A stretch of 64,000 bases of DNA from Alphaproteobacteria bacterium. GTDB taxonomy: Bacteria > Pseudomonadota > Alphaproteobacteria > Caulobacterales > Caulobacteraceae. This document shows, piece by piece, positions 1 to 64,000 of this stretch. The position numbers and the translations under genes were made by a program. The notes under the pieces were generated by a model. It saw only the letters and a list, made by a program, of their open reading frames with translations. It did not search any database and was not told the DNA's origin. Position 1 is the first letter of the stretch. Each line of letters opens with the position of its first letter. Location of the stretch: the NCBI GenBank assembly GCA_018820275.1, contig JAHJOO010000038.1, positions 62,001-126,000 of the forward strand. Reading direction: 5' to 3'.

Positions 1-1
1 T

Positions 2-286
2 CTGGACCTGCCGCCGCCGAACCCGACCCCGACGGAAGAGCCGGAAGAGCCGGTCTACATCACGATCCAGGAATCGGGCTCGCTGTTCATCGCCGACCAG
101 GCGACCACGCTGGAAACCCTGCCCGCCGACGTGTGCGCGGCCTTGGGCGGCGGCGAGTGCCGTGAAGAGCGCCTGTTCATCCGCGCCGACGCCGAAGTGA
201 AGTACAACGCCTTCATGGAAGTGATGAACACCCTGCAGGAGAACGGCTTCTTCAAGGTCGGCCTGCTGAACGAAGACATCACCTGA
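2..286 (+). CDS. exbD: ExbD/TolR-type biopolymer transport protein (3' part)
   Basis: The window opens inside this gene, so only about the last 94 codons are visible. A Pro/Glu-rich linker is followed by the periplasmic fold typical of ExbD/TolR: a short beta segment (VYITI), a middle region with two Cys (DVCAALGGGEC), then LFIRAD and a terminal helix-strand (NAFMEVMNTLQENGFFKVGLL). In this family the N-terminal helix uses the proton gradient together with ExbB to energise TonB. The membrane helix lies outside the window. A hairpin terminator follows at once, so this looks like the last gene of its operon. ExbD versus TolR cannot be settled from the C-terminus alone. Confidence 0.8.
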   Translation: MDLPPPNPTPTEEPEEPVYITIQESGSLFIADQATTLETLPADVCAALGGGECREERLFIRADAEVKYNAFMEVMNTLQENGFFKVGLLNEDIT

Positions 287-307
287 TTTCGGGCGAATGC
301 CTGGAGG

Positions 308-341
308 AAAGGGCCGCTTCCCGCACGGGGGCGGCCTTTTT
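308..341 (+). terminator. Rho-independent terminator after exbD
   Basis: An A-run and GGCCGC (312-317) pair with GCGGCC (331-336) and a five-T run (337-341). The loop is about 13 nt. It lies 22 nt after the exbD stop. Confidence 0.75.
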
Positions 342-358
342 CATGACCGGAGACCGGC

Positions 359-700
359 ATGACGGCCGATGAGATCGACGCCCTGGTCATGGCCCTGCCG
401 GGGGCGGAGCGAAGCACCGCCTACGGCGAGCCGTGCTGGCGGATCGCGGGAAAGTTCTTCGCCCGGCTGAGGGCCGAGGACGCCAGCCTGGCGCTGGATG
501 TCGGCGACCGGGAGCGACGCGACATGTTGGTGGAGATGGAGCCGGAAGTCTTCCACCTGACCGACCACTACCGGGCCTGGTCCTATGTGCTGATCCGGAT
601 CGCTGGCGTCGATCGCGCCTGGCTGGAGACCGAGCTGAAGGCGCGCTGGCGCAAGGTGGTGCCGGCGGCGCTGCGGAAGGCGCACCCGGGCTTGACCTGA
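359..700 (+). CDS. MmcQ/YjbR-like protein
   Basis: This 113-residue protein has the YjbR/MmcQ pattern: an N-terminal helix (DEIDALVMALPGAE), then a strand-rich core with a Y-G-E-P-x-W segment near residues 21-26, a K-F-F-A-R-L segment, and a C-terminal W-x-x-x-x-P-A-A-L helix. The fold resembles the double wing of CyaY and is often annotated as DNA-binding, but its biochemical role is not established. The ATG at 359 has GGAG seven bases upstream. It precedes a hydrolase gene by 45 bp on the same strand and may share its transcript. Confidence 0.8.
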   Translation: MTADEIDALVMALPGAERSTAYGEPCWRIAGKFFARLRAEDASLALDVGDRERRDMLVEMEPEVFHLTDHYRAWSYVLIRIAGVDRAWLETELKARWRKVVPAALRKAHPGLT

Positions 701-745
701 CGCGGCGTCATCCGGCCATAGTGCGTTTCCGAAAAGGACGGACCT

Positions 746-1621
746 ATGACCCCGGACCCGCGCGACCTGACCATTTCGGCCCGCGACGGCCACGCCCTGT
801 CGGCGCGGCTGTTCCCGGCCGGGGCACCGCGCGCGGCGGTGCTGATCAGCTCCGGCACCGGGTTTCCCAAGGGCTTCTACGAGCGGTTCGCGCGGCACAT
901 GCAGGCGCGGGGCCTGACGGCGCTGACCTATGACTTCCGCGGCATCGCCGGGTCGCGGCCCGACGACCTGGCGGCGATGGAGATGGACTATCCGGACTGG
1001 GGCCGGCTGGACATGCCGGCGGCGCTGGACGCCCTGGTCGCGGCGGCGCCCGGGCTGCCGATCGGGCACGTGGGGCACAGCGTGGGCGGTCATTTCGTGG
1101 GCTTCATGGACAATCACGACCGCATCCGACGCCACGCCTTCGTCTCGGTCGGCTCGGGCTACTGGGGCAAGCACCACCGCAGCTACAACCCGCTGGAGCT
1201 GTTCTTCTGGTTCGGATTCGGGCCCTGGAGTCTGGCGCGGCGCGGATATGTGAAGGGCGGCGGCCTGTGGGGCGGTACGGACCTGCCGCGCGGGGTCTGG
1301 GAGACCTGGCGGCGCTGGTGCCTGAACCCGCGGTACTTCGCCGACGAACTGGCCGACCGGCTGAGGCCGCACGACTTCGAGGGGGTGACGGCACCGATCC
1401 GCAGCTGGATTTTCACCGACGACCCGATCGCCAATCCGCGCACGGCACCCGACATGCTGGCGGTCTATCCGAATGCGCCGAGCGAGATGATCGTCCGCAG
1501 TCCGGCGGACCAGGGCGTCGGCCGCATCGGCCACGAGGGCGCCTTCCGGCGCGGCATGGAGCCGCTGTGGGACGAGATCGCCGACTGGCTGGTTGACCCG
1601 GCGGAGCCCGGCCCCACCTGA
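746..1621 (+). CDS. alpha/beta hydrolase (predicted esterase or serine hydrolase)
   Basis: The 291-residue protein has a canonical alpha/beta hydrolase layout. An early strand ends in an S-S-G-T-G-F-P-K-G oxyanion segment (about residues 35-43). The nucleophile elbow is G-H-S-V-G-G with Ser112. A late D-D-P-I segment and an R-I-G-H-E-G segment can supply the acidic residue and the catalytic His. It resembles the uncharacterised family of predicted hydrolases with a long cap between the nucleophile and the acid. There is no signal peptide, so it is probably cytoplasmic. The substrate is unknown. It sits in a short run of small metabolic genes. Confidence 0.82.
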   Translation: MTPDPRDLTISARDGHALSARLFPAGAPRAAVLISSGTGFPKGFYERFARHMQARGLTALTYDFRGIAGSRPDDLAAMEMDYPDWGRLDMPAALDALVAAAPGLPIGHVGHSVGGHFVGFMDNHDRIRRHAFVSVGSGYWGKHHRSYNPLELFFWFGFGPWSLARRGYVKGGGLWGGTDLPRGVWETWRRWCLNPRYFADELADRLRPHDFEGVTAPIRSWIFTDDPIANPRTAPDMLAVYPNAPSEMIVRSPADQGVGRIGHEGAFRRGMEPLWDEIADWLVDPAEPGPT

Positions 1622-1656
1622 GGCGTTCCGCCCGTTTCAGACTCCGGAGCCCGCCC

Positions 1657-2505
1657 ATGACCGACCAGCCGACCGTGACCGTCGACGGACACGCCATCCC
1701 CCTGCTGGGCTTCGGCACCTGGAACCTGGCGCCGGACGACGCGCGGCGGATGGTGCGCGAGGCGCTGCGCGTCGGCTACCGCCACATCGACACGGCCTGG
1801 ATCTATCACAACGAGGCGGCGGTCGGCGCGGGCATCCGGGACGCCATCGAGGCGGGGATCGTCGCGCGCGAGGACGTCTGGTTGACGACCAAGATCTGGG
1901 TGGTGAATTTTCACCGCGACGCCCTGCTGAAACAAGCAGAGGAGTCGGCCGCCAGCCTGGGCACGACGCCGGACCTGCTGTTGCTGCACTGGCCGAAGGC
2001 CGACCCGTCGTTCGAGGAGACGCTGGGGGCGCTGAACGCGGCGAAGGACCGCGGGCTGACGAAGGCCATCGGCCTGTCGAACTTCCCGTCGGCGGACTGG
2101 AAGCGGGCGCAGGCCGCATCGGAAGCGACGCTGGTCACCAACCAGGTCGAGTATCACCCCTATCTGAAGCTGAAGTCGCTTCTGGAAACGGCGCAGGCGC
2201 TCGGGTCGTCGATCACGGCCTGGTCGCCGCTGGCGCAGGGCAAGGTCGCGGACGACGCCACCCTGATTGAGATCGGACGCGCCCACGGCAAGACGGCGGC
2301 GCAGGTGACCCTGCGCTGGCTGATCCAGCAGGGAGTGATCGCCATCCCGCGCACCTCGAAGGAAAGCCGGGCGGCCGAGAGTTTCGACATCTTCGATTTC
2401 GCGCTGTCGGGAGAGGAGATGGACCGGATCCACGCCCTGGCGCGGCCGGACGGCCGGCTGGGCGACTGGCTGGACGACGCCTTCCAATGGGATCAGGAAT
2501 GGTGA
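1657..2505 (+). CDS. aldo/keto reductase
   Basis: An NADPH-dependent aldo/keto reductase of the prokaryotic AKR5-like type (2,5-diketo-gluconate reductase family), 282 residues. The catalytic tetrad is visible as Asp45, Tyr50, Lys79 and His111 in the motifs GYRHIDTAWIY, TTKIW and LLLHWP. The coenzyme-binding region near the C-terminus has I-P-R-T-S-K. These enzymes reduce aldehydes, ketones or sugars in the cytoplasm; the substrate is not deducible here. The start ATG at 1657 lies 36 bp after the preceding hydrolase and follows a GGAG (1645-1648). Confidence 0.9.
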   Translation: MTDQPTVTVDGHAIPLLGFGTWNLAPDDARRMVREALRVGYRHIDTAWIYHNEAAVGAGIRDAIEAGIVAREDVWLTTKIWVVNFHRDALLKQAEESAASLGTTPDLLLLHWPKADPSFEETLGALNAAKDRGLTKAIGLSNFPSADWKRAQAASEATLVTNQVEYHPYLKLKSLLETAQALGSSITAWSPLAQGKVADDATLIEIGRAHGKTAAQVTLRWLIQQGVIAIPRTSKESRAAESFDIFDFALSGEEMDRIHALARPDGRLGDWLDDAFQWDQEW

Positions 2506-2553
2506 CCGGCTGATCGCGCGCAGACGCGGCCGCCCAAGGGACAGGAGCCGCCG

Positions 2554-2802
2554 ATGGGCCAGGTGCTGGGATTTCCCGGGATCAATCCGGACGACGCCGC
2601 CATGGGCGCCCGGCTGAGACGCTGGCGCGAGGCGCGCGGCATGGCGGTCGAGGACCTGGCCCGGCTGATGGACCTGACGCCGGAGGAGGAGCGGCGCGTG
2701 GAGGCGGGCCGGGTGCGTCTGAACAGCGTCAAACAGGGTGCGGCGACGCGCGCCCTGCGGCTGCCCCTCTGGGCGCTGGCGTCGGACAGGCCGGCGCATT
2801 AA
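2554..2802 (+). CDS. small helix-turn-helix protein
   Basis: The 82-residue protein has a single XRE-like helix-turn-helix (residues about 17-53: [20 protein letters not shown] followed by [11 protein letters not shown]), then a short basic tail. It lacks any partner domain, so it could be a small DNA-binding regulator. The fifth-helix region is less typical than in phage repressors. A GGAG lies just upstream of the ATG. The gene ends 10 bp before ubiD, so it is probably cotranscribed with it. Confidence 0.7.
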
Positions 2803-2812
2803 GCCTCGGCCC

Positions 2813-4342
2813 ATGGCCTACAAGTCCCTGCGCGACTTCATCGACATGCTGGAAGCCGAGGGCGAGCTGGTGCGCGTCCGCGAACCGGTCTCGACCCATC
2901 TGGAGATGACCGAGATCCAGACCCGGCTGCTGCGCAACGGCGGGCCGGCGGTGATCTTCGAAAAGCCGGTGATGCCGGACGGATCGATCAGCCCCATCCC
3001 CTGCCTGGCCAATCTGTTCGGCACGGTGAAGCGGGTGGCCATGGGGGTGACGCTGGAGAAGAAGCGCCGGACCACGCCCGAGGAGCTGCGCGAGGTCGGC
3101 GAGCTGCTGGCCTTCCTGCGCAATCCGACGCCGCCCCGGGGTCTGGGCGACGCCATGGAGATGCTGCCGCTGATTCAGACGGTCATGGCGATGCGGCCCA
3201 GGGTCGTGAAGTCCGCGCCGGTGCAGCAGGTGGTGTTGAAGGGCGAGCAGATCGACCTGACCCGCCTGCCGATCCAGGGCTGCTGGCCGGGTGAGCCGGC
3301 GCCGCTGATCACCTGGGGCCTGGTCGTCACCAAAGGGCCGGGCGAGGCGCGGGAGGACGACTTCAACCTGGGCATCTACCGGATGCAGGTGCTCGGCAAG
3401 GACCGGGCGATCATGCGCTGGCTGGCCCACCGCGGCGGGGCCCAGCACTACGCGCGGCACAAGAAGGCCGGGAAGCGCGAGCCCCTGCCCGCCGCCATCG
3501 TTCTGGGGGCCGATCCGGGCACCATTCTGGCGGCGGTGACGCCGGTGCCGGACACCCTGTCGGAGTACCAGTTCGCGGGCCTGATGCGCGGCGCCAAGGC
3601 CGAGCTGGTGCCCTGCAAGACCGTTCCGCTGATGGTGCCCGCCCAAGCCGAGATCGTGCTGGAGGGCCACGTCCTGCTCGACGAGCATGCGCCGGAGGGG
3701 CCGTACGGCGACCACACGGGCTACTACAACTCGGTCGAGACCTTCCCGGTGTTCCAGGTGACGGCGATCACCATGCGCCGCGACCCGATCTATCTGACCA
3801 CCTTCACCGGGCGTCCGCCGGACGAGCCGAGCGTGCTGGGCGAGGCGCTGAACGAGGTCTTCATCCCCCTGCTGCAGCAGCAGTTTCCCGAGATCGTCGA
3901 CTTCTGGCTGCCGCCCGAGGGGTGCAGCTACCGCATCGCCGTGGTGTCGATGAAGAAGGCCTATCCGGGCCACGCCAAGCGCGTGATGCTGGGCGTCTGG
4001 AGCTATCTGCGCCAGTTCATGTACACCAAATGGGTCATCGTCGTGGACCACGACATCGACGCCCGCGACTGGAAACAGGTGATGTGGGCCATGGCCACCA
4101 AGATGGACCCGGCCCGCGACATCACCCTGATCGAGAACACCCCGATCGATTATCTGGACTTCGCCAGCCCGGAGAGCGGTCTGGGGTCCAAGATCGGCCT
4201 GGACGCCACCGACAAGTGGGAGCCCGAGACGCACCGCGAATGGGGCCAGGAGATCCGCATGGACGACGCGGTCGTCGAGCGCGTCAACGAGATCTGGGAC
4301 CGGCTGGGGCTACCGGGTGAAGGAACGCCGATCTGGAAGTGA
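2813..4342 (+). CDS. ubiD: UbiD family decarboxylase (4-hydroxy-3-polyprenylbenzoate decarboxylase)
   Basis: At 509 residues it matches the usual UbiD length of about 500. UbiD decarboxylates 3-polyprenyl-4-hydroxybenzoate in ubiquinone synthesis, using prenylated FMN made by UbiX. Visible marks are the prFMN/metal-binding N-x-G-I-Y-R-M-Q motif (185-192), the R-W-L-A-H-R-G-G segment (about 202-209), and the acidic [11 protein letters not shown] active-site loop. The frame is open 25 codons further upstream, but those codons overlap the HTH gene; the ATG at 2813 gives the family's normal N-terminus ([10 protein letters not shown]). No ubiX is in the window. A COQ9 gene lies about 20 kb away. 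Confidence 0.93.
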
Positions 4343-4354
4343 GACGACGCCCAT

Positions 4355-4373
4355 GTTATAACTTCGTTCTAAC
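4355..4373 (+). promoter_or_regulatory. operator-like repeat upstream of mazE
   Basis: GTTATAAC, a 3-bp spacer and GTTCTAAC form a near-palindromic double half-site immediately upstream of the mazE ribosome site. It is strikingly AT-rich against the GC-rich background. MazE-type antitoxins commonly repress their own operon through such repeats, so autoregulation is an inference from position and symmetry. Confidence 0.5.
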
Positions 4374-4383
4374 GGAGACGACC

Positions 4384-4662
4384 ATGGGCTCGGCCATCAG
4401 GAAAATCGGCAATTCCGCAGGCGTGATCCTGCCCAAGCCGGTGCTGGAGGCGCTGGGCGCCAAGCTGGGCGACGTGGTCGAGTTCGTGACCGAGGGGTCG
4501 GTCGTCAGGATTGCGACAGTGAAGCGCGACCCGCGCGATGGATGGGAAGAAGACTCCCGCAAGCTGGGCCGCCTGGGCGTTTCGGACGAAACCCGGGAGT
4601 GGCTGGAAGCGCCGCTCAATGCGGAAGCCGACGCCGAGTGGGCATGGGATGGCGAATGGTGA
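4384..4662 (+). CDS. mazE: MazE/AbrB-type antitoxin
   Basis: The 92-residue protein starts with the AbrB/SpoVT swapped-hairpin fold: I-R-K-I-G-N-S-A-G-V-I-L-P-K (about 5-18), followed by L-G-A-K-L-G-D-V-V-E-F. This part binds DNA in the family. The acidic, Trp-rich tail (about 50-92) is suited to wrapping and blocking the toxin. The ATG at 4384 was chosen because GGAG lies 6 bases upstream and the family motif starts directly after it; an upstream GTG at 4339 would run through the operator. The gene overlaps the toxin start by 7 bases, which indicates translational coupling. Confidence 0.88.
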   Translation: MGSAIRKIGNSAGVILPKPVLEALGAKLGDVVEFVTEGSVVRIATVKRDPRDGWEEDSRKLGRLGVSDETREWLEAPLNAEADAEWAWDGEW

Positions 4663-4982
4663 GGCCCGCGCGCGGCGAGGTCTGGCTGACGCGGCTGGAT
4701 CCCACCGAGGGCAGCGAAATCCGCAAGACCCGTCCCTGCGTGATCGTGTCTCCCGAGCGCCTTAGCCATCACGACATCTACATGATCGCGCCGCTCAGCA
4801 GCGGCGACGCCAAGGCGCGATTTCGGGTCGAGACGGTGTTCCAGGGCCGGGCGGGACGCGTCCTGCCCGACCAGTTGCGCACGGTGTCGCGTGGACGTCT
4901 GCTCCAACGGCTTGGCGTTCTCGACGTCGGCGACTTCGACCAGGTGCTGGGCATACTGAGGCTGATGTTCGAGCCGGACTAG
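4656..4982 (+). CDS. mazF: MazF/PemK-family endoribonuclease toxin
   Basis: The 108-residue protein is the toxin partner of the preceding antitoxin. MazF enzymes cleave mRNA at short sequences. Family signs are R-G-E-V-W-L-T at the N-terminus, the K-T-R-P-C-V-I-V-S loop (24-32), a basic L-P-D-Q-L-R-T-V-S-R-G-R-L region that supplies catalytic and RNA-contacting residues, and a C-terminal helix. The ATG at 4656 is out of frame within the last mazE codons; the longer frame upstream is antitoxin sequence read in another frame. The pair appears intact, with no frameshift. Confidence 0.9.
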   Translation: MVRPARGEVWLTRLDPTEGSEIRKTRPCVIVSPERLSHHDIYMIAPLSSGDAKARFRVETVFQGRAGRVLPDQLRTVSRGRLLQRLGVLDVGDFDQVLGILRLMFEPD

Positions 4983-5018
4983 GGAGGGCTCCGGACAGGC
5001 GGCGGGATGCCCGGGCCG

Positions 5019-6254
5019 TCAGGCCCTGGCGCCATATGTCAGCCGTCGCCAAAGCGCCTCCAGCGGCCCCTGGCCGAACAGACGCAGCCACACGGCAGAC
5101 AACACGATCTGGCCCGCGAACAGCGCGAGGCCAAGGCCGACGAACTGGAGCGGCGCCATATGTCCGATCCAGCCGAGGCCGATGCCGAAGAAGACGGCGG
5201 TGCCCAGAACCGACTGCATCACATAGTTGGTCAGCGCCATCCGGCCCGGCGCGGAGAAGACGCCCAGCACGGGCTTTGCTTTGGGCCAGGCCAGCAGGAA
5301 GCCGGCGCCGTAGGCGAGCGCCAGCGGAATGACGCCGAGCGCATAGCCCGCGTCCTGAAGGACGCCGTTGAGGTCGCTGCCGTCCATGGTGGCCATGCCG
5401 AAGACGTAGAGGGCGTTGCCGGGAATGCCGAAGACGAGGCCGAAGATCAGAACCGGTTTCAGCAGCTTGCGGTCGGTCAGCAGCGTGCCGGCCACCAGAC
5501 GGCGCCCGGCAATCAGGCCCAGCATCATCAGGGCCAGAACCTTGAACGGACGACCGCTCTCCAGCAGCGAGCCGAAGCGCCAGATCGCGCCCTGGAACTG
5601 GTAGAGGAAGAAGCTGGGCCAGCTTGGGTCACGTATGATGCCGATGAACTCGGGAAAGGCCGCGGGATCGACCATGCTGCGCGTGCCCGTGGCGTTCGCG
5701 AAGGCGGTCACGGCGGAATAGACGCCGAGGTCCAGCGGCACGCCCGAGGCGCGCAGCGCCGCCTTCAGCGGCACGACCAGCAGGATCAGGACCACCGCCG
5801 TGACCAGCAGACGCCGGTCGCTCCAGCCGCGCAGGAACACCAGCAGGAAGCCGAGCAGGGCGTACAGCGTCAGGATGTCGCCGAACCAGATGAAGACCAG
5901 ATGGATCAGGCCGAAGGCCAGAAGCACGGACAGGCGCCGCCGGAAGATCGCCACCCCCGGCGCGCCGCGCCCGTCGAGCCGCGCCAGCATGATGGCGAAA
6001 CTTGCCCCGAACAGCAGGGAGAACAGGCTGTAGAATTTGCCGTCGATCAAGCCGACGAAGGCGACCGCGGAGACGATGTCCTGAACCGGACCGGCGAGGG
6101 CCACCCGCTGGGGCGCGTCCATCAGGAACCAGCCCGAGAAGCTGGTGAACAGATTGGCGACGAAGACGCCCAGCAGGGCGAAGCCGCGCAGGGCGTCCAC
6201 CGCGGTGATCCGCTCCGCCGCCGCGCTCGGCACCGCCCTGTCGTCGTCGTGCAT
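5019..6254 (-). CDS. DUF418 family membrane protein
   Basis: A polytopic inner-membrane protein of 411 residues. It opens with the family hallmark R-I-T-A-V-D-A-L-R-G-F-A-L-L-G-V-F-V-A-N, resembling the acyltransferase-3 like start of DUF418 proteins. About ten hydrophobic segments follow, with the typical F-Y-S-L-F-S-L-L-F-G motif after the second helix and a late A-L-T-N-Y segment in the C-terminal DUF418 core. The ATG at 6254 has a G-run upstream and removes 31 atypical codons from the open frame. The function of DUF418 is unknown. It is divergent from the MSAFEFFF cluster and converges on mazF. Confidence 0.85.
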   Translation of the reverse strand: MHDDDRAVPSAAAERITAVDALRGFALLGVFVANLFTSFSGWFLMDAPQRVALAGPVQDIVSAVAFVGLIDGKFYSLFSLLFGASFAIMLARLDGRGAPGVAIFRRRLSVLLAFGLIHLVFIWFGDILTLYALLGFLLVFLRGWSDRRLLVTAVVLILLVVPLKAALRASGVPLDLGVYSAVTAFANATGTRSMVDPAAFPEFIGIIRDPSWPSFFLYQFQGAIWRFGSLLESGRPFKVLALMMLGLIAGRRLVAGTLLTDRKLLKPVLIFGLVFGIPGNALYVFGMATMDGSDLNGVLQDAGYALGVIPLALAYGAGFLLAWPKAKPVLGVFSAPGRMALTNYVMQSVLGTAVFFGIGLGWIGHMAPLQFVGLGLALFAGQIVLSAVWLRLFGQGPLEALWRRLTYGARA

Positions 6255-6382
6255 GATCCAGCCCCCCGATCCTGCATAGACGGGTAGCGACGTTCGGCCA
6301 ATGGCGCGGTGCGAAACTTGCCGCGTGACGGAGCGCCGATCGCGCAATAGGCTGATTTTTCACCGATCGCCGGGGGGGGCGG

Positions 6383-6430
6383 ATGAGCGCGTTCGACGTC
6401 CTGCTCGACCTTCGCGGCCCGCGGCCATGA
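6383..6430 (+). CDS. 15-codon mini-ORF, possible leader peptide
   Basis: ATG at 6383 follows a very G-rich ribosome site (GGGGGGGGCGG). It encodes MSAFDVLLDLRGPRP and stops at 6428-6430, overlapping the ATG of the next gene as ATGA. Its first 14 bases repeat the start of the downstream gene. It could be a coupling leader, or the scar of a further truncated copy of the family. Translation is not proven. Confidence 0.45.
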   Translation: MSAFDVLLDLRGPRP

Positions 6431-6987
6431 GCGCGTTCGAGTTCTTCTTCGGCTTCTACGGCCTGATCCTGGGCCTGTCCGTGGTGGAGATCATCGGCGG
6501 GTTCGCGCGGGCGCTGCGGGCGCGCAAGCGCATCCGGCTCGGCTACTGCACGCCTTTGCTGGCGCTGTTCCTGCTGCTCGACCTCATCAGTTTCTGGACG
6601 GGCAGCTGGACGCGCTTTCAGAACGTCGAGATCAGCCCCGGCCTGCTCGTCACCGCCCTGGCGATCGCCGGGCTCTACTATCTGGCGGCCTCGCTGGTCT
6701 TTCCCGACTTCCAGGAGTGGGAGACGACCGACGACTTCTATGACGGCCACAAGGTGTGGGTGCTGCTGGGCAGCTTCGTCGCCAACCTGCTGGCCTTCAC
6801 CACCCTGCCGCTGGTGGCCGGGGATGCTGGCTTCGTGGTGGCCTTCTGGACCGACCCGAGCATGTGGATGTTCCTCGGGCCGCTCTTTGCGATGATGCTG
6901 GGCGTCGCCCTGATCCGCGACCGCCGGATCAACGTCGTCCTGCTCGCGCTCATCTGCCTGATGTACGCCGTGGACACCTTCATATGA
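6427..6987 (+). CDS. MSAFEFFF-family membrane protein, copy 1
   Basis: I do not recognise a named family. The 186-residue protein has about five or six hydrophobic segments. The first 57 residues are co-linear with the next two genes: MSAFEFFF start, Glu21 inside the first membrane helix, a basic loop (RARKRIR), and Asp52 in the second helix followed by SFW. A cytoplasm-type loop carries D-D-F-Y-D-G-H-K, and R-D-R-R stands before the last helix. Membrane-embedded Glu and Asp are unusual and could matter for ion or proton movement, but that is inference. The start overlaps the mini-ORF stop, and the stop overlaps the next gene by ATGA. Confidence 0.75.
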   Translation: MSAFEFFFGFYGLILGLSVVEIIGGFARALRARKRIRLGYCTPLLALFLLLDLISFWTGSWTRFQNVEISPGLLVTALAIAGLYYLAASLVFPDFQEWETTDDFYDGHKVWVLLGSFVANLLAFTTLPLVAGDAGFVVAFWTDPSMWMFLGPLFAMMLGVALIRDRRINVVLLALICLMYAVDTFI

Positions 6988-7607
6988 GCGCCTTCGAGTT
7001 CTTCTTCAGCTTCTACGGCCTGCTGCTCGGCCTGTCGGTGGCCGAGCTGGTGGGAGGGTTAGCCCGACTGCTGCACGAGCGGCATCGGGTGCGTTTCGTG
7101 TGGCTGACGCCTCTGCTGGCGCTGTTCGTGGCAGCGGATCTGGCGACGTTCTGGAACCAGGCGTGGCGATTCTTTCGCGGGGCGCCGTTCAATCCGGCCC
7201 TGCTGTTGATCGGCCTGGTCATCGCCGCGACCTTCTATGTGGCGGCCAGCATCACCTTCCCGCGCGTGACCGCCGAAGGGGTCGAGACCCGCGTTGATCT
7301 GGACGACCACTTCTGGACGCACCGGCGGGTGGTGTTCGGCTGCGTGCTGGCCGCCAACGCCATGGTGTGGGCGCTGTTGGGCCTGCTGGCGCTGGCGGAC
7401 CCGGTCTGGGCCGCCTTCTGGACGCCGCGGCTGCTGTTCGGGGTCGCCCTGTTCGCCGCCTGCACGGCGACGGCCGCCTTCGCGCCCTCGCGGCCGGTGG
7501 TCGTCGGTGCCCTGCTGATCGTGCTGGCCTACACCCTGTGGAACATGGTCCGGGCCGGCGCGATCCTGATCGCCGACGGGGTTTGGCTGCCGGCGACGGG
7601 GGGCTGA
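6984..7607 (+). CDS. MSAFEFFF-family membrane protein, copy 2
   Basis: This is the middle paralogue, 207 residues, the most divergent and longest of the three. It keeps the MSAFEFFF start, Glu21, the basic loop (HERHRVR), T-P-L-L-A-L-F and Asp52 with T-F-W. In place of the Asp-Phe-Tyr-x-x-His loop it has D-D-H-F-W-T-H-R-R, so the acidic residue, an aromatic and a His are kept. A C-terminal extension (about 20 residues, ending PATGG) is absent from the others. ATGA overlaps at its start indicate translational coupling. Function unknown. Confidence 0.75.
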   Translation: MSAFEFFFSFYGLLLGLSVAELVGGLARLLHERHRVRFVWLTPLLALFVAADLATFWNQAWRFFRGAPFNPALLLIGLVIAATFYVAASITFPRVTAEGVETRVDLDDHFWTHRRVVFGCVLAANAMVWALLGLLALADPVWAAFWTPRLLFGVALFAACTATAAFAPSRPVVVGALLIVLAYTLWNMVRAGAILIADGVWLPATGG

Positions 7608-7609
7608 GG

Positions 7610-8179
7610 GTGAGCGCGTTCGAGTTCTTCTTCGGCTTCTATGGCCTGATCCTGGGCCTGTCTGTGGTGGAGGTCATCACCGGCCTCGTCCGGGTGTTCA
7701 AGCGGCGCCAGCGTGTGCGCATCGGCTGGCTGACGCCGATGCTGGCGCTGTTCGTCCTGCTGGACATCTCCAGCTTCTGGATTGTGGCCTGGGGGGCCAT
7801 GCAGACGCTGGAGGTCAGATATGGCCTGCTGGTGATCGGCCTCGCCATCGCGGGACTTTACTCCGCCGCCGCCTCCTTGGTGACGCCGGACGATCTTGAG
7901 GCCTGGCCCGACTTCGACGCCTTCTATGACGCGCACAAGCGGTATGTGGCGGGCGGGCTGGCGATCACCAATCTGTTGGCGTTCGAAGTCGTGCCGTTGC
8001 TGACCACCGATCGGCTGACCGACGTGGTCGCGGCACGGCTCTCGCCCGACCAACTGGCTTGGACCGTCCCCTATTTCGGCCTGCTGCTCGCGATCGGTCT
8101 GGTGCGCGACCGGCGAGCAAATATGGCGTTCCTGGCCTTGCTGATCGGCTTCTACCTCCTGCAGACGTTCGGCCTCTGA
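7610..8179 (+). CDS. MSAFEFFF-family membrane protein, copy 3
   Basis: The third paralogue, 189 residues, closest to copy 1 (the same G-F-Y-G-L-I-L-G-L-S-V-V-E segment, D-A-F-Y-D-A-H-K loop and V-R-D-R-R before the last helix). The start is GTG at 7610, two bases after the copy 2 stop; it aligns residue for residue with the ATG starts of the other copies (Glu21, Asp52). The three genes form one tight operon. Predicted role: integral inner-membrane proteins that may form a hetero-oligomer. Function unknown. Confidence 0.75.
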   Translation: MSAFEFFFGFYGLILGLSVVEVITGLVRVFKRRQRVRIGWLTPMLALFVLLDISSFWIVAWGAMQTLEVRYGLLVIGLAIAGLYSAAASLVTPDDLEAWPDFDAFYDAHKRYVAGGLAITNLLAFEVVPLLTTDRLTDVVAARLSPDQLAWTVPYFGLLLAIGLVRDRRANMAFLALLIGFYLLQTFGL

Positions 8180-8227
8180 CCACTCGGGCCTTGCCGTCCG
8201 GGCCCATCCACGCGAGACCTTCGCCCC

Positions 8228-10060
8228 ATGCGAAACGCCCTCGTCCTCGCCGTCCTGGCCGCCCTGTCCTCGAGCCCCGCCATGTCCCAGACCCCGCCGC
8301 CCGCACCGAACATTGCGCCGTGGGATCAGGAATTCCTGCCGCCCGCGCCGGACTGGAACGGCACCAGCCGCAGCCTGATCCGGCGCACGACCGATCCCTG
8401 GGCGACCGACTTCGAGAAGGATCCGGAGCTGAATTTCAGCCCTGACTATGCCGCGACCCGCGCCTGGTTCGACCGGCTGGACGCCTCGTCCGAGCTGATC
8501 CGCATCGAGGAATTCGGGGTCTCGCCCGAGGGGCGTCCGATCTATGCGGTCATCGCGTCGAAGGACGGCGCGGCCTTCGATCCGGCCAAGCCGGTGCTGC
8601 TGATCCAGGCGGGCATTCACCCCGGCGAGATCGACGGCAAGGACGCCGGGATGATGCTGCTTAGGGACATCGCCCACTATCGCAAGGACCACCTGCTGGA
8701 CGGGGTCAACCTGATCCTGATCCCGATCCTGTCGGTGGACGGGCATGAACGGGCGTCGGAGTACAGCCGGCCGAACCAGCGGGGGCCGCGCGTCCAGGGC
8801 TGGCGCAACACGGCGACCAACCAGAACCTGAACCGCGACTACATGAAGCTGGACCAGGCCGAGATGCGCGCGGTGCGCGGCCTGATCGTGAAGTACCCGC
8901 CGGACCTGTACGTCGACGTGCACGTCACCGACGGCATGGACTACCAGTACGACGTGACCTTCGGATTCAACGGCGAGAACGGGGCGTTCACGCGGTCGCC
9001 GGCCAGCTCGACCTGGCTGGACGATGTGTTCAAGCCGGCGATGTACGGGGCGCTGGAAGACCGGGGGCACATCCCGGGCGAGCTGGTGTTCGGGGTCGGC
9101 GACGATCCGAAGGCGGGGCTGTCGGACGGCGGTCTGGGCGAGCGGTTCTCGAACGGCTGGGGCGCGGCGGCGCACGTGCCGACGATCCTGATCGAGAACC
9201 ACAGCCTGAAACCCTATGACCAGCGCGTGCTGGGCACCTACGTCTTCATCGAGGCGGCGCTGCGGATCCTGGCCGACGACGGCGGCGACCTGCGCGCGGC
9301 GATCCGGGCGGACGAGGCGCTGAGGCCGGCGGAGATCCCGGCCAATTTCGAGCCGGACCCGACGCCGCAGCGCACCGTGGCCTTCAAGGGCATCCGCTAC
9401 GAGACCTGGCGGTCGGAAGCCTCCGGGCGGGAGGAGATCCGCTGGCTGGGCGAGCCCGACCCGGAGCTGTGGCAGGTGCCCTTTTACGGGTCCCGGCCGA
9501 CGCTGACGCTGACGCGACCGGACGCCTACTGGGTGCCGGCGCACCGCGCCGACCTGATCGAGCGGCTGGCGATCCACGGCGTGCGCATGGAGCGGCTGGA
9601 CGCGCCGCGGACCGTGCCCGTCGACATGCTGCGGCTGGTGGATCCGACGGTGGCGACGCGGACCAATGAGGGGCACGTGGCCACTGCGGTGAAGACCGTC
9701 GAGGTCGAGCGCCGCGACTGGACCTTCCCCGCCGGCTCGGTGCGGGTGTCGACCGACCAGCCGCTGGGCGACGTGGTCGTGCTGCTGCTGGAGCCGCAGT
9801 CCAGCGAGAGCTTCTTCGCCTGGGGCCTGATCCCGGAGGTGCTGAACCGGGTCGAATACATCGAGGGCTATGCCATCGCGCCGCTGGCCGACCGGATGCT
9901 GGCGGCCGATCCGGCGCTGAAGGCCGAGTTCGAGGCCAGGCTGGCGGCGGACGCGGCGTTCGCGGCGAATGGCGACGCGCGTTTGCAGTGGTTCTACGAG
10001 CGAACCCCGTTCTATGATGACCGCTTCCGCCTGTATCCGATCGCCCGGGAGACACGATGA
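8228..10060 (+). CDS. M14-family zinc carboxypeptidase, secreted
   Basis: A 610-residue precursor with a cleavable signal peptide (about 1-20, AALSSSPAMS-Q). The peptidase domain follows at about 70-350. Zinc ligands fit the M14 pattern: His131 and Glu134 in H-P-G-E, and His232 in D-V-H-V-T-D-G. Asn202/Arg203 in L-N-R-D-Y match the substrate-carboxylate-binding Asn-Arg pair. A beta-rich C-terminal region of roughly 250 residues follows. It probably trims peptides in the periplasm or outside the cell. The ATG at 8228 lies 48 bp after the membrane-protein operon. It overlaps the MAPEG gene by ATGA. Confidence 0.88.
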   Translation: MRNALVLAVLAALSSSPAMSQTPPPAPNIAPWDQEFLPPAPDWNGTSRSLIRRTTDPWATDFEKDPELNFSPDYAATRAWFDRLDASSELIRIEEFGVSPEGRPIYAVIASKDGAAFDPAKPVLLIQAGIHPGEIDGKDAGMMLLRDIAHYRKDHLLDGVNLILIPILSVDGHERASEYSRPNQRGPRVQGWRNTATNQNLNRDYMKLDQAEMRAVRGLIVKYPPDLYVDVHVTDGMDYQYDVTFGFNGENGAFTRSPASSTWLDDVFKPAMYGALEDRGHIPGELVFGVGDDPKAGLSDGGLGERFSNGWGAAAHVPTILIENHSLKPYDQRVLGTYVFIEAALRILADDGGDLRAAIRADEALRPAEIPANFEPDPTPQRTVAFKGIRYETWRSEASGREEIRWLGEPDPELWQVPFYGSRPTLTLTRPDAYWVPAHRADLIERLAIHGVRMERLDAPRTVPVDMLRLVDPTVATRTNEGHVATAVKTVEVERRDWTFPAGSVRVSTDQPLGDVVVLLLEPQSSESFFAWGLIPEVLNRVEYIEGYAIAPLADRMLAADPALKAEFEARLAADAAFAANGDARLQWFYERTPFYDDRFRLYPIARETR

Positions 10061-10452
10061 GCGCCCTGCAAGCCGCCGGTCTGTGGACCGCGCTCCTGAT
10101 CCTTCTGCTGGTCGTCCTGTCGATCCGGGTCATGCTGCGACGCCGCGGGGCGCGCATCTCGCTGGGCGACGGCAAGGCCGGAGAGCTGGCGGCGGTGTCG
10201 CGAGGCTTCGGCAATGCGGCGGAGTACACGCCGCTGATGATCGGGGCGCTGATCCTGCTGGCCCAGCTGGGCGCGAGCCCGTTCGAGATCCACCTGCTGG
10301 GCGGCTCGTTCCTGGCCGGACGTGTCATCCATCCGCTGGGCCTCGACCCGAACCGGGCCCGACTCGCGCGGGTGATCGGCATGACCCTGACCTGGGTCCC
10401 GCTTGTGACCGCCGTCGCCATGCTGCTGATCGCGGTCTTCGCCCTGGGATGA
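10057..10452 (+). CDS. MAPEG family membrane protein
   Basis: The 131-residue, four-helix membrane protein has the bacterial MAPEG pattern: a first helix followed by R-R-R-G-A-R-I-S-L-G-D-G, then R-G-F-G-N-A-A-E-Y-T-P near residues 49-59, and R-V-I-H-P-L-G-L before the last helix. The family includes glutathione-dependent enzymes, but many bacterial members are uncharacterised. The coupled start (ATGA with the M14 gene) suggests coexpression with the secreted peptidase. Confidence 0.85.
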   Translation: MSALQAAGLWTALLILLLVVLSIRVMLRRRGARISLGDGKAGELAAVSRGFGNAAEYTPLMIGALILLAQLGASPFEIHLLGGSFLAGRVIHPLGLDPNRARLARVIGMTLTWVPLVTAVAMLLIAVFALG

Positions 10453-10489
10453 CGGTTGCGGGGTCCGGCCCCGACGGCCATATCGGGGC

Positions 10490-11833
10490 ATGTTCGACGC
10501 CGCCCCCGACGACCTTCTGCCCGACCTGATCACCGCCGCGCGCAAGGCCGGCGCCGACGCCGCGGAGGCGGTGCTGGCCCAGCGCGCCAGCCTGTCGGTC
10601 GGGGTCCGCAACGGCACCCTCGAGGAAGTGGAGCGGGAAGAGAGCCGCGACCTGTCCCTGCGGGTGTTCGTCGGCCGCCGGCAGGCGACGGTCAGCTCGT
10701 CCGACCTGTCGCCGGCGACGCGGGCGCGGCTGATCGAGCGCGTCGTGGCCATGGCCCGGCTGGCACCCGAAGACCCCTACGCCCGGCTGGCGGCGGCCGG
10801 CGAGCTGGCGCGCGGCGACCTGCCCGATCTGGACCTGTTTGATCCGTCCGAGCCGACCCCGGCCGAACTGGAGCGGGCGGCCGTGGAGGCCGAGGCCGCG
10901 GCGCTGGGCGTCGAGGGCGTGGCCAGGTCGGAGGGCGGGCACGCCTCGACCAGCTCCAGCCGCTGGCGGCTGGTGACCTCGGAAGGGTTCGACGGCGTGC
11001 ATCGCGGCAGCGTCTTCTCTCTGGGCGCCTCGGTCATCGCCGAGAAGGACGGAGCCATGGAGCGCGGCGGCGAGCACCGGGCCATGCGCTGGCTGGCCGA
11101 CCTGCCTTCGGCGCAAGAGATCGGGCGCGAGGGCGGACGCCGGGCGGCGCGGCGCGTGGGCGCGCGCAAGATCGCCTCGACCACCGCGCCGGTGATCTTC
11201 GAGAACCGGGTGGCGACCCAGGTGCTGTCACCCCTGGTCTCGGCCATGGCCGGGCCGTCGGTGGCGCGGGGCATGAGCTTCGTGAAGGACCGCCTGGGCA
11301 ACGCGGTGCTGCCCGCCGGCCGATCACTGATCGACGACCCCTTCCGCCCCCGCGGCCTCGGCTCCACGCCGTTCGACGACGAGGGCCTGCCGGTGGCCCG
11401 GCGGGCGCTGGTCGAGGACGGGGCGATCACGACCTGGCTGCTGAACCTGTCGGCGGCGGCGCAGCTGGGAATGGCCTCGACCGGCCATGCCTCGCGCGGC
11501 GGGGCCGGTCCCGCCGGCGTGTCAGGCCACAACCTGCACCTGACGCAGGGCGACCGCGATCTGGACGGGCTGATGGCCGACGCGGGCAAGGGCCTGCTGG
11601 TCGCCAGCATGTTCGGGCCGTCGCTGAACCCGGACACGGGCGACTGGTCGGCCGGGGTGTCGGGCTTCTGGTTCGAGAACGGCGTCATCGTCCACCCGGT
11701 CAACGAGGTGACCGTGGCAGGCAATCTGCTGGACCTCTATGCGCGTCTGGTGGCCGGGTCGGATCTGGAGTTCCGGGGGAGTTTCAACAGCCCCTCCCTG
11801 ATGTTCGACGCGGTGGCCATCGCGGGAAAATGA
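10490..11833 (+). CDS. pmbA: TldD/PmbA family protein (PmbA/TldE-like)
   Basis: At 447 residues it fits PmbA/TldE, the non-metal partner of the TldD metallopeptidase that processes modified peptides and degrades unfolded ones. It has the typical A-A-R-K-A-G-A-D-A-A-E start, E-E-V-E-R-E-E-S-R-D-L-S-L-R-V-F, and the C-terminal G-V-S-G-F-W-F-E-N-G motif followed by P-V-N-E-V-T-V-A-G-N. The HExxxH zinc motif of TldD is absent, as expected for PmbA. It is coupled by ATGA to the phosphatase downstream, a pairing often seen in alphaproteobacteria. Confidence 0.92.
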   Translation: MFDAAPDDLLPDLITAARKAGADAAEAVLAQRASLSVGVRNGTLEEVEREESRDLSLRVFVGRRQATVSSSDLSPATRARLIERVVAMARLAPEDPYARLAAAGELARGDLPDLDLFDPSEPTPAELERAAVEAEAAALGVEGVARSEGGHASTSSSRWRLVTSEGFDGVHRGSVFSLGASVIAEKDGAMERGGEHRAMRWLADLPSAQEIGREGGRRAARRVGARKIASTTAPVIFENRVATQVLSPLVSAMAGPSVARGMSFVKDRLGNAVLPAGRSLIDDPFRPRGLGSTPFDDEGLPVARRALVEDGAITTWLLNLSAAAQLGMASTGHASRGGAGPAGVSGHNLHLTQGDRDLDGLMADAGKGLLVASMFGPSLNPDTGDWSAGVSGFWFENGVIVHPVNEVTVAGNLLDLYARLVAGSDLEFRGSFNSPSLMFDAVAIAGK

Positions 11834-12636
11834 CCGCGTCGCAGGCCGATCTCGACCTGATCGTCGCGGCCGCGCGCGAGGCCGGCGCCCTGGCGCTGAG
11901 CGAGCGGTCCAAGGGTCTGAAGATCCAGACCAAGGTCGGCGGCTCTCCCGTGACCCACGCCGACCTGGCGGTCGACGCCCTGCTGAAGGCGCGGCTGCTG
12001 GGCGCGCGCGCGGACCACGGCTGGCTGTCGGAGGAGACGCCCGACGGGCCGGAGCGACTGTCGAAGCGGCGCATCTTCGTGGTCGACCCGATCGACGGCA
12101 CGGTCGCCTACATGAAGGACCGGCCGTGGTGGTGCGTGCCGATCGCGATCGTCGAGGACGGCCGGCCGGTGGCGGCGGTGGTCCACGCGCCGATGCTGGA
12201 CGAGACCTTCACCGCCGTCGCGGGCGGCGGCACCTTCCTGAACGGACGTCCGATCACGGCGTCGGACACGGCCGACCTCGACGACGCGGCCGTGCTGGGC
12301 GACGCGCGGCTGTTCGCCGACGTCAGCCTGTGGCCCGAGCCCTGGCCGGCGATGCGGTGGGAGAAGCGCAACGCCCTCGCCTATCGCCTGTCGCTGGTGG
12401 CGGCGGGCGCGTTCGACGCCGCCATCGCCACGACGCCCAAATGGGACTGGGACGTCGCGGCCGGCGCCCTGATCGCGACGGAGGCCGGGGCGAAGGTATC
12501 CGACCACCACGGCCGCCCCTGGACCTTCAACCGCGCCGACCCGCGTCAGGCCGGTCTGGTGTGCGCCGCGCCCGCCCTTTGGCCGTTGATCGTGCGGCGC
12601 ACGCGGTCCATACCCCTGCCCGCCGACCTCCCCTGA
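11830..12636 (+). CDS. inositol monophosphatase superfamily / 3'(2'),5'-bisphosphate nucleotidase-like
   Basis: The 268-residue Mg-dependent phosphatase has the family metal sites: Glu in W-L-S-E-E-T, the D-P-I-D-G-T loop (about residues 78-83), and W-D-V-A-A-G-A-L-I near the C-terminus. The N-terminal S-P-V-T-H-A-D segment is like CysQ. CysQ removes the 3'-phosphate of PAP; inositol phosphatase activity is also possible, so I leave the symbol blank. It is translationally coupled to pmbA and followed after 11 bp by a DUF4170 gene. Confidence 0.85.
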   Translation: MTASQADLDLIVAAAREAGALALSERSKGLKIQTKVGGSPVTHADLAVDALLKARLLGARADHGWLSEETPDGPERLSKRRIFVVDPIDGTVAYMKDRPWWCVPIAIVEDGRPVAAVVHAPMLDETFTAVAGGGTFLNGRPITASDTADLDDAAVLGDARLFADVSLWPEPWPAMRWEKRNALAYRLSLVAAGAFDAAIATTPKWDWDVAAGALIATEAGAKVSDHHGRPWTFNRADPRQAGLVCAAPALWPLIVRRTRSIPLPADLP

Positions 12637-12647
12637 CGAGACGCCTG

Positions 12648-12893
12648 ATGACCGAAGCCCACGACGACCACGAACAACTGCTGCACATCGTCATCGGCGG
12701 CGAGCTGCGCCATCTGGACGCGCCGGTGTTCCGGGACCTGTCGAAGGTGGAGTTCGTCGGCGCCTTCCCGAACTACGCCGAGGCGCGCAAGGCGTGGAAG
12801 GCGCGGGCGCAGGCGACGGTCGACAACGCCCACATGCGCTATTTCATCCTGCACGCGCACCGGCTGATCGACCCGCGGAGCGACGGTCACTGA
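12648..12893 (+). CDS. DUF4170 small protein
   Basis: The 81-residue soluble protein has the DUF4170 pattern: L-H-I-V-I-G-G-E-L, then V-E-F-V-G-A-F-P-N-Y-A-E-A-R-K-A-W-K, and a late H-M-R-Y-F-I-L-H-A-H-R-L. Function is unknown; in alphaproteobacteria it commonly sits between a CysQ-like gene and LPS genes, as it does here. Its stop overlaps the next ATG (TGATG). Confidence 0.85.
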   Translation: MTEAHDDHEQLLHIVIGGELRHLDAPVFRDLSKVEFVGAFPNYAEARKAWKARAQATVDNAHMRYFILHAHRLIDPRSDGH

Positions 12894-13087
12894 TGGAGCT
12901 GTTCGGCCGCACCTTCGACGCCCAGCAGGTGGCCGGCCTGGTCTTCATGCTGGCGCTGCTGGCCCTGTGGGGCAACGTGCTGCGGGCCCAGCTGCGCGAG
13001 CGGCGCTGGATCAAGCGGCGCCAAGCCGAGATGAAGGGCGCGAAGGACGCGTCGCGGCGGCCGGATCGCGGCGGGCCCTGGGGCTGA
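12893..13087 (+). CDS. small single-helix membrane protein
   Basis: The 64-residue protein has one membrane helix (about residues 13-30, AGLVFMLALLALWGNVL), then a strongly basic tail (RERRWIKRRQAEMK) that should remain in the cytoplasm. No family recognised. The start overlaps the DUF4170 stop, so it is the last gene of the pmbA operon. It ends 4 bp before the convergent phosphatase gene. Confidence 0.6.
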   Translation: MELFGRTFDAQQVAGLVFMLALLALWGNVLRAQLRERRWIKRRQAEMKGAKDASRRPDRGGPWG

Positions 13088-13091
13088 GCCC

Positions 13092-13757
13092 CTATTCGCG
13101 GCGCAGAAGCTTCTCGGTCAGCAGCGTGCCCCACCACTGGGCCTTGAACTCCGCACGGATCGCTTTGGGGTCGTAGGCGGGCGAACTGACCCAGTCGAGG
13201 AAGGCGACGCCGGTCGGCTCGACCTCGTTCAGATACTTCTCCAGCGTGAAGTCGAGCACGCCGGTCAGCCCCTCGCGGCTGTGAAGGTATTTCTTGTCCA
13301 GCTGTTTGATGGCCTCGGAGATCGGCTCCCCGAGATGGAAGTGGCGATAGAAGACCGCCATCATCCCGGCCCGGTCCGCGCCCGACTTGCAGTGGATCAG
13401 GGCGGGGTATTCGATCGTCCGGAACAGCTCCCGGGCGCGGTGGATGCGGTCGGCCTGGGGCGGATCGCGGCTGTCCAGCGGCGCGTCGATCAGCGTCAGC
13501 CCCAGCCTTTCGCAGGCGTCCTTCTCCAGCGCGTAATAGGCCTCGTCCCGCGCCCCGCGCAGGTTGATGACCGTCCGGATCCCCTGACGCTTCCAGTCCG
13601 CCAGCTGGCGCGGCGAGGGCTGGTTGGTGCGGACCAGGTCGGGGCCCAGCCAGTGGGCGTTGCGGAACCCCCGCCGCAGGAAGGCGTGGTCGCCCCAGAC
13701 GTAGTCCCAGTGCGCCTTGAACCGGCCGGCGCGAGTGGAAAGATCGTAGCGGGACAT
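13092..13757 (-). CDS. dual-specificity/tyrosine phosphatase-like protein
   Basis: The 221-residue protein carries the Cys-based phosphatase loop H-C-K-S-G-A-D-R-A-G with nucleophile Cys123 and Arg129. N-terminal to it are I-R-T-V-I-N-L-R-G and D-A-P-L-D-S-R-D, which can supply the general acid. No signal peptide is visible. The ATG at 13757 has GGAG within a suitable distance, while the frame extends 87 codons further through the promoter region of the divergent lipoprotein gene. Its place between two halves of an LPS cluster hints at an envelope role (for example a lipid or protein phosphatase), but this is inference. Confidence 0.83.
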   Translation of the reverse strand: MSRYDLSTRAGRFKAHWDYVWGDHAFLRRGFRNAHWLGPDLVRTNQPSPRQLADWKRQGIRTVINLRGARDEAYYALEKDACERLGLTLIDAPLDSRDPPQADRIHRARELFRTIEYPALIHCKSGADRAGMMAVFYRHFHLGEPISEAIKQLDKKYLHSREGLTGVLDFTLEKYLNEVEPTGVAFLDWVSSPAYDPKAIRAEFKAQWWGTLLTEKLLRRE

Positions 13758-13845
13758 GGAGCGGAGATAGCCCGTCCGCGGCCGTTCGGGAATGCGGGCG
13801 ACGCGCGGCTGGCATAGGATGCGCGGACACAGCCGGAGATCGTCG

Positions 13846-14391
13846 ATGAAACCGCTCGTCCTGAACGCCGCCCTGGCCCTCACGCTTGCCGCCTGCACCC
13901 CAGCCGAGGAGCCCGCCCCCGCGCCGGCCGAGGTTCCGGCCGCCCAGGTCCCCGCCGCCGTCGCGGCCGACCACACTCCGCTGAACCGGTTCCTGACCGC
14001 GTACACGGCGGACGCCATGGCCCCGCTGTCCTATGCGAGCGGCACGAGCGGCGACCTGACGTTCGTGCTGTTCTCGGGGCCGGAGTACTGCGGCTCGGGC
14101 GGATGCACGCTGTTGATCCTCGGCGGTGGCGACGAGATCGACTATGCCGTGCTCGGCGAGACGACCGTCACCCGCGCGCCGATCCGGGTGCTGTCGACGT
14201 CGGCCAACGGGCGACCCGACGTTGGCGTGCAGGTGGCCGGAGGTGGCGCGGAACCGCACGAGGCCCTGCTGGCCTTCGACGGCACGAAATATCCCTCCAA
14301 CCCGACCGTCCCGCCCGCGAGACGCGTCGACGGTGCCGAGGGTCAGGTCGTGATCGCCGACGACGCCCCGCTGACGTCGCTGAAGGGGTGA
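13846..14391 (+). CDS. lipoprotein of unknown function
   Basis: A 181-residue precursor. The signal ends in a lipobox L-A-A-C with Cys17 as the lipidated residue. A Pro/Ala-rich linker (about 18-45) spaces a compact domain carrying the motif E-Y-C-G-S-G-G-C-T-L (about 84-93), which looks like a disulphide-type pair. No known family recognised. A GGAG lies 8 bases before the ATG. It ends 48 bp upstream of the ABC exporter gene and could lead that operon. Confidence 0.7.
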   Translation: MKPLVLNAALALTLAACTPAEEPAPAPAEVPAAQVPAAVAADHTPLNRFLTAYTADAMAPLSYASGTSGDLTFVLFSGPEYCGSGGCTLLILGGGDEIDYAVLGETTVTRAPIRVLSTSANGRPDVGVQVAGGGAEPHEALLAFDGTKYPSNPTVPPARRVDGAEGQVVIADDAPLTSLKG

Positions 14392-14439
14392 GGCGGCGTC
14401 CGGCTTGACTTCCCCTCCCCGCCGTCCGACCTCCGACCG

Positions 14440-16253
<1,814 letters not shown>

Positions 16254-16257
<4 letters not shown>

Positions 16258-16940
16258 GGCCGCTGCGCAATCCGGCGATCCGCGACGGGCTGGCCTGGCT
16301 GCTGGCGGCGTGGATGCGGTTCTGCTTTGCCACCATCCGCTGGACCCGCGAGGGCGAGGCGGAGGTCGAGGCGATCTGGGCGCGCGGTGGGGGCGTGATC
16401 CCGATCTTCTGGCACTCGCGGCTGGCACTGTCCCCGGCGTCCTGGCCGCTGGACCGCGCCACCCCGACCAAGGCCCTGATCTCGCTGAGCGCCGACGGCC
16501 AGTTCATCGCCCGGGCCATGGGCCGCGTCGGCTTTCCCGCCGTCCGGGGGTCGACGGCCAACAAGGACAAGGCCCAGGCGGCCAAGGGCGGGTCTCAGGC
16601 CCTGCGCGACGGTCTGAGGCAGCTCAAGGTCGGGGGGCTGGCCGTGACGCCGGACGGGCCGCGCGGGCCGGCCAATGTCATGGGCGAGGGCGTGCCGCTG
16701 ATGGCGAAGCTGTCGGGCGCGCCGGTGGTGTTCCTGGGCCTGTCGTGCCGGCCGGCGATCCGGCTGGGCAGCTGGGACCGGGCCGTGGTGCCGCTGCCGT
16801 TCGGGCGGGGCGCCGTGGTCTACGACACGGCCCTGTACCCCGAGGGTGCCGAGCCGGGCGAGGTCGCGGCGGCGTGGACCGCACGACTGACGGCGGTGGA
16901 GGCGCGAGCGGACGCGATCACCGGTCTGGAGCGCACCTGA
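16254..16940 (+). CDS. DUF374-type lysophospholipid acyltransferase-like protein
   Basis: The 228-residue protein fits the DUF374 family: an N-terminal hydrophobic anchor, I-P-I-F-W-H-S-R-L near residues 45-53, I-S-L-S-A-D-G-Q, a R-G-S-T-A segment, and V-T-P-D-G-P-R-G-P. These resemble acyltransferase motifs but lack a classical HxxxxD. The start is GTG at 16254, overlapping the exporter stop. The stop directly abuts waaA. DUF374 proteins are found in LPS loci and are thought to act on lipid A or Kdo-lipid, though the reaction is not firmly known. Confidence 0.85.
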
Positions 16941-18230
16941 GTGAGCGCCGCGCTGTGGGCATACGGCGTCGTCACGCGCCTGCTGGAGCCGCTGGCACCG
17001 CGGCTACTGGACGGCAGGGCCCGACGCGGCAAGGAAGACGCGGCGCGGGTCGACGAGCGGCTGGGCCTGACCTCGGTCGCGCGGCCGGCGGGCGCGCTGA
17101 TCTGGCTGCACGGGGTCAGCGTCGGGGAGACGCTGTCGCTGCTGCCGCTGGTGGAGCGGCTCCGTCGGGAACGCCCCGACATGACCGTGCTGGTGACCTC
17201 GGGCACCGTGACCTCGGCCCAGCTGCTGGCGCGCCGACTGCCGGCGGGGGTGATCCACCAGTATGCCCCGGTGGACGGCCCCCAGGCGGTCGCGGCCTTT
17301 CTGGACCACTGGCGGCCCTCGCTGGGAGTGATGGTCGAGAGCGAGCTGTGGCCGAACCTGCTGCTGGCGGCCAGGGCGCGGGGCGTGAAACTGGCGCTGG
17401 TCAGCGCCCGGGTCACGCAGAAGACGGCCGACGGCTGGGCCCGGATTCCGGCCGCGGCGCGGCGGGTGCTGGCCGCGTTCGACCGGATCCTGCCGCAGGA
17501 CGACGCCTCCGCCGGGCGGCTGGAGGCGCTGGGCGCGCGGATCGACGGCCGGGCCAATCTGAAGCTGGCGGGCGAGGCGCCGCCGCATGACGCCGCGGCC
17601 TTCACCGCCATGTCCGCCGCGGTCGGCGACCGCGCGGTGATCGTGGCGGCGAGCACCCACGAGGGGGAAGAGGCGGCGATCGTGCGCGCGCTGGACCGGC
17701 TGACGGGTCGGGTCTGCCTGATCCTCGTCCCGCGCCATCCGGAGCGCGGGCCGGGGGTCGCCGCGGCGCTGGAGTCCGAGGGCTGGCGACTGGCGGTGCG
17801 GTCGCGCGGCCAGACGCTGGACGGCGGCACGGACCTGTATCTGGCCGACACCCTGGGCGAGATGGGGCTGTTCCTGCGGCTGGCCGACGTGGTGGTGATG
17901 GGCGGCTCGTTCCACGCGGCCGTCGGACAGCCGCCGGTCGGCGGACACAATCCGCTGGAGCCCGCGCGGCTGGGCAAGCCGGCCGTCACCGGCCCGGACA
18001 TGACCAACTGGGCCGCGGTGACCGAGATGCTGGTCACCGGCGGCGGGCTGCGCGTCGTGGAAACGCCCGAGGCCCTGCCCGAGGCGATCGCGCCGCTGCT
18101 GACCGACCCGGCGGCGGCAAAGCGGATGGGCGAGGCCGGGCGGCGCACGGCGGCGGAGGTCGGTGCCGTGGTCGATCAGGTGATGGCGGCGCTGGAGCCG
18201 CTGATGCCCGCGCGGAAGGGGCGGCGATGA
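16941..18230 (+). CDS. waaA: 3-deoxy-D-manno-octulosonate (Kdo) transferase
   Basis: WaaA/KdtA adds Kdo from CMP-Kdo to the lipid IVA acceptor at the inner membrane. At 429 residues it is the normal length. Family marks are the N-terminal membrane helix, I-W-L-H-G-V-S-V-G-E (about 54-63), V-T-S-G-T-V-T-S-A, the conserved V-E-S-E-L-W-P-N-L (about 133-141), and the late G-G-H-N-P-L-E-P (about 334-341) donor-binding motif. The start is GTG at 16941, immediately after the previous stop. ATGA couples it to lpxK. Confidence 0.93.
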   Translation: MSAALWAYGVVTRLLEPLAPRLLDGRARRGKEDAARVDERLGLTSVARPAGALIWLHGVSVGETLSLLPLVERLRRERPDMTVLVTSGTVTSAQLLARRLPAGVIHQYAPVDGPQAVAAFLDHWRPSLGVMVESELWPNLLLAARARGVKLALVSARVTQKTADGWARIPAAARRVLAAFDRILPQDDASAGRLEALGARIDGRANLKLAGEAPPHDAAAFTAMSAAVGDRAVIVAASTHEGEEAAIVRALDRLTGRVCLILVPRHPERGPGVAAALESEGWRLAVRSRGQTLDGGTDLYLADTLGEMGLFLRLADVVVMGGSFHAAVGQPPVGGHNPLEPARLGKPAVTGPDMTNWAAVTEMLVTGGGLRVVETPEALPEAIAPLLTDPAAAKRMGEAGRRTAAEVGAVVDQVMAALEPLMPARKGRR

Positions 18231-19231
18231 CGCTGAACACGCCGCGCTGGTGGTATCGCCGGGACCGGAAGCACGGGGCTGTGCTGCGGATGCTGCTGAC
18301 GCCCGCGGGCTGGATCTGGGCCGTGGCGACGGCGCGGCGGCTGGCCCGGGGGGCGTGGGTGGACGCAGGCGCGCCGGTGATCTCGATCGGCAATCTGACC
18401 GTCGGCGGATCAGGCAAGACGCCGGTCGCCATGGAGACGCTGCGGCTGCTGCGCGCGGCGGGCGTCGACGCGCATGCCCTGTCGCGCGGCTACGGCGGGC
18501 GGCTGACCGGCCCGGTGCGGGTCGAGCCGACCAGGCACACGGCGGCCGACGTGGGTGACGAGCCCCTGATGATCGCGGCGACCGCGCCGGCGTGGATCGC
18601 GCGCGACCGGGTCGCGGGCGCGCGGGCCGCGGTGGCGGCGGGCGCGGAGACGCTGTTGCTGGACGACGCGCATCAGAACCCCGCGCTGAAGCAGGCGCTG
18701 AGTCTGGTCGTCGTGGACGGCGAGACGCGCGACGACGAGTGGCCGTTCGGCGACGGCTCGGTCTTTCCGGCCGGGCCGATGCGCGAGCCGCTGAAGGTCG
18801 GGCTGGCGCGGGCGGACGCGGTGATCGTGCTGTTGCCGACCGACGTCGCGCAGGTCGATCCGGACCTGCGGGACGAGTTCGGCAGCCTGCCCGTCTTCGT
18901 CGCCCGGCTGGCCCCCGAGGGCCCGCCGCCGCTGGGACCCCAGGTCGGCTTCGCCGGCATCGCCAAGCCGTGGAAGGTGGAGCGCTCGCTGAAGGCGGCG
19001 GGCTGCGATCTGGTCGACTTCGCCGCCTTCCCCGACCATGCGGCCTATGCCGAGGCCGAGCTGAAGGCGCTGGCCGACCGCGCGGCGGTGTTCGAGGCCG
19101 GGCTGGTCACCACCGAAAAGGACTGGGTGCGCCTGCCGCCCGAATGGCGCGCGCGGGTGACCTCATGGCCGGTGCGCGCGCGGTTCGACGACGAGGCGGG
19201 GTTCCTGGCCCTGCTCAGGTCCCCCGTCTGA
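18227..19231 (+). CDS. lpxK: tetraacyldisaccharide 4'-kinase
   Basis: LpxK phosphorylates the 4' position of the lipid A disaccharide. It has 334 residues. The N-terminus begins with the P-x-W-W-Y-R pattern, and the P-loop motif is I-G-N-L-T-V-G-G-S-G-K-T-P (about 54-66). A conserved S-R-G-Y-G-G follows, then the D-D-A-H-Q-N segment; the usual family form is DDGFQ, so Ala-His replace Gly-Phe. The 3' end overlaps the convergent lyase-like gene by 17 bp. Confidence 0.93.
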   Translation: MTLNTPRWWYRRDRKHGAVLRMLLTPAGWIWAVATARRLARGAWVDAGAPVISIGNLTVGGSGKTPVAMETLRLLRAAGVDAHALSRGYGGRLTGPVRVEPTRHTAADVGDEPLMIAATAPAWIARDRVAGARAAVAAGAETLLLDDAHQNPALKQALSLVVVDGETRDDEWPFGDGSVFPAGPMREPLKVGLARADAVIVLLPTDVAQVDPDLRDEFGSLPVFVARLAPEGPPPLGPQVGFAGIAKPWKVERSLKAAGCDLVDFAAFPDHAAYAEAELKALADRAAVFEAGLVTTEKDWVRLPPEWRARVTSWPVRARFDDEAGFLALLRSPV

Positions 19232-20600
19232 CGGCGGGGCGGTCCAGCACGTCGTCTCGCAGGGGGGTCATGGTCGACAGGTCCCAGTCGGCCTCGACGA
19301 AGGGCTTGCGCGTCGGCTCGGTCACGGCGGGATAGCCGCCGACCTCACGCTCATGGTCGATGATCTCGCCGCGGCCCTCGGCCACCTCGGCGATCAGCAG
19401 GACGTCGCGCTGGTCGCGGTCCCAGGGGCGGGCGCCGACGTTGCGCAGCACGTTCACCTGGACGTCCACGGCCGGCATGGGCTCGAGGCCCTCCCACCAC
19501 ACCGGCGGACGGCGCACCTCGATGATCCGGGCATTGGTGGTGGTGTAGCGGCCGAACATGCGCAGCGGCTCGCCGACCTGGTCCACGGCGATGTTGTCGC
19601 GGCCGTAGTATTCCACGTCGCCCGCCCCGCCGATCATCATGAAGGCCAGATGCTCGGTCGGCGTGGACGGCCCGGCGCGGAGCACATTGCCGACGACGGT
19701 CATCTTGCCGACCTCGAAGGGCACCTCGCCCCATTCCTCGGGCGCGAGGTTGTAGTGGATGGCGCGCGGGCCCGGATTGTAGATCAGGTTGTTGGCGATG
19801 ATGCCGTGCACCCCACCCTTGAACAGCGGGCTGCGCTCGTAGTTGTGGGCGTAGAGGTTGCCGACGATCAGAAGGCCGGTGACGTTGTCGTGGATCAGCG
19901 AGCCCTTGGAGTGTTCGCCCTTGGAATGGGTCGAATAGGCCAGGCTCTCGCCCGAGATGTTGTTCGAGAAGGTGATGTTGTGGCTGGTCCCGGCGCGCCA
20001 GTCCTCGGGCGTGGTTCCGGTGAAGCGGGGGCCGGAGGCCGACAGGTTCTCGTCGGTCGCCCAGGTCAGGCTGTTGTGGTCGATGATGACGTTGTGCGCG
20101 CCGACCGTGGCGATGCCATCCTCGTCCCAGCCGCTCATCCACTCGCCGCCGGCCGAGCCGGGACGAATGCGCAGGTGCTGGACGATCACGTCGTGGCCGC
20201 GGATGTCCATGCCGCCGCGGATCAGGGTGATGCCGGGCGAAGGCGCCGTCTGGCCGGCGATGGTGATGAACGGATTGCGCAGGACCAGGGTCTTCTTTTC
20301 GAGATCGATGACGCCGCCGACCTCGAAGACGACGATGCGCGGGCCGTCGGCCTCGATCGCCGCGCGCAGGGAACCCGGTCCTTCGGACGCCAGGGTGGTG
20401 ACGCGGATGATGCGCCCGCCGCGCCCGCCCGGCGTCGTGGCCGCCCAGCCCTGGGCCCCCGGGAAGGCCAGCGGCGCGGCGACCTGCGGCGCGGGCTCGG
20501 CCCGGCGACCGAAGCCGAGGAACTGCGCCGAGGCCACCGTCGGCGCGGCGAAAAGCAGGACGAAGGCGGCGAGGCCGGCAAGCGGGCGTGAAGTTCGCAT
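19215..20600 (-). CDS. secreted pectate-lyase-like parallel beta-helix protein
   Basis: A 461-residue precursor with a signal peptide (about 1-26, ending VASAQ). The mature protein has polysaccharide lyase family 1-like features: F-P-G-A-Q-G-W-A at the start, G-S-L-R-A-A-I, repeated beta-helix rungs with N-V-I-I-D-H-N-S-L-T-W and S-N-N-I, plus G-Q-T-A-P. These are typical of bacterial pectate-lyase/pectin-degradation proteins; catalytic residues cannot be assigned without alignment. ATG at 20600 was preferred over 20609, because AGGA lies about 9 bases upstream of it. It is divergent from the hydratase and TRAP genes. Confidence 0.8.
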   Translation of the reverse strand: MRTSRPLAGLAAFVLLFAAPTVASAQFLGFGRRAEPAPQVAAPLAFPGAQGWAATTPGGRGGRIIRVTTLASEGPGSLRAAIEADGPRIVVFEVGGVIDLEKKTLVLRNPFITIAGQTAPSPGITLIRGGMDIRGHDVIVQHLRIRPGSAGGEWMSGWDEDGIATVGAHNVIIDHNSLTWATDENLSASGPRFTGTTPEDWRAGTSHNITFSNNISGESLAYSTHSKGEHSKGSLIHDNVTGLLIVGNLYAHNYERSPLFKGGVHGIIANNLIYNPGPRAIHYNLAPEEWGEVPFEVGKMTVVGNVLRAGPSTPTEHLAFMMIGGAGDVEYYGRDNIAVDQVGEPLRMFGRYTTTNARIIEVRRPPVWWEGLEPMPAVDVQVNVLRNVGARPWDRDQRDVLLIAEVAEGRGEIIDHEREVGGYPAVTEPTRKPFVEADWDLSTMTPLRDDVLDRPAVRRGT

Positions 20601-20656
20601 GGTTTCCATCCTATGGCGGGCCGCTTGAGGGCGCGACCGTCTGTTCCGGATTCAAA

Positions 20657-20662
20657 TTGACA
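20657..20662 (+). promoter_or_regulatory. candidate -35 box (TTGACA) of the hydratase/TRAP operon
   Basis: A perfect TTGACA stands in an unusually AT-rich patch, 46 bp before the GTG of the hydratase gene. At about 18 bp spacing the -10 candidate (AATGTC) is poor, so the promoter call is tentative. Confidence 0.35.
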
Positions 20663-20707
20663 CCGGTTTCCTTCGTGCGCAATGTCGGATCAACATGGGG
20701 AGGATGC

Positions 20708-21511
20708 GTGGCTCACGCGCACGACAATTCAAGCGTTTCGCCGGTCGCCCGCGCCTTCGTGGAGGCGCGTGAGCGCGGCCGCCCCCTGCCGGTCTGGCCC
20801 GGATCCGAGCCCGACAGCCTGGCCGCCGCCTATGCCGTGCAGGACGACGCCATCGCCCTGTGGTCCGACCGCATTGCGGGATGGAAGCTGGGGCGCGTGC
20901 CGCCGCCGTGGGACGCGCGCTTCGGGGCCGGCCGGCTGGCGGGGCCGATCTTCGCCGCCCAGGTGCGCGAGGCCGCGGAGGCGACCTTTCCTGTGATCGT
21001 CGGCGGATTCGCCGCGGTCGAGGCCGAGTACGTGCTGGTCATGGGCGCCGACGCCCCCGACGGGGACGGCTGGACCGCGGAGACCGTTGCCGATCTGGTG
21101 GCCGACGCCCGGATCGGGATCGAGATCGCGGGCAGTCCCTTTCCCGGCATCAACGACCACGGCCCGGCCGTCACCGCCTCCGACTTCGGCAACAATCAGG
21201 GCCTGATCCTGGGGCCGTCCATCCCCGACTGGCGGGACCGGCTGAACGGGCTGACCTGCCGCATGGAGATCGACGGCGGCGAGGTCGGGCGCGGGGGGGC
21301 CGCCATGGTGCCGGGAGGTCCGCTGGATTCCCTGGCCTTCCTGCTGAACCTTCTGCACACGCGGGGACGGGTGCTGGAGGCGGGGCAACTGGTGTCGACC
21401 GGGGCGGCCACCGGCGTGCACCGGATCTACGCGGGGCAGGCCTGCCTGGCCGATTTCGGGCCCGACGGAAGTCTTGCGGCGCGGGCCGTGGCGTGGGGGA
21501 CGGACGGATGA
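20708..21511 (+). CDS. 2-keto-4-pentenoate hydratase-like protein
   Basis: The 267-residue protein resembles the hydratase/fumarylacetoacetase-type enzymes (MhpD-like) that hydrate 2-oxo-4-pentenoate. Supporting segments are A-Y-A-V-Q-D, W-K-L-G, G-P-I-F near 80, E-A-E-Y-V and a conserved I-E-I-A-G-S-P. GTG at 20708 is chosen because GGGGAGG precedes it by 4-5 bases; the upstream frame has no such site. It is coupled by ATGA to dctP, so a role in handling the imported acid is likely. The substrate is unknown. Confidence 0.8.
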   Translation: MAHAHDNSSVSPVARAFVEARERGRPLPVWPGSEPDSLAAAYAVQDDAIALWSDRIAGWKLGRVPPPWDARFGAGRLAGPIFAAQVREAAEATFPVIVGGFAAVEAEYVLVMGADAPDGDGWTAETVADLVADARIGIEIAGSPFPGINDHGPAVTASDFGNNQGLILGPSIPDWRDRLNGLTCRMEIDGGEVGRGGAAMVPGGPLDSLAFLLNLLHTRGRVLEAGQLVSTGAATGVHRIYAGQACLADFGPDGSLAARAVAWGTDG

Positions 21512-22509
21512 CGGCGACGCGGCGCGGACTGGCTTTCGGAGCCCTTGGACTGGGCGGGCTGGCGGTGTCGGGATGCGCCCCGACGGCGCGGGCGGGCGCC
21601 GCGACCGAGTTCAAATGCGTCGACGTGCATCCCGCCGACTATCCCACCGTCGCGGCGGTGAAATGGATGGGCGAGGAGCTGTCGCGCCTGACCGACGGCC
21701 GTCTGGGCGTGCGCCAGTTTCCCGCGGGCCAGCTGGGCACCGAGGACGACTCCATCGGCCTGACCCGCTTTCAGGCGGTGGACGTGTGCCGGGTGGCGGT
21801 GGCGGCGCTGAACAACGCCTTTCCCGAGACGCGCATTCTGGCCCTGCCCTACGTCTTCCGCTCGGTGGCCCATGTGCGCGCCGTGGTCGACGGGCCGATC
21901 GGCACCGACCTGCTGAACGTTTTCGAGGGCCGCGGGCTTGTGGGGCTGGCCTATTACGACGCCGCGCCGCGCAGCTTCTACAACGTCCGCCGGCCGGTGG
22001 CCGAGCCGGGGCAGTTGAAGGGCCTGAAGATCCGGGCCCCGCAGTCGGACATCTTTCTGGAATCGATCCGGGCCATGGGGGCCAATCCGACGCCGCTGAC
22101 GTTCGGGGCGGTGTTCTCGTCGCTGCAGACGCACCTGATCGACGGGGCGGAAAACAACTGGCCCAGCTACCAGTCCAGCCGCCAGTTCGAGGTGGCCCGC
22201 CACTGGAGCGACACCCAGCACTCGTTCTCGCCCGACGCCCTACTGATGTCGAAGGCCAGTCTGGAGCGGCTGACGCCCGCCGACCGCGATCTGGTGCGCG
22301 ACATCGCGCGGCGGTCGGTGCAGGTCATGCGCCCCCTCTGGGACGCGCGCGAGACCGAGGCGAAGGCGAAGGTGATCGCGGCGGGCACGGTGGTGACCGA
22401 GGTCGACCGCGACGCGTTCGCCGCCTCGGTGAAACCCGTGCTCGACAAGTATCTGGCCGATCCGGGACTGGACCGGCTGCACGACCTTGTGACGACGACG
22501 GCCGGATAA
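21508..22509 (+). CDS. dctP: TRAP transporter substrate-binding protein (DctP type), predicted Tat lipoprotein
   Basis: A 333-residue extracytoplasmic binding protein. The N-terminus contains a twin-arginine (Arg5-Arg6) in T-R-R-G-L-A-F-G and a lipobox V-S-G-C with Cys23, so it may be exported folded and lipidated. The body shows the DctP fold: W-M-G-E-E-L, F-P-A-G-Q-L-G-T-E-D, L-P-Y-V-F-R, G-L-K-I-R-A-P and G-A-E-N-N-W, with the Arg of I-R-A-P expected to bind a ligand carboxylate. It feeds the two permease genes downstream. Confidence 0.9.
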   Translation: MTATRRGLAFGALGLGGLAVSGCAPTARAGAATEFKCVDVHPADYPTVAAVKWMGEELSRLTDGRLGVRQFPAGQLGTEDDSIGLTRFQAVDVCRVAVAALNNAFPETRILALPYVFRSVAHVRAVVDGPIGTDLLNVFEGRGLVGLAYYDAAPRSFYNVRRPVAEPGQLKGLKIRAPQSDIFLESIRAMGANPTPLTFGAVFSSLQTHLIDGAENNWPSYQSSRQFEVARHWSDTQHSFSPDALLMSKASLERLTPADRDLVRDIARRSVQVMRPLWDARETEAKAKVIAAGTVVTEVDRDAFAASVKPVLDKYLADPGLDRLHDLVTTTAG

Positions 22510-22546
22510 GGCCGCGAACAGAAACGGCTTGAAGAGGGAGGAGCCC

Positions 22547-23047
22547 ATGAGCGATCCGACGCCCGCGCGCCGACGCGCGCTGGACGGGCTGGCGGCCCTG
22601 ACGCTGGGCACCGCAGGCGCCTGCTTGGTCGGCATGGCCCTGGTGCAGGCGTGGCAGGTGTTCGCCCGCTATGTCCTGAACGACAGCCCGGGCTGGACCG
22701 AGCCCGTGGCCCTGCTGCTGATGGGGCTGGCGGTGATGCTGGGCGCGGCCGTCGGGGTGCGGCGCGAGAGCCATTTTGCCTTCGAGGGGCTGCGCGACGC
22801 CCTGCCCGGGCCGATCCGGGCGGCGGCGACGGCGCTGGCGCGGCTGATCGCGCTCGCAGCCGGTCTGGGCCTGCTGGGCTACGGTGCCTGGCTGATGATC
22901 GACGACTGGGGCGTGGCCATGGCGGGGGCCCCCCTGCCCTCGGGCCTGAAGTTTCTCGGGCTGGCGGTCGGCGGGGGGCTGATCTCCCTGTTCGCGCTGG
23001 AGCGGTTGCTGACCGGCGATTTCGTCGACCCGCAGGCGGAGGACTGA
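22547..23047 (+). CDS. dctQ: TRAP transporter small permease (DctQ type)
   Basis: The 166-residue protein has four membrane helices, with the typical V-F-A-R-Y-V-L-N-D-S-P-G-W-T-E (about 34-48) after the first helix and R-R-E-S-H-F near 72. DctQ stabilises the large permease subunit. The ATG at 22547 has GGGAGGAG upstream; the frame also opens at a TTG 18 bases earlier, which has no site. It is 37 bp after dctP and 4 bp before dctM. Confidence 0.9.
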   Translation: MSDPTPARRRALDGLAALTLGTAGACLVGMALVQAWQVFARYVLNDSPGWTEPVALLLMGLAVMLGAAVGVRRESHFAFEGLRDALPGPIRAAATALARLIALAAGLGLLGYGAWLMIDDWGVAMAGAPLPSGLKFLGLAVGGGLISLFALERLLTGDFVDPQAED

Positions 23048-23051
23048 ACCG

Positions 23052-24332
23052 ATGGAATACGTGATCCTGTTCGGCGTCCTGTTCGGCCTGCTGGCGATCG
23101 GCGTGCCGGTGGCCTTCTGCCTGCTGGCCTCGACGCTGGCGACGGTGCTGTACCTGCTGCTGCCGCCCGTGGTGGTGTTCCAGCAGATGGGCTCGGACAT
23201 GGGCTCGGTCGCCCTGCTGGCCATCCCCCTGTTCATCTTCACCGGCGAGCTGATGATGAAGGGCGGGCTGGCGGACCGGATGATCGCCCTGGCCGCCTCC
23301 ATGGTCGGCCACGTGCGCGGCGGTCTGGGCCAGGTGACGGTGGTCGGCTCGACCCTGTTCGGCGGGGTCTCGGGCAGCGCCATCGCCGACGTCTCGGCCA
23401 TCGGTGGCACCATGATCCCGCAGATGCAGAAGCGGGGCTATCAGTCCGACTATGCGGTCAACGTGACCATTTCGGCGGCGCTGGTGGCCCTGCTGGTGCC
23501 CCCGTCGCACAACATGATCCTGTACTCGGCCGCGGCCGGGGGCGGGGTGTCGATCTCCGACCTGTTCGCCGCGGGGATCATCCCGGCGCTGACGCTGGCC
23601 GCGGCGCTGATGGTCACCGCCTACGTCGTGGCGCGCCGCAGGGGCTATGCGGCCGAGGCCTTCCCCGGCTTCGGCGTGGTCGCGACGCGGTTCGTGGCGG
23701 CGGTCCCGGGGCTGCTGCTGGTGCTGATCATCTTCGGCGGCATCCGCGCGGGCATCTTCACGGCGGTCGAAAGCGCCTCGATCGCGGCGGTCTACGCCGC
23801 CGTCATCACGGGCATCGTCTATCGTCACCTGTCCTGGGACGGCTTCAAGTCGGCCTGCACCGGCGCGGCGCGGACGGCGGGCGCGGTGCTGTTCATCATC
23901 GGCACGGCCGGCGCCTTCGGCTGGCTGATGGCCTATCTGCAGATCCCCGGCCAGATGGTCGGCCTGCTGCAGACCCTGACCGACAACCCCATCCTGATCC
24001 TGCTGATGATCAACGTGGTGCTGCTGATCCTGGGCACCTTCATGGACATGGCGCCGCTGATCATCATCTGCACCCCGATCTTCCTGCCGGTGGCCAAGGC
24101 CTTCGGCGTGGACCCGGTGCAGTTCGGAGTGATCCTGCTGCTGAACTGCGGCATCGGCCTGATCACGCCGCCGGTGGGGTCGGTGCTGTTCGTCGGCTCG
24201 GCCATCGCGCGCGTGCCGATGACCCAGGCGCTGAAGACCATCTGGCCGTTCTGGCTGGCCTGCGCGGGCGTGCTGACGCTGGTGACCTTCGTGCCGGCGC
24301 TGAGCCTCTGGCTGCCCGCCCTGCTGAAATAG
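23052..24332 (+). CDS. dctM: TRAP transporter large permease (DctM type)
   Basis: The 426-residue, about 12-helix sodium-coupled permease has the usual hallmarks: L-L-A-I-P-L-F-I-F-T-G-E-L-M near residue 56, G-G-V-S-G-S-A-I-A-D-V-S-A-I-G (about 98-112), P-P-S-H-N-M (about 152-157), and a G-T-F-M-D-M-A-P-L-I-I segment. Together with dctP and dctQ it forms a complete high-affinity organic acid importer. Probable substrates are C4-dicarboxylates, sugar acids or uronates; the neighbouring lyase-like gene favours the latter, as inference. Confidence 0.92.
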   Translation: MEYVILFGVLFGLLAIGVPVAFCLLASTLATVLYLLLPPVVVFQQMGSDMGSVALLAIPLFIFTGELMMKGGLADRMIALAASMVGHVRGGLGQVTVVGSTLFGGVSGSAIADVSAIGGTMIPQMQKRGYQSDYAVNVTISAALVALLVPPSHNMILYSAAAGGGVSISDLFAAGIIPALTLAAALMVTAYVVARRRGYAAEAFPGFGVVATRFVAAVPGLLLVLIIFGGIRAGIFTAVESASIAAVYAAVITGIVYRHLSWDGFKSACTGAARTAGAVLFIIGTAGAFGWLMAYLQIPGQMVGLLQTLTDNPILILLMINVVLLILGTFMDMAPLIIICTPIFLPVAKAFGVDPVQFGVILLLNCGIGLITPPVGSVLFVGSAIARVPMTQALKTIWPFWLACAGVLTLVTFVPALSLWLPALLK

Positions 24333-24333
24333 A

Positions 24334-24999
24334 TCAGGCTGCGTCTTTCGGGCCGTAGCGCAGGCGGGCGAGGAAGTCGGTGGCGGCGCGCAGGGGCGAG
24401 TAGAAGTCCTTGCCCGCCTTCCACTTCTCGAAGGCCATGACGTTCTCGATGCGGGCGGCCACGAAGGCGTCGGCGGCCTCCTTGCCGTCGAACAGGCGCA
24501 GGGTCATGGCCGGGATCAGGATGCCCGACAGGATGGTGCGCTTGGACTGGAGGTTCCAGTCGGTCGCCGTGTCGCCGGCCCAGCGCCAGATGCGGTCGGC
24601 CGTGGCCCAGGTCAGGGACAGGGCCAGGTCGGCGTTGGTCGGCAGGGCCATGAAGCCGGCGACGCGCTTCTCGGCCTCGGCCCCCGCGGCCGAGGCCTCC
24701 AGCCGGGCCGAGACGCCGCGGGCGATGCGCTCGCGGATCTTCAGCGCGGTCGGGTCGACGTCGGCCAGCGATTCGAAGGCCGCGTCGTCGTTGCGGCGCC
24801 ACAGCAGGGCCGCCAGGTCCCGCGGCCCGTTGGGCAGCAGCAGTTCGCGGTCGCCGTCCGACAGGCCGCAGGCGGCGCAGGCGGCCGCCACCATGCGACC
24901 GTTCCAGCCCATGACGGGCGCGCGGTCCAGGGCGGCGTCCAGCACCGTCTGCTCCATGCGGGAGGCCCAGTCGTCGGTTGCGTCGCCCGTTTCGGTCAT
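24334..24999 (-). CDS. COQ9 family protein
   Basis: The 221-residue protein has the COQ9 pattern: an N-terminal helix bundle (E-Q-T-V-L-D-A-A-L-x-x-x-P-x-x-G-W), a middle I-R-E-R-I-A-R-G-V, and the C-terminal [14 protein letters not shown] segment characteristic of COQ9. COQ9 proteins bind lipid and assist ubiquinone hydroxylation. It converges on dctM with a 1-bp gap and stands divergent from rpsU. Confidence 0.88.
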
Positions 25000-25060
25000 G
25001 GCGGCATGATAGGCCCCGAAAAAGGGCCGCGCGAGCCCTCGGAAGGCGGCGCGACGATCT

Positions 25061-25089
25061 GGACAGGCCGCGGCGGCTCGTGTATCAGC
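25061..25089 (+). promoter_or_regulatory. candidate promoter of rpsU
   Basis: TGGACA (25061-25066), a 17-bp spacer and TATCAG (25084-25089) lie about 100 bp upstream of the S21 start. Both boxes are close to the housekeeping consensus in a GC-rich background. The 5' leader would be about 90 nt. Confidence 0.45.
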
Positions 25090-25187
25090 CCGCCTTCATC
25101 CGCGGACCCGGTCTGACGGAGAACGATTTCGTTTTGTCTGCCCGTCTCCCTCACAGGACGCGGCGGGCGGCCAAAGGAGAGTTTCAC

Positions 25188-25430
25188 CTGGTTCAGATTT
25201 TCGTCCGCGACAACAACGTCGATCAGGCGCTGAAAGCCCTGAAGAAGAAGATGCAGCGCGAAGGCAGCTTCCGTGAAATGAAGCGCCACGTGCACTACGA
25301 GAAGCCCTCGGAGAAGCGCGCCCGCCAGAAGGCCGAGGCCGTGCGCCGCGCCCGCAAGCTGGCCCGCAAGCGCGCCCAGCGCGAAGGCCTGCTGCCCGCG
25401 CCGAAGCCGCGCGTGCCCGGCGGCCGCTGA
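25188..25430 (+). CDS. rpsU: 30S ribosomal protein S21 (apparent CTG start)
   Basis: The 80-residue, highly basic S21 protein of the small subunit, with [17 protein letters not shown] and E-K-P-S-E-K-R-A-R. The long basic tail ([13 protein letters not shown]) is of the alphaproteobacterial kind. The protein should begin (M)VQIFVRD. There is no ATG, GTG or TTG between the strong AAAGGAG (25173-25179) and this segment; the codon at the right spacing is CTG at 25188. An in-frame TTG is about 50 bases upstream, before the ribosome site. A terminator follows. Confidence 0.88.
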
Positions 25431-25459
25431 TCCGCTGATCGGCAATCCAGATTGAAGAG

Positions 25460-25486
25460 CCGCCCCGGCAAGCCGGGGCGGTTTTT
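25460..25486 (+). terminator. Rho-independent terminator after rpsU
   Basis: A perfect GC stem, CCGCCCCGGC (25460-25469) paired with GCCGGGGCGG (25472-25481), is followed by TTTTT. It lies 30 bp after the rpsU stop, close to the convergent serBA-like stop. Confidence 0.9.
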
Positions 25487-25491
25487 CTTTG

Positions 25492-27378
25492 TCAGTACAG
25501 CGTGCGGAACCGCAGCGTGCCCGCGATGGCCTTCAGCGCGTCGAGCGCGCGCGGGTCATAGTCGCGGTCGACGTCGACGATGACGTAGCCGGTGCGCTCG
25601 TCAGTCTTCAGGTGCTGGCCCAGAACGTTGAGGCCGGCGGAGGCCAGGGCGCTGTTCAGCTCCGCCAGGACGCCCGGCTGGTTGCGGTGGATGTGCAGCA
25701 GGCGATGTGCCTCGGCCACGTCGGACAGCTGGACGTTGGGCAGGTTGACGCTGAAGGTGGTGTCGCCGCGGTTCAGATAGCCCAGCAGGCGCTCGGCCGC
25801 GAACTCGCCGATGGCCTCCTGCGCCTCCTCGGTGGAGCCGCCGATGTGCGGCGTCAGGACCACGTTGGGCAGGCCCATCAGCGGGCTGTCGAAGGGGTCG
25901 TCGTTGGTGCGGGGCTCCTGAGGGAACACATCCAGCGCGGCGCCGCCGATGCGGCCTGATCCGATCGCCTGGGCCAGGGCGCCGACGTCGACGACGTGGC
26001 CGCGCGACAGGTTCAGCAGTAGGGCACCGGGCTTCATGGCCGACAGCTCCCGCGCGCCGATCAGATCGGCGTTCGAGGACCGGCCGTCGACGTGCAGGCT
26101 GACCACGTCGGCCTCGGCCAGCACGGCCTCCAGCGACGGCAGGCGGCGCGCATTGCCCAGCGCCAGCCGCTCGGTCAGGTCATGGAAGACCACGCGCATG
26201 CCGATGGCCTCGGCCACCACCGACAGCTGGCTGCCGATGGCACCGTAGCCGATCAGGCCCAGGGTCTTGCCGCGCACCTCGCGCGCGCCGGCGGCCGACT
26301 TGATCCACTGGCCGCGGTGCATGGCGGCGGACTTGTCCGACACGCCCCGCATCAGAGTGACGATCATGCCGATGGCCAGCTCGACCACGGAGCGGGTGTT
26401 GGAATGCGGGGCGTTGAAGACGGCGACGCCGCGGTCGGCGGCCGCCTCAAGATCGATCTGGTTGGTGCCGATGCAGAAGGCGGCAACGGCCATCAGCCGG
26501 TCGGCGGCGTCCAGCACGCGGGCGCTGACCTCGGTCTTGGAGCGGACGCCGAGGACGTGCACGCCCTTCAGCCGCGCGATCAGCTCGTCCTCGTCCAGCG
26601 CCCCCTTCACGGTCTCGACCGTGTAGCCCGCGGCCTGGAACCGCTGGACCGCGGCGGGGTGGACGTTCTCCAGCAGCAGGATGCGGATGCGGCTGCGGGG
26701 ATAGGACCAGCGGCCGGCGAGACCCTCGGCGTGCAGGACCTCGTCCAGGGTGGCGGCCTCGCTGTCGGCGGCGGCCACGACGCGCTCGCGGCGGACGATC
26801 TCGGTGAAGGCGACGAAGCGGTCGGCGGCGCCGGCCAGCCGGACCTCCGCGTCGGTCCAGCCGTCGCCGATCATGACCACCGGGCCGGTCAGGTTCAGGG
26901 CGCGGATCGCGGCGGCCTTGCCCTGCGGCAGAAGGATGGGATTGGACCGGACGCCCGTGACCCGGCCGGCCTCGTCGTAGGTCAGGTCGTTGGCCAGGAC
27001 GCGATCGGCGGGCACGCCCAGCAGATCAGCGACGGGGGCGATGACCTCGCGAAACCCCCCGGAGACGATCACCAGCCGGTCGGCGTGGCGGCGCAGGGTC
27101 TCGAGATTTCGGGCCACGGACGGCGCGAGGCGCGACGGGGCGCGGGCGGCCAGCGCCTGCACGTGCTCCCGCGTGACGGGCAGCAGGGCCAGCCGCTGCG
27201 TCAACGCCTCGGCGAAGTCGATCCGGCCGGCCATGGCCGCGTCGGTCAGCTCGGCGACCTGCGCGCGTCGCTCGGCGGCGTCGCTCGCGTCCGCCAGCGA
27301 CAGCTCCGCCAGCGCTTCCAGGGTCTCGAAGTCCACAAGCGTGGAATCGAAGTCGAAAATCAGGGTCGGGGCGGCCAT
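25492..27378 (-). CDS. SerB-like HAD phosphatase fused to phosphoglycerate dehydrogenase (SerA)
   Basis: A 628-residue fusion. Residues about 1-222 are a HAD phosphatase: D-F-D-S-T-L-V with Asp9/Asp11, S-G-G-F with Ser106, Lys154, and G-D-G-W-T-D with Asp172/Asp176. The motif resembles phosphoserine phosphatase, except that Thr175 replaces the Asn usual in SerB. Residues about 230-628 are a SerA of E. coli-like length: NAD motif G-Y-G-A-I-G (377-382), catalytic Arg459, Glu488 and His511, then an ACT domain (about 558-628) that would bind serine for feedback control. It would carry the first and last steps of serine synthesis on one chain; serC is not nearby. Phosphatase substrate uncertain. 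Confidence 0.9.
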   Translation of the reverse strand: MAAPTLIFDFDSTLVDFETLEALAELSLADASDAAERRAQVAELTDAAMAGRIDFAEALTQRLALLPVTREHVQALAARAPSRLAPSVARNLETLRRHADRLVIVSGGFREVIAPVADLLGVPADRVLANDLTYDEAGRVTGVRSNPILLPQGKAAAIRALNLTGPVVMIGDGWTDAEVRLAGAADRFVAFTEIVRRERVVAAADSEAATLDEVLHAEGLAGRWSYPRSRIRILLLENVHPAAVQRFQAAGYTVETVKGALDEDELIARLKGVHVLGVRSKTEVSARVLDAADRLMAVAAFCIGTNQIDLEAAADRGVAVFNAPHSNTRSVVELAIGMIVTLMRGVSDKSAAMHRGQWIKSAAGAREVRGKTLGLIGYGAIGSQLSVVAEAIGMRVVFHDLTERLALGNARRLPSLEAVLAEADVVSLHVDGRSSNADLIGARELSAMKPGALLLNLSRGHVVDVGALAQAIGSGRIGGAALDVFPQEPRTNDDPFDSPLMGLPNVVLTPHIGGSTEEAQEAIGEFAAERLLGYLNRGDTTFSVNLPNVQLSDVAEAHRLLHIHRNQPGVLAELNSALASAGLNVLGQHLKTDERTGYVIVDVDRDYDPRALDALKAIAGTLRFRTLY

Positions 27379-27420
27379 GCCGGGACCCTGACCGACCTTC
27401 GCAGTTGCAGCAAGCCGCGT

Positions 27421-28722
27421 TCAGCGCCGGTCCTGAAAATGCTTCAGCGCCGCGGCGCCGACGGCGGCGGCGATGGTCGCGATGGCCGCGGCGGCGGCAC
27501 CTTCCTGGGCGTGATCGCGGGCGTAGCCGACGGCGCGGTGCCGCGAGTCGCGCCCGATCAGACGCCCCGACAGCTCGCCGACCCGGTCCCAACCGTCCTG
27601 GGCATGGTCCCTGACGTCGCGCAGACGGTCGCCCGCGCGCAGACGCGACCACAGGCGAGAGGGGCGCACGCGCTCGCGGAGGCGCTCGTAGCGCGTCGGG
27701 CCGCTGCGCTGGTTCAGAAGCAGGGTCGCCAGACCGATCCCCGCCAGCACGGCGACGACGCCGGCCGCCACGCCCGGGTGTTTGCGGATCTCCGCCAGAG
27801 CGCTGAAATTCCTGACCATGGGATAGTGCACCTCTTCCTCCAGACCGTCGTCGGCGGGATCCCAGAGGCCGTCCTCGTAAGGGTGATACTCGCCCCGCTT
27901 GTCGCGCATGAGCATCGGAGCGAACCGGGCGAACAGAGGTTCCGCGATGCCGGGCAGGGCCGAATAGAAGGAGGCGATGATGCGCCCGCCCCCGCCGACC
28001 GTGATCTCGCGGATCGGATGGGTGGCGCACCAGAGAATCGTGTCGGCGACCACCGGCGTCGCATAGACCGGCTGGGGGTTATGTACGGCGTGGCCGGTGA
28101 GGTTGCGGGCGTGCTTGTTATAGGGCGTGTCGATCGCGGCCGGTTTGACGAGGCTGAGCGCCACCGGCGCGTCCTCGCGCATCAGCTCCATGCGCAGGGC
28201 GTTGCTGAATCCCTTCACCGCGTGTTTCGACGCCGAATAGACGCCCTGCACCGGGATGGGGGCGTCGGCCAGGGTCGAGCCGACGTTGACGATGGTGCCG
28301 CCGTCGGGCCGTTCACGCAGGTGCTCCGCCGCGATCAGGGAGCCGTTCACCACGCCCCAGTAGTTGGTCTCGAACAGCCGGCGCTGGTCCTCGAGCGTGA
28401 CCTCGCGGATGGCGCCGAAGATCGAGATGCCCGCGTTGTTCACCCAGGTGTCGAAGCCGCCGAACAGGCGGCGCGCCTTGTCGGCCGCCTCGGCGAGGGC
28501 CCCGTGTTCGGCCACGTCCGCCACCGCATAGCCGACGCGCGCGCCCTTGGCCTGCAGCTCCTCCGTCAGTTTCGCCAGGTCGTTTTCCCCGCGCGCGATC
28601 AGAAACACGCAGGCGCCCGCCGCCGCCGCCTTGCGCGCGGTCGCCAGACCGATGCCCGAGGTGGCACCGGTGATGACGATGGACTGCTCGCTCAGGGGCT
28701 TGAGGACGGGCTTGCGGGCCAT
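27421..28722 (-). CDS. SDR family oxidoreductase with membrane-anchoring C-terminal extension
   Basis: A 433-residue protein. The first about 260 residues are a classical short-chain dehydrogenase: T-G-A-T-S-G-I-G (18-25), N-N-A-G, catalytic Ser in V-N-V-G-S-T and Y-S-A-S-K. The extension of about 150 residues includes a probable helix (G-V-V-A-V-L-A-G-I-G-L-A-T-L-L-L), a basic RD-rich stretch, and a final Ala-rich hydrophobic segment, so the enzyme may be membrane-tethered. ATG at 28722 has AGGAG 6 bases upstream; the frame continues 25 codons more without a better site. Substrate unknown. Confidence 0.85.
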   Translation of the reverse strand: MARKPVLKPLSEQSIVITGATSGIGLATARKAAAAGACVFLIARGENDLAKLTEELQAKGARVGYAVADVAEHGALAEAADKARRLFGGFDTWVNNAGISIFGAIREVTLEDQRRLFETNYWGVVNGSLIAAEHLRERPDGGTIVNVGSTLADAPIPVQGVYSASKHAVKGFSNALRMELMREDAPVALSLVKPAAIDTPYNKHARNLTGHAVHNPQPVYATPVVADTILWCATHPIREITVGGGGRIIASFYSALPGIAEPLFARFAPMLMRDKRGEYHPYEDGLWDPADDGLEEEVHYPMVRNFSALAEIRKHPGVAAGVVAVLAGIGLATLLLNQRSGPTRYERLRERVRPSRLWSRLRAGDRLRDVRDHAQDGWDRVGELSGRLIGRDSRHRAVGYARDHAQEGAAAAAIATIAAAVGAAALKHFQDRR

Positions 28723-28804
28723 GCGGCGCTCCTGGTTTCGGGGGATGTTCTCGAGAACGGGCGGCCGGCCGTCGCGTTCCCAGCTTGGCCGTAGCATCCG
28801 GGCT

Positions 28805-28833
28805 TGGATTGCGCCAAGCGCACGCCTATCTGG
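28805..28833 (+). promoter_or_regulatory. candidate promoter of hslO
   Basis: TTGGAT (28805-28810), a 17-bp spacer and TATCTG (28828-28833) lie just upstream of hslO. An inverted repeat GCTTGG/CCAAGC (28803-28820) overlaps the -35 region and could be an operator; no regulator is known. Confidence 0.4.
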
Positions 28834-28864
28834 CCCCTTTCCCGATCGCTCGCCGGAGACCGAC

Positions 28865-29770
28865 TTGACCGACGCCGCCCCGCCCCTCGACGACCTGGCC
28901 GCCGCCTTCCAGATCGAGGGCTGGCCGGTGCGCGGGCGGATCGTGCGCCTGGGCGCGGCGATCCACGAGGTCCTGTCGGCGCACGACTATCCCGAGGCCG
29001 TGGCTGCCCTGCTGGGCGAGGCCTGCGTGCTGGCCGCGCTGGTCGGCTCCAGCCTGAAGTTCGACGGCCGGCTGCTGGTGCAGGCGCAGGGCGACGGGCC
29101 GGTACGCTACCTCGTCGCCGACTACGGCACCGACGGCACGCTGCGGGGCTTCTGCCGGTTCGACCCGGAGGAGGTGGCGGCGGCGTCGCAGGGCTTCGCC
29201 CGACCGGGGGCCCAGACCCTGCTGGGCAAGGGCGTGCTGATCATGACGCTGGATCGCGGCCCGGACTTCGAGCGCACCCAGGGCATCACGCCGATCGAGG
29301 GCGAGAGCCTGAGCCTGTGCGCCGAGCATTTCTTCGAACAGTCCGAGCAGGTGCCGACCAAGGTGCGGCTGGCGATCGGCTCGGTCGACGCCGGCGAGGG
29401 GCCGCGCTGGCGCGCCGGGGGGGCCCTGATCCAGGTGATCGCGGCCGACGACGCCCGGGGCGACACCGCCGAGGTGTGGGAGCGCAGCCGCGCCCTGTTC
29501 GCCACCCTGGCCGACGACGAACTGCTGGACCCCACGATCACGCCGGAGGTCCTGCTGTTCCGCCTGTTCCATGAGGACGGGGTGCGGCTGGAGGGCCCCC
29601 GGGCCCTGCGCGCCCAGTGCCGCTGCTCCCAGGACCGGATCGAGGCCATGCTGGCCAGCTTCAGCCCCGCCGAACGCGCCGACATGGTCGAGGACGACGG
29701 CCGGATCCACGTGAAGTGCGAGTATTGCGGCCGGAACTATGAGCTGGACGCGGAGGCTCAGCCCGCCTGA
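28865..29770 (+). CDS. hslO: redox-regulated chaperone Hsp33
   Basis: Hsp33 is a cytoplasmic holdase turned on by oxidation. At 301 residues it matches the family. It shows F-Q-I-E-G-W-P-V-R-G-R, Q-A-Q-G-D-G-P-V-R-Y-L-V-A-D-Y, a linker region, and the zinc/redox centre C-R-C ... C-E-Y-C near the C-terminus (spacing CxC then CxxC). The start is TTG at 28865: GGAG lies 6 bases upstream, and no ATG or GTG fits the N-terminus. The last 13 bases overlap the convergent hypothetical gene. Confidence 0.92.
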   Translation: MTDAAPPLDDLAAAFQIEGWPVRGRIVRLGAAIHEVLSAHDYPEAVAALLGEACVLAALVGSSLKFDGRLLVQAQGDGPVRYLVADYGTDGTLRGFCRFDPEEVAAASQGFARPGAQTLLGKGVLIMTLDRGPDFERTQGITPIEGESLSLCAEHFFEQSEQVPTKVRLAIGSVDAGEGPRWRAGGALIQVIAADDARGDTAEVWERSRALFATLADDELLDPTITPEVLLFRLFHEDGVRLEGPRALRAQCRCSQDRIEAMLASFSPAERADMVEDDGRIHVKCEYCGRNYELDAEAQPA

Positions 29771-30138
29771 GCGGTCCGGGTGACGGCGATGCTCGCGCCG
29801 TCGCCTCGTCGGTCCATGCGGAACGTCCCCGACCAGTCGCCGATGATGGTCCAGGTCCCGACGACGGACTGGCCGTCGGGCGACAGCTCGCCGACGTATT
29901 CGATGGTCCTCCGCCCCCCGTCCGGCAATTTGGTGAAGGCAACGGAGGTTCCGGTGCGCTGACCCTCGATCTCGGCTTCCAGCGTGCGGCCCGGATGCCA
30001 GGAGTCCGGCTCGGCGGTCAGGCCGGAGACATGACCATTCACCTCTTCCAGAGTCGCGGTGAAGGCGGTCGGCGGCAGGGCGTCCCCGGCGTAGAAATAG
30101 GCACCGGCCCAGCGCCCGGTCAGGTCGGGACCGCTCAC
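29758..30138 (-). CDS. hypothetical protein
   Basis: I do not recognise a family. The 126-residue protein is soluble, without signal peptide, and mostly beta-strand: G-R-W-A-G-A-Y-F-Y at the start, alternating strand patterns, and V-G-T-W-T-I-I-G-D-W-S-G-T-F-R-M near the end, suggesting a small beta-barrel or lipocalin-like fold. It follows phoB by 19 bp on the same strand and may be transcribed with the phosphate operon. It overlaps the end of hslO. Confidence 0.65.
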   Translation of the reverse strand: MSGPDLTGRWAGAYFYAGDALPPTAFTATLEEVNGHVSGLTAEPDSWHPGRTLEAEIEGQRTGTSVAFTKLPDGGRRTIEYVGELSPDGQSVVGTWTIIGDWSGTFRMDRRGDGASIAVTRTAQAG

Positions 30139-30157
30139 CGGCTGGTACCCGTCGGGC

Positions 30158-30847
30158 TCAGGCCCCCAGATCCAGCGAATAGCCGGCGGAGCGCACCGTA
30201 CGGATCGGGTTGACGGTGCCGTCGATGTTCAACGCCTTGCGCAGGCGGCCGACGTGGACGTCGACGGTGCGGGCCTCGACGTAGACGTCCGAGCCCCAGA
30301 CGGCGTCCAGCAGCTGTTCGCGGCTGAAGACGCGGCCGGGGTGCTGCATGAAGTGGTCCAGCAGGCGGAACTCGGTCGGGCCGAGGTGGACCTCCGACCC
30401 CGCGCGGCGGACGCGGTGGGCGACGCGGTCGATGACGATGTCGCCGTGATTGATGCGGTCGTCGGCCAGGCCCGGGCGAATGCGGCGCAGAACGGCGCGG
30501 ATGCGGGCGATCAGCTCCGTCATCGAGAAGGGCTTGGTCAGATAGTCGTCGGCGCCGGTGTCCAGACCGCGCACCCGGTCGGTCTCTTCGCCCCGGGCGG
30601 TCAGCATGATGATGGGCAGGTTGCGCGTCTCGGCCTTGCCGCGGATCCGGCGGCAGACCTCGATGCCGGACACCTTGGGCAGCATCCAGTCCAGCAGGAC
30701 GAGATCGGGCAGACGCTCGTCGATCTGGACCAGGCCTTCCTCGCCGTCGCCGGCGACAACGACGCGATAGCCTTCCTTTTCCAGATTGTACTGAAGCAGG
30801 GTGGCGAGGGCGTCCTCGTCTTCCATCACCAGAACGTAGGGCTGCAC
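30158..30847 (-). CDS. phoB: phosphate regulon response regulator PhoB
   Basis: The 229-residue OmpR-family regulator. The receiver has the acidic pair E-D-E-D, phosphoacceptor Asp53 in L-L-D-W-M-L-P, and the T-K-P-F Lys. The C-terminal winged helix has R-E-Q-L-L-D-A-V-W-G and E-A-R-T-V-D-V-H-V-G-R-L-R-K-A-L. It activates genes at Pho boxes when phosphate is low. GTG at 30847 is taken as the start because GGAG stands 6 bases upstream. It is the fifth gene of the pstCAB-phoU-phoB run. Confidence 0.95.
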   Translation of the reverse strand: MQPYVLVMEDEDALATLLQYNLEKEGYRVVVAGDGEEGLVQIDERLPDLVLLDWMLPKVSGIEVCRRIRGKAETRNLPIIMLTARGEETDRVRGLDTGADDYLTKPFSMTELIARIRAVLRRIRPGLADDRINHGDIVIDRVAHRVRRAGSEVHLGPTEFRLLDHFMQHPGRVFSREQLLDAVWGSDVYVEARTVDVHVGRLRKALNIDGTVNPIRTVRSAGYSLDLGA

Positions 30848-30882
30848 TTCAGTCTCCAGGCTGGTCGGTCAGTCGCGGCGGG

Positions 30883-31599
30883 TCAGGCGCCGGCCTTGAA
30901 TTCGGGTTCGGCCGGCAGGGCGCTGAGGCGAGGCCGCTCGCCGTACATGTCCCCGCCGGTGATCTCGTAGTGGATGGTCTCGGCGATGTTGGTCGCGTGA
31001 TCGCCGATGCGTTCGAGGTTCTTGGCCATGAACAGCAGGTGGGTGCCGGCCGAGATCGTCCGCGGGTCGCCCATCATGTAGGTGAGCAGTTCGCGGAACA
31101 GGCTGTTGTAATGCTCGTCGACCTCGTCGTCGGTGCTCCACACCGAGACGGCGCGGTCCAGCTCGGAGGCAGTGTAGGCGTCCATCACGTCGCGCAGGCG
31201 GCCGGACACCAGCCGGCCCATCCGCTCGATCGAGCGGGTCAGGGGCACCATGGGCTCGCCCTCGGCCAGAATCAGGCCGCGCTTGGCGATGTTGCGGGCC
31301 AGGTCGCCGGTCCGTTCCAGATCCACCGCCAGCTTCATGGCCGCCAGGGTCTTGCGCAGGTCCGAGGCAACCGGCTGGCGCAGGGCGATCAGACGGATGG
31401 CCTTCTTCTCGATGTCGTGGTGCAGCGCGTCCAGCTTGTGGTCGCGTTCCACCACAGCCCGGGCCAGGGCAATGTCCCGCCGGGCGACGGAGTCTACGGC
31501 GTCGGCGACCTGGGCTTCGGCCAGCCCCCCCATGCGGGCGACCTCGGCCGTGAGCTGGTTGAGCTCTTCCCCATAGGACTTGACGGTGTGTTGGTTCAT
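30883..31599 (-). CDS. phoU: phosphate-specific transport accessory protein PhoU
   Basis: PhoU links the Pst transporter to PhoR and holds down signalling when phosphate is plentiful. The 238-residue protein has two repeats of a three-helix bundle. Metal-binding E/DxxxD motifs appear as in the family (for example D-L-E-R-T-G-D-L-A-R-N-I-A and N-L-E-R-I-G-D-H-A-T-N-I-A). A duplicated arrangement and normal length indicate an intact gene. It sits 14 bp after pstB. Confidence 0.95.
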   Translation of the reverse strand: MNQHTVKSYGEELNQLTAEVARMGGLAEAQVADAVDSVARRDIALARAVVERDHKLDALHHDIEKKAIRLIALRQPVASDLRKTLAAMKLAVDLERTGDLARNIAKRGLILAEGEPMVPLTRSIERMGRLVSGRLRDVMDAYTASELDRAVSVWSTDDEVDEHYNSLFRELLTYMMGDPRTISAGTHLLFMAKNLERIGDHATNIAETIHYEITGGDMYGERPRLSALPAEPEFKAGA

Positions 31600-31612
31600 T
31601 CGGGAGGTGATC

Positions 31613-32569
31613 TCAGCCGAAGCGGCCGGTGATGTAGTCGAGCGTGCGCCGTTCGCGCGGGTTTGTGAAGATTTCCTCCGTGGGCCCCGTTTCGACGAGA
31701 CGGCCCATGTGGAAGAAGGACGTGCGCTGCGACACCCGGGCGGCCTGGGCCATCGAGTGGGTGACGATGACGATGCAGTACTGCTCGCGCAGTTCGTCGA
31801 TCAGTTCCTCGATCTTGGCGGTGGCGATGGGGTCCAGCGCCGAGCAGGGCTCGTCCATCAGGATCACCTCGGGCTCCACCGCGATGGCGCGGGCGATGAC
31901 CAGACGCTGCTGCTGGCCGCCCGACAGGCCGGTGCCCGGCGAGTGCAGGCGGTCGGCCACCTCTTCCCACAGGCCGGCGCGCTTCAGCGAGCGCTCGACC
32001 ACGCCGTCCAGGTCGGTCTTCGACGTCGTCAGGCCGTGGATGCGCGGGCCGTAGGCGACGTTCTCATAGATCGACTTGGGGAAGGGGTTCGGCTTCTGGA
32101 ACACCATGCCGACCTGGGCGCGCAGCAGCACGGGGTCGACGGACTTCGAGTTCACGTCCTGGCCGTCCATCTCGATGGTGCCGGTGACGCGGGCCGAGGG
32201 GATGGTGTCGTTCATGCGGTTGAGGCACCGCAGGAAGGTGGACTTGCCGCAACCCGACGGGCCGATGAAGGCGGTGACGGTCTTGTCGGGGATGTCGACT
32301 GAGACGTCGTGCAGCGCCTGCTTGTCGCCGTAGGAGACGGAGACGTCGCGGGCGCGGATCTTGATCGGACCCAGCGGCTCGGCCGGCCGGGGAGAAACGG
32401 CGGCCCCGACGGTGGCGTCGGCGGGGGCCGGTGCCACCGCGTCCGAGGCGGGGGCCTCGGGCGGGTGACCGGCTTCGGCAGCCGGAAGGACCTGGCCGCC
32501 CATGCGGGGCATGTCGGTCGGGTCGCCCGAACCCCGGTCGTCGTGCGAGCGGAAGATGTTGAACTTCAT
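31613..32569 (-). CDS. pstB: phosphate ABC transporter ATP-binding protein PstB
   Basis: The 318-residue ATPase energises phosphate uptake by PstC/PstA. Motifs are G-P-S-G-C-G-K-S-T (about 103-111), the Q-loop V-F-Q-K-P-N-P-F, signature L-S-G-G-Q-Q-Q-R, and [13 protein letters not shown]. An unusually long N-terminal segment (about 68 residues, Pro/Ala-rich) precedes the ABC domain, longer than typical PstB. Start: ATG at 32569 (MKFNIF) or an in-frame GTG at 32581; neither has a strong ribosome site. Confidence 0.94.
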
Positions 32570-32574
32570 AGGAC

Positions 32575-33864
32575 TTACCACCGACGTTCGAAGCGGCGCC
32601 GCAGGACGATCGCGGCGGCGTTCATGACGATCATGAGGGCCAGGAGAACCATGATCGCCGCGGCGGTGCGCTCATGGAACGCGCGCTCGGAGGCGTTCTC
32701 CCAGATGTAGATGAGCGACGGCAGGGCGCCGGTCGGCTCGGCGATCGAGGTCGCCACGCCCGGCACGAAACTGACCATGCCGATCAGCAGCAGGGGCGCG
32801 GTCTCGCCCAGCGCATGGGCCATGGAGATGATGGCACCGGTCATGACGCCCGGCATGGCCAGCGGCAGGACGTGCTGGAACACGGTCTGGGTCTTCGACG
32901 CGCCCAAGGCCAGCGCCGCCTCGCGGATCGAGGGCGGGACCGCCTTCAGCGACGAGCGGGTGGCGATGATCACGGTCGGCAGCGCCATCAGCGCCAGCAC
33001 CAGACCACCGACCAGGGGCGAGGACCGCGGCAGGTGCATCCAGTTGATGAACAGCGCCAGGCCGAGCAGGCCGTAGACGATCGACGGCACGGCCGCGAGG
33101 TTGTTGATGTTGACCTCGATGAAGGCGCTGATCCGGTTGCGCGGCGCGAACTCCTCCAGCCAGATCGCGGCGGCCACCCCGATGGGGATCGCCAGCAGGG
33201 CGGTGACCAGCAGCATCAGGGCCGAGCCCACCACGGCACCCAGAACGCCCGCCAGCTCCGGCTCGGTGGAATCCCCCGATGTGAACATCCGGCTGTTGAA
33301 GCGGCGCTCCACGAAGCCGTCGTCCTGAAGCCGGTCCAGCCAACCGATCTGGCGGTCGGTGACGCGGCGCTGCTCTTCGGGCAGATCGCGCTCGATCTCG
33401 CCCTTGAACAACAGGTCGGCGTCGTCGGAGAGCGGGGCGGTGACCGTGACGGTCTTGCCGATCAGCGACGGATCCTCACGCACCATGTCGGCGGCGACGA
33501 ATTTGAGCTCCGACGAGAAGATCTGGCGCATCTCGGTCGAGGCGCGGCCCGCCGGGTCGTCGGTGACGCCCAGGCGCGCCAGCTGCTGCTCGGCGACCAT
33601 CTGCGGGAAGTTGGTCCCCTGCGGATAGGCCGGATCGATGCGGGCGGGGTCCATATAGACCGGGATCGCCACCTCGTGCGCCCAGAAGGCGGTGTTGCCC
33701 TGGGTCCAGATGCGGCCCAGCAGCAGCGCGAGGAAGCCGATGGCCACGGCGATGGCCAGCAGGCCATACAGCTGGAAGCGCCGCTCGCGGGCGTAGCGCC
33801 GGCGCAGGCCCTTCTGCAGGCGGGCCGCGCGGTCCGCGGTGGAGGGGGCGATCGCGTCAGTCAT
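32575..33864 (-). CDS. pstA: phosphate ABC transporter permease PstA
   Basis: The 429-residue permease is longer than E. coli PstA because of an N-terminal helix plus a long periplasmic-type domain (about 60-190) before the membrane core. The core has the permease motif [15 protein letters not shown], which contacts PstB. The ATG at 33864 overlaps the pstC stop by 8 bases, indicating coupling; the frame upstream lies in pstC. Confidence 0.93.
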
Positions 33865-35287
33865 ACTGCTGCCGGTAGGTCTGGACGATGCGCTGGGCCA
33901 CAATATTCAGCAGCAGGGTGGCGAGGAACAGGGTCAGCCCGAGGCCGAAGGCGGACAGGGTCTTGGCGCTGTCGAACTCCTGGTCGCCGGTCAGCAGAGT
34001 GACGATCTGGACCGTGACGGTGGTGACGGTGTCCAGAGGGTTCAGGGTCAGGCGGGCGGCCAGGCCGGCGGCCATGGTGACGATCATGGTCTCGCCCACC
34101 GCCCGCGACACGGCCAGCAGCAGGGCCCCCGCGACGCCCGGCAGGGCCGCCGGCATCAGGACGCGCCCGACGGTCTCGGACTTGGTGGCCCCCATGGCGT
34201 AGGAGCCGTCGCGCAGCGACTGGGGCACGGCGTTGATGATGTCGTCGGACAGGGAGCTGACGAAGGGGATCAGCATGATCCCCATGACGCCGCCGGCGAC
34301 GAGGGCCATCTGGTTCTGGACCAGCATGAGATACTGGCCCAGCCCGTCCAGCGGACCGCCGATCAGCTGGGCACCGATGCCGTTGAAGAAGGCCCGGAAG
34401 GCCGGCCCCACGGTCAGGGCGGCGAAAAAGCCGTAGACCACCGTGGGCACGCCGGCGAGAATCTCCAGCACCGGCTTGACGATCGCGCGGGTGGCCGGAC
34501 CGGCGTACTCCGACAGGTAGATGGCCGACATCAGCCCGACCGGCGCGGCCACGGTCATGGCGATCAGCATGATCAGGAAGGTGCCGGCGAACAGCGGCAG
34601 GGCCCCGAAGGCGCCGGTGGAGCCGACCTGGTCGGCGCGGATCGCGGTCTGGGGCGACCACTGAGTGCCCAGCAGGAACTCCTGGATCGGCACGCGTTCG
34701 AAGAAGCGCGTGGCGTCGATCAGCAGGGAGGCGACGATGCCGACGGTGGTCAGGACCGCCACCGCGGCGCAGGCCAGAAGCACGCCCACGACCCAGCCCT
34801 CGACCCGGTTGCGCGCGCGCAGGTCCGGCTGGATCCGGCTGAAGGCCAGGAGCCCGCCGAGAGCACCCGCCAGCAGGGCGATGGCCAGGGCGCCGAGGAG
34901 CCGGATCTGGTCCATGCGGGCGGCCCGCACGGCCTGGGCCGCGAGGTCGGCGTTCAGGGGCGCTTCCCACGCCTGAAGCGGCGTCTCGCCTTCGGCGACC
35001 CGGGCGACGTCGGCGTAGAAGGCGTCGCGGCGGATGTCGTCCAGCGCGGCGACGGTCGCGGGCTGGCCGGACTCCAGCAGGCTGCGTTCGACCTGGGTGC
35101 CGAAGATCGCCGCCGCGAGCAACACCACCAGAACCGGCGCGGCGACCCAGATAGCGGCGTAGGCCCCGTGCTGGCCGGGGCGCGAGTGCGGGCGCAGGCC
35201 CGCGAACCGGCGCTGGGCGACGGCGCGGCCGGCCCCGTAGGCCAGCGCGGCGAAAACGATCGGCAGGAGGAAGAGAAGCGCGCTCAT
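33857..35287 (-). CDS. pstC: phosphate ABC transporter permease PstC
   Basis: The 476-residue permease also carries an N-terminal extension (two hydrophobic segments and a loop) before the six-helix core. Core signs include S-A-I-Y-L-S-E-Y, E-I-L-A-G-V-P-T-V-V-Y-G and the coupling-loop motif G-S-Y-A-M-G-A-T-K-S-E-T. It is the first gene after the Pho box at 35382-35399. No phosphate-binding protein gene (pstS) is next to it, so the binding protein must be encoded elsewhere. Confidence 0.93.
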   Translation of the reverse strand: MSALLFLLPIVFAALAYGAGRAVAQRRFAGLRPHSRPGQHGAYAAIWVAAPVLVVLLAAAIFGTQVERSLLESGQPATVAALDDIRRDAFYADVARVAEGETPLQAWEAPLNADLAAQAVRAARMDQIRLLGALAIALLAGALGGLLAFSRIQPDLRARNRVEGWVVGVLLACAAVAVLTTVGIVASLLIDATRFFERVPIQEFLLGTQWSPQTAIRADQVGSTGAFGALPLFAGTFLIMLIAMTVAAPVGLMSAIYLSEYAGPATRAIVKPVLEILAGVPTVVYGFFAALTVGPAFRAFFNGIGAQLIGGPLDGLGQYLMLVQNQMALVAGGVMGIMLIPFVSSLSDDIINAVPQSLRDGSYAMGATKSETVGRVLMPAALPGVAGALLLAVSRAVGETMIVTMAAGLAARLTLNPLDTVTTVTVQIVTLLTGDQEFDSAKTLSAFGLGLTLFLATLLLNIVAQRIVQTYRQQYD

Positions 35288-35381
35288 CGGGTCCGGCGAA
35301 AAGGAATCAGACCGCGCCGGAGAGGCCGATCTGTCCGGCCGGGAAACTGCCCGTGATGGGTAAGCGGATTACGACTGTGGC

Positions 35382-35399
35382 GTGACAGTTCCGTTACAG
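35382..35399 (-). promoter_or_regulatory. Pho box for the pst operon
   Basis: On the minus strand the sequence is CTGTAAC-GGAA-CTGTCAC, two 7-bp direct repeats with a 4-bp spacer, matching the PhoB-box architecture. A -10-like TAATCC (35366-35371) lies 10 bases downstream, as in PhoB-dependent promoters. It overlaps the last codons and stop of phoR (stop at 35394-35396), about 95 bp upstream of pstC. Confidence 0.8.
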
Positions 35400-36800
35400 C
35401 GTGGGGGGCCGCTCGCTCGCCGGCCTACGGTCGTCCGAGAGGGGGAAAAATGCCGTGAACACAGTACCTTGACCGGGCGCACTCTCGACCGAGAGGCCGC
35501 CCCTGTGGCGGTTGACGATATGTTTGACGATCGCCAGGCCGAGGCCGGTGCCGGGGCGGTCCCCCCCGCTCTTCTGCCCCTCGACCCGATAGAAGCGTTC
35601 GGTCAGGCGCGGAAGGTGCTCCCGCTCCATCCCCGGGCCGTGATCCCGGACGACCACGGCGGCGTGGCGGGACGCGCCGTCCCGGTCGGGCGTCAACAGC
35701 GGAAGTCGGGCCGACGCGCCCATCCGCGCGGCGCCCGCCTCGTCGACGGTGAGACCCGCCATGACCTCGATCTCGACCCGCCCGCCGCGGGGAGAATATT
35801 TGACGGCGTTGTCGATCAGGTTCTGGATCACCTGGACGATTTCGTCCCGGTCGCCGCGGATCGAGGCCGCGGGCACGCCGCCGACGACGACCTCGACGGC
35901 CTTCTCCTCGGTCAGCACGCTGAGGGCGTCGACGACGTCGGTGACCGCGCGCGCGAGGTCGACGCGACCGGACGGCGGAATGTGCTCGTTCAGCTCGATC
36001 CGGCTCAGCGACAGCAGGTCGGCGACCAGGCGACCCATGCGATCCGCCTGCGCGCTCATGATGTCGAGGAAGCGGTCGCGCGCCTTGGGGTCGTCCCGCG
36101 CGTGACCCTTGAGCGTCTCGATGAAGCCGGAGAGGGACGCCAGCGGCGTGCGCAACTCGTGGCTGGCATTGGCCAGAAAGTCGACGCGCATCAGCTCCAT
36201 GCGCCGCACGTCGGTGTCGTCCCGCAAAACCAGGACGGCGAGGGGCCGGTCCTCGCCGCAGGACAGGGGACGGGCATGGGCCTGCCAGTGGCGGTCGCGC
36301 ACGCCGGCCCAGTCCACCGTGCGTTCGACGCCGCCGAACAGGGCTTCGTCCACCGCCTCCAGCACCAGCGGGTCCCGCAGCACCGAGACCAGGATGGCGC
36401 CGTCGCTCTGGATGCGCAGCAGATCGCGCGCCGCCCGGTTGGCCAGCACCACGCGGCGGCCCGCGATGTCGTCCGGCTCGCCGCCGCTGACGACGAGGAC
36501 GGCGTCGGTCAGCGCCTCGAAGGCGGCGTCGAGGAGGCCGGGATCCGCGGCCGCGGGCGCCGGGGCGTCGGGGGCCGTCGCGACGGACGCCGCCGCCGCC
36601 GAGGCCTCCTTCGGCCGGCTGACCATCCAGGTCGCGACGATCACCGCGACCACCCCGCCCAGCAGAACGGGCGCGTGGTGGGGATGGAGAGCCGCCACCG
36701 CCAGAAGGACCGCCGACGCCACCCCGCCGCTGGCCCCCGCCGTCCAGAGACGCGACGTCGCGGTCGGCGCGATCGGGGACGGATTGGAGGCGTCGGGCAT
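35394..36800 (-). CDS. phoR: phosphate regulon sensor kinase PhoR
   Basis: A 468-residue membrane histidine kinase. Two hydrophobic segments lie at the N-terminus (about 22-58), followed by a PAS-like region (about 90-195), an HisKA domain with His214 in F-L-A-N-A-S-H-E-L-R-T-P-L, and an ATPase domain with N-box (N-L-I-D-N-A-V-K-Y-S), D-H-G-P-G-M and G-T-G-L-G-L-A-I-V. It phosphorylates PhoB. It precedes pstC by about 105 bp on the same strand, with the Pho box between; its own promoter probably lies in the divergent 36800-36930 gap. Confidence 0.93.
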   Translation of the reverse strand: MPDASNPSPIAPTATSRLWTAGASGGVASAVLLAVAALHPHHAPVLLGGVVAVIVATWMVSRPKEASAAAASVATAPDAPAPAAADPGLLDAAFEALTDAVLVVSGGEPDDIAGRRVVLANRAARDLLRIQSDGAILVSVLRDPLVLEAVDEALFGGVERTVDWAGVRDRHWQAHARPLSCGEDRPLAVLVLRDDTDVRRMELMRVDFLANASHELRTPLASLSGFIETLKGHARDDPKARDRFLDIMSAQADRMGRLVADLLSLSRIELNEHIPPSGRVDLARAVTDVVDALSVLTEEKAVEVVVGGVPAASIRGDRDEIVQVIQNLIDNAVKYSPRGGRVEIEVMAGLTVDEAGAARMGASARLPLLTPDRDGASRHAAVVVRDHGPGMEREHLPRLTERFYRVEGQKSGGDRPGTGLGLAIVKHIVNRHRGGLSVESAPGQGTVFTAFFPLSDDRRPASERPPTL

Positions 36801-36929
36801 CGGAAATCTCTAGGCGGTGATCGCGTCCGTTGGAACCGCCCGGAGGCCGTCCGACCCGACGGGCGACCGGAGAGCGGGCGCATAGCGGGCGTTTCCGCCA
36901 ATCGCGTGACAGCGGCCGACACGCACGGA

Positions 36930-38843
36930 ATGTTCACCTGTGCCGTGGAGACTGGAGGGAGACAGTCCCGGGATCCCGCGATTTTGAACGCCGTACTGCC
37001 TGGCCTGACGACGCTGCACGACCTTCGCTCGGTCGTGGCCGTAGGCGTCGTGTGCCTGATCGGGTTCACCGTCGCCCTCGTCCTGGGTCGGCGCGTCCTG
37101 CCGATGCGGGGCCGCACGCGCGCGGCGGTGGTCGTCGCCGCCGGCGCGCTCGGCGGCCTCGTCGTCTGGGTGGTGGGCTTCGGCGCGGCGGGTCCCGGTC
37201 AGGCGGGCCTTCTGGCGGCCATGGCGATCGCGGCCCTGTTCCCGGCGCTTGTGGCGGCCCTTCTCGCGGCGGTGAACCACTGGAACGACGGCCGCACGCT
37301 GGACCAGATCCGCGAGGCGGTCGAGGCCATGCCCGACGCTATGGGTTTCTACGATCCGGGCGGCCGCCTGGTGCTGTGGAACGCCCGCTATGCCGAGGTG
37401 AACACGGAGCTGGTGGCCAAGCTGACGACGGGGATGCGGTTCGAGGAAGTGCTGCAGATCGGTCTGGACGCCGGCATCTACACGGACGCGATCGGGCGTC
37501 AGGCGGAATGGCGCGCGGAACGGCTCGCGGCGCGCGAGCAGCTGTCGGCGACGCTGGAACAGCATCGCGACGACGGCCGGTGGCTACGCGTGCAGGACCG
37601 GCGCACCTCCAACGGGGGCATCGTCACCCTGGTGACCGACATCACCGACCTGAGGCGGGACGCCCGGGCCCTGGCGGAAGCGCGCGACGCGGCCGAGGCG
37701 GCGAACGCGGCCAAGAGCCTGTTCCTGGCCAACATGAGCCATGAGATCCGCACGCCGCTGAACGGCGTGATCGGCCTGGCCCAGGCGCTGGGGCGCACCG
37801 ATCTGGGCCCCGATCAGCGCGAAATGCTGGAGCTGATGCAGTCGTCCAGCCGGATGCTGCTCACCTTGCTGGGCGACATCCTCGATCTGGCCCGGATCGA
37901 GAGCGGACGCCTGTCGCTGGAGGACGAGCCCTTCGAACTGAAGACCGCGGTGCGCGAGGCCGCCGACCTGTATCGGGCTTCGGCCGCCGCGAAGGGCCTG
38001 GCGCTGGTCGTGGACGTCTGTCCGGAATGCCCGGACTGGGTCGCCGGCGACGTGGTGCGTCTGAAGCAGGTCATGTGCAACCTCGTCTCCAACGCCGTGA
38101 AATTCACCGAATCCGGCCTGATCAAGCTGGAGGCCCAGTGCGGCCCGGCCGTGGACGGAACGCCGACCCTGCGCATCGCGGTCAGCGACACCGGGATCGG
38201 CTTCGGACCCGAGCAGAGGGACCGGCTGTTCGGCCGCTTCGAACAGGCCGACGGCGCCATCACGCGGCGCTACGGCGGCTCGGGCCTGGGCCTCTCGATC
38301 TGCCGCCAGCTGGCGGGGATGATGGGCGGGGCCCTGGACGCCGAAAGCGAGCCGGGCGGGGGCTCGACCTTCCTGCTGACCGTGCCGCTGCGCGCCGCCG
38401 AGGCGCCGGCCGCGATCGATCCGGATGTGGTCGCGACTCCCGAGGCCGGGGCCACGGTCAGGGTCCTTCTGGCGGACGACCATCCGACCAACCGCAAGGT
38501 GGTGGAGCTGATCCTCGGCGCGGCGGCGGTGCAGTTGACCAGCGTGGAGGACGGTGCCGAGGCGGTGGCGGCCTACTGCGCCGGAACCTTCGATCTGGTC
38601 CTGATGGACATGCAGATGCCGGTCATGGACGGCCTGACCGCCACCCGCGCCATCCGCGAGTTCGAGTGCGAGAACGACCGCCCGCTGACGCCGATCGTGA
38701 TGCTGACGGCGAACGCCCTGCCGGAGCACGTGGCCGCCGCCCGGGCAGCCGGTGCCGACAAGCATCTGGCCAAGCCGTTCGAGGCGGCGGAGTTGCTGGC
38801 CCTCGTGACGTCGCCGGACCGAGCGGTCGCGCAGGCGGCCTAG
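36930..38843 (+). CDS. hybrid sensor histidine kinase with receiver domain
   Basis: The 637-residue protein is in order: N-terminal membrane helices (about 31-115), a PAS domain (about 128-245, including [13 protein letters not shown]), HisKA with His271 in [10 protein letters not shown], an ATPase domain ([18 protein letters not shown]), and a C-terminal receiver with Asp560 in L-M-D-M-Q-M-P. Signal unknown; such kinases commonly feed cell-cycle or stress phosphorelays. ATG at 36930 lacks a clear ribosome site; an in-frame TTG at 36984 is the alternative, and the frame upstream runs antisense to phoR. Confidence 0.88.
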
Positions 38844-38992
38844 CGGGCTTCGAAAAAGCGCTCGTATCGGGCCTGGTCGGTGCCATTGCTGAGGGGCGAC
38901 AACTCCCACGCGACCCAGGCCGAGGCGGCGGACGAGAGCAGGAACAGTCCCGCGATGAGGCGCACGCCCCGATCCCTGACGATCGATCTCAT
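38840..38992 (-). CDS. small exported or membrane-anchored protein, 50 residues
   Basis: Read from the minus strand, it encodes a 50-residue protein: M-R-S-I-V-R-D-R-G-V-R, then a hydrophobic signal-like helix (L-I-A-G-L-F-L-L-S-S-A-A-S-A-W-V-A-W), and a short acidic/basic tail (R-Y-E-R-F-F-E-A-R). GGAGGG stands 5 bases before the ATG, which is the main support. Its stop codon overlaps the hybrid kinase stop by 3 bp on the other strand. No family recognised. Confidence 0.55.
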   Translation of the reverse strand: MRSIVRDRGVRLIAGLFLLSSAASAWVAWELSPLSNGTDQARYERFFEAR

Positions 38993-39061
38993 TCCCGCCC
39001 TCCGCGTCGACCTGACGTCGACGTCACGGAAACGCCCGTTTCCCGACGCCGTTCCGCAGGC

Positions 39062-40345
39062 TCAGTCGCGGGGCTCCAGCGCGCGCCAGGCGATGTCGGA
39101 GCGGTGGAACCCGCCGGGCCAGTCGATCGCCTTGACCGCCGCATAGGCGCGGTCCCGGGCCTGAGCGACGTCGTCGCCCAGGGCGCAGACGTTCAGCACG
39201 CGCCCGCCGGACGCGACGAGGGCGCCGGTCTCGTCCCGGCGCGTGCCGGCGTGAAAGACCTGGACGTGGGGACCGAAGTCGCGGTCGGCGCCGCGGATGA
39301 TCGAGCCTTCCAGCGGGCTGTCCGGATAGCCCTGGGCCGCCATCACCACGCAGATGCAGGCCTGGGGCCGGAACTCCGGCGCGGCCGGCATGCGCGACAG
39401 GTCCCCGCGCGCGCAGGCCAGCAGCCACGGCACGACGTCGCCGGAGAGGCGCATCATCAGCACCTGACACTCCGGGTCGCCGAAACGGGCGTTGAACTCG
39501 ACGACCTTGGGGCCCTCGTCCGTGGCCATGAGCCCCGCGAACAGGACGCCGCGGAACGGCGCTCCCTCGCGCGCCATGGCGGCGACCACCGGCGCGACGA
39601 TGCGGCTCTCGGCCTGCGCGACCATCTCCGGGGTGAAGACCGGCGCGGGGGAATAGGCCCCCATGCCGCCGGTGTTGGGGCCGAGGTCGCCGTCGAAGGC
39701 GCGCTTGTGGTCCTGGGCACCGCCGAACAGCACCGCCCGCGTGCCGTCGCACAGGGCAAACAGGCTGCCCTCCTCGCCGTCCATGAACTCCTCGATGACG
39801 ACGCGGGCCCCGGCGGCACCGAAGCGGCCCCCCAGCATGCGGGAGATCTCGGACTCCGCGTCCTTGCGGTCGGGGCTGATCGCCACGCCCTTGCCGGCGG
39901 CCAGACCGTCGGCCTTGATCACATAGGGCGGCTTGAACACCTTCAGGGCGTCGCGCGCCTCGCTGATCTTCTCATAGACGCCGAAGCCCGCGGTCGGGAT
40001 TTCCCAGCGCTCCATGAAGGCCTTGGCGAAGGCCTTGGAGGTCTCCAGTCGCGCGGCGCGGGCGGAGGGGCCGAAGCAGGGGATGCCGGCGGCGGCCAGC
40101 CGGTCGGCGAGGCCGGCCTCCAGCGCCGATTCGGGGCCGACCACCACGAGATCGGCCTGCATTTCGCGCGCGAGGGCGGCGAGGCCGTCGGCGTCGGTGA
40201 CCTTCAGTTCGGGGCGAAGTTCGGCGTGCTTGCCGATGCCGGGGTTGCCGGGCGCGCAGACCAGCCGCCGGCACAGCGGCGACTGGGCGATCTTCCACGC
40301 CAGGGCGTGTTCGCGCCCGCCCGATCCGACCAGCAGGATGTTCAT
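39062..40345 (-). CDS. purD: phosphoribosylamine-glycine ligase
   Basis: GAR synthetase of purine synthesis, with ATP-grasp architecture, 427 residues. Marks are M-N-I-L-L-V-G-S-G-G-R-E-H-A-L at the N-terminus, P-Y-V-I-K-A-D-G-L-A-A-G-K-G-V (about 185-199), N-T-G-G-M-G-A-Y-S-P (about 247-256), and E-F-N-A-R-F-G-D-P-E. It is normal length and intact. Confidence 0.96.
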   Translation of the reverse strand: MNILLVGSGGREHALAWKIAQSPLCRRLVCAPGNPGIGKHAELRPELKVTDADGLAALAREMQADLVVVGPESALEAGLADRLAAAGIPCFGPSARAARLETSKAFAKAFMERWEIPTAGFGVYEKISEARDALKVFKPPYVIKADGLAAGKGVAISPDRKDAESEISRMLGGRFGAAGARVVIEEFMDGEEGSLFALCDGTRAVLFGGAQDHKRAFDGDLGPNTGGMGAYSPAPVFTPEMVAQAESRIVAPVVAAMAREGAPFRGVLFAGLMATDEGPKVVEFNARFGDPECQVLMMRLSGDVVPWLLACARGDLSRMPAAPEFRPQACICVVMAAQGYPDSPLEGSIIRGADRDFGPHVQVFHAGTRRDETGALVASGGRVLNVCALGDDVAQARDRAYAAVKAIDWPGGFHRSDIAWRALEPRD

Positions 40346-40389
40346 CGCCCGGGGGAATGACCGCGCCCGCCGACGGGGTCAAGCGCGCC

Positions 40390-40551
40390 TCAGCCCAGGC
40401 GGGCGAAAACCACGAAGGCCAGGACGCCCAGCAACACCACCCCGGCGATCAGCAGCCAGGGCGACAGGGCACCGCCGGCGCTGCGGCGCGACAGCTCGGC
40501 GTCGGCGGGAGAGGGGTCGCGCGGCGGCAGGTCGGGGGGCTGGGCGGCCAT
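40390..40551 (-). CDS. small tail-anchored-like membrane protein
   Basis: The 53-residue protein has a Pro-rich, charged N-terminus and a single C-terminal hydrophobic helix ([20 protein letters not shown]), leaving A-R-L-G at the end. No family recognised. The ATG at 40551 is preferred over 40578, which would overlap the xseA promoter. It lies 44 bp upstream of purD on the same strand. Confidence 0.55.
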
Positions 40552-40603
40552 GGGATCTCCGGTTCGGGTTTGCCCCACGGTGAGGCCGGTCTACGTTCGC
40601 ATC

Positions 40604-42055
40604 ATGACCGACGACTCCTATGTGTTCGAGGGCCCGGCCGAGGCACCGGCGCCGCGCGACAACAATCCGCCGCTGTCGATCTCGGAACTGTCGTTCGCCC
40701 TGAAGCGCACGCTGGAGGACCGCTTCGGTCACGTGCGCCTGCGCGGTGAGATCTCGAAGGTGAACCGGCACGCCTCGGGCCACGTCTATCTGACGCTGAA
40801 GGACGACAAGGCCTGCATCGACGGGGTGATCTGGAAGGGGTCGGTACGCGGGCTCGGCATCCAGCCGGAAACCGGGCTGGAAGTCATCGTCACCGGCAAG
40901 ATCACCAGCTATCCGGCGCGGAGCAGCTATCAGATCGTCATCGAGTCGATGGAGGCGGCGGGCGCGGGTGCCCTGCTGGCCCGACTGGAGGCGCTGAAGG
41001 TCAAGCTGCGCGACGAGGGTCTGTTCGACCCGGCTCGCAAGACGGCCCTGCCGCCGCACCCGGCCGTGATCGGCGTGATCACCAGCCCGACCGGCGCGGT
41101 GATCCGCGACGTGCTGCACCGGATCGCCGAGCGCTGGCCCTGCCGGGTCGTGGTCTGGCCGGTGGTGGTGCAGGGCGACGTCGCCGCCGCCCAGGTCGCG
41201 GCGGCGATCCGCGGATTCGACGCGCTGGGGCCCGGCTCCCCCCTGCCCCGCCCCGATCTGGTGATCGTGGCCCGCGGCGGAGGCTCGGTCGAGGATCTCT
41301 GGCCCTTCAACGATGAGGCCCTCGCGCGGACGGTGGCGGAGGCGCGCATCCCGATCGTCTCTGCCGTCGGCCACGAGACGGACACCACCCTGATCGACTT
41401 CGTCTCCGACCGCCGCGCGCCGACGCCGACGGGCGCGGCCGAGATGGTCACGCCCGTGCTGGCGGACCTGATCGGCTGGGTCGCGGATCTCTCGGCCCGG
41501 GCGGCCCGGGCCTCGGGACGGCTGGTGGAGGATCGGCGCACGCGGCTGCGGGCGGCGGCGCGCGGCCTGCCGGCGCGGGCCGACGACCTGCTGGCCCTGC
41601 CAAGACAGCGACTGGATCAGGCGTCCCTGCGCCTGGGCGCCGGTCTCGAGCGCAACCGCGCGGCGCACGAGCGCCGGGCGACGGCGATCGGCGCCCGGCT
41701 GGGACCGCACCTGCTGGAGCGGGCGATCGAGCGTCGCCGCGCCCGGCTGGACGCCACGACCGCCCGGCTGGCGGCCTTTCCGCCGACGCTGGAGCGACGC
41801 GGCGAGCGGCTGACCGCCCTGGCCCGCGCGCTGACGACGCTGGACCCGGCGCGGCCCAAACCGGGTTTCGCGCGGGTCGAGGATCAGGACGGCGCGTGGC
41901 TGACGAGCGCGACGGCGCTGACGCCGGGCCGGGCCGTGCGTCTGGTCATGCCGGACGGCACGGCCGGGGCGACCGTCGACGGCGGCGACCCGAGGCCTGC
42001 CAAGGCAGCCGCGAGGCCGAAGGCGACGCCGCCCGATCAGGGGGCGCTGTTCTGA
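40604..42055 (+). CDS. xseA: exodeoxyribonuclease VII large subunit
   Basis: The catalytic subunit of ExoVII, which degrades single-stranded DNA, 483 residues. An N-terminal OB-like domain has [17 protein letters not shown]. The catalytic domain follows with [28 protein letters not shown] and S-A-V-G-H-E-T-D-x-T-L-I-D-F. A long coiled-coil Arg/Ala-rich region ends the protein. The frame extends 18 codons upstream, but ATG 40604 gives the usual N-terminus. xseB is not in the window. Confidence 0.95.
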
Positions 42056-42095
42056 CGGTCTTGAGCCCGTCGCGCGCCGCCCCTACCCTGTCGCC

Positions 42096-42287
42096 ATGAG
42101 CGATCAGGAAGCCCGCGTGTCCTATGGCGACGGCGACTTCGCCGTGGTGAAGCCGGGGCGGTTCGTCCGCTGCGCCGTCACCGGCAAGCCGATCCCGCTG
42201 GAAGGCCTGCGCTACTGGTCGGCCCAGCGGCAGGAGGCCTATGCGGGGCCGACCGAGGCGGCCCAGGCCCTGGGCGGCGCACGATGA
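42096..42287 (+). CDS. DUF2093 small protein
   Basis: The 63-residue protein has the DUF2093 pattern, V-S-Y-G-D-G-D-F-x-V-V-K-P-G, then V-x-C-A-V-T-G-K-x-I-P-L-x-x-L-R-Y-W-S. A single Cys in C-A-V-T is notable. Function unknown; it commonly stands next to xseA. ATGA-overlaps the downstream peptidase gene. Confidence 0.85.
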   Translation: MSDQEARVSYGDGDFAVVKPGRFVRCAVTGKPIPLEGLRYWSAQRQEAYAGPTEAAQALGGAR

Positions 42288-43108
42288 GCCCCGACCGGCG
42301 CGCGCTGCTGGCGGGCGTCGGCGGCCTGGCCCTGGCGGGCGCGGCGCGGGCGGAGGTCCAGCTGGCCGTGACCGGCCGGTTCCAGCAGGGCGGCCACGCG
42401 ATCGGGCGCACGACCCCGCGGGCCATGATCTACGTCGACGGCGAGGCGCTGACCCAGGCGTCGGCGGCCGGCTGGTTCTTCGTCGGCTTCGACCGCGATG
42501 CGGCCGGATCGACCGAGATCGTGGCCCGGGACGGCGGGGTCGAGGCGCGGCGCACGCTGCGGCTGGAACGCGGCGACTTTCCCACCAGCCGGATCGACGG
42601 CCTGCCGCCCGCCACCGTCCAGCCGACTGACCCGGCCCTGCTGGAGCGCATCCAGCGCGAGGTGGCGCTGAAGACGGAGGGGTTCGCGAGCCGGGTCGAC
42701 GGCGACGACTTCCGCGACGGCTTCCGCTGGCCGCTGGAGACCGTCCGGGTGACCAGCGCCTGGGGCGCCCAGCGCATCCTGAACGGCACACCGGCGCGGC
42801 CTCACTACGGGATCGATCTGGGCGGGCCCGCCGGGGCCGCGATCCGGGCGCCCGCCGCGGGCACGGTGGCGCTGGCGGAGCGCGATCTGCATTTCGAGGG
42901 CGGCCTGACCCTGATCGATCACGGTCAGGGGCTGATCAGCGCCTGCCTGCACCAGTCGCGCCTGCACGTGGCCCGCGGCGACCGCGTGGCGGCCGGAGAC
43001 GTCATCGGACGCGTCGGCTCCAGCGGCCGGGCGACGGGCCCCCATCTGTGCTGGCGTCTCAAATGGCGCGACCGGAACCTCGATCCCTCGCTGATGGTGC
43101 GGGCCTGA
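42284..43108 (+). CDS. M23 (LytM-type) metallopeptidase family protein, secreted
   Basis: A 274-residue precursor with a signal peptide starting S-P-D-R-R-A-L-L-A-G (possibly Tat) and ending G-A-A-R-A. A domain rich in strands (about 24-115) precedes the C-terminal LytM domain. Metal-site residues are His174 and Asp178 (H-Y-G-I-D-L-G), His223 and His254. The classical second His of H-x-H is Cys256 here (H-L-C-W), so the metal site differs. Peptidoglycan hydrolase or adaptor role in the periplasm is likely. The gene is coupled to DUF2093. Confidence 0.88.
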   Translation: MSPDRRALLAGVGGLALAGAARAEVQLAVTGRFQQGGHAIGRTTPRAMIYVDGEALTQASAAGWFFVGFDRDAAGSTEIVARDGGVEARRTLRLERGDFPTSRIDGLPPATVQPTDPALLERIQREVALKTEGFASRVDGDDFRDGFRWPLETVRVTSAWGAQRILNGTPARPHYGIDLGGPAGAAIRAPAAGTVALAERDLHFEGGLTLIDHGQGLISACLHQSRLHVARGDRVAAGDVIGRVGSSGRATGPHLCWRLKWRDRNLDPSLMVRA

Positions 43109-43156
43109 CCGGCCGGGTGCGATCCGCCCCCCGATGAAGATTTGTTTCGGCCCTGA

Positions 43157-43185
43157 TTTACCGACTCCTTACCACTCTGTAATCT
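43157..43185 (+). promoter_or_regulatory. candidate promoter of the response regulator gene
   Basis: TTTACC (43157-43162), a 17-bp spacer and TAATCT (43180-43185) lie in an AT-rich patch, which is conspicuous here. Leader to the ATG is about 37 nt. Confidence 0.4.
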
Positions 43186-43228
43186 GGTCCCCCGGTCGCG
43201 GACGTCGCGGCGCCCGGATCCCGTGACC

Positions 43229-43750
43229 ATGTCGTCCTTGAGTCCCCTTCAGATCCTGCTGGTCGACGACAACCAGCACATGCGGGCCATCACATCCGCC
43301 ATTCTCCAGTCTGCGGGCGTCCGCAGGATCCGCGAGGTCGGCGACGGCGGCGCGGGCCTGGACGCGCTGAAGGAGCAGGCCTTCGACGTGGCCATCGTCG
43401 ACTTCAACATGTTCCCGCTGGACGGCGTCGAGTTCACGCGTCTGGTGCGCAACAGCGCCGACAGCCCGAACCCCTATCTGCCGATCATCATGATGACGGG
43501 CCACTCGGAGAAGAACCGGGTCATGGAGGCGCGGGACGCCGGCGTGACCGAATTCGTGGTCAAGCCCATCACCGCCAAGGCGATCCTCGAGCGGCTGAAC
43601 GCCGTGATCTTCCGTCCCCGGCCGTTCGTGAAGACCGAGGGCTACTTCGGGCCCGACCGGCGGCGCACCGACGCGCGGAACTTCAAGGGACCCTATCGCC
43701 GGGCGGGCGATGCGGACCGGGCCGCGGACTCTGACGAGAGCGCGGCATAG
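43229..43750 (+). CDS. single-domain response regulator with basic tail
   Basis: The 173-residue protein has a receiver (about 1-125) with L-V-D-D-N, phosphoacceptor Asp58 in I-V-D-F-N and Lys112 in V-K-P-I. A C-terminal tail (G-Y-F-G-P-D-R-R-R-T-D) is basic and Asp/Arg-rich, with no DNA-binding domain. Similar stand-alone receivers in alphaproteobacteria pass signals by protein contact. ATG 43229 was preferred to GTG 43223 by distance from a weak GGAT site. Its end overlaps the convergent acyltransferase by 58 bp. Confidence 0.87.
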   Translation: MSSLSPLQILLVDDNQHMRAITSAILQSAGVRRIREVGDGGAGLDALKEQAFDVAIVDFNMFPLDGVEFTRLVRNSADSPNPYLPIIMMTGHSEKNRVMEARDAGVTEFVVKPITAKAILERLNAVIFRPRPFVKTEGYFGPDRRRTDARNFKGPYRRAGDADRAADSDESAA

Positions 43751-44646
43751 ACCTTGTCGGGCCACCGCCTGTGGACCCAGAACCAGTCCTCCGGAACCTC
43801 GCGCACCCGATCCTCGACGAAGGTCGTCACGGCCTGGACGCCCCGGGCGATGTCGGCGGCGCGATCGCCCGTCTTCTCCAGCACGATCGGGGCGTGCGCG
43901 GTGACCCGGAAGCGCACGCCCGGGAGGCGCACGACGCTCATCGGCTGCAGGACCGTGCCGAATCGGAGGGCCAGACGCGACGGCCCGGGCGCGGCGTTCA
44001 CGGGCTGGCCGAAGAAGACGACCTCGGGCCCCTCACTGAACTTCTGGTCGTTCATCAGGGCGACCGACTCGCCGCGCTCCAGCCCCGCCAGCAGCTCCCG
44101 CGCGCCGTCGCCGCCCTTGGGCGCGAACAGCCTCACGCCGTAGCGGGCGCGGGCACGACGGATCTGGGCGTCGACGTAGGGATTGTTGGCCTGCCGGTAG
44201 GTGATCTGGCAGGGCACGCCGGCGGCCAGGATGGCGGCGGGCATGGTTTCGAAACAGGCCAGGTGGCCCGAGACGAAGACGACGGGCCGACCCGAGTCGC
44301 GGATGTCGTGCAGACGCTCCAGGCCGACGATCTCCAGTCGGCCGGACTCCATCGTGATGCGGTCCAGCAGGGTCGTCTCGGCGAAGGTCCGGCCGGTGCG
44401 CTCCCAGCTCTCCAGCGCCAACGCCTCGCGCTGCGCCTCGTCCATGTCCGGAAAGGCGATCCGCAGGTTCCGGATCACCGTGCGGTGGGTGCCGGTCTTC
44501 GGGCCAAGCGTCCTGAGCAGCCAGCCGCCGAAGGCCGAGGCGCGCTCCACGCCCAGCGCCCTCAGCAGCGCGGTCAGGCCCGCGAAGGCGACCGCCTCCA
44601 GCCGCCAGGCGAGATCCTGGACCAGACCGGGCCGGTCACCAGGCAA
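43693..44646 (-). CDS. lipid A biosynthesis (LpxL/HtrB-like) acyltransferase
   Basis: The 317-residue, inner-membrane-associated enzyme resembles LpxL/LpxM, which add secondary acyl chains to lipid A. The HxxxxE catalytic pair lies in G-H-L-A-C-F-E; further motifs are P-K-G-G-D-G-A, D-Q-K, and W-F-W-V-H-R-R-W. A late D-K-V-Y follows. The start is TTG at 44646, which overlaps the SDR gene end; no ribosome site is clear, so the start could lie elsewhere. The exact position and acyl donor are unknown. Confidence 0.85.
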   Translation of the reverse strand: MPGDRPGLVQDLAWRLEAVAFAGLTALLRALGVERASAFGGWLLRTLGPKTGTHRTVIRNLRIAFPDMDEAQREALALESWERTGRTFAETTLLDRITMESGRLEIVGLERLHDIRDSGRPVVFVSGHLACFETMPAAILAAGVPCQITYRQANNPYVDAQIRRARARYGVRLFAPKGGDGARELLAGLERGESVALMNDQKFSEGPEVVFFGQPVNAAPGPSRLALRFGTVLQPMSVVRLPGVRFRVTAHAPIVLEKTGDRAADIARGVQAVTTFVEDRVREVPEDWFWVHRRWPDKVYAALSSESAARSASPARR

Positions 44647-45406
44647 TGGTGATGCCGCCGTCCACGACCAGGGTCTGGCCGGTCATGTAGCTGGAGGCCG
44701 GCGAGGCAAGATACACCGCCGCGCCCGCGATCTCGTCCGGCAGGCCGATCCGGCGCAGGGGCGCGGGGTCGGTGGCGACCTTCAGGATTTCCGGGTTCTC
44801 CCAGAGATAGCGGGCGAAGTCGGTCTTGATCAGGCCCGGCGCGATGCAGTTCACCCGGACGTTCGACGGCCCCCACTCCACCGCCAGGTTGCGCGCCAGC
44901 TGCATGTCGGCGGCCTTGGAGACGTTGTAGGCCCCGATCAGGGCGTTGCCGCGCAGGCCGCCGATCGACGAGACGATGACGACGGAGCCGTCCTTCCGCT
45001 CCAGCATCTCGGGCGCGACCATCTGGATCAGCCAGTGATTGGAGACGACGTTGTTCTGCAGGATCTTGTCGAACTGCTCGTCCGAAATCCCCGCCATCGG
45101 GCCGGCGTAGGGGTTGGACGCGGCGTTGCAGACGAGGACGTCGATCCGGCCGAAGGCGGCCCGGGTCTCGTCGACCAGCCGCTGCAGGTCTTCCTTGGAG
45201 GCGATGTTGGCGGGCACGGCGATGGCCCGGCCGGCGCCGAAGCGGGCGTTGATCTCGTTCGCCACCTCCTCGCACGGCCCCGGCTTGCGCGAGGAGATGA
45301 CGACGTTGGCACCGTGCTCGGCCATGCGCTCGGCGATCGCCTTGCCGATGCCGCGCGAGGACCCGGTGATCACGGCCGTCTTGCCGGTCAGATCGAACAG
45401 TTCCAT
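44636..45406 (-). CDS. SDR family oxidoreductase
   Basis: The 256-residue, classical short-chain dehydrogenase has T-G-S-S-R-G-I-G (14-21), N-A-A-S/N-P, I-V-S-S-I and Y-N-V-S-K catalytic residues. It is typical of 3-oxoacyl or sugar/steroid-type SDRs; substrate unknown. The start at 45406 follows AAGGGG; the frame extends further, with no better site. It overlaps the acyltransferase gene by 11 bp, so the two are translationally coupled. Confidence 0.9.
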   Translation of the reverse strand: MELFDLTGKTAVITGSSRGIGKAIAERMAEHGANVVISSRKPGPCEEVANEINARFGAGRAIAVPANIASKEDLQRLVDETRAAFGRIDVLVCNAASNPYAGPMAGISDEQFDKILQNNVVSNHWLIQMVAPEMLERKDGSVVIVSSIGGLRGNALIGAYNVSKAADMQLARNLAVEWGPSNVRVNCIAPGLIKTDFARYLWENPEILKVATDPAPLRRIGLPDEIAGAAVYLASPASSYMTGQTLVVDGGITIAW

Positions 45407-45509
45407 GGGTCGCCCCTTCATTCCCAAGTTTCTGCGGCCGCTCTCTGGCCGTTCCGACGCAATAGCCGGATACTTGGCCGATTCCACCCGGAAAGGGTCT
45501 TCCCTCCCG

Positions 45510-46784
45510 ATGCGCGCGGTCACCACGGGCTTCCTGTTCTTCGGCTATCTGTTCCTCGGCATGACCGTGGGGGCCCTGCTGTGGCGAGGCGGCCTGGGGC
45601 TGGGAGCGGGCGTGGCCGGAACCCTGGGGACGCTGGGCGTGCTGGCCGCGGTTCACGTCGCCGTGGCCTCGGCCGCCCGGGCCCGGGCGCTGTCGCAGGA
45701 AATCGCCCAGGTGCGCGAGGCCCACCGCCTGCTGGCCGACGCCATGGAGCAGACCCAGGGGGCGCTGTCCGACCTGGCCCTCGCCATCGAGAGCGGCCCC
45801 CTGTCGCGCGCCGAGGAGCTGACCGGCGAGGTGCGCATGCTGGAGACCCTGATCCAGCAGATGAGCGAGAGCGTGGACCAGCGTCTGGCCGACGCCCGCC
45901 CCGCGGCCAGCCCGTTCGAGGATCGCCATCGGCGCCAGGCCGACGCCCTGCTGCGCACCGTGCACGACGCCCTGACGGAAAACCGGGTCGACCTGTACCT
46001 GCAGCCCGTCGTCAGCCTGCCGCAGCGTCGGACGGTCTTCTACGAGAGCTTCACCCGCCTGCGCGATTCGACCGACCGGGTGATGATGCCGGCGGAATAC
46101 CTGTCCATCGCCGAGGGCGAGGGGCTGGTGCCGGCGATCGACAACCTGCTGCTGTTCCGCTGCGCCCAGATCGTGCGGCGACTGGCCCGGCAGGACCGCA
46201 AGGTCGGCGTCTTCTGCAACGTGGCCCTGTCCTCGCTGGGCGACGAGACCTTCTTCCCCCAGTTCCTGGATTTCCTGAACCAGAACCGCGACCTGAACCA
46301 GGCGCTGATCTTCGAACTGGGTCAGGCGACGTTCGACGCGCGCGGCGCCGTCGAGGCCCGCAACATGGCCAAGCTGGCCGACCTGGGCTTCCGCTTCTCC
46401 ATCGACAAGGTGCAGACGCTGGATCTCGACTTCGCCGATCTGCAGCGGTCCGACGTGCGGTTCGTCAAGGTCGCGGCGGACCTGCTGATCGAGCAGCTGC
46501 TGGACCTCGACGGCGCGGCGCCGCTGGCCTCCCTGCCCGACATCCGGGCGGCGGACTTCGCCGGTCTGACGCGCCGCTACGGCATCGAGGTCATCGCCGA
46601 GAAGTGCGAAAGCGAACGCCAGATCGTCGACGTCCTCGAACTGGACGTGGGCATGGGTCAGGGCCACCTGTTCGGCGAGCCGCGCGCCATCAAGGAAGAC
46701 GTGCTGGCCGAGACGGACCCGCCGGCGGAGTTCCTGCGCTCGACGCTTCGCACCGCCGAGACGCGGCGACGCCGCGTCGGCTAG
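45510..46784 (+). CDS. tipF: EAL-domain protein resembling flagellar-positioning TipF (degenerate EAL)
   Basis: The 424-residue protein has two N-terminal membrane helices (about 5-25 and 33-54), a coiled coil (about 60-125), and an EAL domain (about 140-410). TipF of Caulobacter has this layout and binds c-di-GMP to help place the flagellum. The EAL motif reads E-S-F (Glu179), and the usual D-D-F-G-T-G loop reads D-K-V-Q-T, so metal-dependent hydrolysis is unlikely; a c-di-GMP effector role fits. The identity with TipF is inferred from architecture. No other flagellar genes are in the window. Confidence 0.75.
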   Translation: MRAVTTGFLFFGYLFLGMTVGALLWRGGLGLGAGVAGTLGTLGVLAAVHVAVASAARARALSQEIAQVREAHRLLADAMEQTQGALSDLALAIESGPLSRAEELTGEVRMLETLIQQMSESVDQRLADARPAASPFEDRHRRQADALLRTVHDALTENRVDLYLQPVVSLPQRRTVFYESFTRLRDSTDRVMMPAEYLSIAEGEGLVPAIDNLLLFRCAQIVRRLARQDRKVGVFCNVALSSLGDETFFPQFLDFLNQNRDLNQALIFELGQATFDARGAVEARNMAKLADLGFRFSIDKVQTLDLDFADLQRSDVRFVKVAADLLIEQLLDLDGAAPLASLPDIRAADFAGLTRRYGIEVIAEKCESERQIVDVLELDVGMGQGHLFGEPRAIKEDVLAETDPPAEFLRSTLRTAETRRRRVG

Positions 46785-46816
46785 CCTTGGCCGTCGCCGC
46801 CTGCTAACCGCGCCGC

Positions 46817-47350
46817 ATGAAGATCCCCCGCATCGCCTGGGCCGCCTACGGCTTCGCCGTCCTGATCATCCTGCTGGACCAGGCCACCAAGGCCTGGGTG
46901 CTGGGGTCGGCGGACGTGTCGGACGTGGCGATGATCCCAGACGGCTACCGCTTCGCCGAGGTCATTCCGGGCCTCTTCCACATCACCATGGTTCGCAACA
47001 CCGGCGTCAGCTTCGGCCTGTTCGGGGGCGGCGAGGCGCGCTGGGCGCTGACGGTCTTCTCGCTGCTGGTCTCGGGCTTTCTGGTGTGGTGGGCGACGCG
47101 GACCGACCGCCGGATCCTGATCACCGCCATCGGCCTGGTCATCGGCGGCGCGGTCGGCAATGCCATCGACCGGATCCAGTACGGCTACGTCGTGGACTTT
47201 CTCGACTTCTCGGGCACCGGGGTGTTTCCGTGGGTCTTCAACGTCGCAGACGCGGCCATCACGGTCGGCGTGATCCTGCTGTTCGTCGACGGTTTCCTGA
47301 GCGACCGCCGTCCGCCGGCCAAGGTTGGCGCGGCCCCCGAAAAGTCGTAA
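46817..47350 (+). CDS. lspA: signal peptidase II (lipoprotein signal peptidase)
   Basis: The 177-residue, four-helix aspartic peptidase cleaves prolipoproteins at the lipobox Cys. Catalytic Asp motifs are N-A-I-D-R-I-x-Y-G and F-N-V-A-D-A. The N-terminal I-L-L-D-Q-A-T-K segment is also conserved. It is followed after 60 bp by a lipoprotein gene, a probable substrate. Confidence 0.95.
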   Translation: MKIPRIAWAAYGFAVLIILLDQATKAWVLGSADVSDVAMIPDGYRFAEVIPGLFHITMVRNTGVSFGLFGGGEARWALTVFSLLVSGFLVWWATRTDRRILITAIGLVIGGAVGNAIDRIQYGYVVDFLDFSGTGVFPWVFNVADAAITVGVILLFVDGFLSDRRPPAKVGAAPEKS

Positions 47351-47410
47351 TCAGCCGCTCTTGAAGTCCGACGCGCCTTCGTGCGTCCGCCGCCGTCGTG
47401 AGTTGAGACC

Positions 47411-47986
47411 ATGTCGATCCGCAAATATGCCGTCCTCGGTCTGATGACCGCCTCCGCCCTGTCGCTGGCCGCTTGCGGCAACGTGCGGCAGTCGCTGGGC
47501 ATGACCCGCGTCACCCCGGACGAGTTCCTGACGGTCTCCACCGCCCCGCTGAGCCTGCCGCCCGAGTACGGCCTGCGTCCGCCGCAGCCGGGCCAGCCCC
47601 GTCCGCAGGACGTCACCCCCGAGGTCGAGGCGCGCCGCATCCTGGCCACCGAGCGCGGCGCGGTGGTCCGGTCCGAAGGCGAACAGGCCCTGGCGGCGCG
47701 AGTCGGCGCGGGCACCGAGTCGGTCGACAGCCGCGTCCGCTATCTGGTCGACGACGAGTTCGGCGACCTGGCGCACAAGGAATCCAGCTGGGCCGACCGC
47801 GTGATGTTCTGGCGCCGCGACGACGCCTCGACGCAGGGCACGACGCAGATCACGACCAACGACGGGGCCGTGACGATCGACGCCACCACCGAATACGAGC
47901 GCATGCAGCAGCTGACGGGCGGCCAGAACGCCATCGTCATCACGCCGCGCCGCGCCGGCGGCGGCTTCAAACTGCCGGGACTGTAG
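47411..47986 (+). CDS. DUF3035 lipoprotein (BamF-like)
   Basis: A 191-residue precursor with lipobox L-A-A-C (Cys22). It has the DUF3035 signature R-Q-S-L-G-M-x-R-x-x-P-D-E-F-x-x-V, then P-L-S-L-P-P-E-Y. In Caulobacter, BamF is a lipoprotein of this kind within the outer membrane assembly (BAM) complex; I infer the same from length and motif. A long polar tail follows. Gene order lspA then DUF3035 is common in alphaproteobacteria. Confidence 0.85.
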   Translation: MSIRKYAVLGLMTASALSLAACGNVRQSLGMTRVTPDEFLTVSTAPLSLPPEYGLRPPQPGQPRPQDVTPEVEARRILATERGAVVRSEGEQALAARVGAGTESVDSRVRYLVDDEFGDLAHKESSWADRVMFWRRDDASTQGTTQITTNDGAVTIDATTEYERMQQLTGGQNAIVITPRRAGGGFKLPGL

Positions 47987-47989
47987 GCC

Positions 47990-48961
47990 TCAGGTCGTCA
48001 GCACGCGGGGAAGTTTGAAGGTGACGGTCTCGCGCAGGCCGTCGTCCTCGCTCACCTCGGCGTCGAAGCGCCCACAGACGGCGTCGATCACCCCCTGAAC
48101 CAGGCTTTCCGGCGCCGACGCCCCGGCGGTGACACCGAGTGCGCGCACGCCCTCGAACCAGGCCCAGTCGATCTGCGAGGCGTCGTCGACTAGATGGGCC
48201 GCGGCGGCCCCCGCCCGATGCGCGACCTCGACCAGGCGCACCGAGTTCGACGAGTTCTTCGACCCGACCACGAGCACCAGATCGCTGACCTGCCCCAGTC
48301 GCTTGACCGCTTCCTGACGGTTGGTGGTGGCGTAGCAGATGTCTTCCTTGTGCGGATCCGGCAGCTCCGGGAAGCGCCGCTTGAGCGCCGCGAGAATCTC
48401 CGCCGTGTCGTCGACCGAGAGGGTGGTCTGGGTGGCGTAGGCGAGGGCCGCCCCCGCGGGTCGCACGAAGGCCTCGGCGTCCTCGACCGTCTCGATCAGG
48501 GAGATCGCCTCCGGCGGAAGCTGACCCATGGTGCCGATCACCTCGGGATGGCCGGCGTGACCGATCAGCAGGATGTGCCGGCCGGCCGCATGGTGGCGTT
48601 CCGCCTCGACGTGGACCTTGGAGACGAGCGGACAGGTGGCGTCCAGGAACAGCATCTCGCGCGATCGGGCGGCGGCCGGCACGGACTTGGGCACCCCGTG
48701 GGCCGAGAAGACCACGGGCCGGTCGTCCGGGCAGTCGTCCAGCTCCTTGACGAAGATCGCCCCCATGGCCTTGAGGCGATCAACGACGTGCTTGTTGTGC
48801 ACGATCTCGTGGCGGACGTAGACGGGCGCCCCGTACTTCTCCAGGGCGCGCTCGACGATCTGGATGGCGCGGTCCACGCCGGCGCAGAAGCCTCGCGGCG
48901 CGGCGAGCCGCACGGTAAGCGGACGGCGCGGATCGTCGACGGCGGCGGAGGGAGGGGTCAT
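47990..48961 (-). CDS. ispH: 4-hydroxy-3-methylbut-2-enyl diphosphate reductase
   Basis: IspH makes IPP and DMAPP in the last MEP-pathway step with an iron-sulphur cluster. At 323 residues it is normal. Cys ligands occur in [16 protein letters not shown] and [10 protein letters not shown]; other motifs are H-E-I-V-H-N and S-S-N-S-x-R-L. It converges on the DUF3035 gene with a 3-bp gap. Confidence 0.96.
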
Positions 48962-49029
48962 GCCGCCTCATCTAGAGGCTGGCGACCCCGCGCGCCACCG
49001 TCCCGCGGGTTTGCCGCGCCTCGGTTTAG

Positions 49030-49055
49030 CCGCTATCAGCGGTAAGCGTCTTACC
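49030..49055. repeat. overlapping inverted repeats in the ispH divergent intergenic region
   Basis: CCGCT-ATC-AGCGG (49030-49042) overlaps GGTAAG-CGT-CTTACC (49041-49055). Both are perfect stems with 3-nt loops. They lie between the divergent ispH and the secreted-protein gene, which suits an operator or two alternative hairpins. The function is unknown. Confidence 0.55.
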
Positions 49056-49100
49056 GGGCGGGGCGCACGTCGCGCGCCCGCTCCCAGCCGGATATTCATC

Positions 49101-49763
49101 ATGCGTCGCGTCCTTCCGCTCGTTCTCGTCGCCGGCCTGGCCGCCGCGGCCCTGCCGTCCGCCGTCGCCGCCCAGAGCCAGTCGGGCCGAGGCGAAACCG
49201 CCGACGGGCAGAACGCCAACCAGACCGCCCGCCAGCCGCGGATCGCCCCCCTGTCGCGCCGGGCGAACGCCGGGCCGTGCCCGACCGTCCGGATCCTCTA
49301 TGACGCCGCGCGCTACGTCGAACTGGCCGACGGTCAGGCGCGCGCCGCCAGCGTCGGCTACACCGGCGAGATCGAGGGCGTGAACTCGGAGTGCACCTAT
49401 CGCAACGACGAGCCGATCACGATCGACATGGACATGCTGTTCCGGCTCGGCAAAGGACCGGCGGCCCAGGGCGAGGGCCGCACCTACCGCTACTGGGTCG
49501 CGGTGACGGCGCGCGACCGCGCCGTGCTGCACAAGGAATATTTCGACCTGCCGGTGGCCTTCGTGGAGGGTGCCGACCGGATGGACGCCCACGAGCAGCA
49601 GCGGATCGTCATCCCGCGGGCGGAAGCCACCACCTCGGGCGAGAATTTCGAGGTCCTGATCGGCTTCGACGTGACCCCCGAACAGGCCGAGTTCAACCGC
49701 AACGGCAGTCGCTTCTGCGTCGACGCCGTCGGGACCGACCCGGGCACCTGCGTCCGCAGATGA
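49101..49763 (+). CDS. secreted hypothetical protein
   Basis: A 220-residue precursor with a signal peptide ([17 protein letters not shown]; cleavage near A-V-A-A-Q). The mature part has three Cys: P-C-P-T-V-R, E-C-T-Y-R-N-D, and the F-C-V-D-A-V-G terminal region plus C-V-R-R. A hydrophilic beta-type domain follows. No family recognised; similar genes stand before argS in Caulobacterales. It is coupled to argS by ATGA. Confidence 0.75.
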
Positions 49764-51520
49764 GCGCTCTGAGATCCGACCTGGGCGAAGCGGTCGCGGC
49801 CGCCTTCGCCGCCGAAGGCGTGGACGCCGCGGCCGTGCGGGTGACGGCCTCGGACCGGCCCGACCTTGCTGACTTCCAGTCCAACGCCGCCCTCGCCCTG
49901 GCCAAGGTCACCAAGGCCAACCCGCGCGATCTGGCCGGGCGCGTCGCCGCGCGGCTGGAGGGCGATCCCCGCCTTGCGGCCGTCGAGGTGGCGGGGCCGG
50001 GCTTCATCAATCTGAAGGTTGCGGACGCCGCCCTGTCGCAGCGGGCGATCGAGGTCGCGAGCGACGCGGCGCGCGCCGGCGCCGAGGCCGTGGCCGAGCC
50101 GCGCCGGGTGGTCATCGACTTCGCCGGACCGAACGTGGCCAAGCCCATGCACGTGGGGCATCTGCGCAGCTCGATCATCGGCGAGAGCCTGAAGCGGCTG
50201 TTCCGCTTCCGCGGCGATACGGTCTGGGGCGACGCCCATTTCGGCGACTGGGGCTTCCAGATGGGGCTGCTGATCACCGCCCTGGCCGAGGAGGGCCGCG
50301 CCGACGCCTTTCTGGCCGAACACGGCCCCTTCCCCGCCGAAAGCCCGGTGACGCTCGAGGACCTCGAGCGGCTGTACCCGGCCGCCGCCGCCCGCGCGAA
50401 GGAAGAGCCGGAGTTCCGCGACCGCGCCCGCAAGGCCACCGCCGAGCTGCAGGCCGGGCGTGCCGGCTATCGCGCGCTATGGGCCCATTTCGTCGCTGTC
50501 AGCCGCACGGCGCTGGAGCGCGAATTCACCGCCCTGGGCGTCACCTTCGACCTGTGGAACGGCGAGTCGGACGCCGATCCCCTGATCCCCGACATGGTCG
50601 CCGATCTGAAGGCGCGGGGCCTGGCCGAGTTCGATCAGGGCGCCTGGATCATCCGCGTGTCCGAAGAGGGCGAGAAGCGCGAGCTGGCCCCCCTGCTGCT
50701 GGTCTCGTCCGAGGGCTCGGCCATGTACGGGACCACCGACCTGGCCACCATCCTGCAGCGCCGTCGCGAGCAGGATTTCGATCTCGTGCTCTACTGCGTC
50801 GACGCGCGCCAGGGCGACCATTTCGAACAGGTGTTCCGGGCCGCCTGCAAGGCCGGCTATGCGACGCCCGGCCAGCTGGAGCACGCCGCCAACGGGACCA
50901 TGAACGGGTCCGACGGCAAGCCCTTCAAGACCCGCGCGGGCGGCGTGCTGAAGCTGCACGATCTGATCACCATGGCGACCGACAAGGCCCGCGATCGCCT
51001 GCGCGAGGCGCATCTGGGCGAGGACGCCTCGGCCGAGGAGTTCGACGCGATCGCGCACAGGGTCGGCGTCGCCGCCCTGAAGTTCGCCGACCTGTCGAAC
51101 GGCCGAACCACCAGCTACGTCTTCGACCTGGACCGCTTCACCAGCTTCGAGGGCAAGACGGGGCCATACCTGCTGTATCAGGCGGTGCGCATCAAATCCC
51201 TGCTGCGCAAGGCCGCCGACCAGAGCGTTGAGCCGGGCCCCATCGCCGTGGCCGAACCCGCCGAGCGCGACCTGGTCCTGACGCTGGACGCCTTCGAACA
51301 GGCGGTGGACGACGCCTACGCCAAGCGCGCGCCCCACGTGGTGGCCGAGCACGCCTACCGGCTGGCCCAGGCGTTCTCGAAATTCTACGCCGCCTGCCCG
51401 GTGCTCGCCCCGGGCCACGAGGCGACCCGCGGGTCGCGGCTGGCGCTCGCCGCGGCGGCGCTGATGCAGCTGGAGACGGCGCTGGGCCTGCTGGGCATCG
51501 ACGTGCCGGAGCGGATGTAG
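49760..51520 (+). CDS. argS: arginyl-tRNA synthetase
   Basis: Class I arginyl-tRNA synthetase, 586 residues. The N-terminal domain precedes the ATP motif H-V-G-H-L-R-S-S (HIGH-like) and the K-P-M-H segment. W-G-D-x-H-F-G-D-W-G and later [14 protein letters not shown] support it. The all-helix anticodon domain ends with [11 protein letters not shown] at 49760 overlaps the previous stop. Confidence 0.96.
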
Positions 51521-51589
51521 CGTCAACGACACGGACTCCGGGCCTGTGGATCGATTAACTGTTTCGATCGGGGACGGGCGGAGCCGGGC

Positions 51590-52351
51590 ATGGGGCGCAG
51601 GGCCAGCATTGAGTTCGACGTACCGGCGGTGCGCCGCGACGGCTTCGCCCTGCCGCTGCGTCGGGCGGGCCTGTACGTCGACGGCTTCAACCTGCACCAC
51701 GCCCTTCTGGAGTTCGACGAGCCAGAGCTGATGTGGCTGGACCTCAGGGCCCTCGGCCGTCGGCTGATCGGGCGGGGCGAGCGCCTGACCCAGGTCGTCT
51801 GGGCCTCGGCCCACCGGCCTCAGCGCCGCGACCGGGCCGAGCCCCTGTTCACCTACGAGCGGGCTCTGAGGGCCAGCGGCGTGCGCTGCCTGATGGGCCA
51901 TTTCGTGATGCACGGCGAAGGGTGCCGGGCCTGCGGGCACGTCTGGACGCGGGCGACCGAGAAGCAGAGCGACGTCAACCTGGCGCTCGCGGTCGCGGCC
52001 GACGCCATGGCCGGGCGCATCGACGCAGCCTATCTGGTAACCGGCGACGGGGATCATGCCGCGACCGTCCGCTATTTGGCCGAGGCACATCCGCGGATGC
52101 AGGTCGTCAGCGTCGCTCCGCCCGGGCGGGGCCATAATCGCCAGCTCCTGCGCTGGGCGACGGCGCGGACGGAGATCGCCCCCGCTCACGTGAGGGCCAG
52201 CCAGCTGCCCGACCGCATCGTGACCCGGGCCGGGGTCGTCGTGCGCCCCGATGCCTGGCGCCCCGACGACCCCACGCCGTCGCCGGACCCGACCGATCCC
52301 CCCTCGACCGCGCGCGCGCCGCACCTCAGACTGGTCGTGTCGAACACCTGA
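51590..52351 (+). CDS. NYN-domain (PIN-like) protein
   Basis: The 253-residue protein has a NYN-type nuclease-like core. Acidic residues are Asp31 in Y-V-D-G-F-N, E-K-Q-S-D-V-N-L-A-L-A, and T-G-D-G-D-H-A, which could form the metal site. A C-x-x-C (G-C-R-A-C-G) lies between them. A Pro/Asp-rich tail (about 215-245) follows. LabA-like NYN proteins act on RNA or as regulators; target unknown. It lies 69 bp after argS on the same strand. Confidence 0.82.
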   Translation: MGRRASIEFDVPAVRRDGFALPLRRAGLYVDGFNLHHALLEFDEPELMWLDLRALGRRLIGRGERLTQVVWASAHRPQRRDRAEPLFTYERALRASGVRCLMGHFVMHGEGCRACGHVWTRATEKQSDVNLALAVAADAMAGRIDAAYLVTGDGDHAATVRYLAEAHPRMQVVSVAPPGRGHNRQLLRWATARTEIAPAHVRASQLPDRIVTRAGVVVRPDAWRPDDPTPSPDPTDPPSTARAPHLRLVVSNT

Positions 52352-52361
52352 GGTCCACGCC

Positions 52362-53381
52362 ATGACCGATCTCGCCGCCTACGTCGCCGGCCTGCCCAAG
52401 GCCGAGCTGCACCTGCACATCGAGGGCTCGCTGGAGCCCGAACAGATGTTCGAGTTCGCCCGGCGCAACCGCGTGGCCATTCCGTTCGACGACGTCGAGG
52501 CGGTGCGGGCGGCCTACGACTTCTCCAACCTGCAGGACTTCCTCGATATCTACTACGCCGGGGCGGACGTGCTGCGGACCGAGGCCGACTTCCACGACCT
52601 CGCCCTGGCCTATTTCCGGCGCGCCGCGGCCGACAATGTGCGGCACGCGGAGATCTTCTTCGATCCCCAGACGCATACGGACCGCGGCCTGCCCTTCGGC
52701 GTCGCGGCGGACGGTTTGCTGTCGGGAATGAAGGCGGCGGAGCTGGAACTGGGCGTCACGTCGAAGCTGATCCTGTGCTTCCTGCGCCACCTGGACGAAG
52801 CGGCGGCCTTCGACACGCTGAAGGCCGCCGAACCGTGGCTGGACCGCATCGTCGGCGTGGGGCTGGACTCGTCGGAGGTCGGGCATCCGCCGTCCAAGTT
52901 CCGGCGCGTGTTCGACCGCGCCGGCGAGATGGGCCTGAAGCGCGTGGCCCACGCCGGTGAGGAGGGCCCGCCCGCCTATGTGCACGAGGCGCTGGATCTG
53001 CTGCAGATCGACCGCATGGACCACGGCAACCGGTCGATGGAGGACGAGGCCCTGATCGCAAGGCTGGCGGCGGAGCAGATGACGCTGACGGTCTGCCCGC
53101 TGTCGAATCTGAAGCTGTGCGTGGTCAAGGACCTGAAGGACCACCCCGTGCCCGAGATGCTGCGGCGCGGCCTGCACGTGACGCTCAATTCCGACGATCC
53201 GGCCTATTTCGGCGGCTATGTGAACGAGAACTACATCCGTCTGGCCGAGGCCGTGGGGCTGACGCGGGCGCAGGTGACGCAGCTGGCGCGCCACAGTTTC
53301 GAGGGCAGTTTCCTGACTGATGCCGAAAAGGCGGCACACCTCGCCGAGGTGGAGGCCTGGGCCGCCCGCGCCGCCTCCTGA
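52362..53381 (+). CDS. adenine/adenosine deaminase family protein
   Basis: The 339-residue, zinc-dependent amidohydrolase has H-L-H-I-E-G-S-L-E-P (His17, His19), H-A-G-E-E-G-P-P-A-Y-V (about 200-210), H-G-N-R, and S-D-D-P-A-Y-F. The G-P-P form after H-A-G-E-E, and I-D/M-D-H-G, are typical of the adenine deaminase (Aah1/ADE) branch; adenosine deaminase is the alternative. It would produce hypoxanthine for purine salvage. The ATG at 52362 is 10 bp after the NYN gene. Confidence 0.88.
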   Translation: MTDLAAYVAGLPKAELHLHIEGSLEPEQMFEFARRNRVAIPFDDVEAVRAAYDFSNLQDFLDIYYAGADVLRTEADFHDLALAYFRRAAADNVRHAEIFFDPQTHTDRGLPFGVAADGLLSGMKAAELELGVTSKLILCFLRHLDEAAAFDTLKAAEPWLDRIVGVGLDSSEVGHPPSKFRRVFDRAGEMGLKRVAHAGEEGPPAYVHEALDLLQIDRMDHGNRSMEDEALIARLAAEQMTLTVCPLSNLKLCVVKDLKDHPVPEMLRRGLHVTLNSDDPAYFGGYVNENYIRLAEAVGLTRAQVTQLARHSFEGSFLTDAEKAAHLAEVEAWAARAAS

Positions 53382-53406
53382 GCCATTTCGTCCGCGACCG
53401 GCGGAC

Positions 53407-53430
53407 TTGACGACAAACGGACGCTTTACG
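53407..53430 (+). promoter_or_regulatory. candidate promoter of the TonB-dependent receptor gene
   Basis: TTGACGA (53407-53413) followed by GCTTTACG (53423-53430) partly fits the Caulobacter-type vegetative promoter TTGACGS...GCTANAWC. The match of the second box is partial. Confidence 0.3.
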
Positions 53431-53513
53431 GTCACGCTTGTGAAGCGGGGGCGTCGCGGGCCGGACACGCGCGGGGGCTACGGCCGGATTCTGCGTCACC
53501 CGGGGGATCCGTC

Positions 53514-56093
53514 ATGCACAGCCACACCATCCGTAAGTCTCTGCTGCTGGGCGCTGGTGCCCTTGCCCTGTCGTGGGCGGCCGCCGGCGCCGCCTCGGCG
53601 CAGCAACAGGACCCGACCGTCACCCAGGTCGACGACATCATCGTCACCGCCCAGCTGCGCGAGCAGGACCCCGTCGAGGTGCCCTTCGCCCTGACCGCCT
53701 ACACCGGCGAGTTCCTGCAGGATCTGGGCGTTCAGGAGTTCGACGGACTGTCGGCCTTCGTGCCCGGCTTCCTGGTGCAGAACCAGTCGCCGAACAACCC
53801 GGGCTTCGTGATGCGCGGCATCACCTCGGACTCCGGCGAGGCCACGGTCGAGCCCCGCGTGTCCGTCTATCAGGACGGCGTCTCGATCTCGAAGTCGCGC
53901 GGCTCCTACGTCGAACTGTTCGACCTGCAGCGCGTCGAGATCGCCAAGGGCCCGCAGTCGACCCTGTATGGCCGCGGCGCGCTCATCGGCGCCGTGAACC
54001 TGGTCCAGAACAAGCCCGTCATCGGCGTGGCCGAGAGCGAAGTCGCCGTCTCGGCCGGCAGCCTGGAGACGGCCAACATCGAGGCCTGGGCCAACCTGCC
54101 GCTGGGCGACGTGTTCGCCGTGCGCCTCGCCGGCCGGATCAAGGACCGCGACGGCTACGTCGACAACCTGGTGGGCGGTCCGGACTACAACGGCGTCGAG
54201 ACGGAGGCCTTCCGCGCCTCGGCCGCCTTCGAACCGTCGGACGCCTTCCGCTATGACGTCATCGCCAACTGGCAGCGCGACGAAGGCACGGGCACTTCGT
54301 TCAAGTCGCTCCAGTACTTCCCGGCCGACGCGGCCACCGGCGCCGTCCTGGGCGGCCGCCAGCCGTGGGAGGGCGCGGCCCTGACCCCCCGCGCCGACTT
54401 CGACGGCGGCAAGGAACTCGGCCTTGACCGCGAAGTCTGGGGCGTGACCGGCATCGGGGCGTGGGAGTTCGCCCCCGGCCTGTCCCTGACCAGCATCACG
54501 GCGTACCGCGAGTTCGAAAGCTATGAGACCTTCGACGCCGACGGCGTCTCCCTGCCGGTCCTGACGGCGGCCGAGGACGCCCGCGGCGAGCAGACCAGCC
54601 AGGAGTTCCGTCTGGCGTGGGACGGCGGCGACCGTCTCTCGGGCTTCGTCGGCGCGGCCTGGTTCCACGAGGACGGCGGCCAGCGCGTGGTGACCCAGTT
54701 CGACGAGCGCGTCGCCCTGGCCCAGGTCGCCGGCCTGCTGGACGGCAATCCGCTGGCCGCGGGCAACAACACCCTGCCCCTGTCCGCCTACAGCAGCAGC
54801 GCGCTGATCGACCCGATCCTGGCCGGCTTCGGCCTGCCGGCGGCCGTGCGCCCCGGGATCCGCGGCAACCTGAAGGCCGCGCACATCGAGGAGGGCACGA
54901 ACACCCAGGAGCTGACCAGCTACGACCTGTTCGGCGACGTCACCTTCCGCGTCACCGACCGTCTCGAGATCGCCGCCGGCGCGCGGTGGACCACCGACGA
55001 GAAGACGGTCGGCTATTCGGCCTCGGTCACCAACGGCCGCTCGGTGCTGGGCGGGCTCCTCGCCCTGCCGGCCTACCAGGCGCAGATCGCGGCCCTGATC
55101 GCGATCGGCACGCCCGAGGCGCTGGCCCAGGCCGGGGCGCTGGGCACCTTCGTCAACAACCTGATCGTCCAGCTGGCCACGCCGGGCGCGGCCAACGCGC
55201 CGTTCACGGCCGCCTTCCCGGCGTTCGGTCTGGGCGTGCAGCCGACCACGGGCAACGGCAACTTCGGCTATCAGGATCTGGAGGACGACGGCCTGACCTG
55301 GCGCCTGACCGCCCGCTACGATCTGAGCGACCGGACCTCGGTCTACGCCAACTACGCCCGCGGCCGCCGTCCGCAGGTTCTGGCCGCCCGCCCGCCGTCC
55401 CTGCCGCTGGGCGCTCCGACCTTCACCCTGGTGGAGGAAGAGACCGTCGACAGCTTCGAGGTCGGCTACAAGACCGCGATGAACGAGGGCCGTCTGCGCT
55501 TCGACGGCGCGGTGTTCTACTACACCTACGACAATTTCCAGACGACGGTTCAGGAAGGCACGCGCTTCGTCACGACCAACGCCGGCGAGGCGACGTCCTA
55601 TGGCGTCGAGACCCAGGTGTTCTGGATCGCCTCGGAGTCGATCGACGTCTTCGGCACCTACGCCTTCAACCGGTCGCGCTTCGAGAGCGGCATCTTCGAC
55701 GGCAACAGCTTCCGCCTGTCGCCCGACCACATGGCGTCGATCGGCATGGTCTGGCGCGTGCCGCTGGCCGGTGGCGAGCTGGAGCTGCAGCCGACCTACA
55801 CTTGGCAGTCGGAAGTCTTCTTCAGCGACGACAACGACACCCCGGCGCTGCAGGTGGCCAACCTGGTGCCCGACACGGCCCAGGACGAGGTGCAGGACGC
55901 CTACGGCCTGCTGAACCTGCGGGTGCGGTGGTCGCCGTCCAACGGCGGCTGGCAGGTCGAGGCCTACGGCGACAACCTGCTGGACGAAGAGTACATCAAG
56001 GACGCGGGCAACACCGGCGACGGGCTGGGCCTGCCGACCTTCATCGCCGGCCGGCCGCTGGAATACGGCATCGGCGTGCGCGTCCGCTACTGA
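53514..56093 (+). CDS. TonB-dependent outer membrane receptor
   Basis: An 859-residue precursor with signal peptide (about 1-30, A-A-S-A-Q). A TonB-box-like stretch (D-D-I-I-V-T-A) leads into the plug domain (about 45-160; R-G-I-T, V-Y-Q-D-G-V, R-V-E-I-A-K-G-P-Q-S-T-L-Y-G-R). The rest is a 22-strand barrel with final F-Y-type C-terminus (V-R-V-R-Y). It should import a large or scarce ligand using ExbBD-TonB energy; the ligand is unknown. The downstream phosphatase gene suggests a phosphate ester. Confidence 0.93.
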   Translation: MHSHTIRKSLLLGAGALALSWAAAGAASAQQQDPTVTQVDDIIVTAQLREQDPVEVPFALTAYTGEFLQDLGVQEFDGLSAFVPGFLVQNQSPNNPGFVMRGITSDSGEATVEPRVSVYQDGVSISKSRGSYVELFDLQRVEIAKGPQSTLYGRGALIGAVNLVQNKPVIGVAESEVAVSAGSLETANIEAWANLPLGDVFAVRLAGRIKDRDGYVDNLVGGPDYNGVETEAFRASAAFEPSDAFRYDVIANWQRDEGTGTSFKSLQYFPADAATGAVLGGRQPWEGAALTPRADFDGGKELGLDREVWGVTGIGAWEFAPGLSLTSITAYREFESYETFDADGVSLPVLTAAEDARGEQTSQEFRLAWDGGDRLSGFVGAAWFHEDGGQRVVTQFDERVALAQVAGLLDGNPLAAGNNTLPLSAYSSSALIDPILAGFGLPAAVRPGIRGNLKAAHIEEGTNTQELTSYDLFGDVTFRVTDRLEIAAGARWTTDEKTVGYSASVTNGRSVLGGLLALPAYQAQIAALIAIGTPEALAQAGALGTFVNNLIVQLATPGAANAPFTAAFPAFGLGVQPTTGNGNFGYQDLEDDGLTWRLTARYDLSDRTSVYANYARGRRPQVLAARPPSLPLGAPTFTLVEEETVDSFEVGYKTAMNEGRLRFDGAVFYYTYDNFQTTVQEGTRFVTTNAGEATSYGVETQVFWIASESIDVFGTYAFNRSRFESGIFDGNSFRLSPDHMASIGMVWRVPLAGGELELQPTYTWQSEVFFSDDNDTPALQVANLVPDTAQDEVQDAYGLLNLRVRWSPSNGGWQVEAYGDNLLDEEYIKDAGNTGDGLGLPTFIAGRPLEYGIGVRVRY

Positions 56094-56100
56094 GCCTGAG

Positions 56101-56124
56101 GGGCCGGGTCTCCGGACCCGGCCC
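56101..56124 (+). other. intercistronic hairpin between TonB receptor and phoD
   Basis: A perfect 10-bp stem GGGCCGGGTC/GACCCGGCCC encloses a TCCG loop, 8 bases after the receptor stop and 22 bases before the phoD start. There is no T-run, so it is more likely to protect or adjust mRNA levels than to terminate. It may partially lower phoD expression. Confidence 0.6.
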
Positions 56125-56145
56125 GCATCCCTGACGGAGGCCCTC

Positions 56146-57804
56146 ATGGCCAAGCTTCACCGCCGCGGCCTTCTGGGCCTGTTCGCCGCCGGCTCGGCCA
56201 TCCCCGCCGTGGCGCGGGCCGACGACGAAGTCGCGGGCTTCGAGCACGGCGTGGCCTCGGGCGATCCGATGGCGGACCGCGTGATCCTGTGGACGCGGGT
56301 GACGGCGCGCACGCCGGTCGACGTGGCGTGGCGCATCTGGCCGGCTGACGGGACGCGTCCGTCGCGGGCCAGCGGGCAGGTCCGGGCGGGACCGGACCGC
56401 GACTGGACCGTGAAGGTCGACGCGACGGGTCTGGAGCCGAGCCGGGAGTATCTGTTCGAGTTCGCCGCAGGCGGTGCCGTGTCGCCTCAGGGCCGCTGCC
56501 GCACCCTGCCGGTCGGCGCGACCGAGGACGTCGTGGTGGCCGTCGCCTCGTGCCAGCTGCATCCCGGCGGCCTGTTCAACGCCTGGGCGGCGGTGGCGGA
56601 GCTGGAACGCCTGGACGCCGTGATCCACCTCGGCGACTACATCTATGAGTACGGGGCCGGGCCGGACGCCTACGGCATGACCACCGGCGCCGCCCTGAGC
56701 CGGATCCCCCAGCCGCCGCACGAGATCGTCACCCTCGACGACTATCGCCTGCGTCACGCCCAGTACAAGTCGGACCCGGACCTGCAGGCGGCCCACGCGC
56801 GCGCGGCCTTCATCTGCGTCTGGGACGACCACGAGGTCACCAACGACGGCTGGCTGAACGGGGCCGACAACCACCAGCCGGACACCGAGGGCGACTGGGC
56901 CACGCGCAAGGCCGCGGCGATCCGGGCCTATGCCGAGTGGATGCCGATCCGCGAGCCGGAGGGCGGGCTGACCGACGCCATCTTCAGGTCCTTCCGCTTC
57001 GGCGATCTGATGGCGCTGCACATGGTCGAGACGCGCCTGACGGCGCGGGCCGAGCAGCTGGACTATGCCCGCGACATGGTGGTGGTCGACGGCGCGCCCG
57101 ACGTCGCCGGCTTCGAGACGAAGCGCAACGACCCGACGCGCGACCTGCTGGGCGAGCCCCAGCGGGCTTGGTTGTCGGACGCGCTGGGCCAACACCGCGA
57201 CGCTGCCTGGCAGGTGATCGGCAACCAGGTCGTGATGGCGCGCGTGGCCGGCCCCGACGTGACCGCGGTCGCCGGACCGGATCAGATCGAGGCGGCGCTG
57301 GCGTCCCTGCCCGCCGAGGTCGCCGACGGCCTGCGCAAGGTCATCCCCCTGTTCAAGGCCGGCATGCCGTTCAACCTCGACAGCTGGGACGGCTATCCGG
57401 TCGCCCGCGAGCGGCTGTACGCCCAGTTCGCCGAGGCCGGGGTGCAGCCGATCGTTCTGGCCGGCGACAGCCACGCCTTCTGGGTCAATGAGCTGAAGGA
57501 CGCCGCCGGCGCGCGTCGGGGCGCGGAGTTCGGAACCAGCGCCATCTCCAGCCCCTCGCCCGGCGATGCGGTGGGCGCGATCCCGCTGGGGCCGCTGCTG
57601 GATCAGGCCAATCCCGAGGTCCTGCACTGCGACCAGAAGGCCAAGGGGTTCATCGCCCTGACGGTCACGCGGGAGGCGGCGACGGCGGAGTTGATCTCGG
57701 TCTCCACCATCCTGGCCAAGCCGTTCGAGACCCGCTCGCTGGGCCGCTGGCGGGTGGAGAAGACCGCCGACGGCATCACCGCGCCGAGCCGGGTGCGGGG
57801 CTAG
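56146..57804 (+). CDS. phoD: PhoD-family alkaline phosphatase, Tat-exported
   Basis: A 552-residue precursor. The N-terminus has R-R-G-L-L-G-L-F with a hydrophobic core and A-V-A-R-A, a probable Tat signal. Family motifs are F-x-H-G-V-A-S-G-D-P (about 32-42), V-A-S-C-Q (about 133-137), H-L-G-D-Y-I-Y-E-Y (about 162-170), W-D-D-H-E-V-T-N (about 226-233), and A-G-D-S-H-A-F-W (near 440). PhoD hydrolyses phosphomono- and diesters outside the cell and needs Ca/Fe. It overlaps the convergent pepF-like gene by 4 bp. Confidence 0.92.
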   Translation: MAKLHRRGLLGLFAAGSAIPAVARADDEVAGFEHGVASGDPMADRVILWTRVTARTPVDVAWRIWPADGTRPSRASGQVRAGPDRDWTVKVDATGLEPSREYLFEFAAGGAVSPQGRCRTLPVGATEDVVVAVASCQLHPGGLFNAWAAVAELERLDAVIHLGDYIYEYGAGPDAYGMTTGAALSRIPQPPHEIVTLDDYRLRHAQYKSDPDLQAAHARAAFICVWDDHEVTNDGWLNGADNHQPDTEGDWATRKAAAIRAYAEWMPIREPEGGLTDAIFRSFRFGDLMALHMVETRLTARAEQLDYARDMVVVDGAPDVAGFETKRNDPTRDLLGEPQRAWLSDALGQHRDAAWQVIGNQVVMARVAGPDVTAVAGPDQIEAALASLPAEVADGLRKVIPLFKAGMPFNLDSWDGYPVARERLYAQFAEAGVQPIVLAGDSHAFWVNELKDAAGARRGAEFGTSAISSPSPGDAVGAIPLGPLLDQANPEVLHCDQKAKGFIALTVTREAATAELISVSTILAKPFETRSLGRWRVEKTADGITAPSRVRG

Positions 57805-59591
57805 ACCAACGCCTCGAACTCGTCGACCAGCCGCTCCAGCCGCTTGGTGCCGATCCGCCAGAAGGCGGGGTCGCGCGGGTTCAGGCCGAAGGGCTTCAGC
57901 GCCTCGACGTAGGTCCTCGTCCCGCCGGCGGCCAGCAGGTCGCGGTACAGGGGTGTGAACCCTTGCGGATCGGCGCGGCGCGTCTCCATCAGGGCCGCGG
58001 TCAGCAGGTCCCCGAAGGCATAGGCGTAGACGTAGAACGGCGAGTGGACGAAGTGGCTGACGTAGGCCCACCACACGTCATAGCCCTCGTTCAGCGTCAC
58101 CGCGGGGCCGAGGCTGGCCCCCATCTCCTCCAGCCAGATCTGGCCGATCCGCTCGACCGACAGCTCGCCGCCCGCCCGCTCCTCGTGGAAGCGCGTCTCG
58201 AAGCGGTGAAAGGCGATCTGGCGCACCACCGTGTTCAGCCCGTCCTCGATCCTGCCGGCCAGCAGGCCGCGCCGCTCCGCCGCCGGTGCCTCGGCCAGCA
58301 GGCGGTCGAAGGTCAGACCCTCAGCGAAGATCGAGGCCGTCTCCGCCAGCGTCAGCGGCGTGTCGGCCAGGAGGGTCCCCTGATCCGCCGCCAGCGTCTG
58401 GTGCACGCCGTGCCCCAGCTCATGCGCCAGCGTCAGCACGTCGCGCCGCTCGCCCATCCAGTTCAGGAAGACATAGGGGTGCCGGTTCGCCGTCACCGGG
58501 TGGGCATAGGCGCCCGACTGCTTGCCCGGCCGGGCCCGGGCGTCGATCCACGGCTGGTCGAAGAAGCCGCGCGCCCGGTCGGCGAACTCGGGGCCCAGCG
58601 CGGCGAAACTGTCCAGCACCACCTCACGCCCTTGGCCCCAGTCGAAGCCGCGCGGGGCCCGGGTGTCCAGCGGCGCATTGCGGTCCCAGTGGTCCAGCTT
58701 CGGCTTGCCCAGCACGCGGGCCTTGAGGGCGTAATAGCGGTGCGACAGGGCCGGATAGGCCTGGGCCACCGCCTCGGCCATGGCGTCGACCGCCTCGCCG
58801 TCGACCTCATTGGCCAGGTGGCGGCTGTCGGCCGGGCGCGCGAAGCCGCGCTTGCGGCCTTCCAGCGCGTGCTCGGCGGCGACGGTGTTCAGCACCATGG
58901 CCAGAACGCGGGACTCGCCGCGGAGCGCTTGGGTCAGCCCCTCGGCCGCCGCCTGGCGCCGGGCGGGTTTGGGGTCCGACAGGCGGTTCAGGGCCTCGGC
59001 GAGGGTCAGCCCGTCCTTGCCGACCTTCAGCGCCGCCAGGGTTTCGTCGAACAGGCGCGGCCACTGGGCCGAGAGCGGCATGCGCTCGGCCAGATAGGTC
59101 TCCAGCTCCGACGACAGTTCGTGCGGCTTCTGGGCCCGCACGCGCCGCAGCCACGGCCGCCAGCGCGCCGCACCGGGGTGCGCCGCCAGCGCCGCCTCGA
59201 TCTCGACCTCCTCCAGCTGGTTGATCTCCAGCGACAGCCAGACGGTCGGCGTGGCGACGGCGGCGATCTTCTCGCGCACGTCGGCCTCGAACCCTTGAGC
59301 GGCCGCGTCGTCCCGCGCCGTGGAGGCGGCCAGGAAGGCGTAGGCGGCGACCCCGCCCAGGGCGTCGGACGCCTGCTCGTACAGGGTGATGGCGCGATCC
59401 AGCCGCGCGCCCAGTTCTGCCGGCTCGCCGCGCGCGGCGACCAGCTGGCCCTCCAGCGCCCCCAGCTCGGCCACGCCCGCGCGGGCGGCGTCCAGATCGG
59501 CGGCGATGCGGACGTCGTCACGCCCGGCATAGAGGTCGGACAGGTCCCACAGGGGGGCGTCGGTGTCGGGGCTCTTGAAGGGGGCGTTCAT
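57801..59591 (-). CDS. M3-family oligoendopeptidase (PepF-like)
   Basis: The 596-residue, cytoplasmic zinc peptidase of the M3B group. The active site H-E-L-G-H-G-V-H lies in the C-terminal half, followed by E-T-A-S-I-F-A-E. The N-terminal part (P-L-W-D-L-S-D-L-Y) is typical of oligoendopeptidase F. It would cleave small peptides released by other proteases. The ATG at 59591 was taken, since the open frame continues 191 codons antisense to the DUF1203 gene. Confidence 0.92.
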   Translation of the reverse strand: MNAPFKSPDTDAPLWDLSDLYAGRDDVRIAADLDAARAGVAELGALEGQLVAARGEPAELGARLDRAITLYEQASDALGGVAAYAFLAASTARDDAAAQGFEADVREKIAAVATPTVWLSLEINQLEEVEIEAALAAHPGAARWRPWLRRVRAQKPHELSSELETYLAERMPLSAQWPRLFDETLAALKVGKDGLTLAEALNRLSDPKPARRQAAAEGLTQALRGESRVLAMVLNTVAAEHALEGRKRGFARPADSRHLANEVDGEAVDAMAEAVAQAYPALSHRYYALKARVLGKPKLDHWDRNAPLDTRAPRGFDWGQGREVVLDSFAALGPEFADRARGFFDQPWIDARARPGKQSGAYAHPVTANRHPYVFLNWMGERRDVLTLAHELGHGVHQTLAADQGTLLADTPLTLAETASIFAEGLTFDRLLAEAPAAERRGLLAGRIEDGLNTVVRQIAFHRFETRFHEERAGGELSVERIGQIWLEEMGASLGPAVTLNEGYDVWWAYVSHFVHSPFYVYAYAFGDLLTAALMETRRADPQGFTPLYRDLLAAGGTRTYVEALKPFGLNPRDPAFWRIGTKRLERLVDEFEALV

Positions 59592-59696
59592 GGCCTGAGT
59601 CTGGGGGCGGCGACGCGCCGATGCAACGTCCGAAGGCCGCCAGACCGGCCGGGCGGGGCGCGGCACAGTGCCCAGCATCCCCATCGGAGAGCCGTC

Positions 59697-60167
59697 ATGA
59701 CCTATCGCATCGAAGCCCTGCCCGTCGCGCCATTCCAGCCCCTGTTCGACCTGTCCGATGCCGAGCTGGCCAAGGTCGGCGCGCGTCGCTGGACCGCCAC
59801 CCACGCCGGGCTGGCCCCCTGCCGGGTCAGCCTGCAGGACGCCGACGCCGGAGAGCGGCTGATCCTCGTCAACCACGCCCACCTGACCGACGCGTCGTCG
59901 CCCTACCGCGCGAGCGGGCCGATCTTCGTGCGCGAGGCCGCGGCGCGGGCGGAACCGCAGCCGGACGCGGTGCCGGAGATGTTGAGCCGCCGTCCCCTGT
60001 CGATCCGCGTCTACGACCGGCGCAACATGATGATCCAGGGCGAGGTCATCGCCGGCGCCGATCTGGACGCCGCCCTGCACCGCTGGTTCGCGACGCCGGA
60101 GGTCGAGACCGTGCACGTCCATTTCGCCCCGCGCGGCTGCTATCTGGCGCGCGCCGTCCGGCACTGA
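59697..60167 (+). CDS. DUF1203 family protein
   Basis: The 156-residue soluble protein has the DUF1203 pattern: P-C-R-V-S-L near 41-46, L-I-L-V-N-H, S-P-Y-R-A-S-G-P-I-F-V-R, L-S-I-R-V-Y-D, and V-H-V-H-F-A-P-R-G-C-Y-L-A-R at the end. Conserved His and Cys suggest metal binding, but the function is unknown. GGAG precedes the ATG. DUF4153 gene follows by 56 bp. Confidence 0.88.
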   Translation: MTYRIEALPVAPFQPLFDLSDAELAKVGARRWTATHAGLAPCRVSLQDADAGERLILVNHAHLTDASSPYRASGPIFVREAAARAEPQPDAVPEMLSRRPLSIRVYDRRNMMIQGEVIAGADLDAALHRWFATPEVETVHVHFAPRGCYLARAVRH

Positions 60168-60223
60168 CGCCCTTTCCTTTCCGCGCCGCCTGGGGCTGAG
60201 TGGCGGCGTCGGGGAGGACGATC

Positions 60224-62098
60224 ATGAGCGAAGCCGAGGTCGAACGGTCGGGCATGGGCGCGGGGTCGGCGGGGCTGGCCCCGGCCCGTCTGGTGGTCGG
60301 GCTGGCGCAGGGGCTGGCGCTGTACGGCCTGTATCGCGCCGGCGAGGCCGAGGCCTGGCCGTCGACCGTGCCGCAGCTGTTCGGCCCCCTGCTGCTGACC
60401 GCCCTGTTCCTGCCGGTCGTGGTGCTCGGTGGGCTGGGACGTTTGCGCATCGTCACCCTGGCGGCGTGGACCGCGGCGGCGGCGGCGCTGCTGGCGCTGG
60501 TGGGCTGGTACGACGTGGCGCGGCAGTCGGCCGAGCGGGTCGGCGAGCTGGGCCTGTCGCCCTTCCCGCTGCCGTTCTTGGCGGCGGCGATCTTCATCCT
60601 CCATCACCTGATCGTGCCGGCGGACCAGGAGCGGCGGCCGATCGCCTCCTTCCCCCGGTATTTCGACGTGGCGTGGAAGGCGGGCGTGCAGCTGGCCCTG
60701 TCGATCGCCTTCACCGGGGCCCTGTGGCTGCTGCTGTTCCTCGGCGCGGCCCTGTTCGGCCTGATCGGCATCCGCCAGTTCGGCGACCTGCTGCAGGAGC
60801 CGTGGGTGGCCATCCCCCTGACCACCATCACCTTCGCCCTGGCCGTGCACCTGACCGACGTGCGCGACGGCCTGATCCGGGGCGTGCGGTCGGTCGTGCT
60901 GATGCTGCTCAGCTGGCTGCTGCCGGTGATCGCGGGCCTGACCGGAGCCTTCCTTGTCGCCCTGCCGTTCACCGGGCTGGACGGGCTGTGGGAACAGGGC
61001 TCGGCGACGGCGCTGATGCTTGTGGCGGCCGCAGCGATCATCGTCCTGATCAACGCCGCCTATCAGGACGGGACGGCGGCGACGCGGCCACCCGCCGCAT
61101 TGCGCTGGGCGGCGATGATCGGCGGCCTGCTGCTGGTCCCGCTGGTCGGGGTCGCGACCTGGGGGCTGGCGCTGCGGATCGGCCAGCACGGGCTGACGCC
61201 CGACCGCATCACGGCCGCGGCCTGCATTGTTGTGGGGGCGGTCCACGCCGGGGGCTATGCCTGGGCGGCGGTCTCGGGCCTACGCGGCGGGGCGTGGATG
61301 AAGCCTCTGGAGCGGACCAACGTCTTCGGCGGCATGCTGGCGGCGGCGCTGATCGTGCTGCTGTTCAGCCCCGTGCTGGATCCGGCGCGGCTGTCGGTCA
61401 CGGACCAGACGGCGCGGCTGGCGCGGGGCGACGTGCAGCCCGCGGACTTCGACTACGCCTTCCTCCGGTTCGAGAGCGGCAAGGTCGGCGAGGCGGCGCT
61501 GGCCAAGTTGGCGGCTTCGTCGGACGCGGACATCGTGAAACGGGCGAAGGAAGCCCAAGAGGCGGAGGGCGTTTGGGACCTGCGAGACGCACCCCGAGCC
61601 CGGCCCCGCGCGCCGAGGATCGCGGCATGGCCCGAAGGCGCCAGCCTGCCCGCCGGGTTTCTGGACGAGGTGCGGATCGGCGACCCGCGCTGGTATTGCG
61701 AAGGCAGTGACGAATGCCTGGCCATCGCGCAGGATCTGGACCGGGACGGGACCGAAGAGGTTCTGTTGGCCGGTTCCCAGAACGTCCACCTGTTCGCGCG
61801 TGATGGAACCGGCAAGTGGGTCTCGCAGGGAGAGTGGCTGGTCGCAGGCTGCGCGCCGCACCGCTCACGTCCGGACCCCCGGGACCTGATGAGGGCCGGA
61901 CGACTGGCGCCGCGGCCGACGCGATGGCCTGACCTGATGGCCGGGGATCTGCAACTGAGGCTCAACAGCGAGCATTGCGTCGCGGCCGAGGCCGCAACCG
62001 CTGCCCCTTCAGTCACGAGCGAGCCAGAGCCCGCGCCACAGGCGTCGAACCCGCCCCCCGTCGAAGATCATGCTCCCCTGCGAGGTCGCGCCTTCTGA
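60224..62098 (+). CDS. DUF4153 membrane protein with C-terminal extramembrane region
   Basis: The 624-residue protein has around ten to twelve membrane helices (about 20-400), and then a C-terminal soluble region rich in charged residues (about 400-624). H-H-L-I-V-P-A, W-K-A-G-V, and L-T-D-V-R-D-G-L-I-R-G-V-R follow the DUF4153 pattern. The function is unknown. The tail has a D-L-D-R-D-G-T-E-E-V-L-L-A segment, similar to an FG-GAP/EF-type calcium repeat. ATG 60224 has GGGGAGGA upstream; 8 extra codons upstream have no such site. Confidence 0.82.
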   Translation: MSEAEVERSGMGAGSAGLAPARLVVGLAQGLALYGLYRAGEAEAWPSTVPQLFGPLLLTALFLPVVVLGGLGRLRIVTLAAWTAAAAALLALVGWYDVARQSAERVGELGLSPFPLPFLAAAIFILHHLIVPADQERRPIASFPRYFDVAWKAGVQLALSIAFTGALWLLLFLGAALFGLIGIRQFGDLLQEPWVAIPLTTITFALAVHLTDVRDGLIRGVRSVVLMLLSWLLPVIAGLTGAFLVALPFTGLDGLWEQGSATALMLVAAAAIIVLINAAYQDGTAATRPPAALRWAAMIGGLLLVPLVGVATWGLALRIGQHGLTPDRITAAACIVVGAVHAGGYAWAAVSGLRGGAWMKPLERTNVFGGMLAAALIVLLFSPVLDPARLSVTDQTARLARGDVQPADFDYAFLRFESGKVGEAALAKLAASSDADIVKRAKEAQEAEGVWDLRDAPRARPRAPRIAAWPEGASLPAGFLDEVRIGDPRWYCEGSDECLAIAQDLDRDGTEEVLLAGSQNVHLFARDGTGKWVSQGEWLVAGCAPHRSRPDPRDLMRAGRLAPRPTRWPDLMAGDLQLRLNSEHCVAAEAATAAPSVTSEPEPAPQASNPPPVEDHAPLRGRAF

Positions 62099-62217
62099 CG
62101 CGTTAACCGCCCGCACACCACGCGCGCTGACCCGATCTTCACCGCGTCCGACGTAGAACCGTCCCGAAATGGGTCGGTCCAGCTTGGGCCGGCGGCGACG
62201 ACGACGGGGCTTTGACG

Positions 62218-63678
62218 ATGGCCAAGACGGTTCTGGTGGTGGACGACGACCCCACGCAGCGGCGCCTGATCCAGGCGGTGCTGGAGCGTGAGGGGCTGGG
62301 CGTGGCCCAGGCCGAGACGGGCGGTCAGGCGATCGACCGGATGACGGCGGGCGGCGGCGCGGACCTGATCCTTCTGGACATGGTGATGCCGGGCATGACC
62401 GGGCTGGAGTGCCTGGCCGAGCTGCGCGCCGCGGGCGTGTCGGCGCCGGTGATCGTGCTGACGGCCAACGGCGGCATCGAGACCGTGGTCAAGGCCATGC
62501 AGGCCGGGGCCCAGGACTTCTTCGTCAAGCCGGTGTCGCCCGAACGGCTGATGGTCGGCGTGCGCAACGCCCTGCAGCTGACCCAGCTGACGGCCGAGGT
62601 CGGGCGGCTGAAGAAACAGGCGGCGAACCGCACCACCTTCGACGATCTGGTGGGCAGCAGCCCGGCCATGCGTCAGGTGAAGGCCATGGGCGCGCGCGCG
62701 GCGAAGTCCGGCATTCCGGTGCTGATCACCGGCGAGAGCGGCGTCGGCAAGGAAGTCATCGCCCGCGCCCTGCACGGCGCCAGCGACCGCGGCGGCAAGC
62801 CTTTCGTGGCCGTGAACTGCGGCGCCATTCCCGCCAATCTGGTGGAGTCGATCCTGTTCGGCCACGAGAAGGGCAGCTTCACCGGGGCCAGCGACAAGCA
62901 CCTGGGCAAGTTCAAGGAGGCCGACGGCGGCACCCTGTTCCTGGACGAGATCGGCGAGCTGCCGCTGGACATGCAGGTCAAGCTGCTGCGCGCCCTGCAG
63001 GAAGGCGAGATCGATCCGGTCGGCGCCAAGCGTCCGGTCAAGATCGACGTGCGCATCGTCTCGGCCACCAACCGGGATCTCGCGTCCCAGGTGGCCGAGG
63101 GGCGGTTCCGCGAGGACCTGTTCTATCGCCTGAACGTCTTCCCGATCGAGGCCCCGGCCCTGCGCGACCGCCGCGAGGACGTGGCGGCGCTGGTGGATCA
63201 TTTCGTGGGTCGATTCAACGTTGAGGAGGGCAAGCGGGTCATGGGCTGCGCGCCCGAGACCCTGGCCCTGCTGACCGCCTTCGACTGGCCCGGCAACGTG
63301 CGCCAGCTGGAGAATGCGGTCTATCGCGCCATCATCCTGGCCGACGCGCCCTATCTGCAGCCGCACGACTTCCCGGCCATCTCGGGCGTCGCCATGCCCG
63401 TGCTGGAGAGCGCGCCCGCGCCGTCAGGCCCGTCGCCCGCGGCCGAGCACGCCGGCGTCGAGATGCCGCCGGCCCCGGACGTGCCGATCCGCATCCTGGA
63501 CGAGCGCGGCCACCTGCGGACGCTGGAGGAGATCGAGCGCGACCTGATCCAGCACGCCATCGAGGTCTATGCCGGCCACATGTCGGAAATCGCGCGGCGC
63601 TTGGGGATCGGGCGCTCGACGCTGTACCGCAAGGTCCGCGAGCAGGGGCTGGAGGAGCAGATCAAGGAGGCGGGGTGA
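62218..63678 (+). CDS. sigma-54-dependent response regulator (NtrC family)
   Basis: The 486-residue regulator has a receiver (Asp10/Asp11, phosphoacceptor Asp54, V-K-P), an AAA+ domain with Walker A G-E-S-G-V-G-K-E (172-179), an L1 loop reading G-S-F-T-G-A (219-224) in place of the usual GAFTGA, L-F-L-D-E-I-G Walker B, and a Fis-type C-terminal helix-turn-helix ([15 protein letters not shown]). A Pro-rich linker (about 395-425) precedes it. ATG at 62218 is preferred to TTG 62212 by distance from GGGG. Its targets are unknown; no cognate kinase is adjacent. Confidence 0.93.
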
Positions 63679-63682
63679 GGGA

Positions 63683-64000
63683 TCAGGCGGGAGCAAGCCT
63701 GCAGTAGGTCGCCAACCACGCTTCGAAGGAAGATGCCAACTGATCGACTGACTGAAAGTCGTGGTCGAAGTACCAGACCACATCCCCGCCCCTCCGATTG
63801 AAGGCGAAGAGATTGCCTCCGCTGTCGCCGGCGAAGGCAATCAGATCGTCTGGCATGCCGTTCGTGATCCATGCCTCCGTCGCGGCCACAGCCTCAGCAG
63901 GACTGAAGAAATCGCCGAGGTGCGGGAGGTCAGCCTCAGCTTCATCGATGGCTTCCCACAGGTCGGCGGTCACCCGCAGCAGGCCAACCTCGAGCAACGC
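63683..64000 (-). CDS. SMI1/KNR4 (SUKH)-like protein, truncated by the window end
   Basis: Only the C-terminal about 105 residues are visible; the frame is still open at the window edge, so the true start lies beyond. The visible part has the SUKH signature: L-I-A-F-A-G-D-S-G-G-N-L-F-A-F, D-V-V-W-Y-F-D-H-D-F, and a terminal S-F-E-A-W-L-A helix. Such proteins are often immunity factors to polymorphic toxins or housekeeping partners. It converges on the sigma-54 regulator. Confidence 0.65.
   Translation of the reverse strand, partial: ALLEVGLLRVTADLWEAIDEAEADLPHLGDFFSPAEAVAATEAWITNGMPDDLIAFAGDSGGNLFAFNRRGGDVVWYFDHDFQSVDQLASSFEAWLATYCRLAPA

Follow-up and report, generated by a model that had tools for sequence, protein, structure and literature searches.

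Gene and domain architecture

The stretch of DNA analysed here (the window, 64,000 nucleotides) carries an open reading frame on the minus strand at positions 25492-27378, with an ATG start and no internal stops, encoding 628 amino acids and a stop. In brief, the protein consists of an N-terminal HAD-IB phosphatase domain, a linker of about 10 residues and a complete E. coli-type SerA, or phosphoglycerate dehydrogenase (PGDH), with an ACT domain. Pfam places the HAD domain at residues 7-177, 2-Hacid_dh and its NAD domain at residues 233-545 and ACT at residues 560-622. An earlier reading made from the sequence only had described a HAD domain with DFDST, SGGF and GDGWTD motifs joined to a full-length SerA with ACT domain, and the motif positions, the Pfam matches and the NCBIfam model NF008759 bear this out. 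The features, all on the minus strand, are as follows.

25492..27378, minus: serB'-serA' fusion gene of 628 aa plus stop; 49 of the 149 family genomes have orthologues
26716..27378, minus: HAD-IB phosphatase domain (SerB/PSPH-like), residues 1-221; PF12710 1.4e-21, TIGR01488 above cut-off, human PSPH 1.5e-24
27340..27354, minus: motif I DFDST, residues 9-13; D9 nucleophile, D11 acid/base, invariant in 32 fusions
27325..27327, minus: E18, aligned with human PSPH E29; invariant in 32/32
27193..27195, minus: R62, aligned with human PSPH R65; invariant in 32/32
27052..27063, minus: motif II SGGF, residues 106-109; S in 31/32 fusions, T in 1/32
26917..26919, minus: motif III K154; invariant in 32 fusions
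26851..26868, minus: motif IV GDGWTD, residues 171-176; D172 and D176 invariant, position 175 T, G, N or S
26686..26715, minus: linker GRWSYPRSRI, residues 222-231; matches the SerA N-terminus MKTSYPKHKI of unfused pairs
25744..26685, minus: SerA substrate- and NAD-binding domains, residues 232-545; catalytic R459, E488 and H511 invariant
25495..25713, minus: C-terminal ACT domain, residues 556-628; H564, N566 and N584 invariant in 32/32

A short-chain dehydrogenase gene lies 42 bases upstream of the fusion gene on the same strand. Downstream, the gene for ribosomal protein S21 is encoded convergently on the plus strand, and after it, just past the point where the fusion gene ends, comes a hairpin with a T-run; the terminator scan found 1 site of this kind, where chance alone would give 0.7. 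The fusion gene has no other serine gene next to it.

The phosphatase domain

Among the NCBIfam models, the N-terminus of the fusion scores above the cut-off of TIGR01488 (HAD-IB; 66.8 bits, cut-off 45) and below the curated cut-off of the SerB equivalog TIGR00338 (87.8 bits, cut-off 144.15). The latter cut-off is likewise missed by all the fusions and split gene pairs that we found. All four HAD motifs are present in the domain, and its best solved matches are structures of human phosphoserine phosphatase, PSPH (1NNL and 6HYJ). With numbering taken from the alignment, D9, D11, E18, R62 and S106 of the fusion align with D20, D22, E29, R65 and S109 of human PSPH, and K154, D172, T175, D176 and R197 align with K158, D179, T182, D183 and R202. 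In a set of 32 fusions from three classes, D9, D11, E18, R62, K154, D172, D176 and R197 are invariant and S106 is S or T. E29 of human PSPH contacts the amino group of the substrate, and R65 its carboxylate.

The sequence-only reading had held that the Thr in the GDGxND motif leaves the substrate of the phosphatase open. Human PSPH itself has GDGATD, and the fusion orthologues have T, N, G or S at the same position; Thr175 is thus no argument for a different substrate and we drop this doubt. It should be noted that at one other locus (L069) the DFDST motif is out of frame at the start of the fusion ORF, leaving an open frame without the phosphatase nucleophile, which may be a sequencing error or a recent loss.

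An AlphaFold2 model made from the 32 fusions has a mean pLDDT of 86.8 and a pTM of 0.74. The blocks of the HAD domain are mostly above 90 and the linker block (residues 221-230) is at about 66, and both domains are predicted to fold with confidence. The best Foldseek matches of the fusion model are E. coli PGDH; no structure holding both domains was among the matches listed by Foldseek.

The SerA half

The E. coli-type phosphoglycerate dehydrogenase model NF008759 covers residues 223-628 (model positions 4-410 of 410) with 626.4 bits against a cut-off of 404, and this part can be aligned with E. coli SerA (1YBA) over its whole length. The model of the long-type PGDH, TIGR01327, is not reached (267.7 bits, cut-off 454). 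On the SerA side R459, D483, E488 and H511 are invariant in the 32 fusions. In the ACT domain H564, N566 and N584 correspond to the serine-site residues H344, N346 and N364 of E. coli SerA.

Serine genes in the genome

The genome that harbors the window is 99.57% complete. A separate serB, the search for which the sequence-only reading had proposed, was not found among its HAD-type proteins: no stand-alone SerB scored above the cut-off of the SerB profile, and the fusion was the only notable SerB-like match. Judged from their sequences, the remaining weak matches are two P-type ATPases and a HAD protein resembling phosphoglycolate phosphatase. Nor was a long-type PGDH found above the cut-off of TIGR01327. 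The genome does carry serC, on another contig (C7), and a HisN above cut-off. As HisN is present, the HAD domain of the fusion is not needed for histidine synthesis; we considered a role as histidinol phosphatase and judged it unnecessary.

Distribution within the family

We surveyed 149 sampled Caulobacteraceae genomes. The two-domain architecture was found full-length in 49 of them at 59-100% identity: in the genome of the window, in 22 of the 23 others of its genus and in four further genera. Brevundimonas, Asticcacaulis and Caulobacter sp. 17J65-9 and 17J80-11 are among the named records that carry it. As the full-length architecture recurs in this way, the fusion is neither a frameshift nor an assembly accident. 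Overlapping pairs of such genes do exist in relatives, and two neighbouring genes could in principle have been joined by a sequencing or assembly error; the identical in-frame junction and the conserved linker in dozens of independent assemblies already refute this explanation, which is almost certainly wrong.

Both parts occur as separate genes, a split pair, in 2 of the 149 genomes, and 91 have a stand-alone SerB above cut-off and lack the fusion. No family genome has the fusion together with a stand-alone SerB (0/149), and the two split-pair genomes have no stand-alone SerB either. The remaining 7 have neither fusion or pair nor a SerB at that threshold, several of them being incomplete. 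The fusion-free genomes have long-type SerA matches (query about 230-555, in frames mostly longer than 520 aa), and such a long-type SerA is absent among the matches listed from the fusion genomes of the family. The pattern of mutual exclusion is strong, though it comes from few independent evolutionary transitions. Its simplest reading is that the fusion replaced the native serA and serB in the family.

Some single genomes deserve mention. One genome of the Brevundimonas genus (G092, 99% complete) has kept serC (L122) and has no fusion, SerB or long PGDH; it is possibly a natural serine auxotroph, or there may be a gap in the assembly. The split-pair genome G017 has no TIGR01365 SerC match though the other two steps are present, and another type of SerC may serve there. 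A contig labelled as a Bordetella MAG (L131) carries a Brevundimonas-type fusion, which is probably a binning error.

Gene pairs and origin of the fusion

In the Caulobacteraceae genus with split pairs (G017 and G031), the stop of the HAD gene and a plausible TTG start of SerA overlap as TTGA. In two Gammaproteobacteria (L242 and L245) the overlap of serB' and serA' is ATGA. The same gene order with overlapping frames is found in UBA2136 (L051/L126) and on a Piscirickettsia plasmid (L125). The latter was the one plasmid with both parts as neighbouring genes in a search of a plasmid collection with the full-length query; a search of the collection with the HAD domain at E 1e-10 gave no match. 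On this plasmid, Ps8942B-p9 of Piscirickettsia salmonis, the phosphatase gene (L125 2483-3141), upstream of the overlapping serA, is annotated as two hypothetical CDS. In six other gammaproteobacterial loci (L251, L253, L258, L260, L261 and L262) the order is reversed: a phosphatase gene from another HAD clade follows directly after a SerA-like frame (35-41% identical).

The linker GRWSYPRSRI of the fusion corresponds to the SerA N-terminus MKTSYPKHKI in the unfused pairs. Judging from this correspondence, a small change at the overlap, by which the HAD stop is read through into the SerA frame, would suffice to join the genes.

None of the other Alphaproteobacteria in a class sample of 289 genomes has the fusion, and more than 20 have an unfused E. 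coli-type SerA. Outside the class, fusions were found in 3 of 46 genomes from the phylum of an Oligoflexia MAG and in four Gammaproteobacteria (L239, L240, L241 and L243). In those named fusion genomes of Oligoflexia and Gammaproteobacteria that were checked, no SerB-like match other than the fusion was seen. A similar fusion may be annotated in Echinicola and other Bacteroidota; a literature search with the Echinicola locus tag gave nothing.

In a SerA tree, taken without the Piscirickettsia pair, the 22 fused proteins all fall into a single clade with four pair members (SH-aLRT 99; 100/99 in the careful tree). The 43 SerAs that were scored as lacking a phosphatase partner lie outside it; two of these (L033 and L037) have an ordinary SerB-like gene close by. 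The SerA of UBA2136 falls in a different clade. The unfused SerAs of the Oligoflexia phylum form a clade of their own, and the fused ones there were therefore probably acquired. The same grouping is seen in the HAD tree, in which two unfused HAD genes of Micavibrio and Moraniibacteriota fall just outside it. Stand-alone HAD genes closely related to the fusion domain and with no adjacent SerA were seen in small genomes of these two groups (L128/L210, L139/L213, L147, L165 and L198).

A single clade of all fused proteins without the split pairs was rejected by the AU test (p 2e-5). Adding the Caulobacteraceae split pair to the fused clade was not rejected (p 0.21); this pair is nested within the fused forms in the quick tree, but not in the careful tree. 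The history needs at least one gain of the fusion and one further change of state, and it is possible that the split pair of the Caulobacteraceae genus arose by fission. We suggest as a likely history that a mobile gene pair became fused and displaced the native serA and serB, with a possible re-split in one lineage.

Proposed function

We suggest, at a probability of roughly 0.9, that the gene encodes a bifunctional enzyme of serine biosynthesis, a predicted phosphoserine phosphatase/phosphoglycerate dehydrogenase, and that it derives from an overlapping serB'-serA' pair that moved between lineages and displaced a native long SerA and a stand-alone SerB. The sequence-only reading had likewise proposed one enzyme linking the first and last steps. 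The lack of another SerB in the genome, the exclusion across the family and the conserved phosphatase and PGDH active sites, with all active-site positions kept, strongly support this proposal. In brief, the C-terminal SerA would oxidise 3-phosphoglycerate to phosphohydroxypyruvate, the separate SerC would transaminate this to phosphoserine, and the N-terminal HAD-IB domain would hydrolyse phosphoserine to serine. The equilibrium of PGDH is unfavourable, and the irreversible third step would pull the first. A single polypeptide would set steps 1 and 3 at a 1:1 ratio and co-locate them; this does not imply channelling, because a separate protein carries out step 2. By analogy with E. coli, the dehydrogenase should be inhibited when serine occupies the ACT sites. 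One may further speculate that ACT-bound serine controls both active sites and closes the entry and exit steps together, the module being a mobile, self-contained control unit that repeatedly displaced native serA and serB, though we consider this unlikely.

The HAD domain could instead act on another phosphate ester, in which case the SerA would be linked to the following step or to a different pathway. Candidate substrates are phosphohydroxypyruvate, giving hydroxypyruvate that is transaminated to serine, and histidinol phosphate. On the basis of mutant fitness data, a role as histidinol-phosphate phosphatases has been proposed for HAD-IB enzymes that carry a SerB annotation (PMC5764234), and a HAD domain is fused to a different dehydrogenase in the solved glycerol-3-phosphate dehydrogenase 6iuy. 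The missed TIGR00338 cut-off and the split-pair genome with no TIGR01365 match for SerC are also compatible with another substrate. However, the Glu and Arg positions that match E29, R65 and R202 of human PSPH are invariant, no other SerB was found, and the genome has serC and its own HisN, which together make another substrate quite improbable. A catalytically dead HAD domain with a structural or regulatory role, serine being made by an unrecognised phosphatase, is more improbable still. Some phosphoserine phosphatases are not of the HAD type (PMC9026213) and our genome search covered the HAD type, but the 32 fusions, which come from three classes, retain the catalytic residues, and a stand-alone SerB is consistently missing from the fusion genomes.

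A bifunctional phosphatase/dehydrogenase would close the apparent SerB gap, as judged by the curated SerB cut-off, in Brevundimonas, Asticcacaulis and their relatives, where annotation pipelines that give one name per protein likely overlook the phosphatase. The fusion of the first and last steps with the middle step kept separate is unusual. It is a natural experiment on the question whether an unfavourable first step is pulled more effectively when the two activities are co-located at a fixed 1:1 stoichiometry. Separate genes, overlapping genes, a fusion and possible re-splitting within one clade make this a good case for the study of how gene fusions form.

Comparison with known systems

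Fused biosynthetic enzymes are already known; a serine fusion of steps 1 and 3 is apparently undescribed in the open-access literature, where we found no paper on a SerB-SerA fusion. Neither GapMind nor the 2018 gap-filling paper mentions it in the parts available. The SerA half is about 51% identical to E. coli SerA (1PSD/1YBA; NF008759) over its full length, with the catalytic and ACT serine-site residues kept, but the E. coli enzyme lacks an N-terminal phosphatase, and SerB is made there as a protein of its own. With human PSPH (1NNL, 6HYJ) and bacterial SerB (TIGR00338) the HAD domain has the HAD-IB fold in common, and all PSPH active-site positions align, including GDGxTD, whereas it stays under the TIGR00338 cut-off and is joined to SerA. 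The serB'-serA' pairs (L242, L245, L070/L202, L126 of UBA2136 and the Piscirickettsia plasmid), of which L242, L245 and L070/L071 have the ATGA or TTGA overlap, have the same parts in the same order but as two polypeptides. In HAD-GPDH (6iuy) a HAD phosphatase-like domain is also N-terminal to an NAD dehydrogenase, but the dehydrogenase is another one, for glycerol-3-phosphate, and the pathway is, from the name, different. Oomycetes have a bifunctional PGDH-phosphoserine aminotransferase (PMC2705460); this is also a fusion within the serine pathway, but it is eukaryotic and joins steps 1 and 2, whereas the gene described here joins steps 1 and 3.
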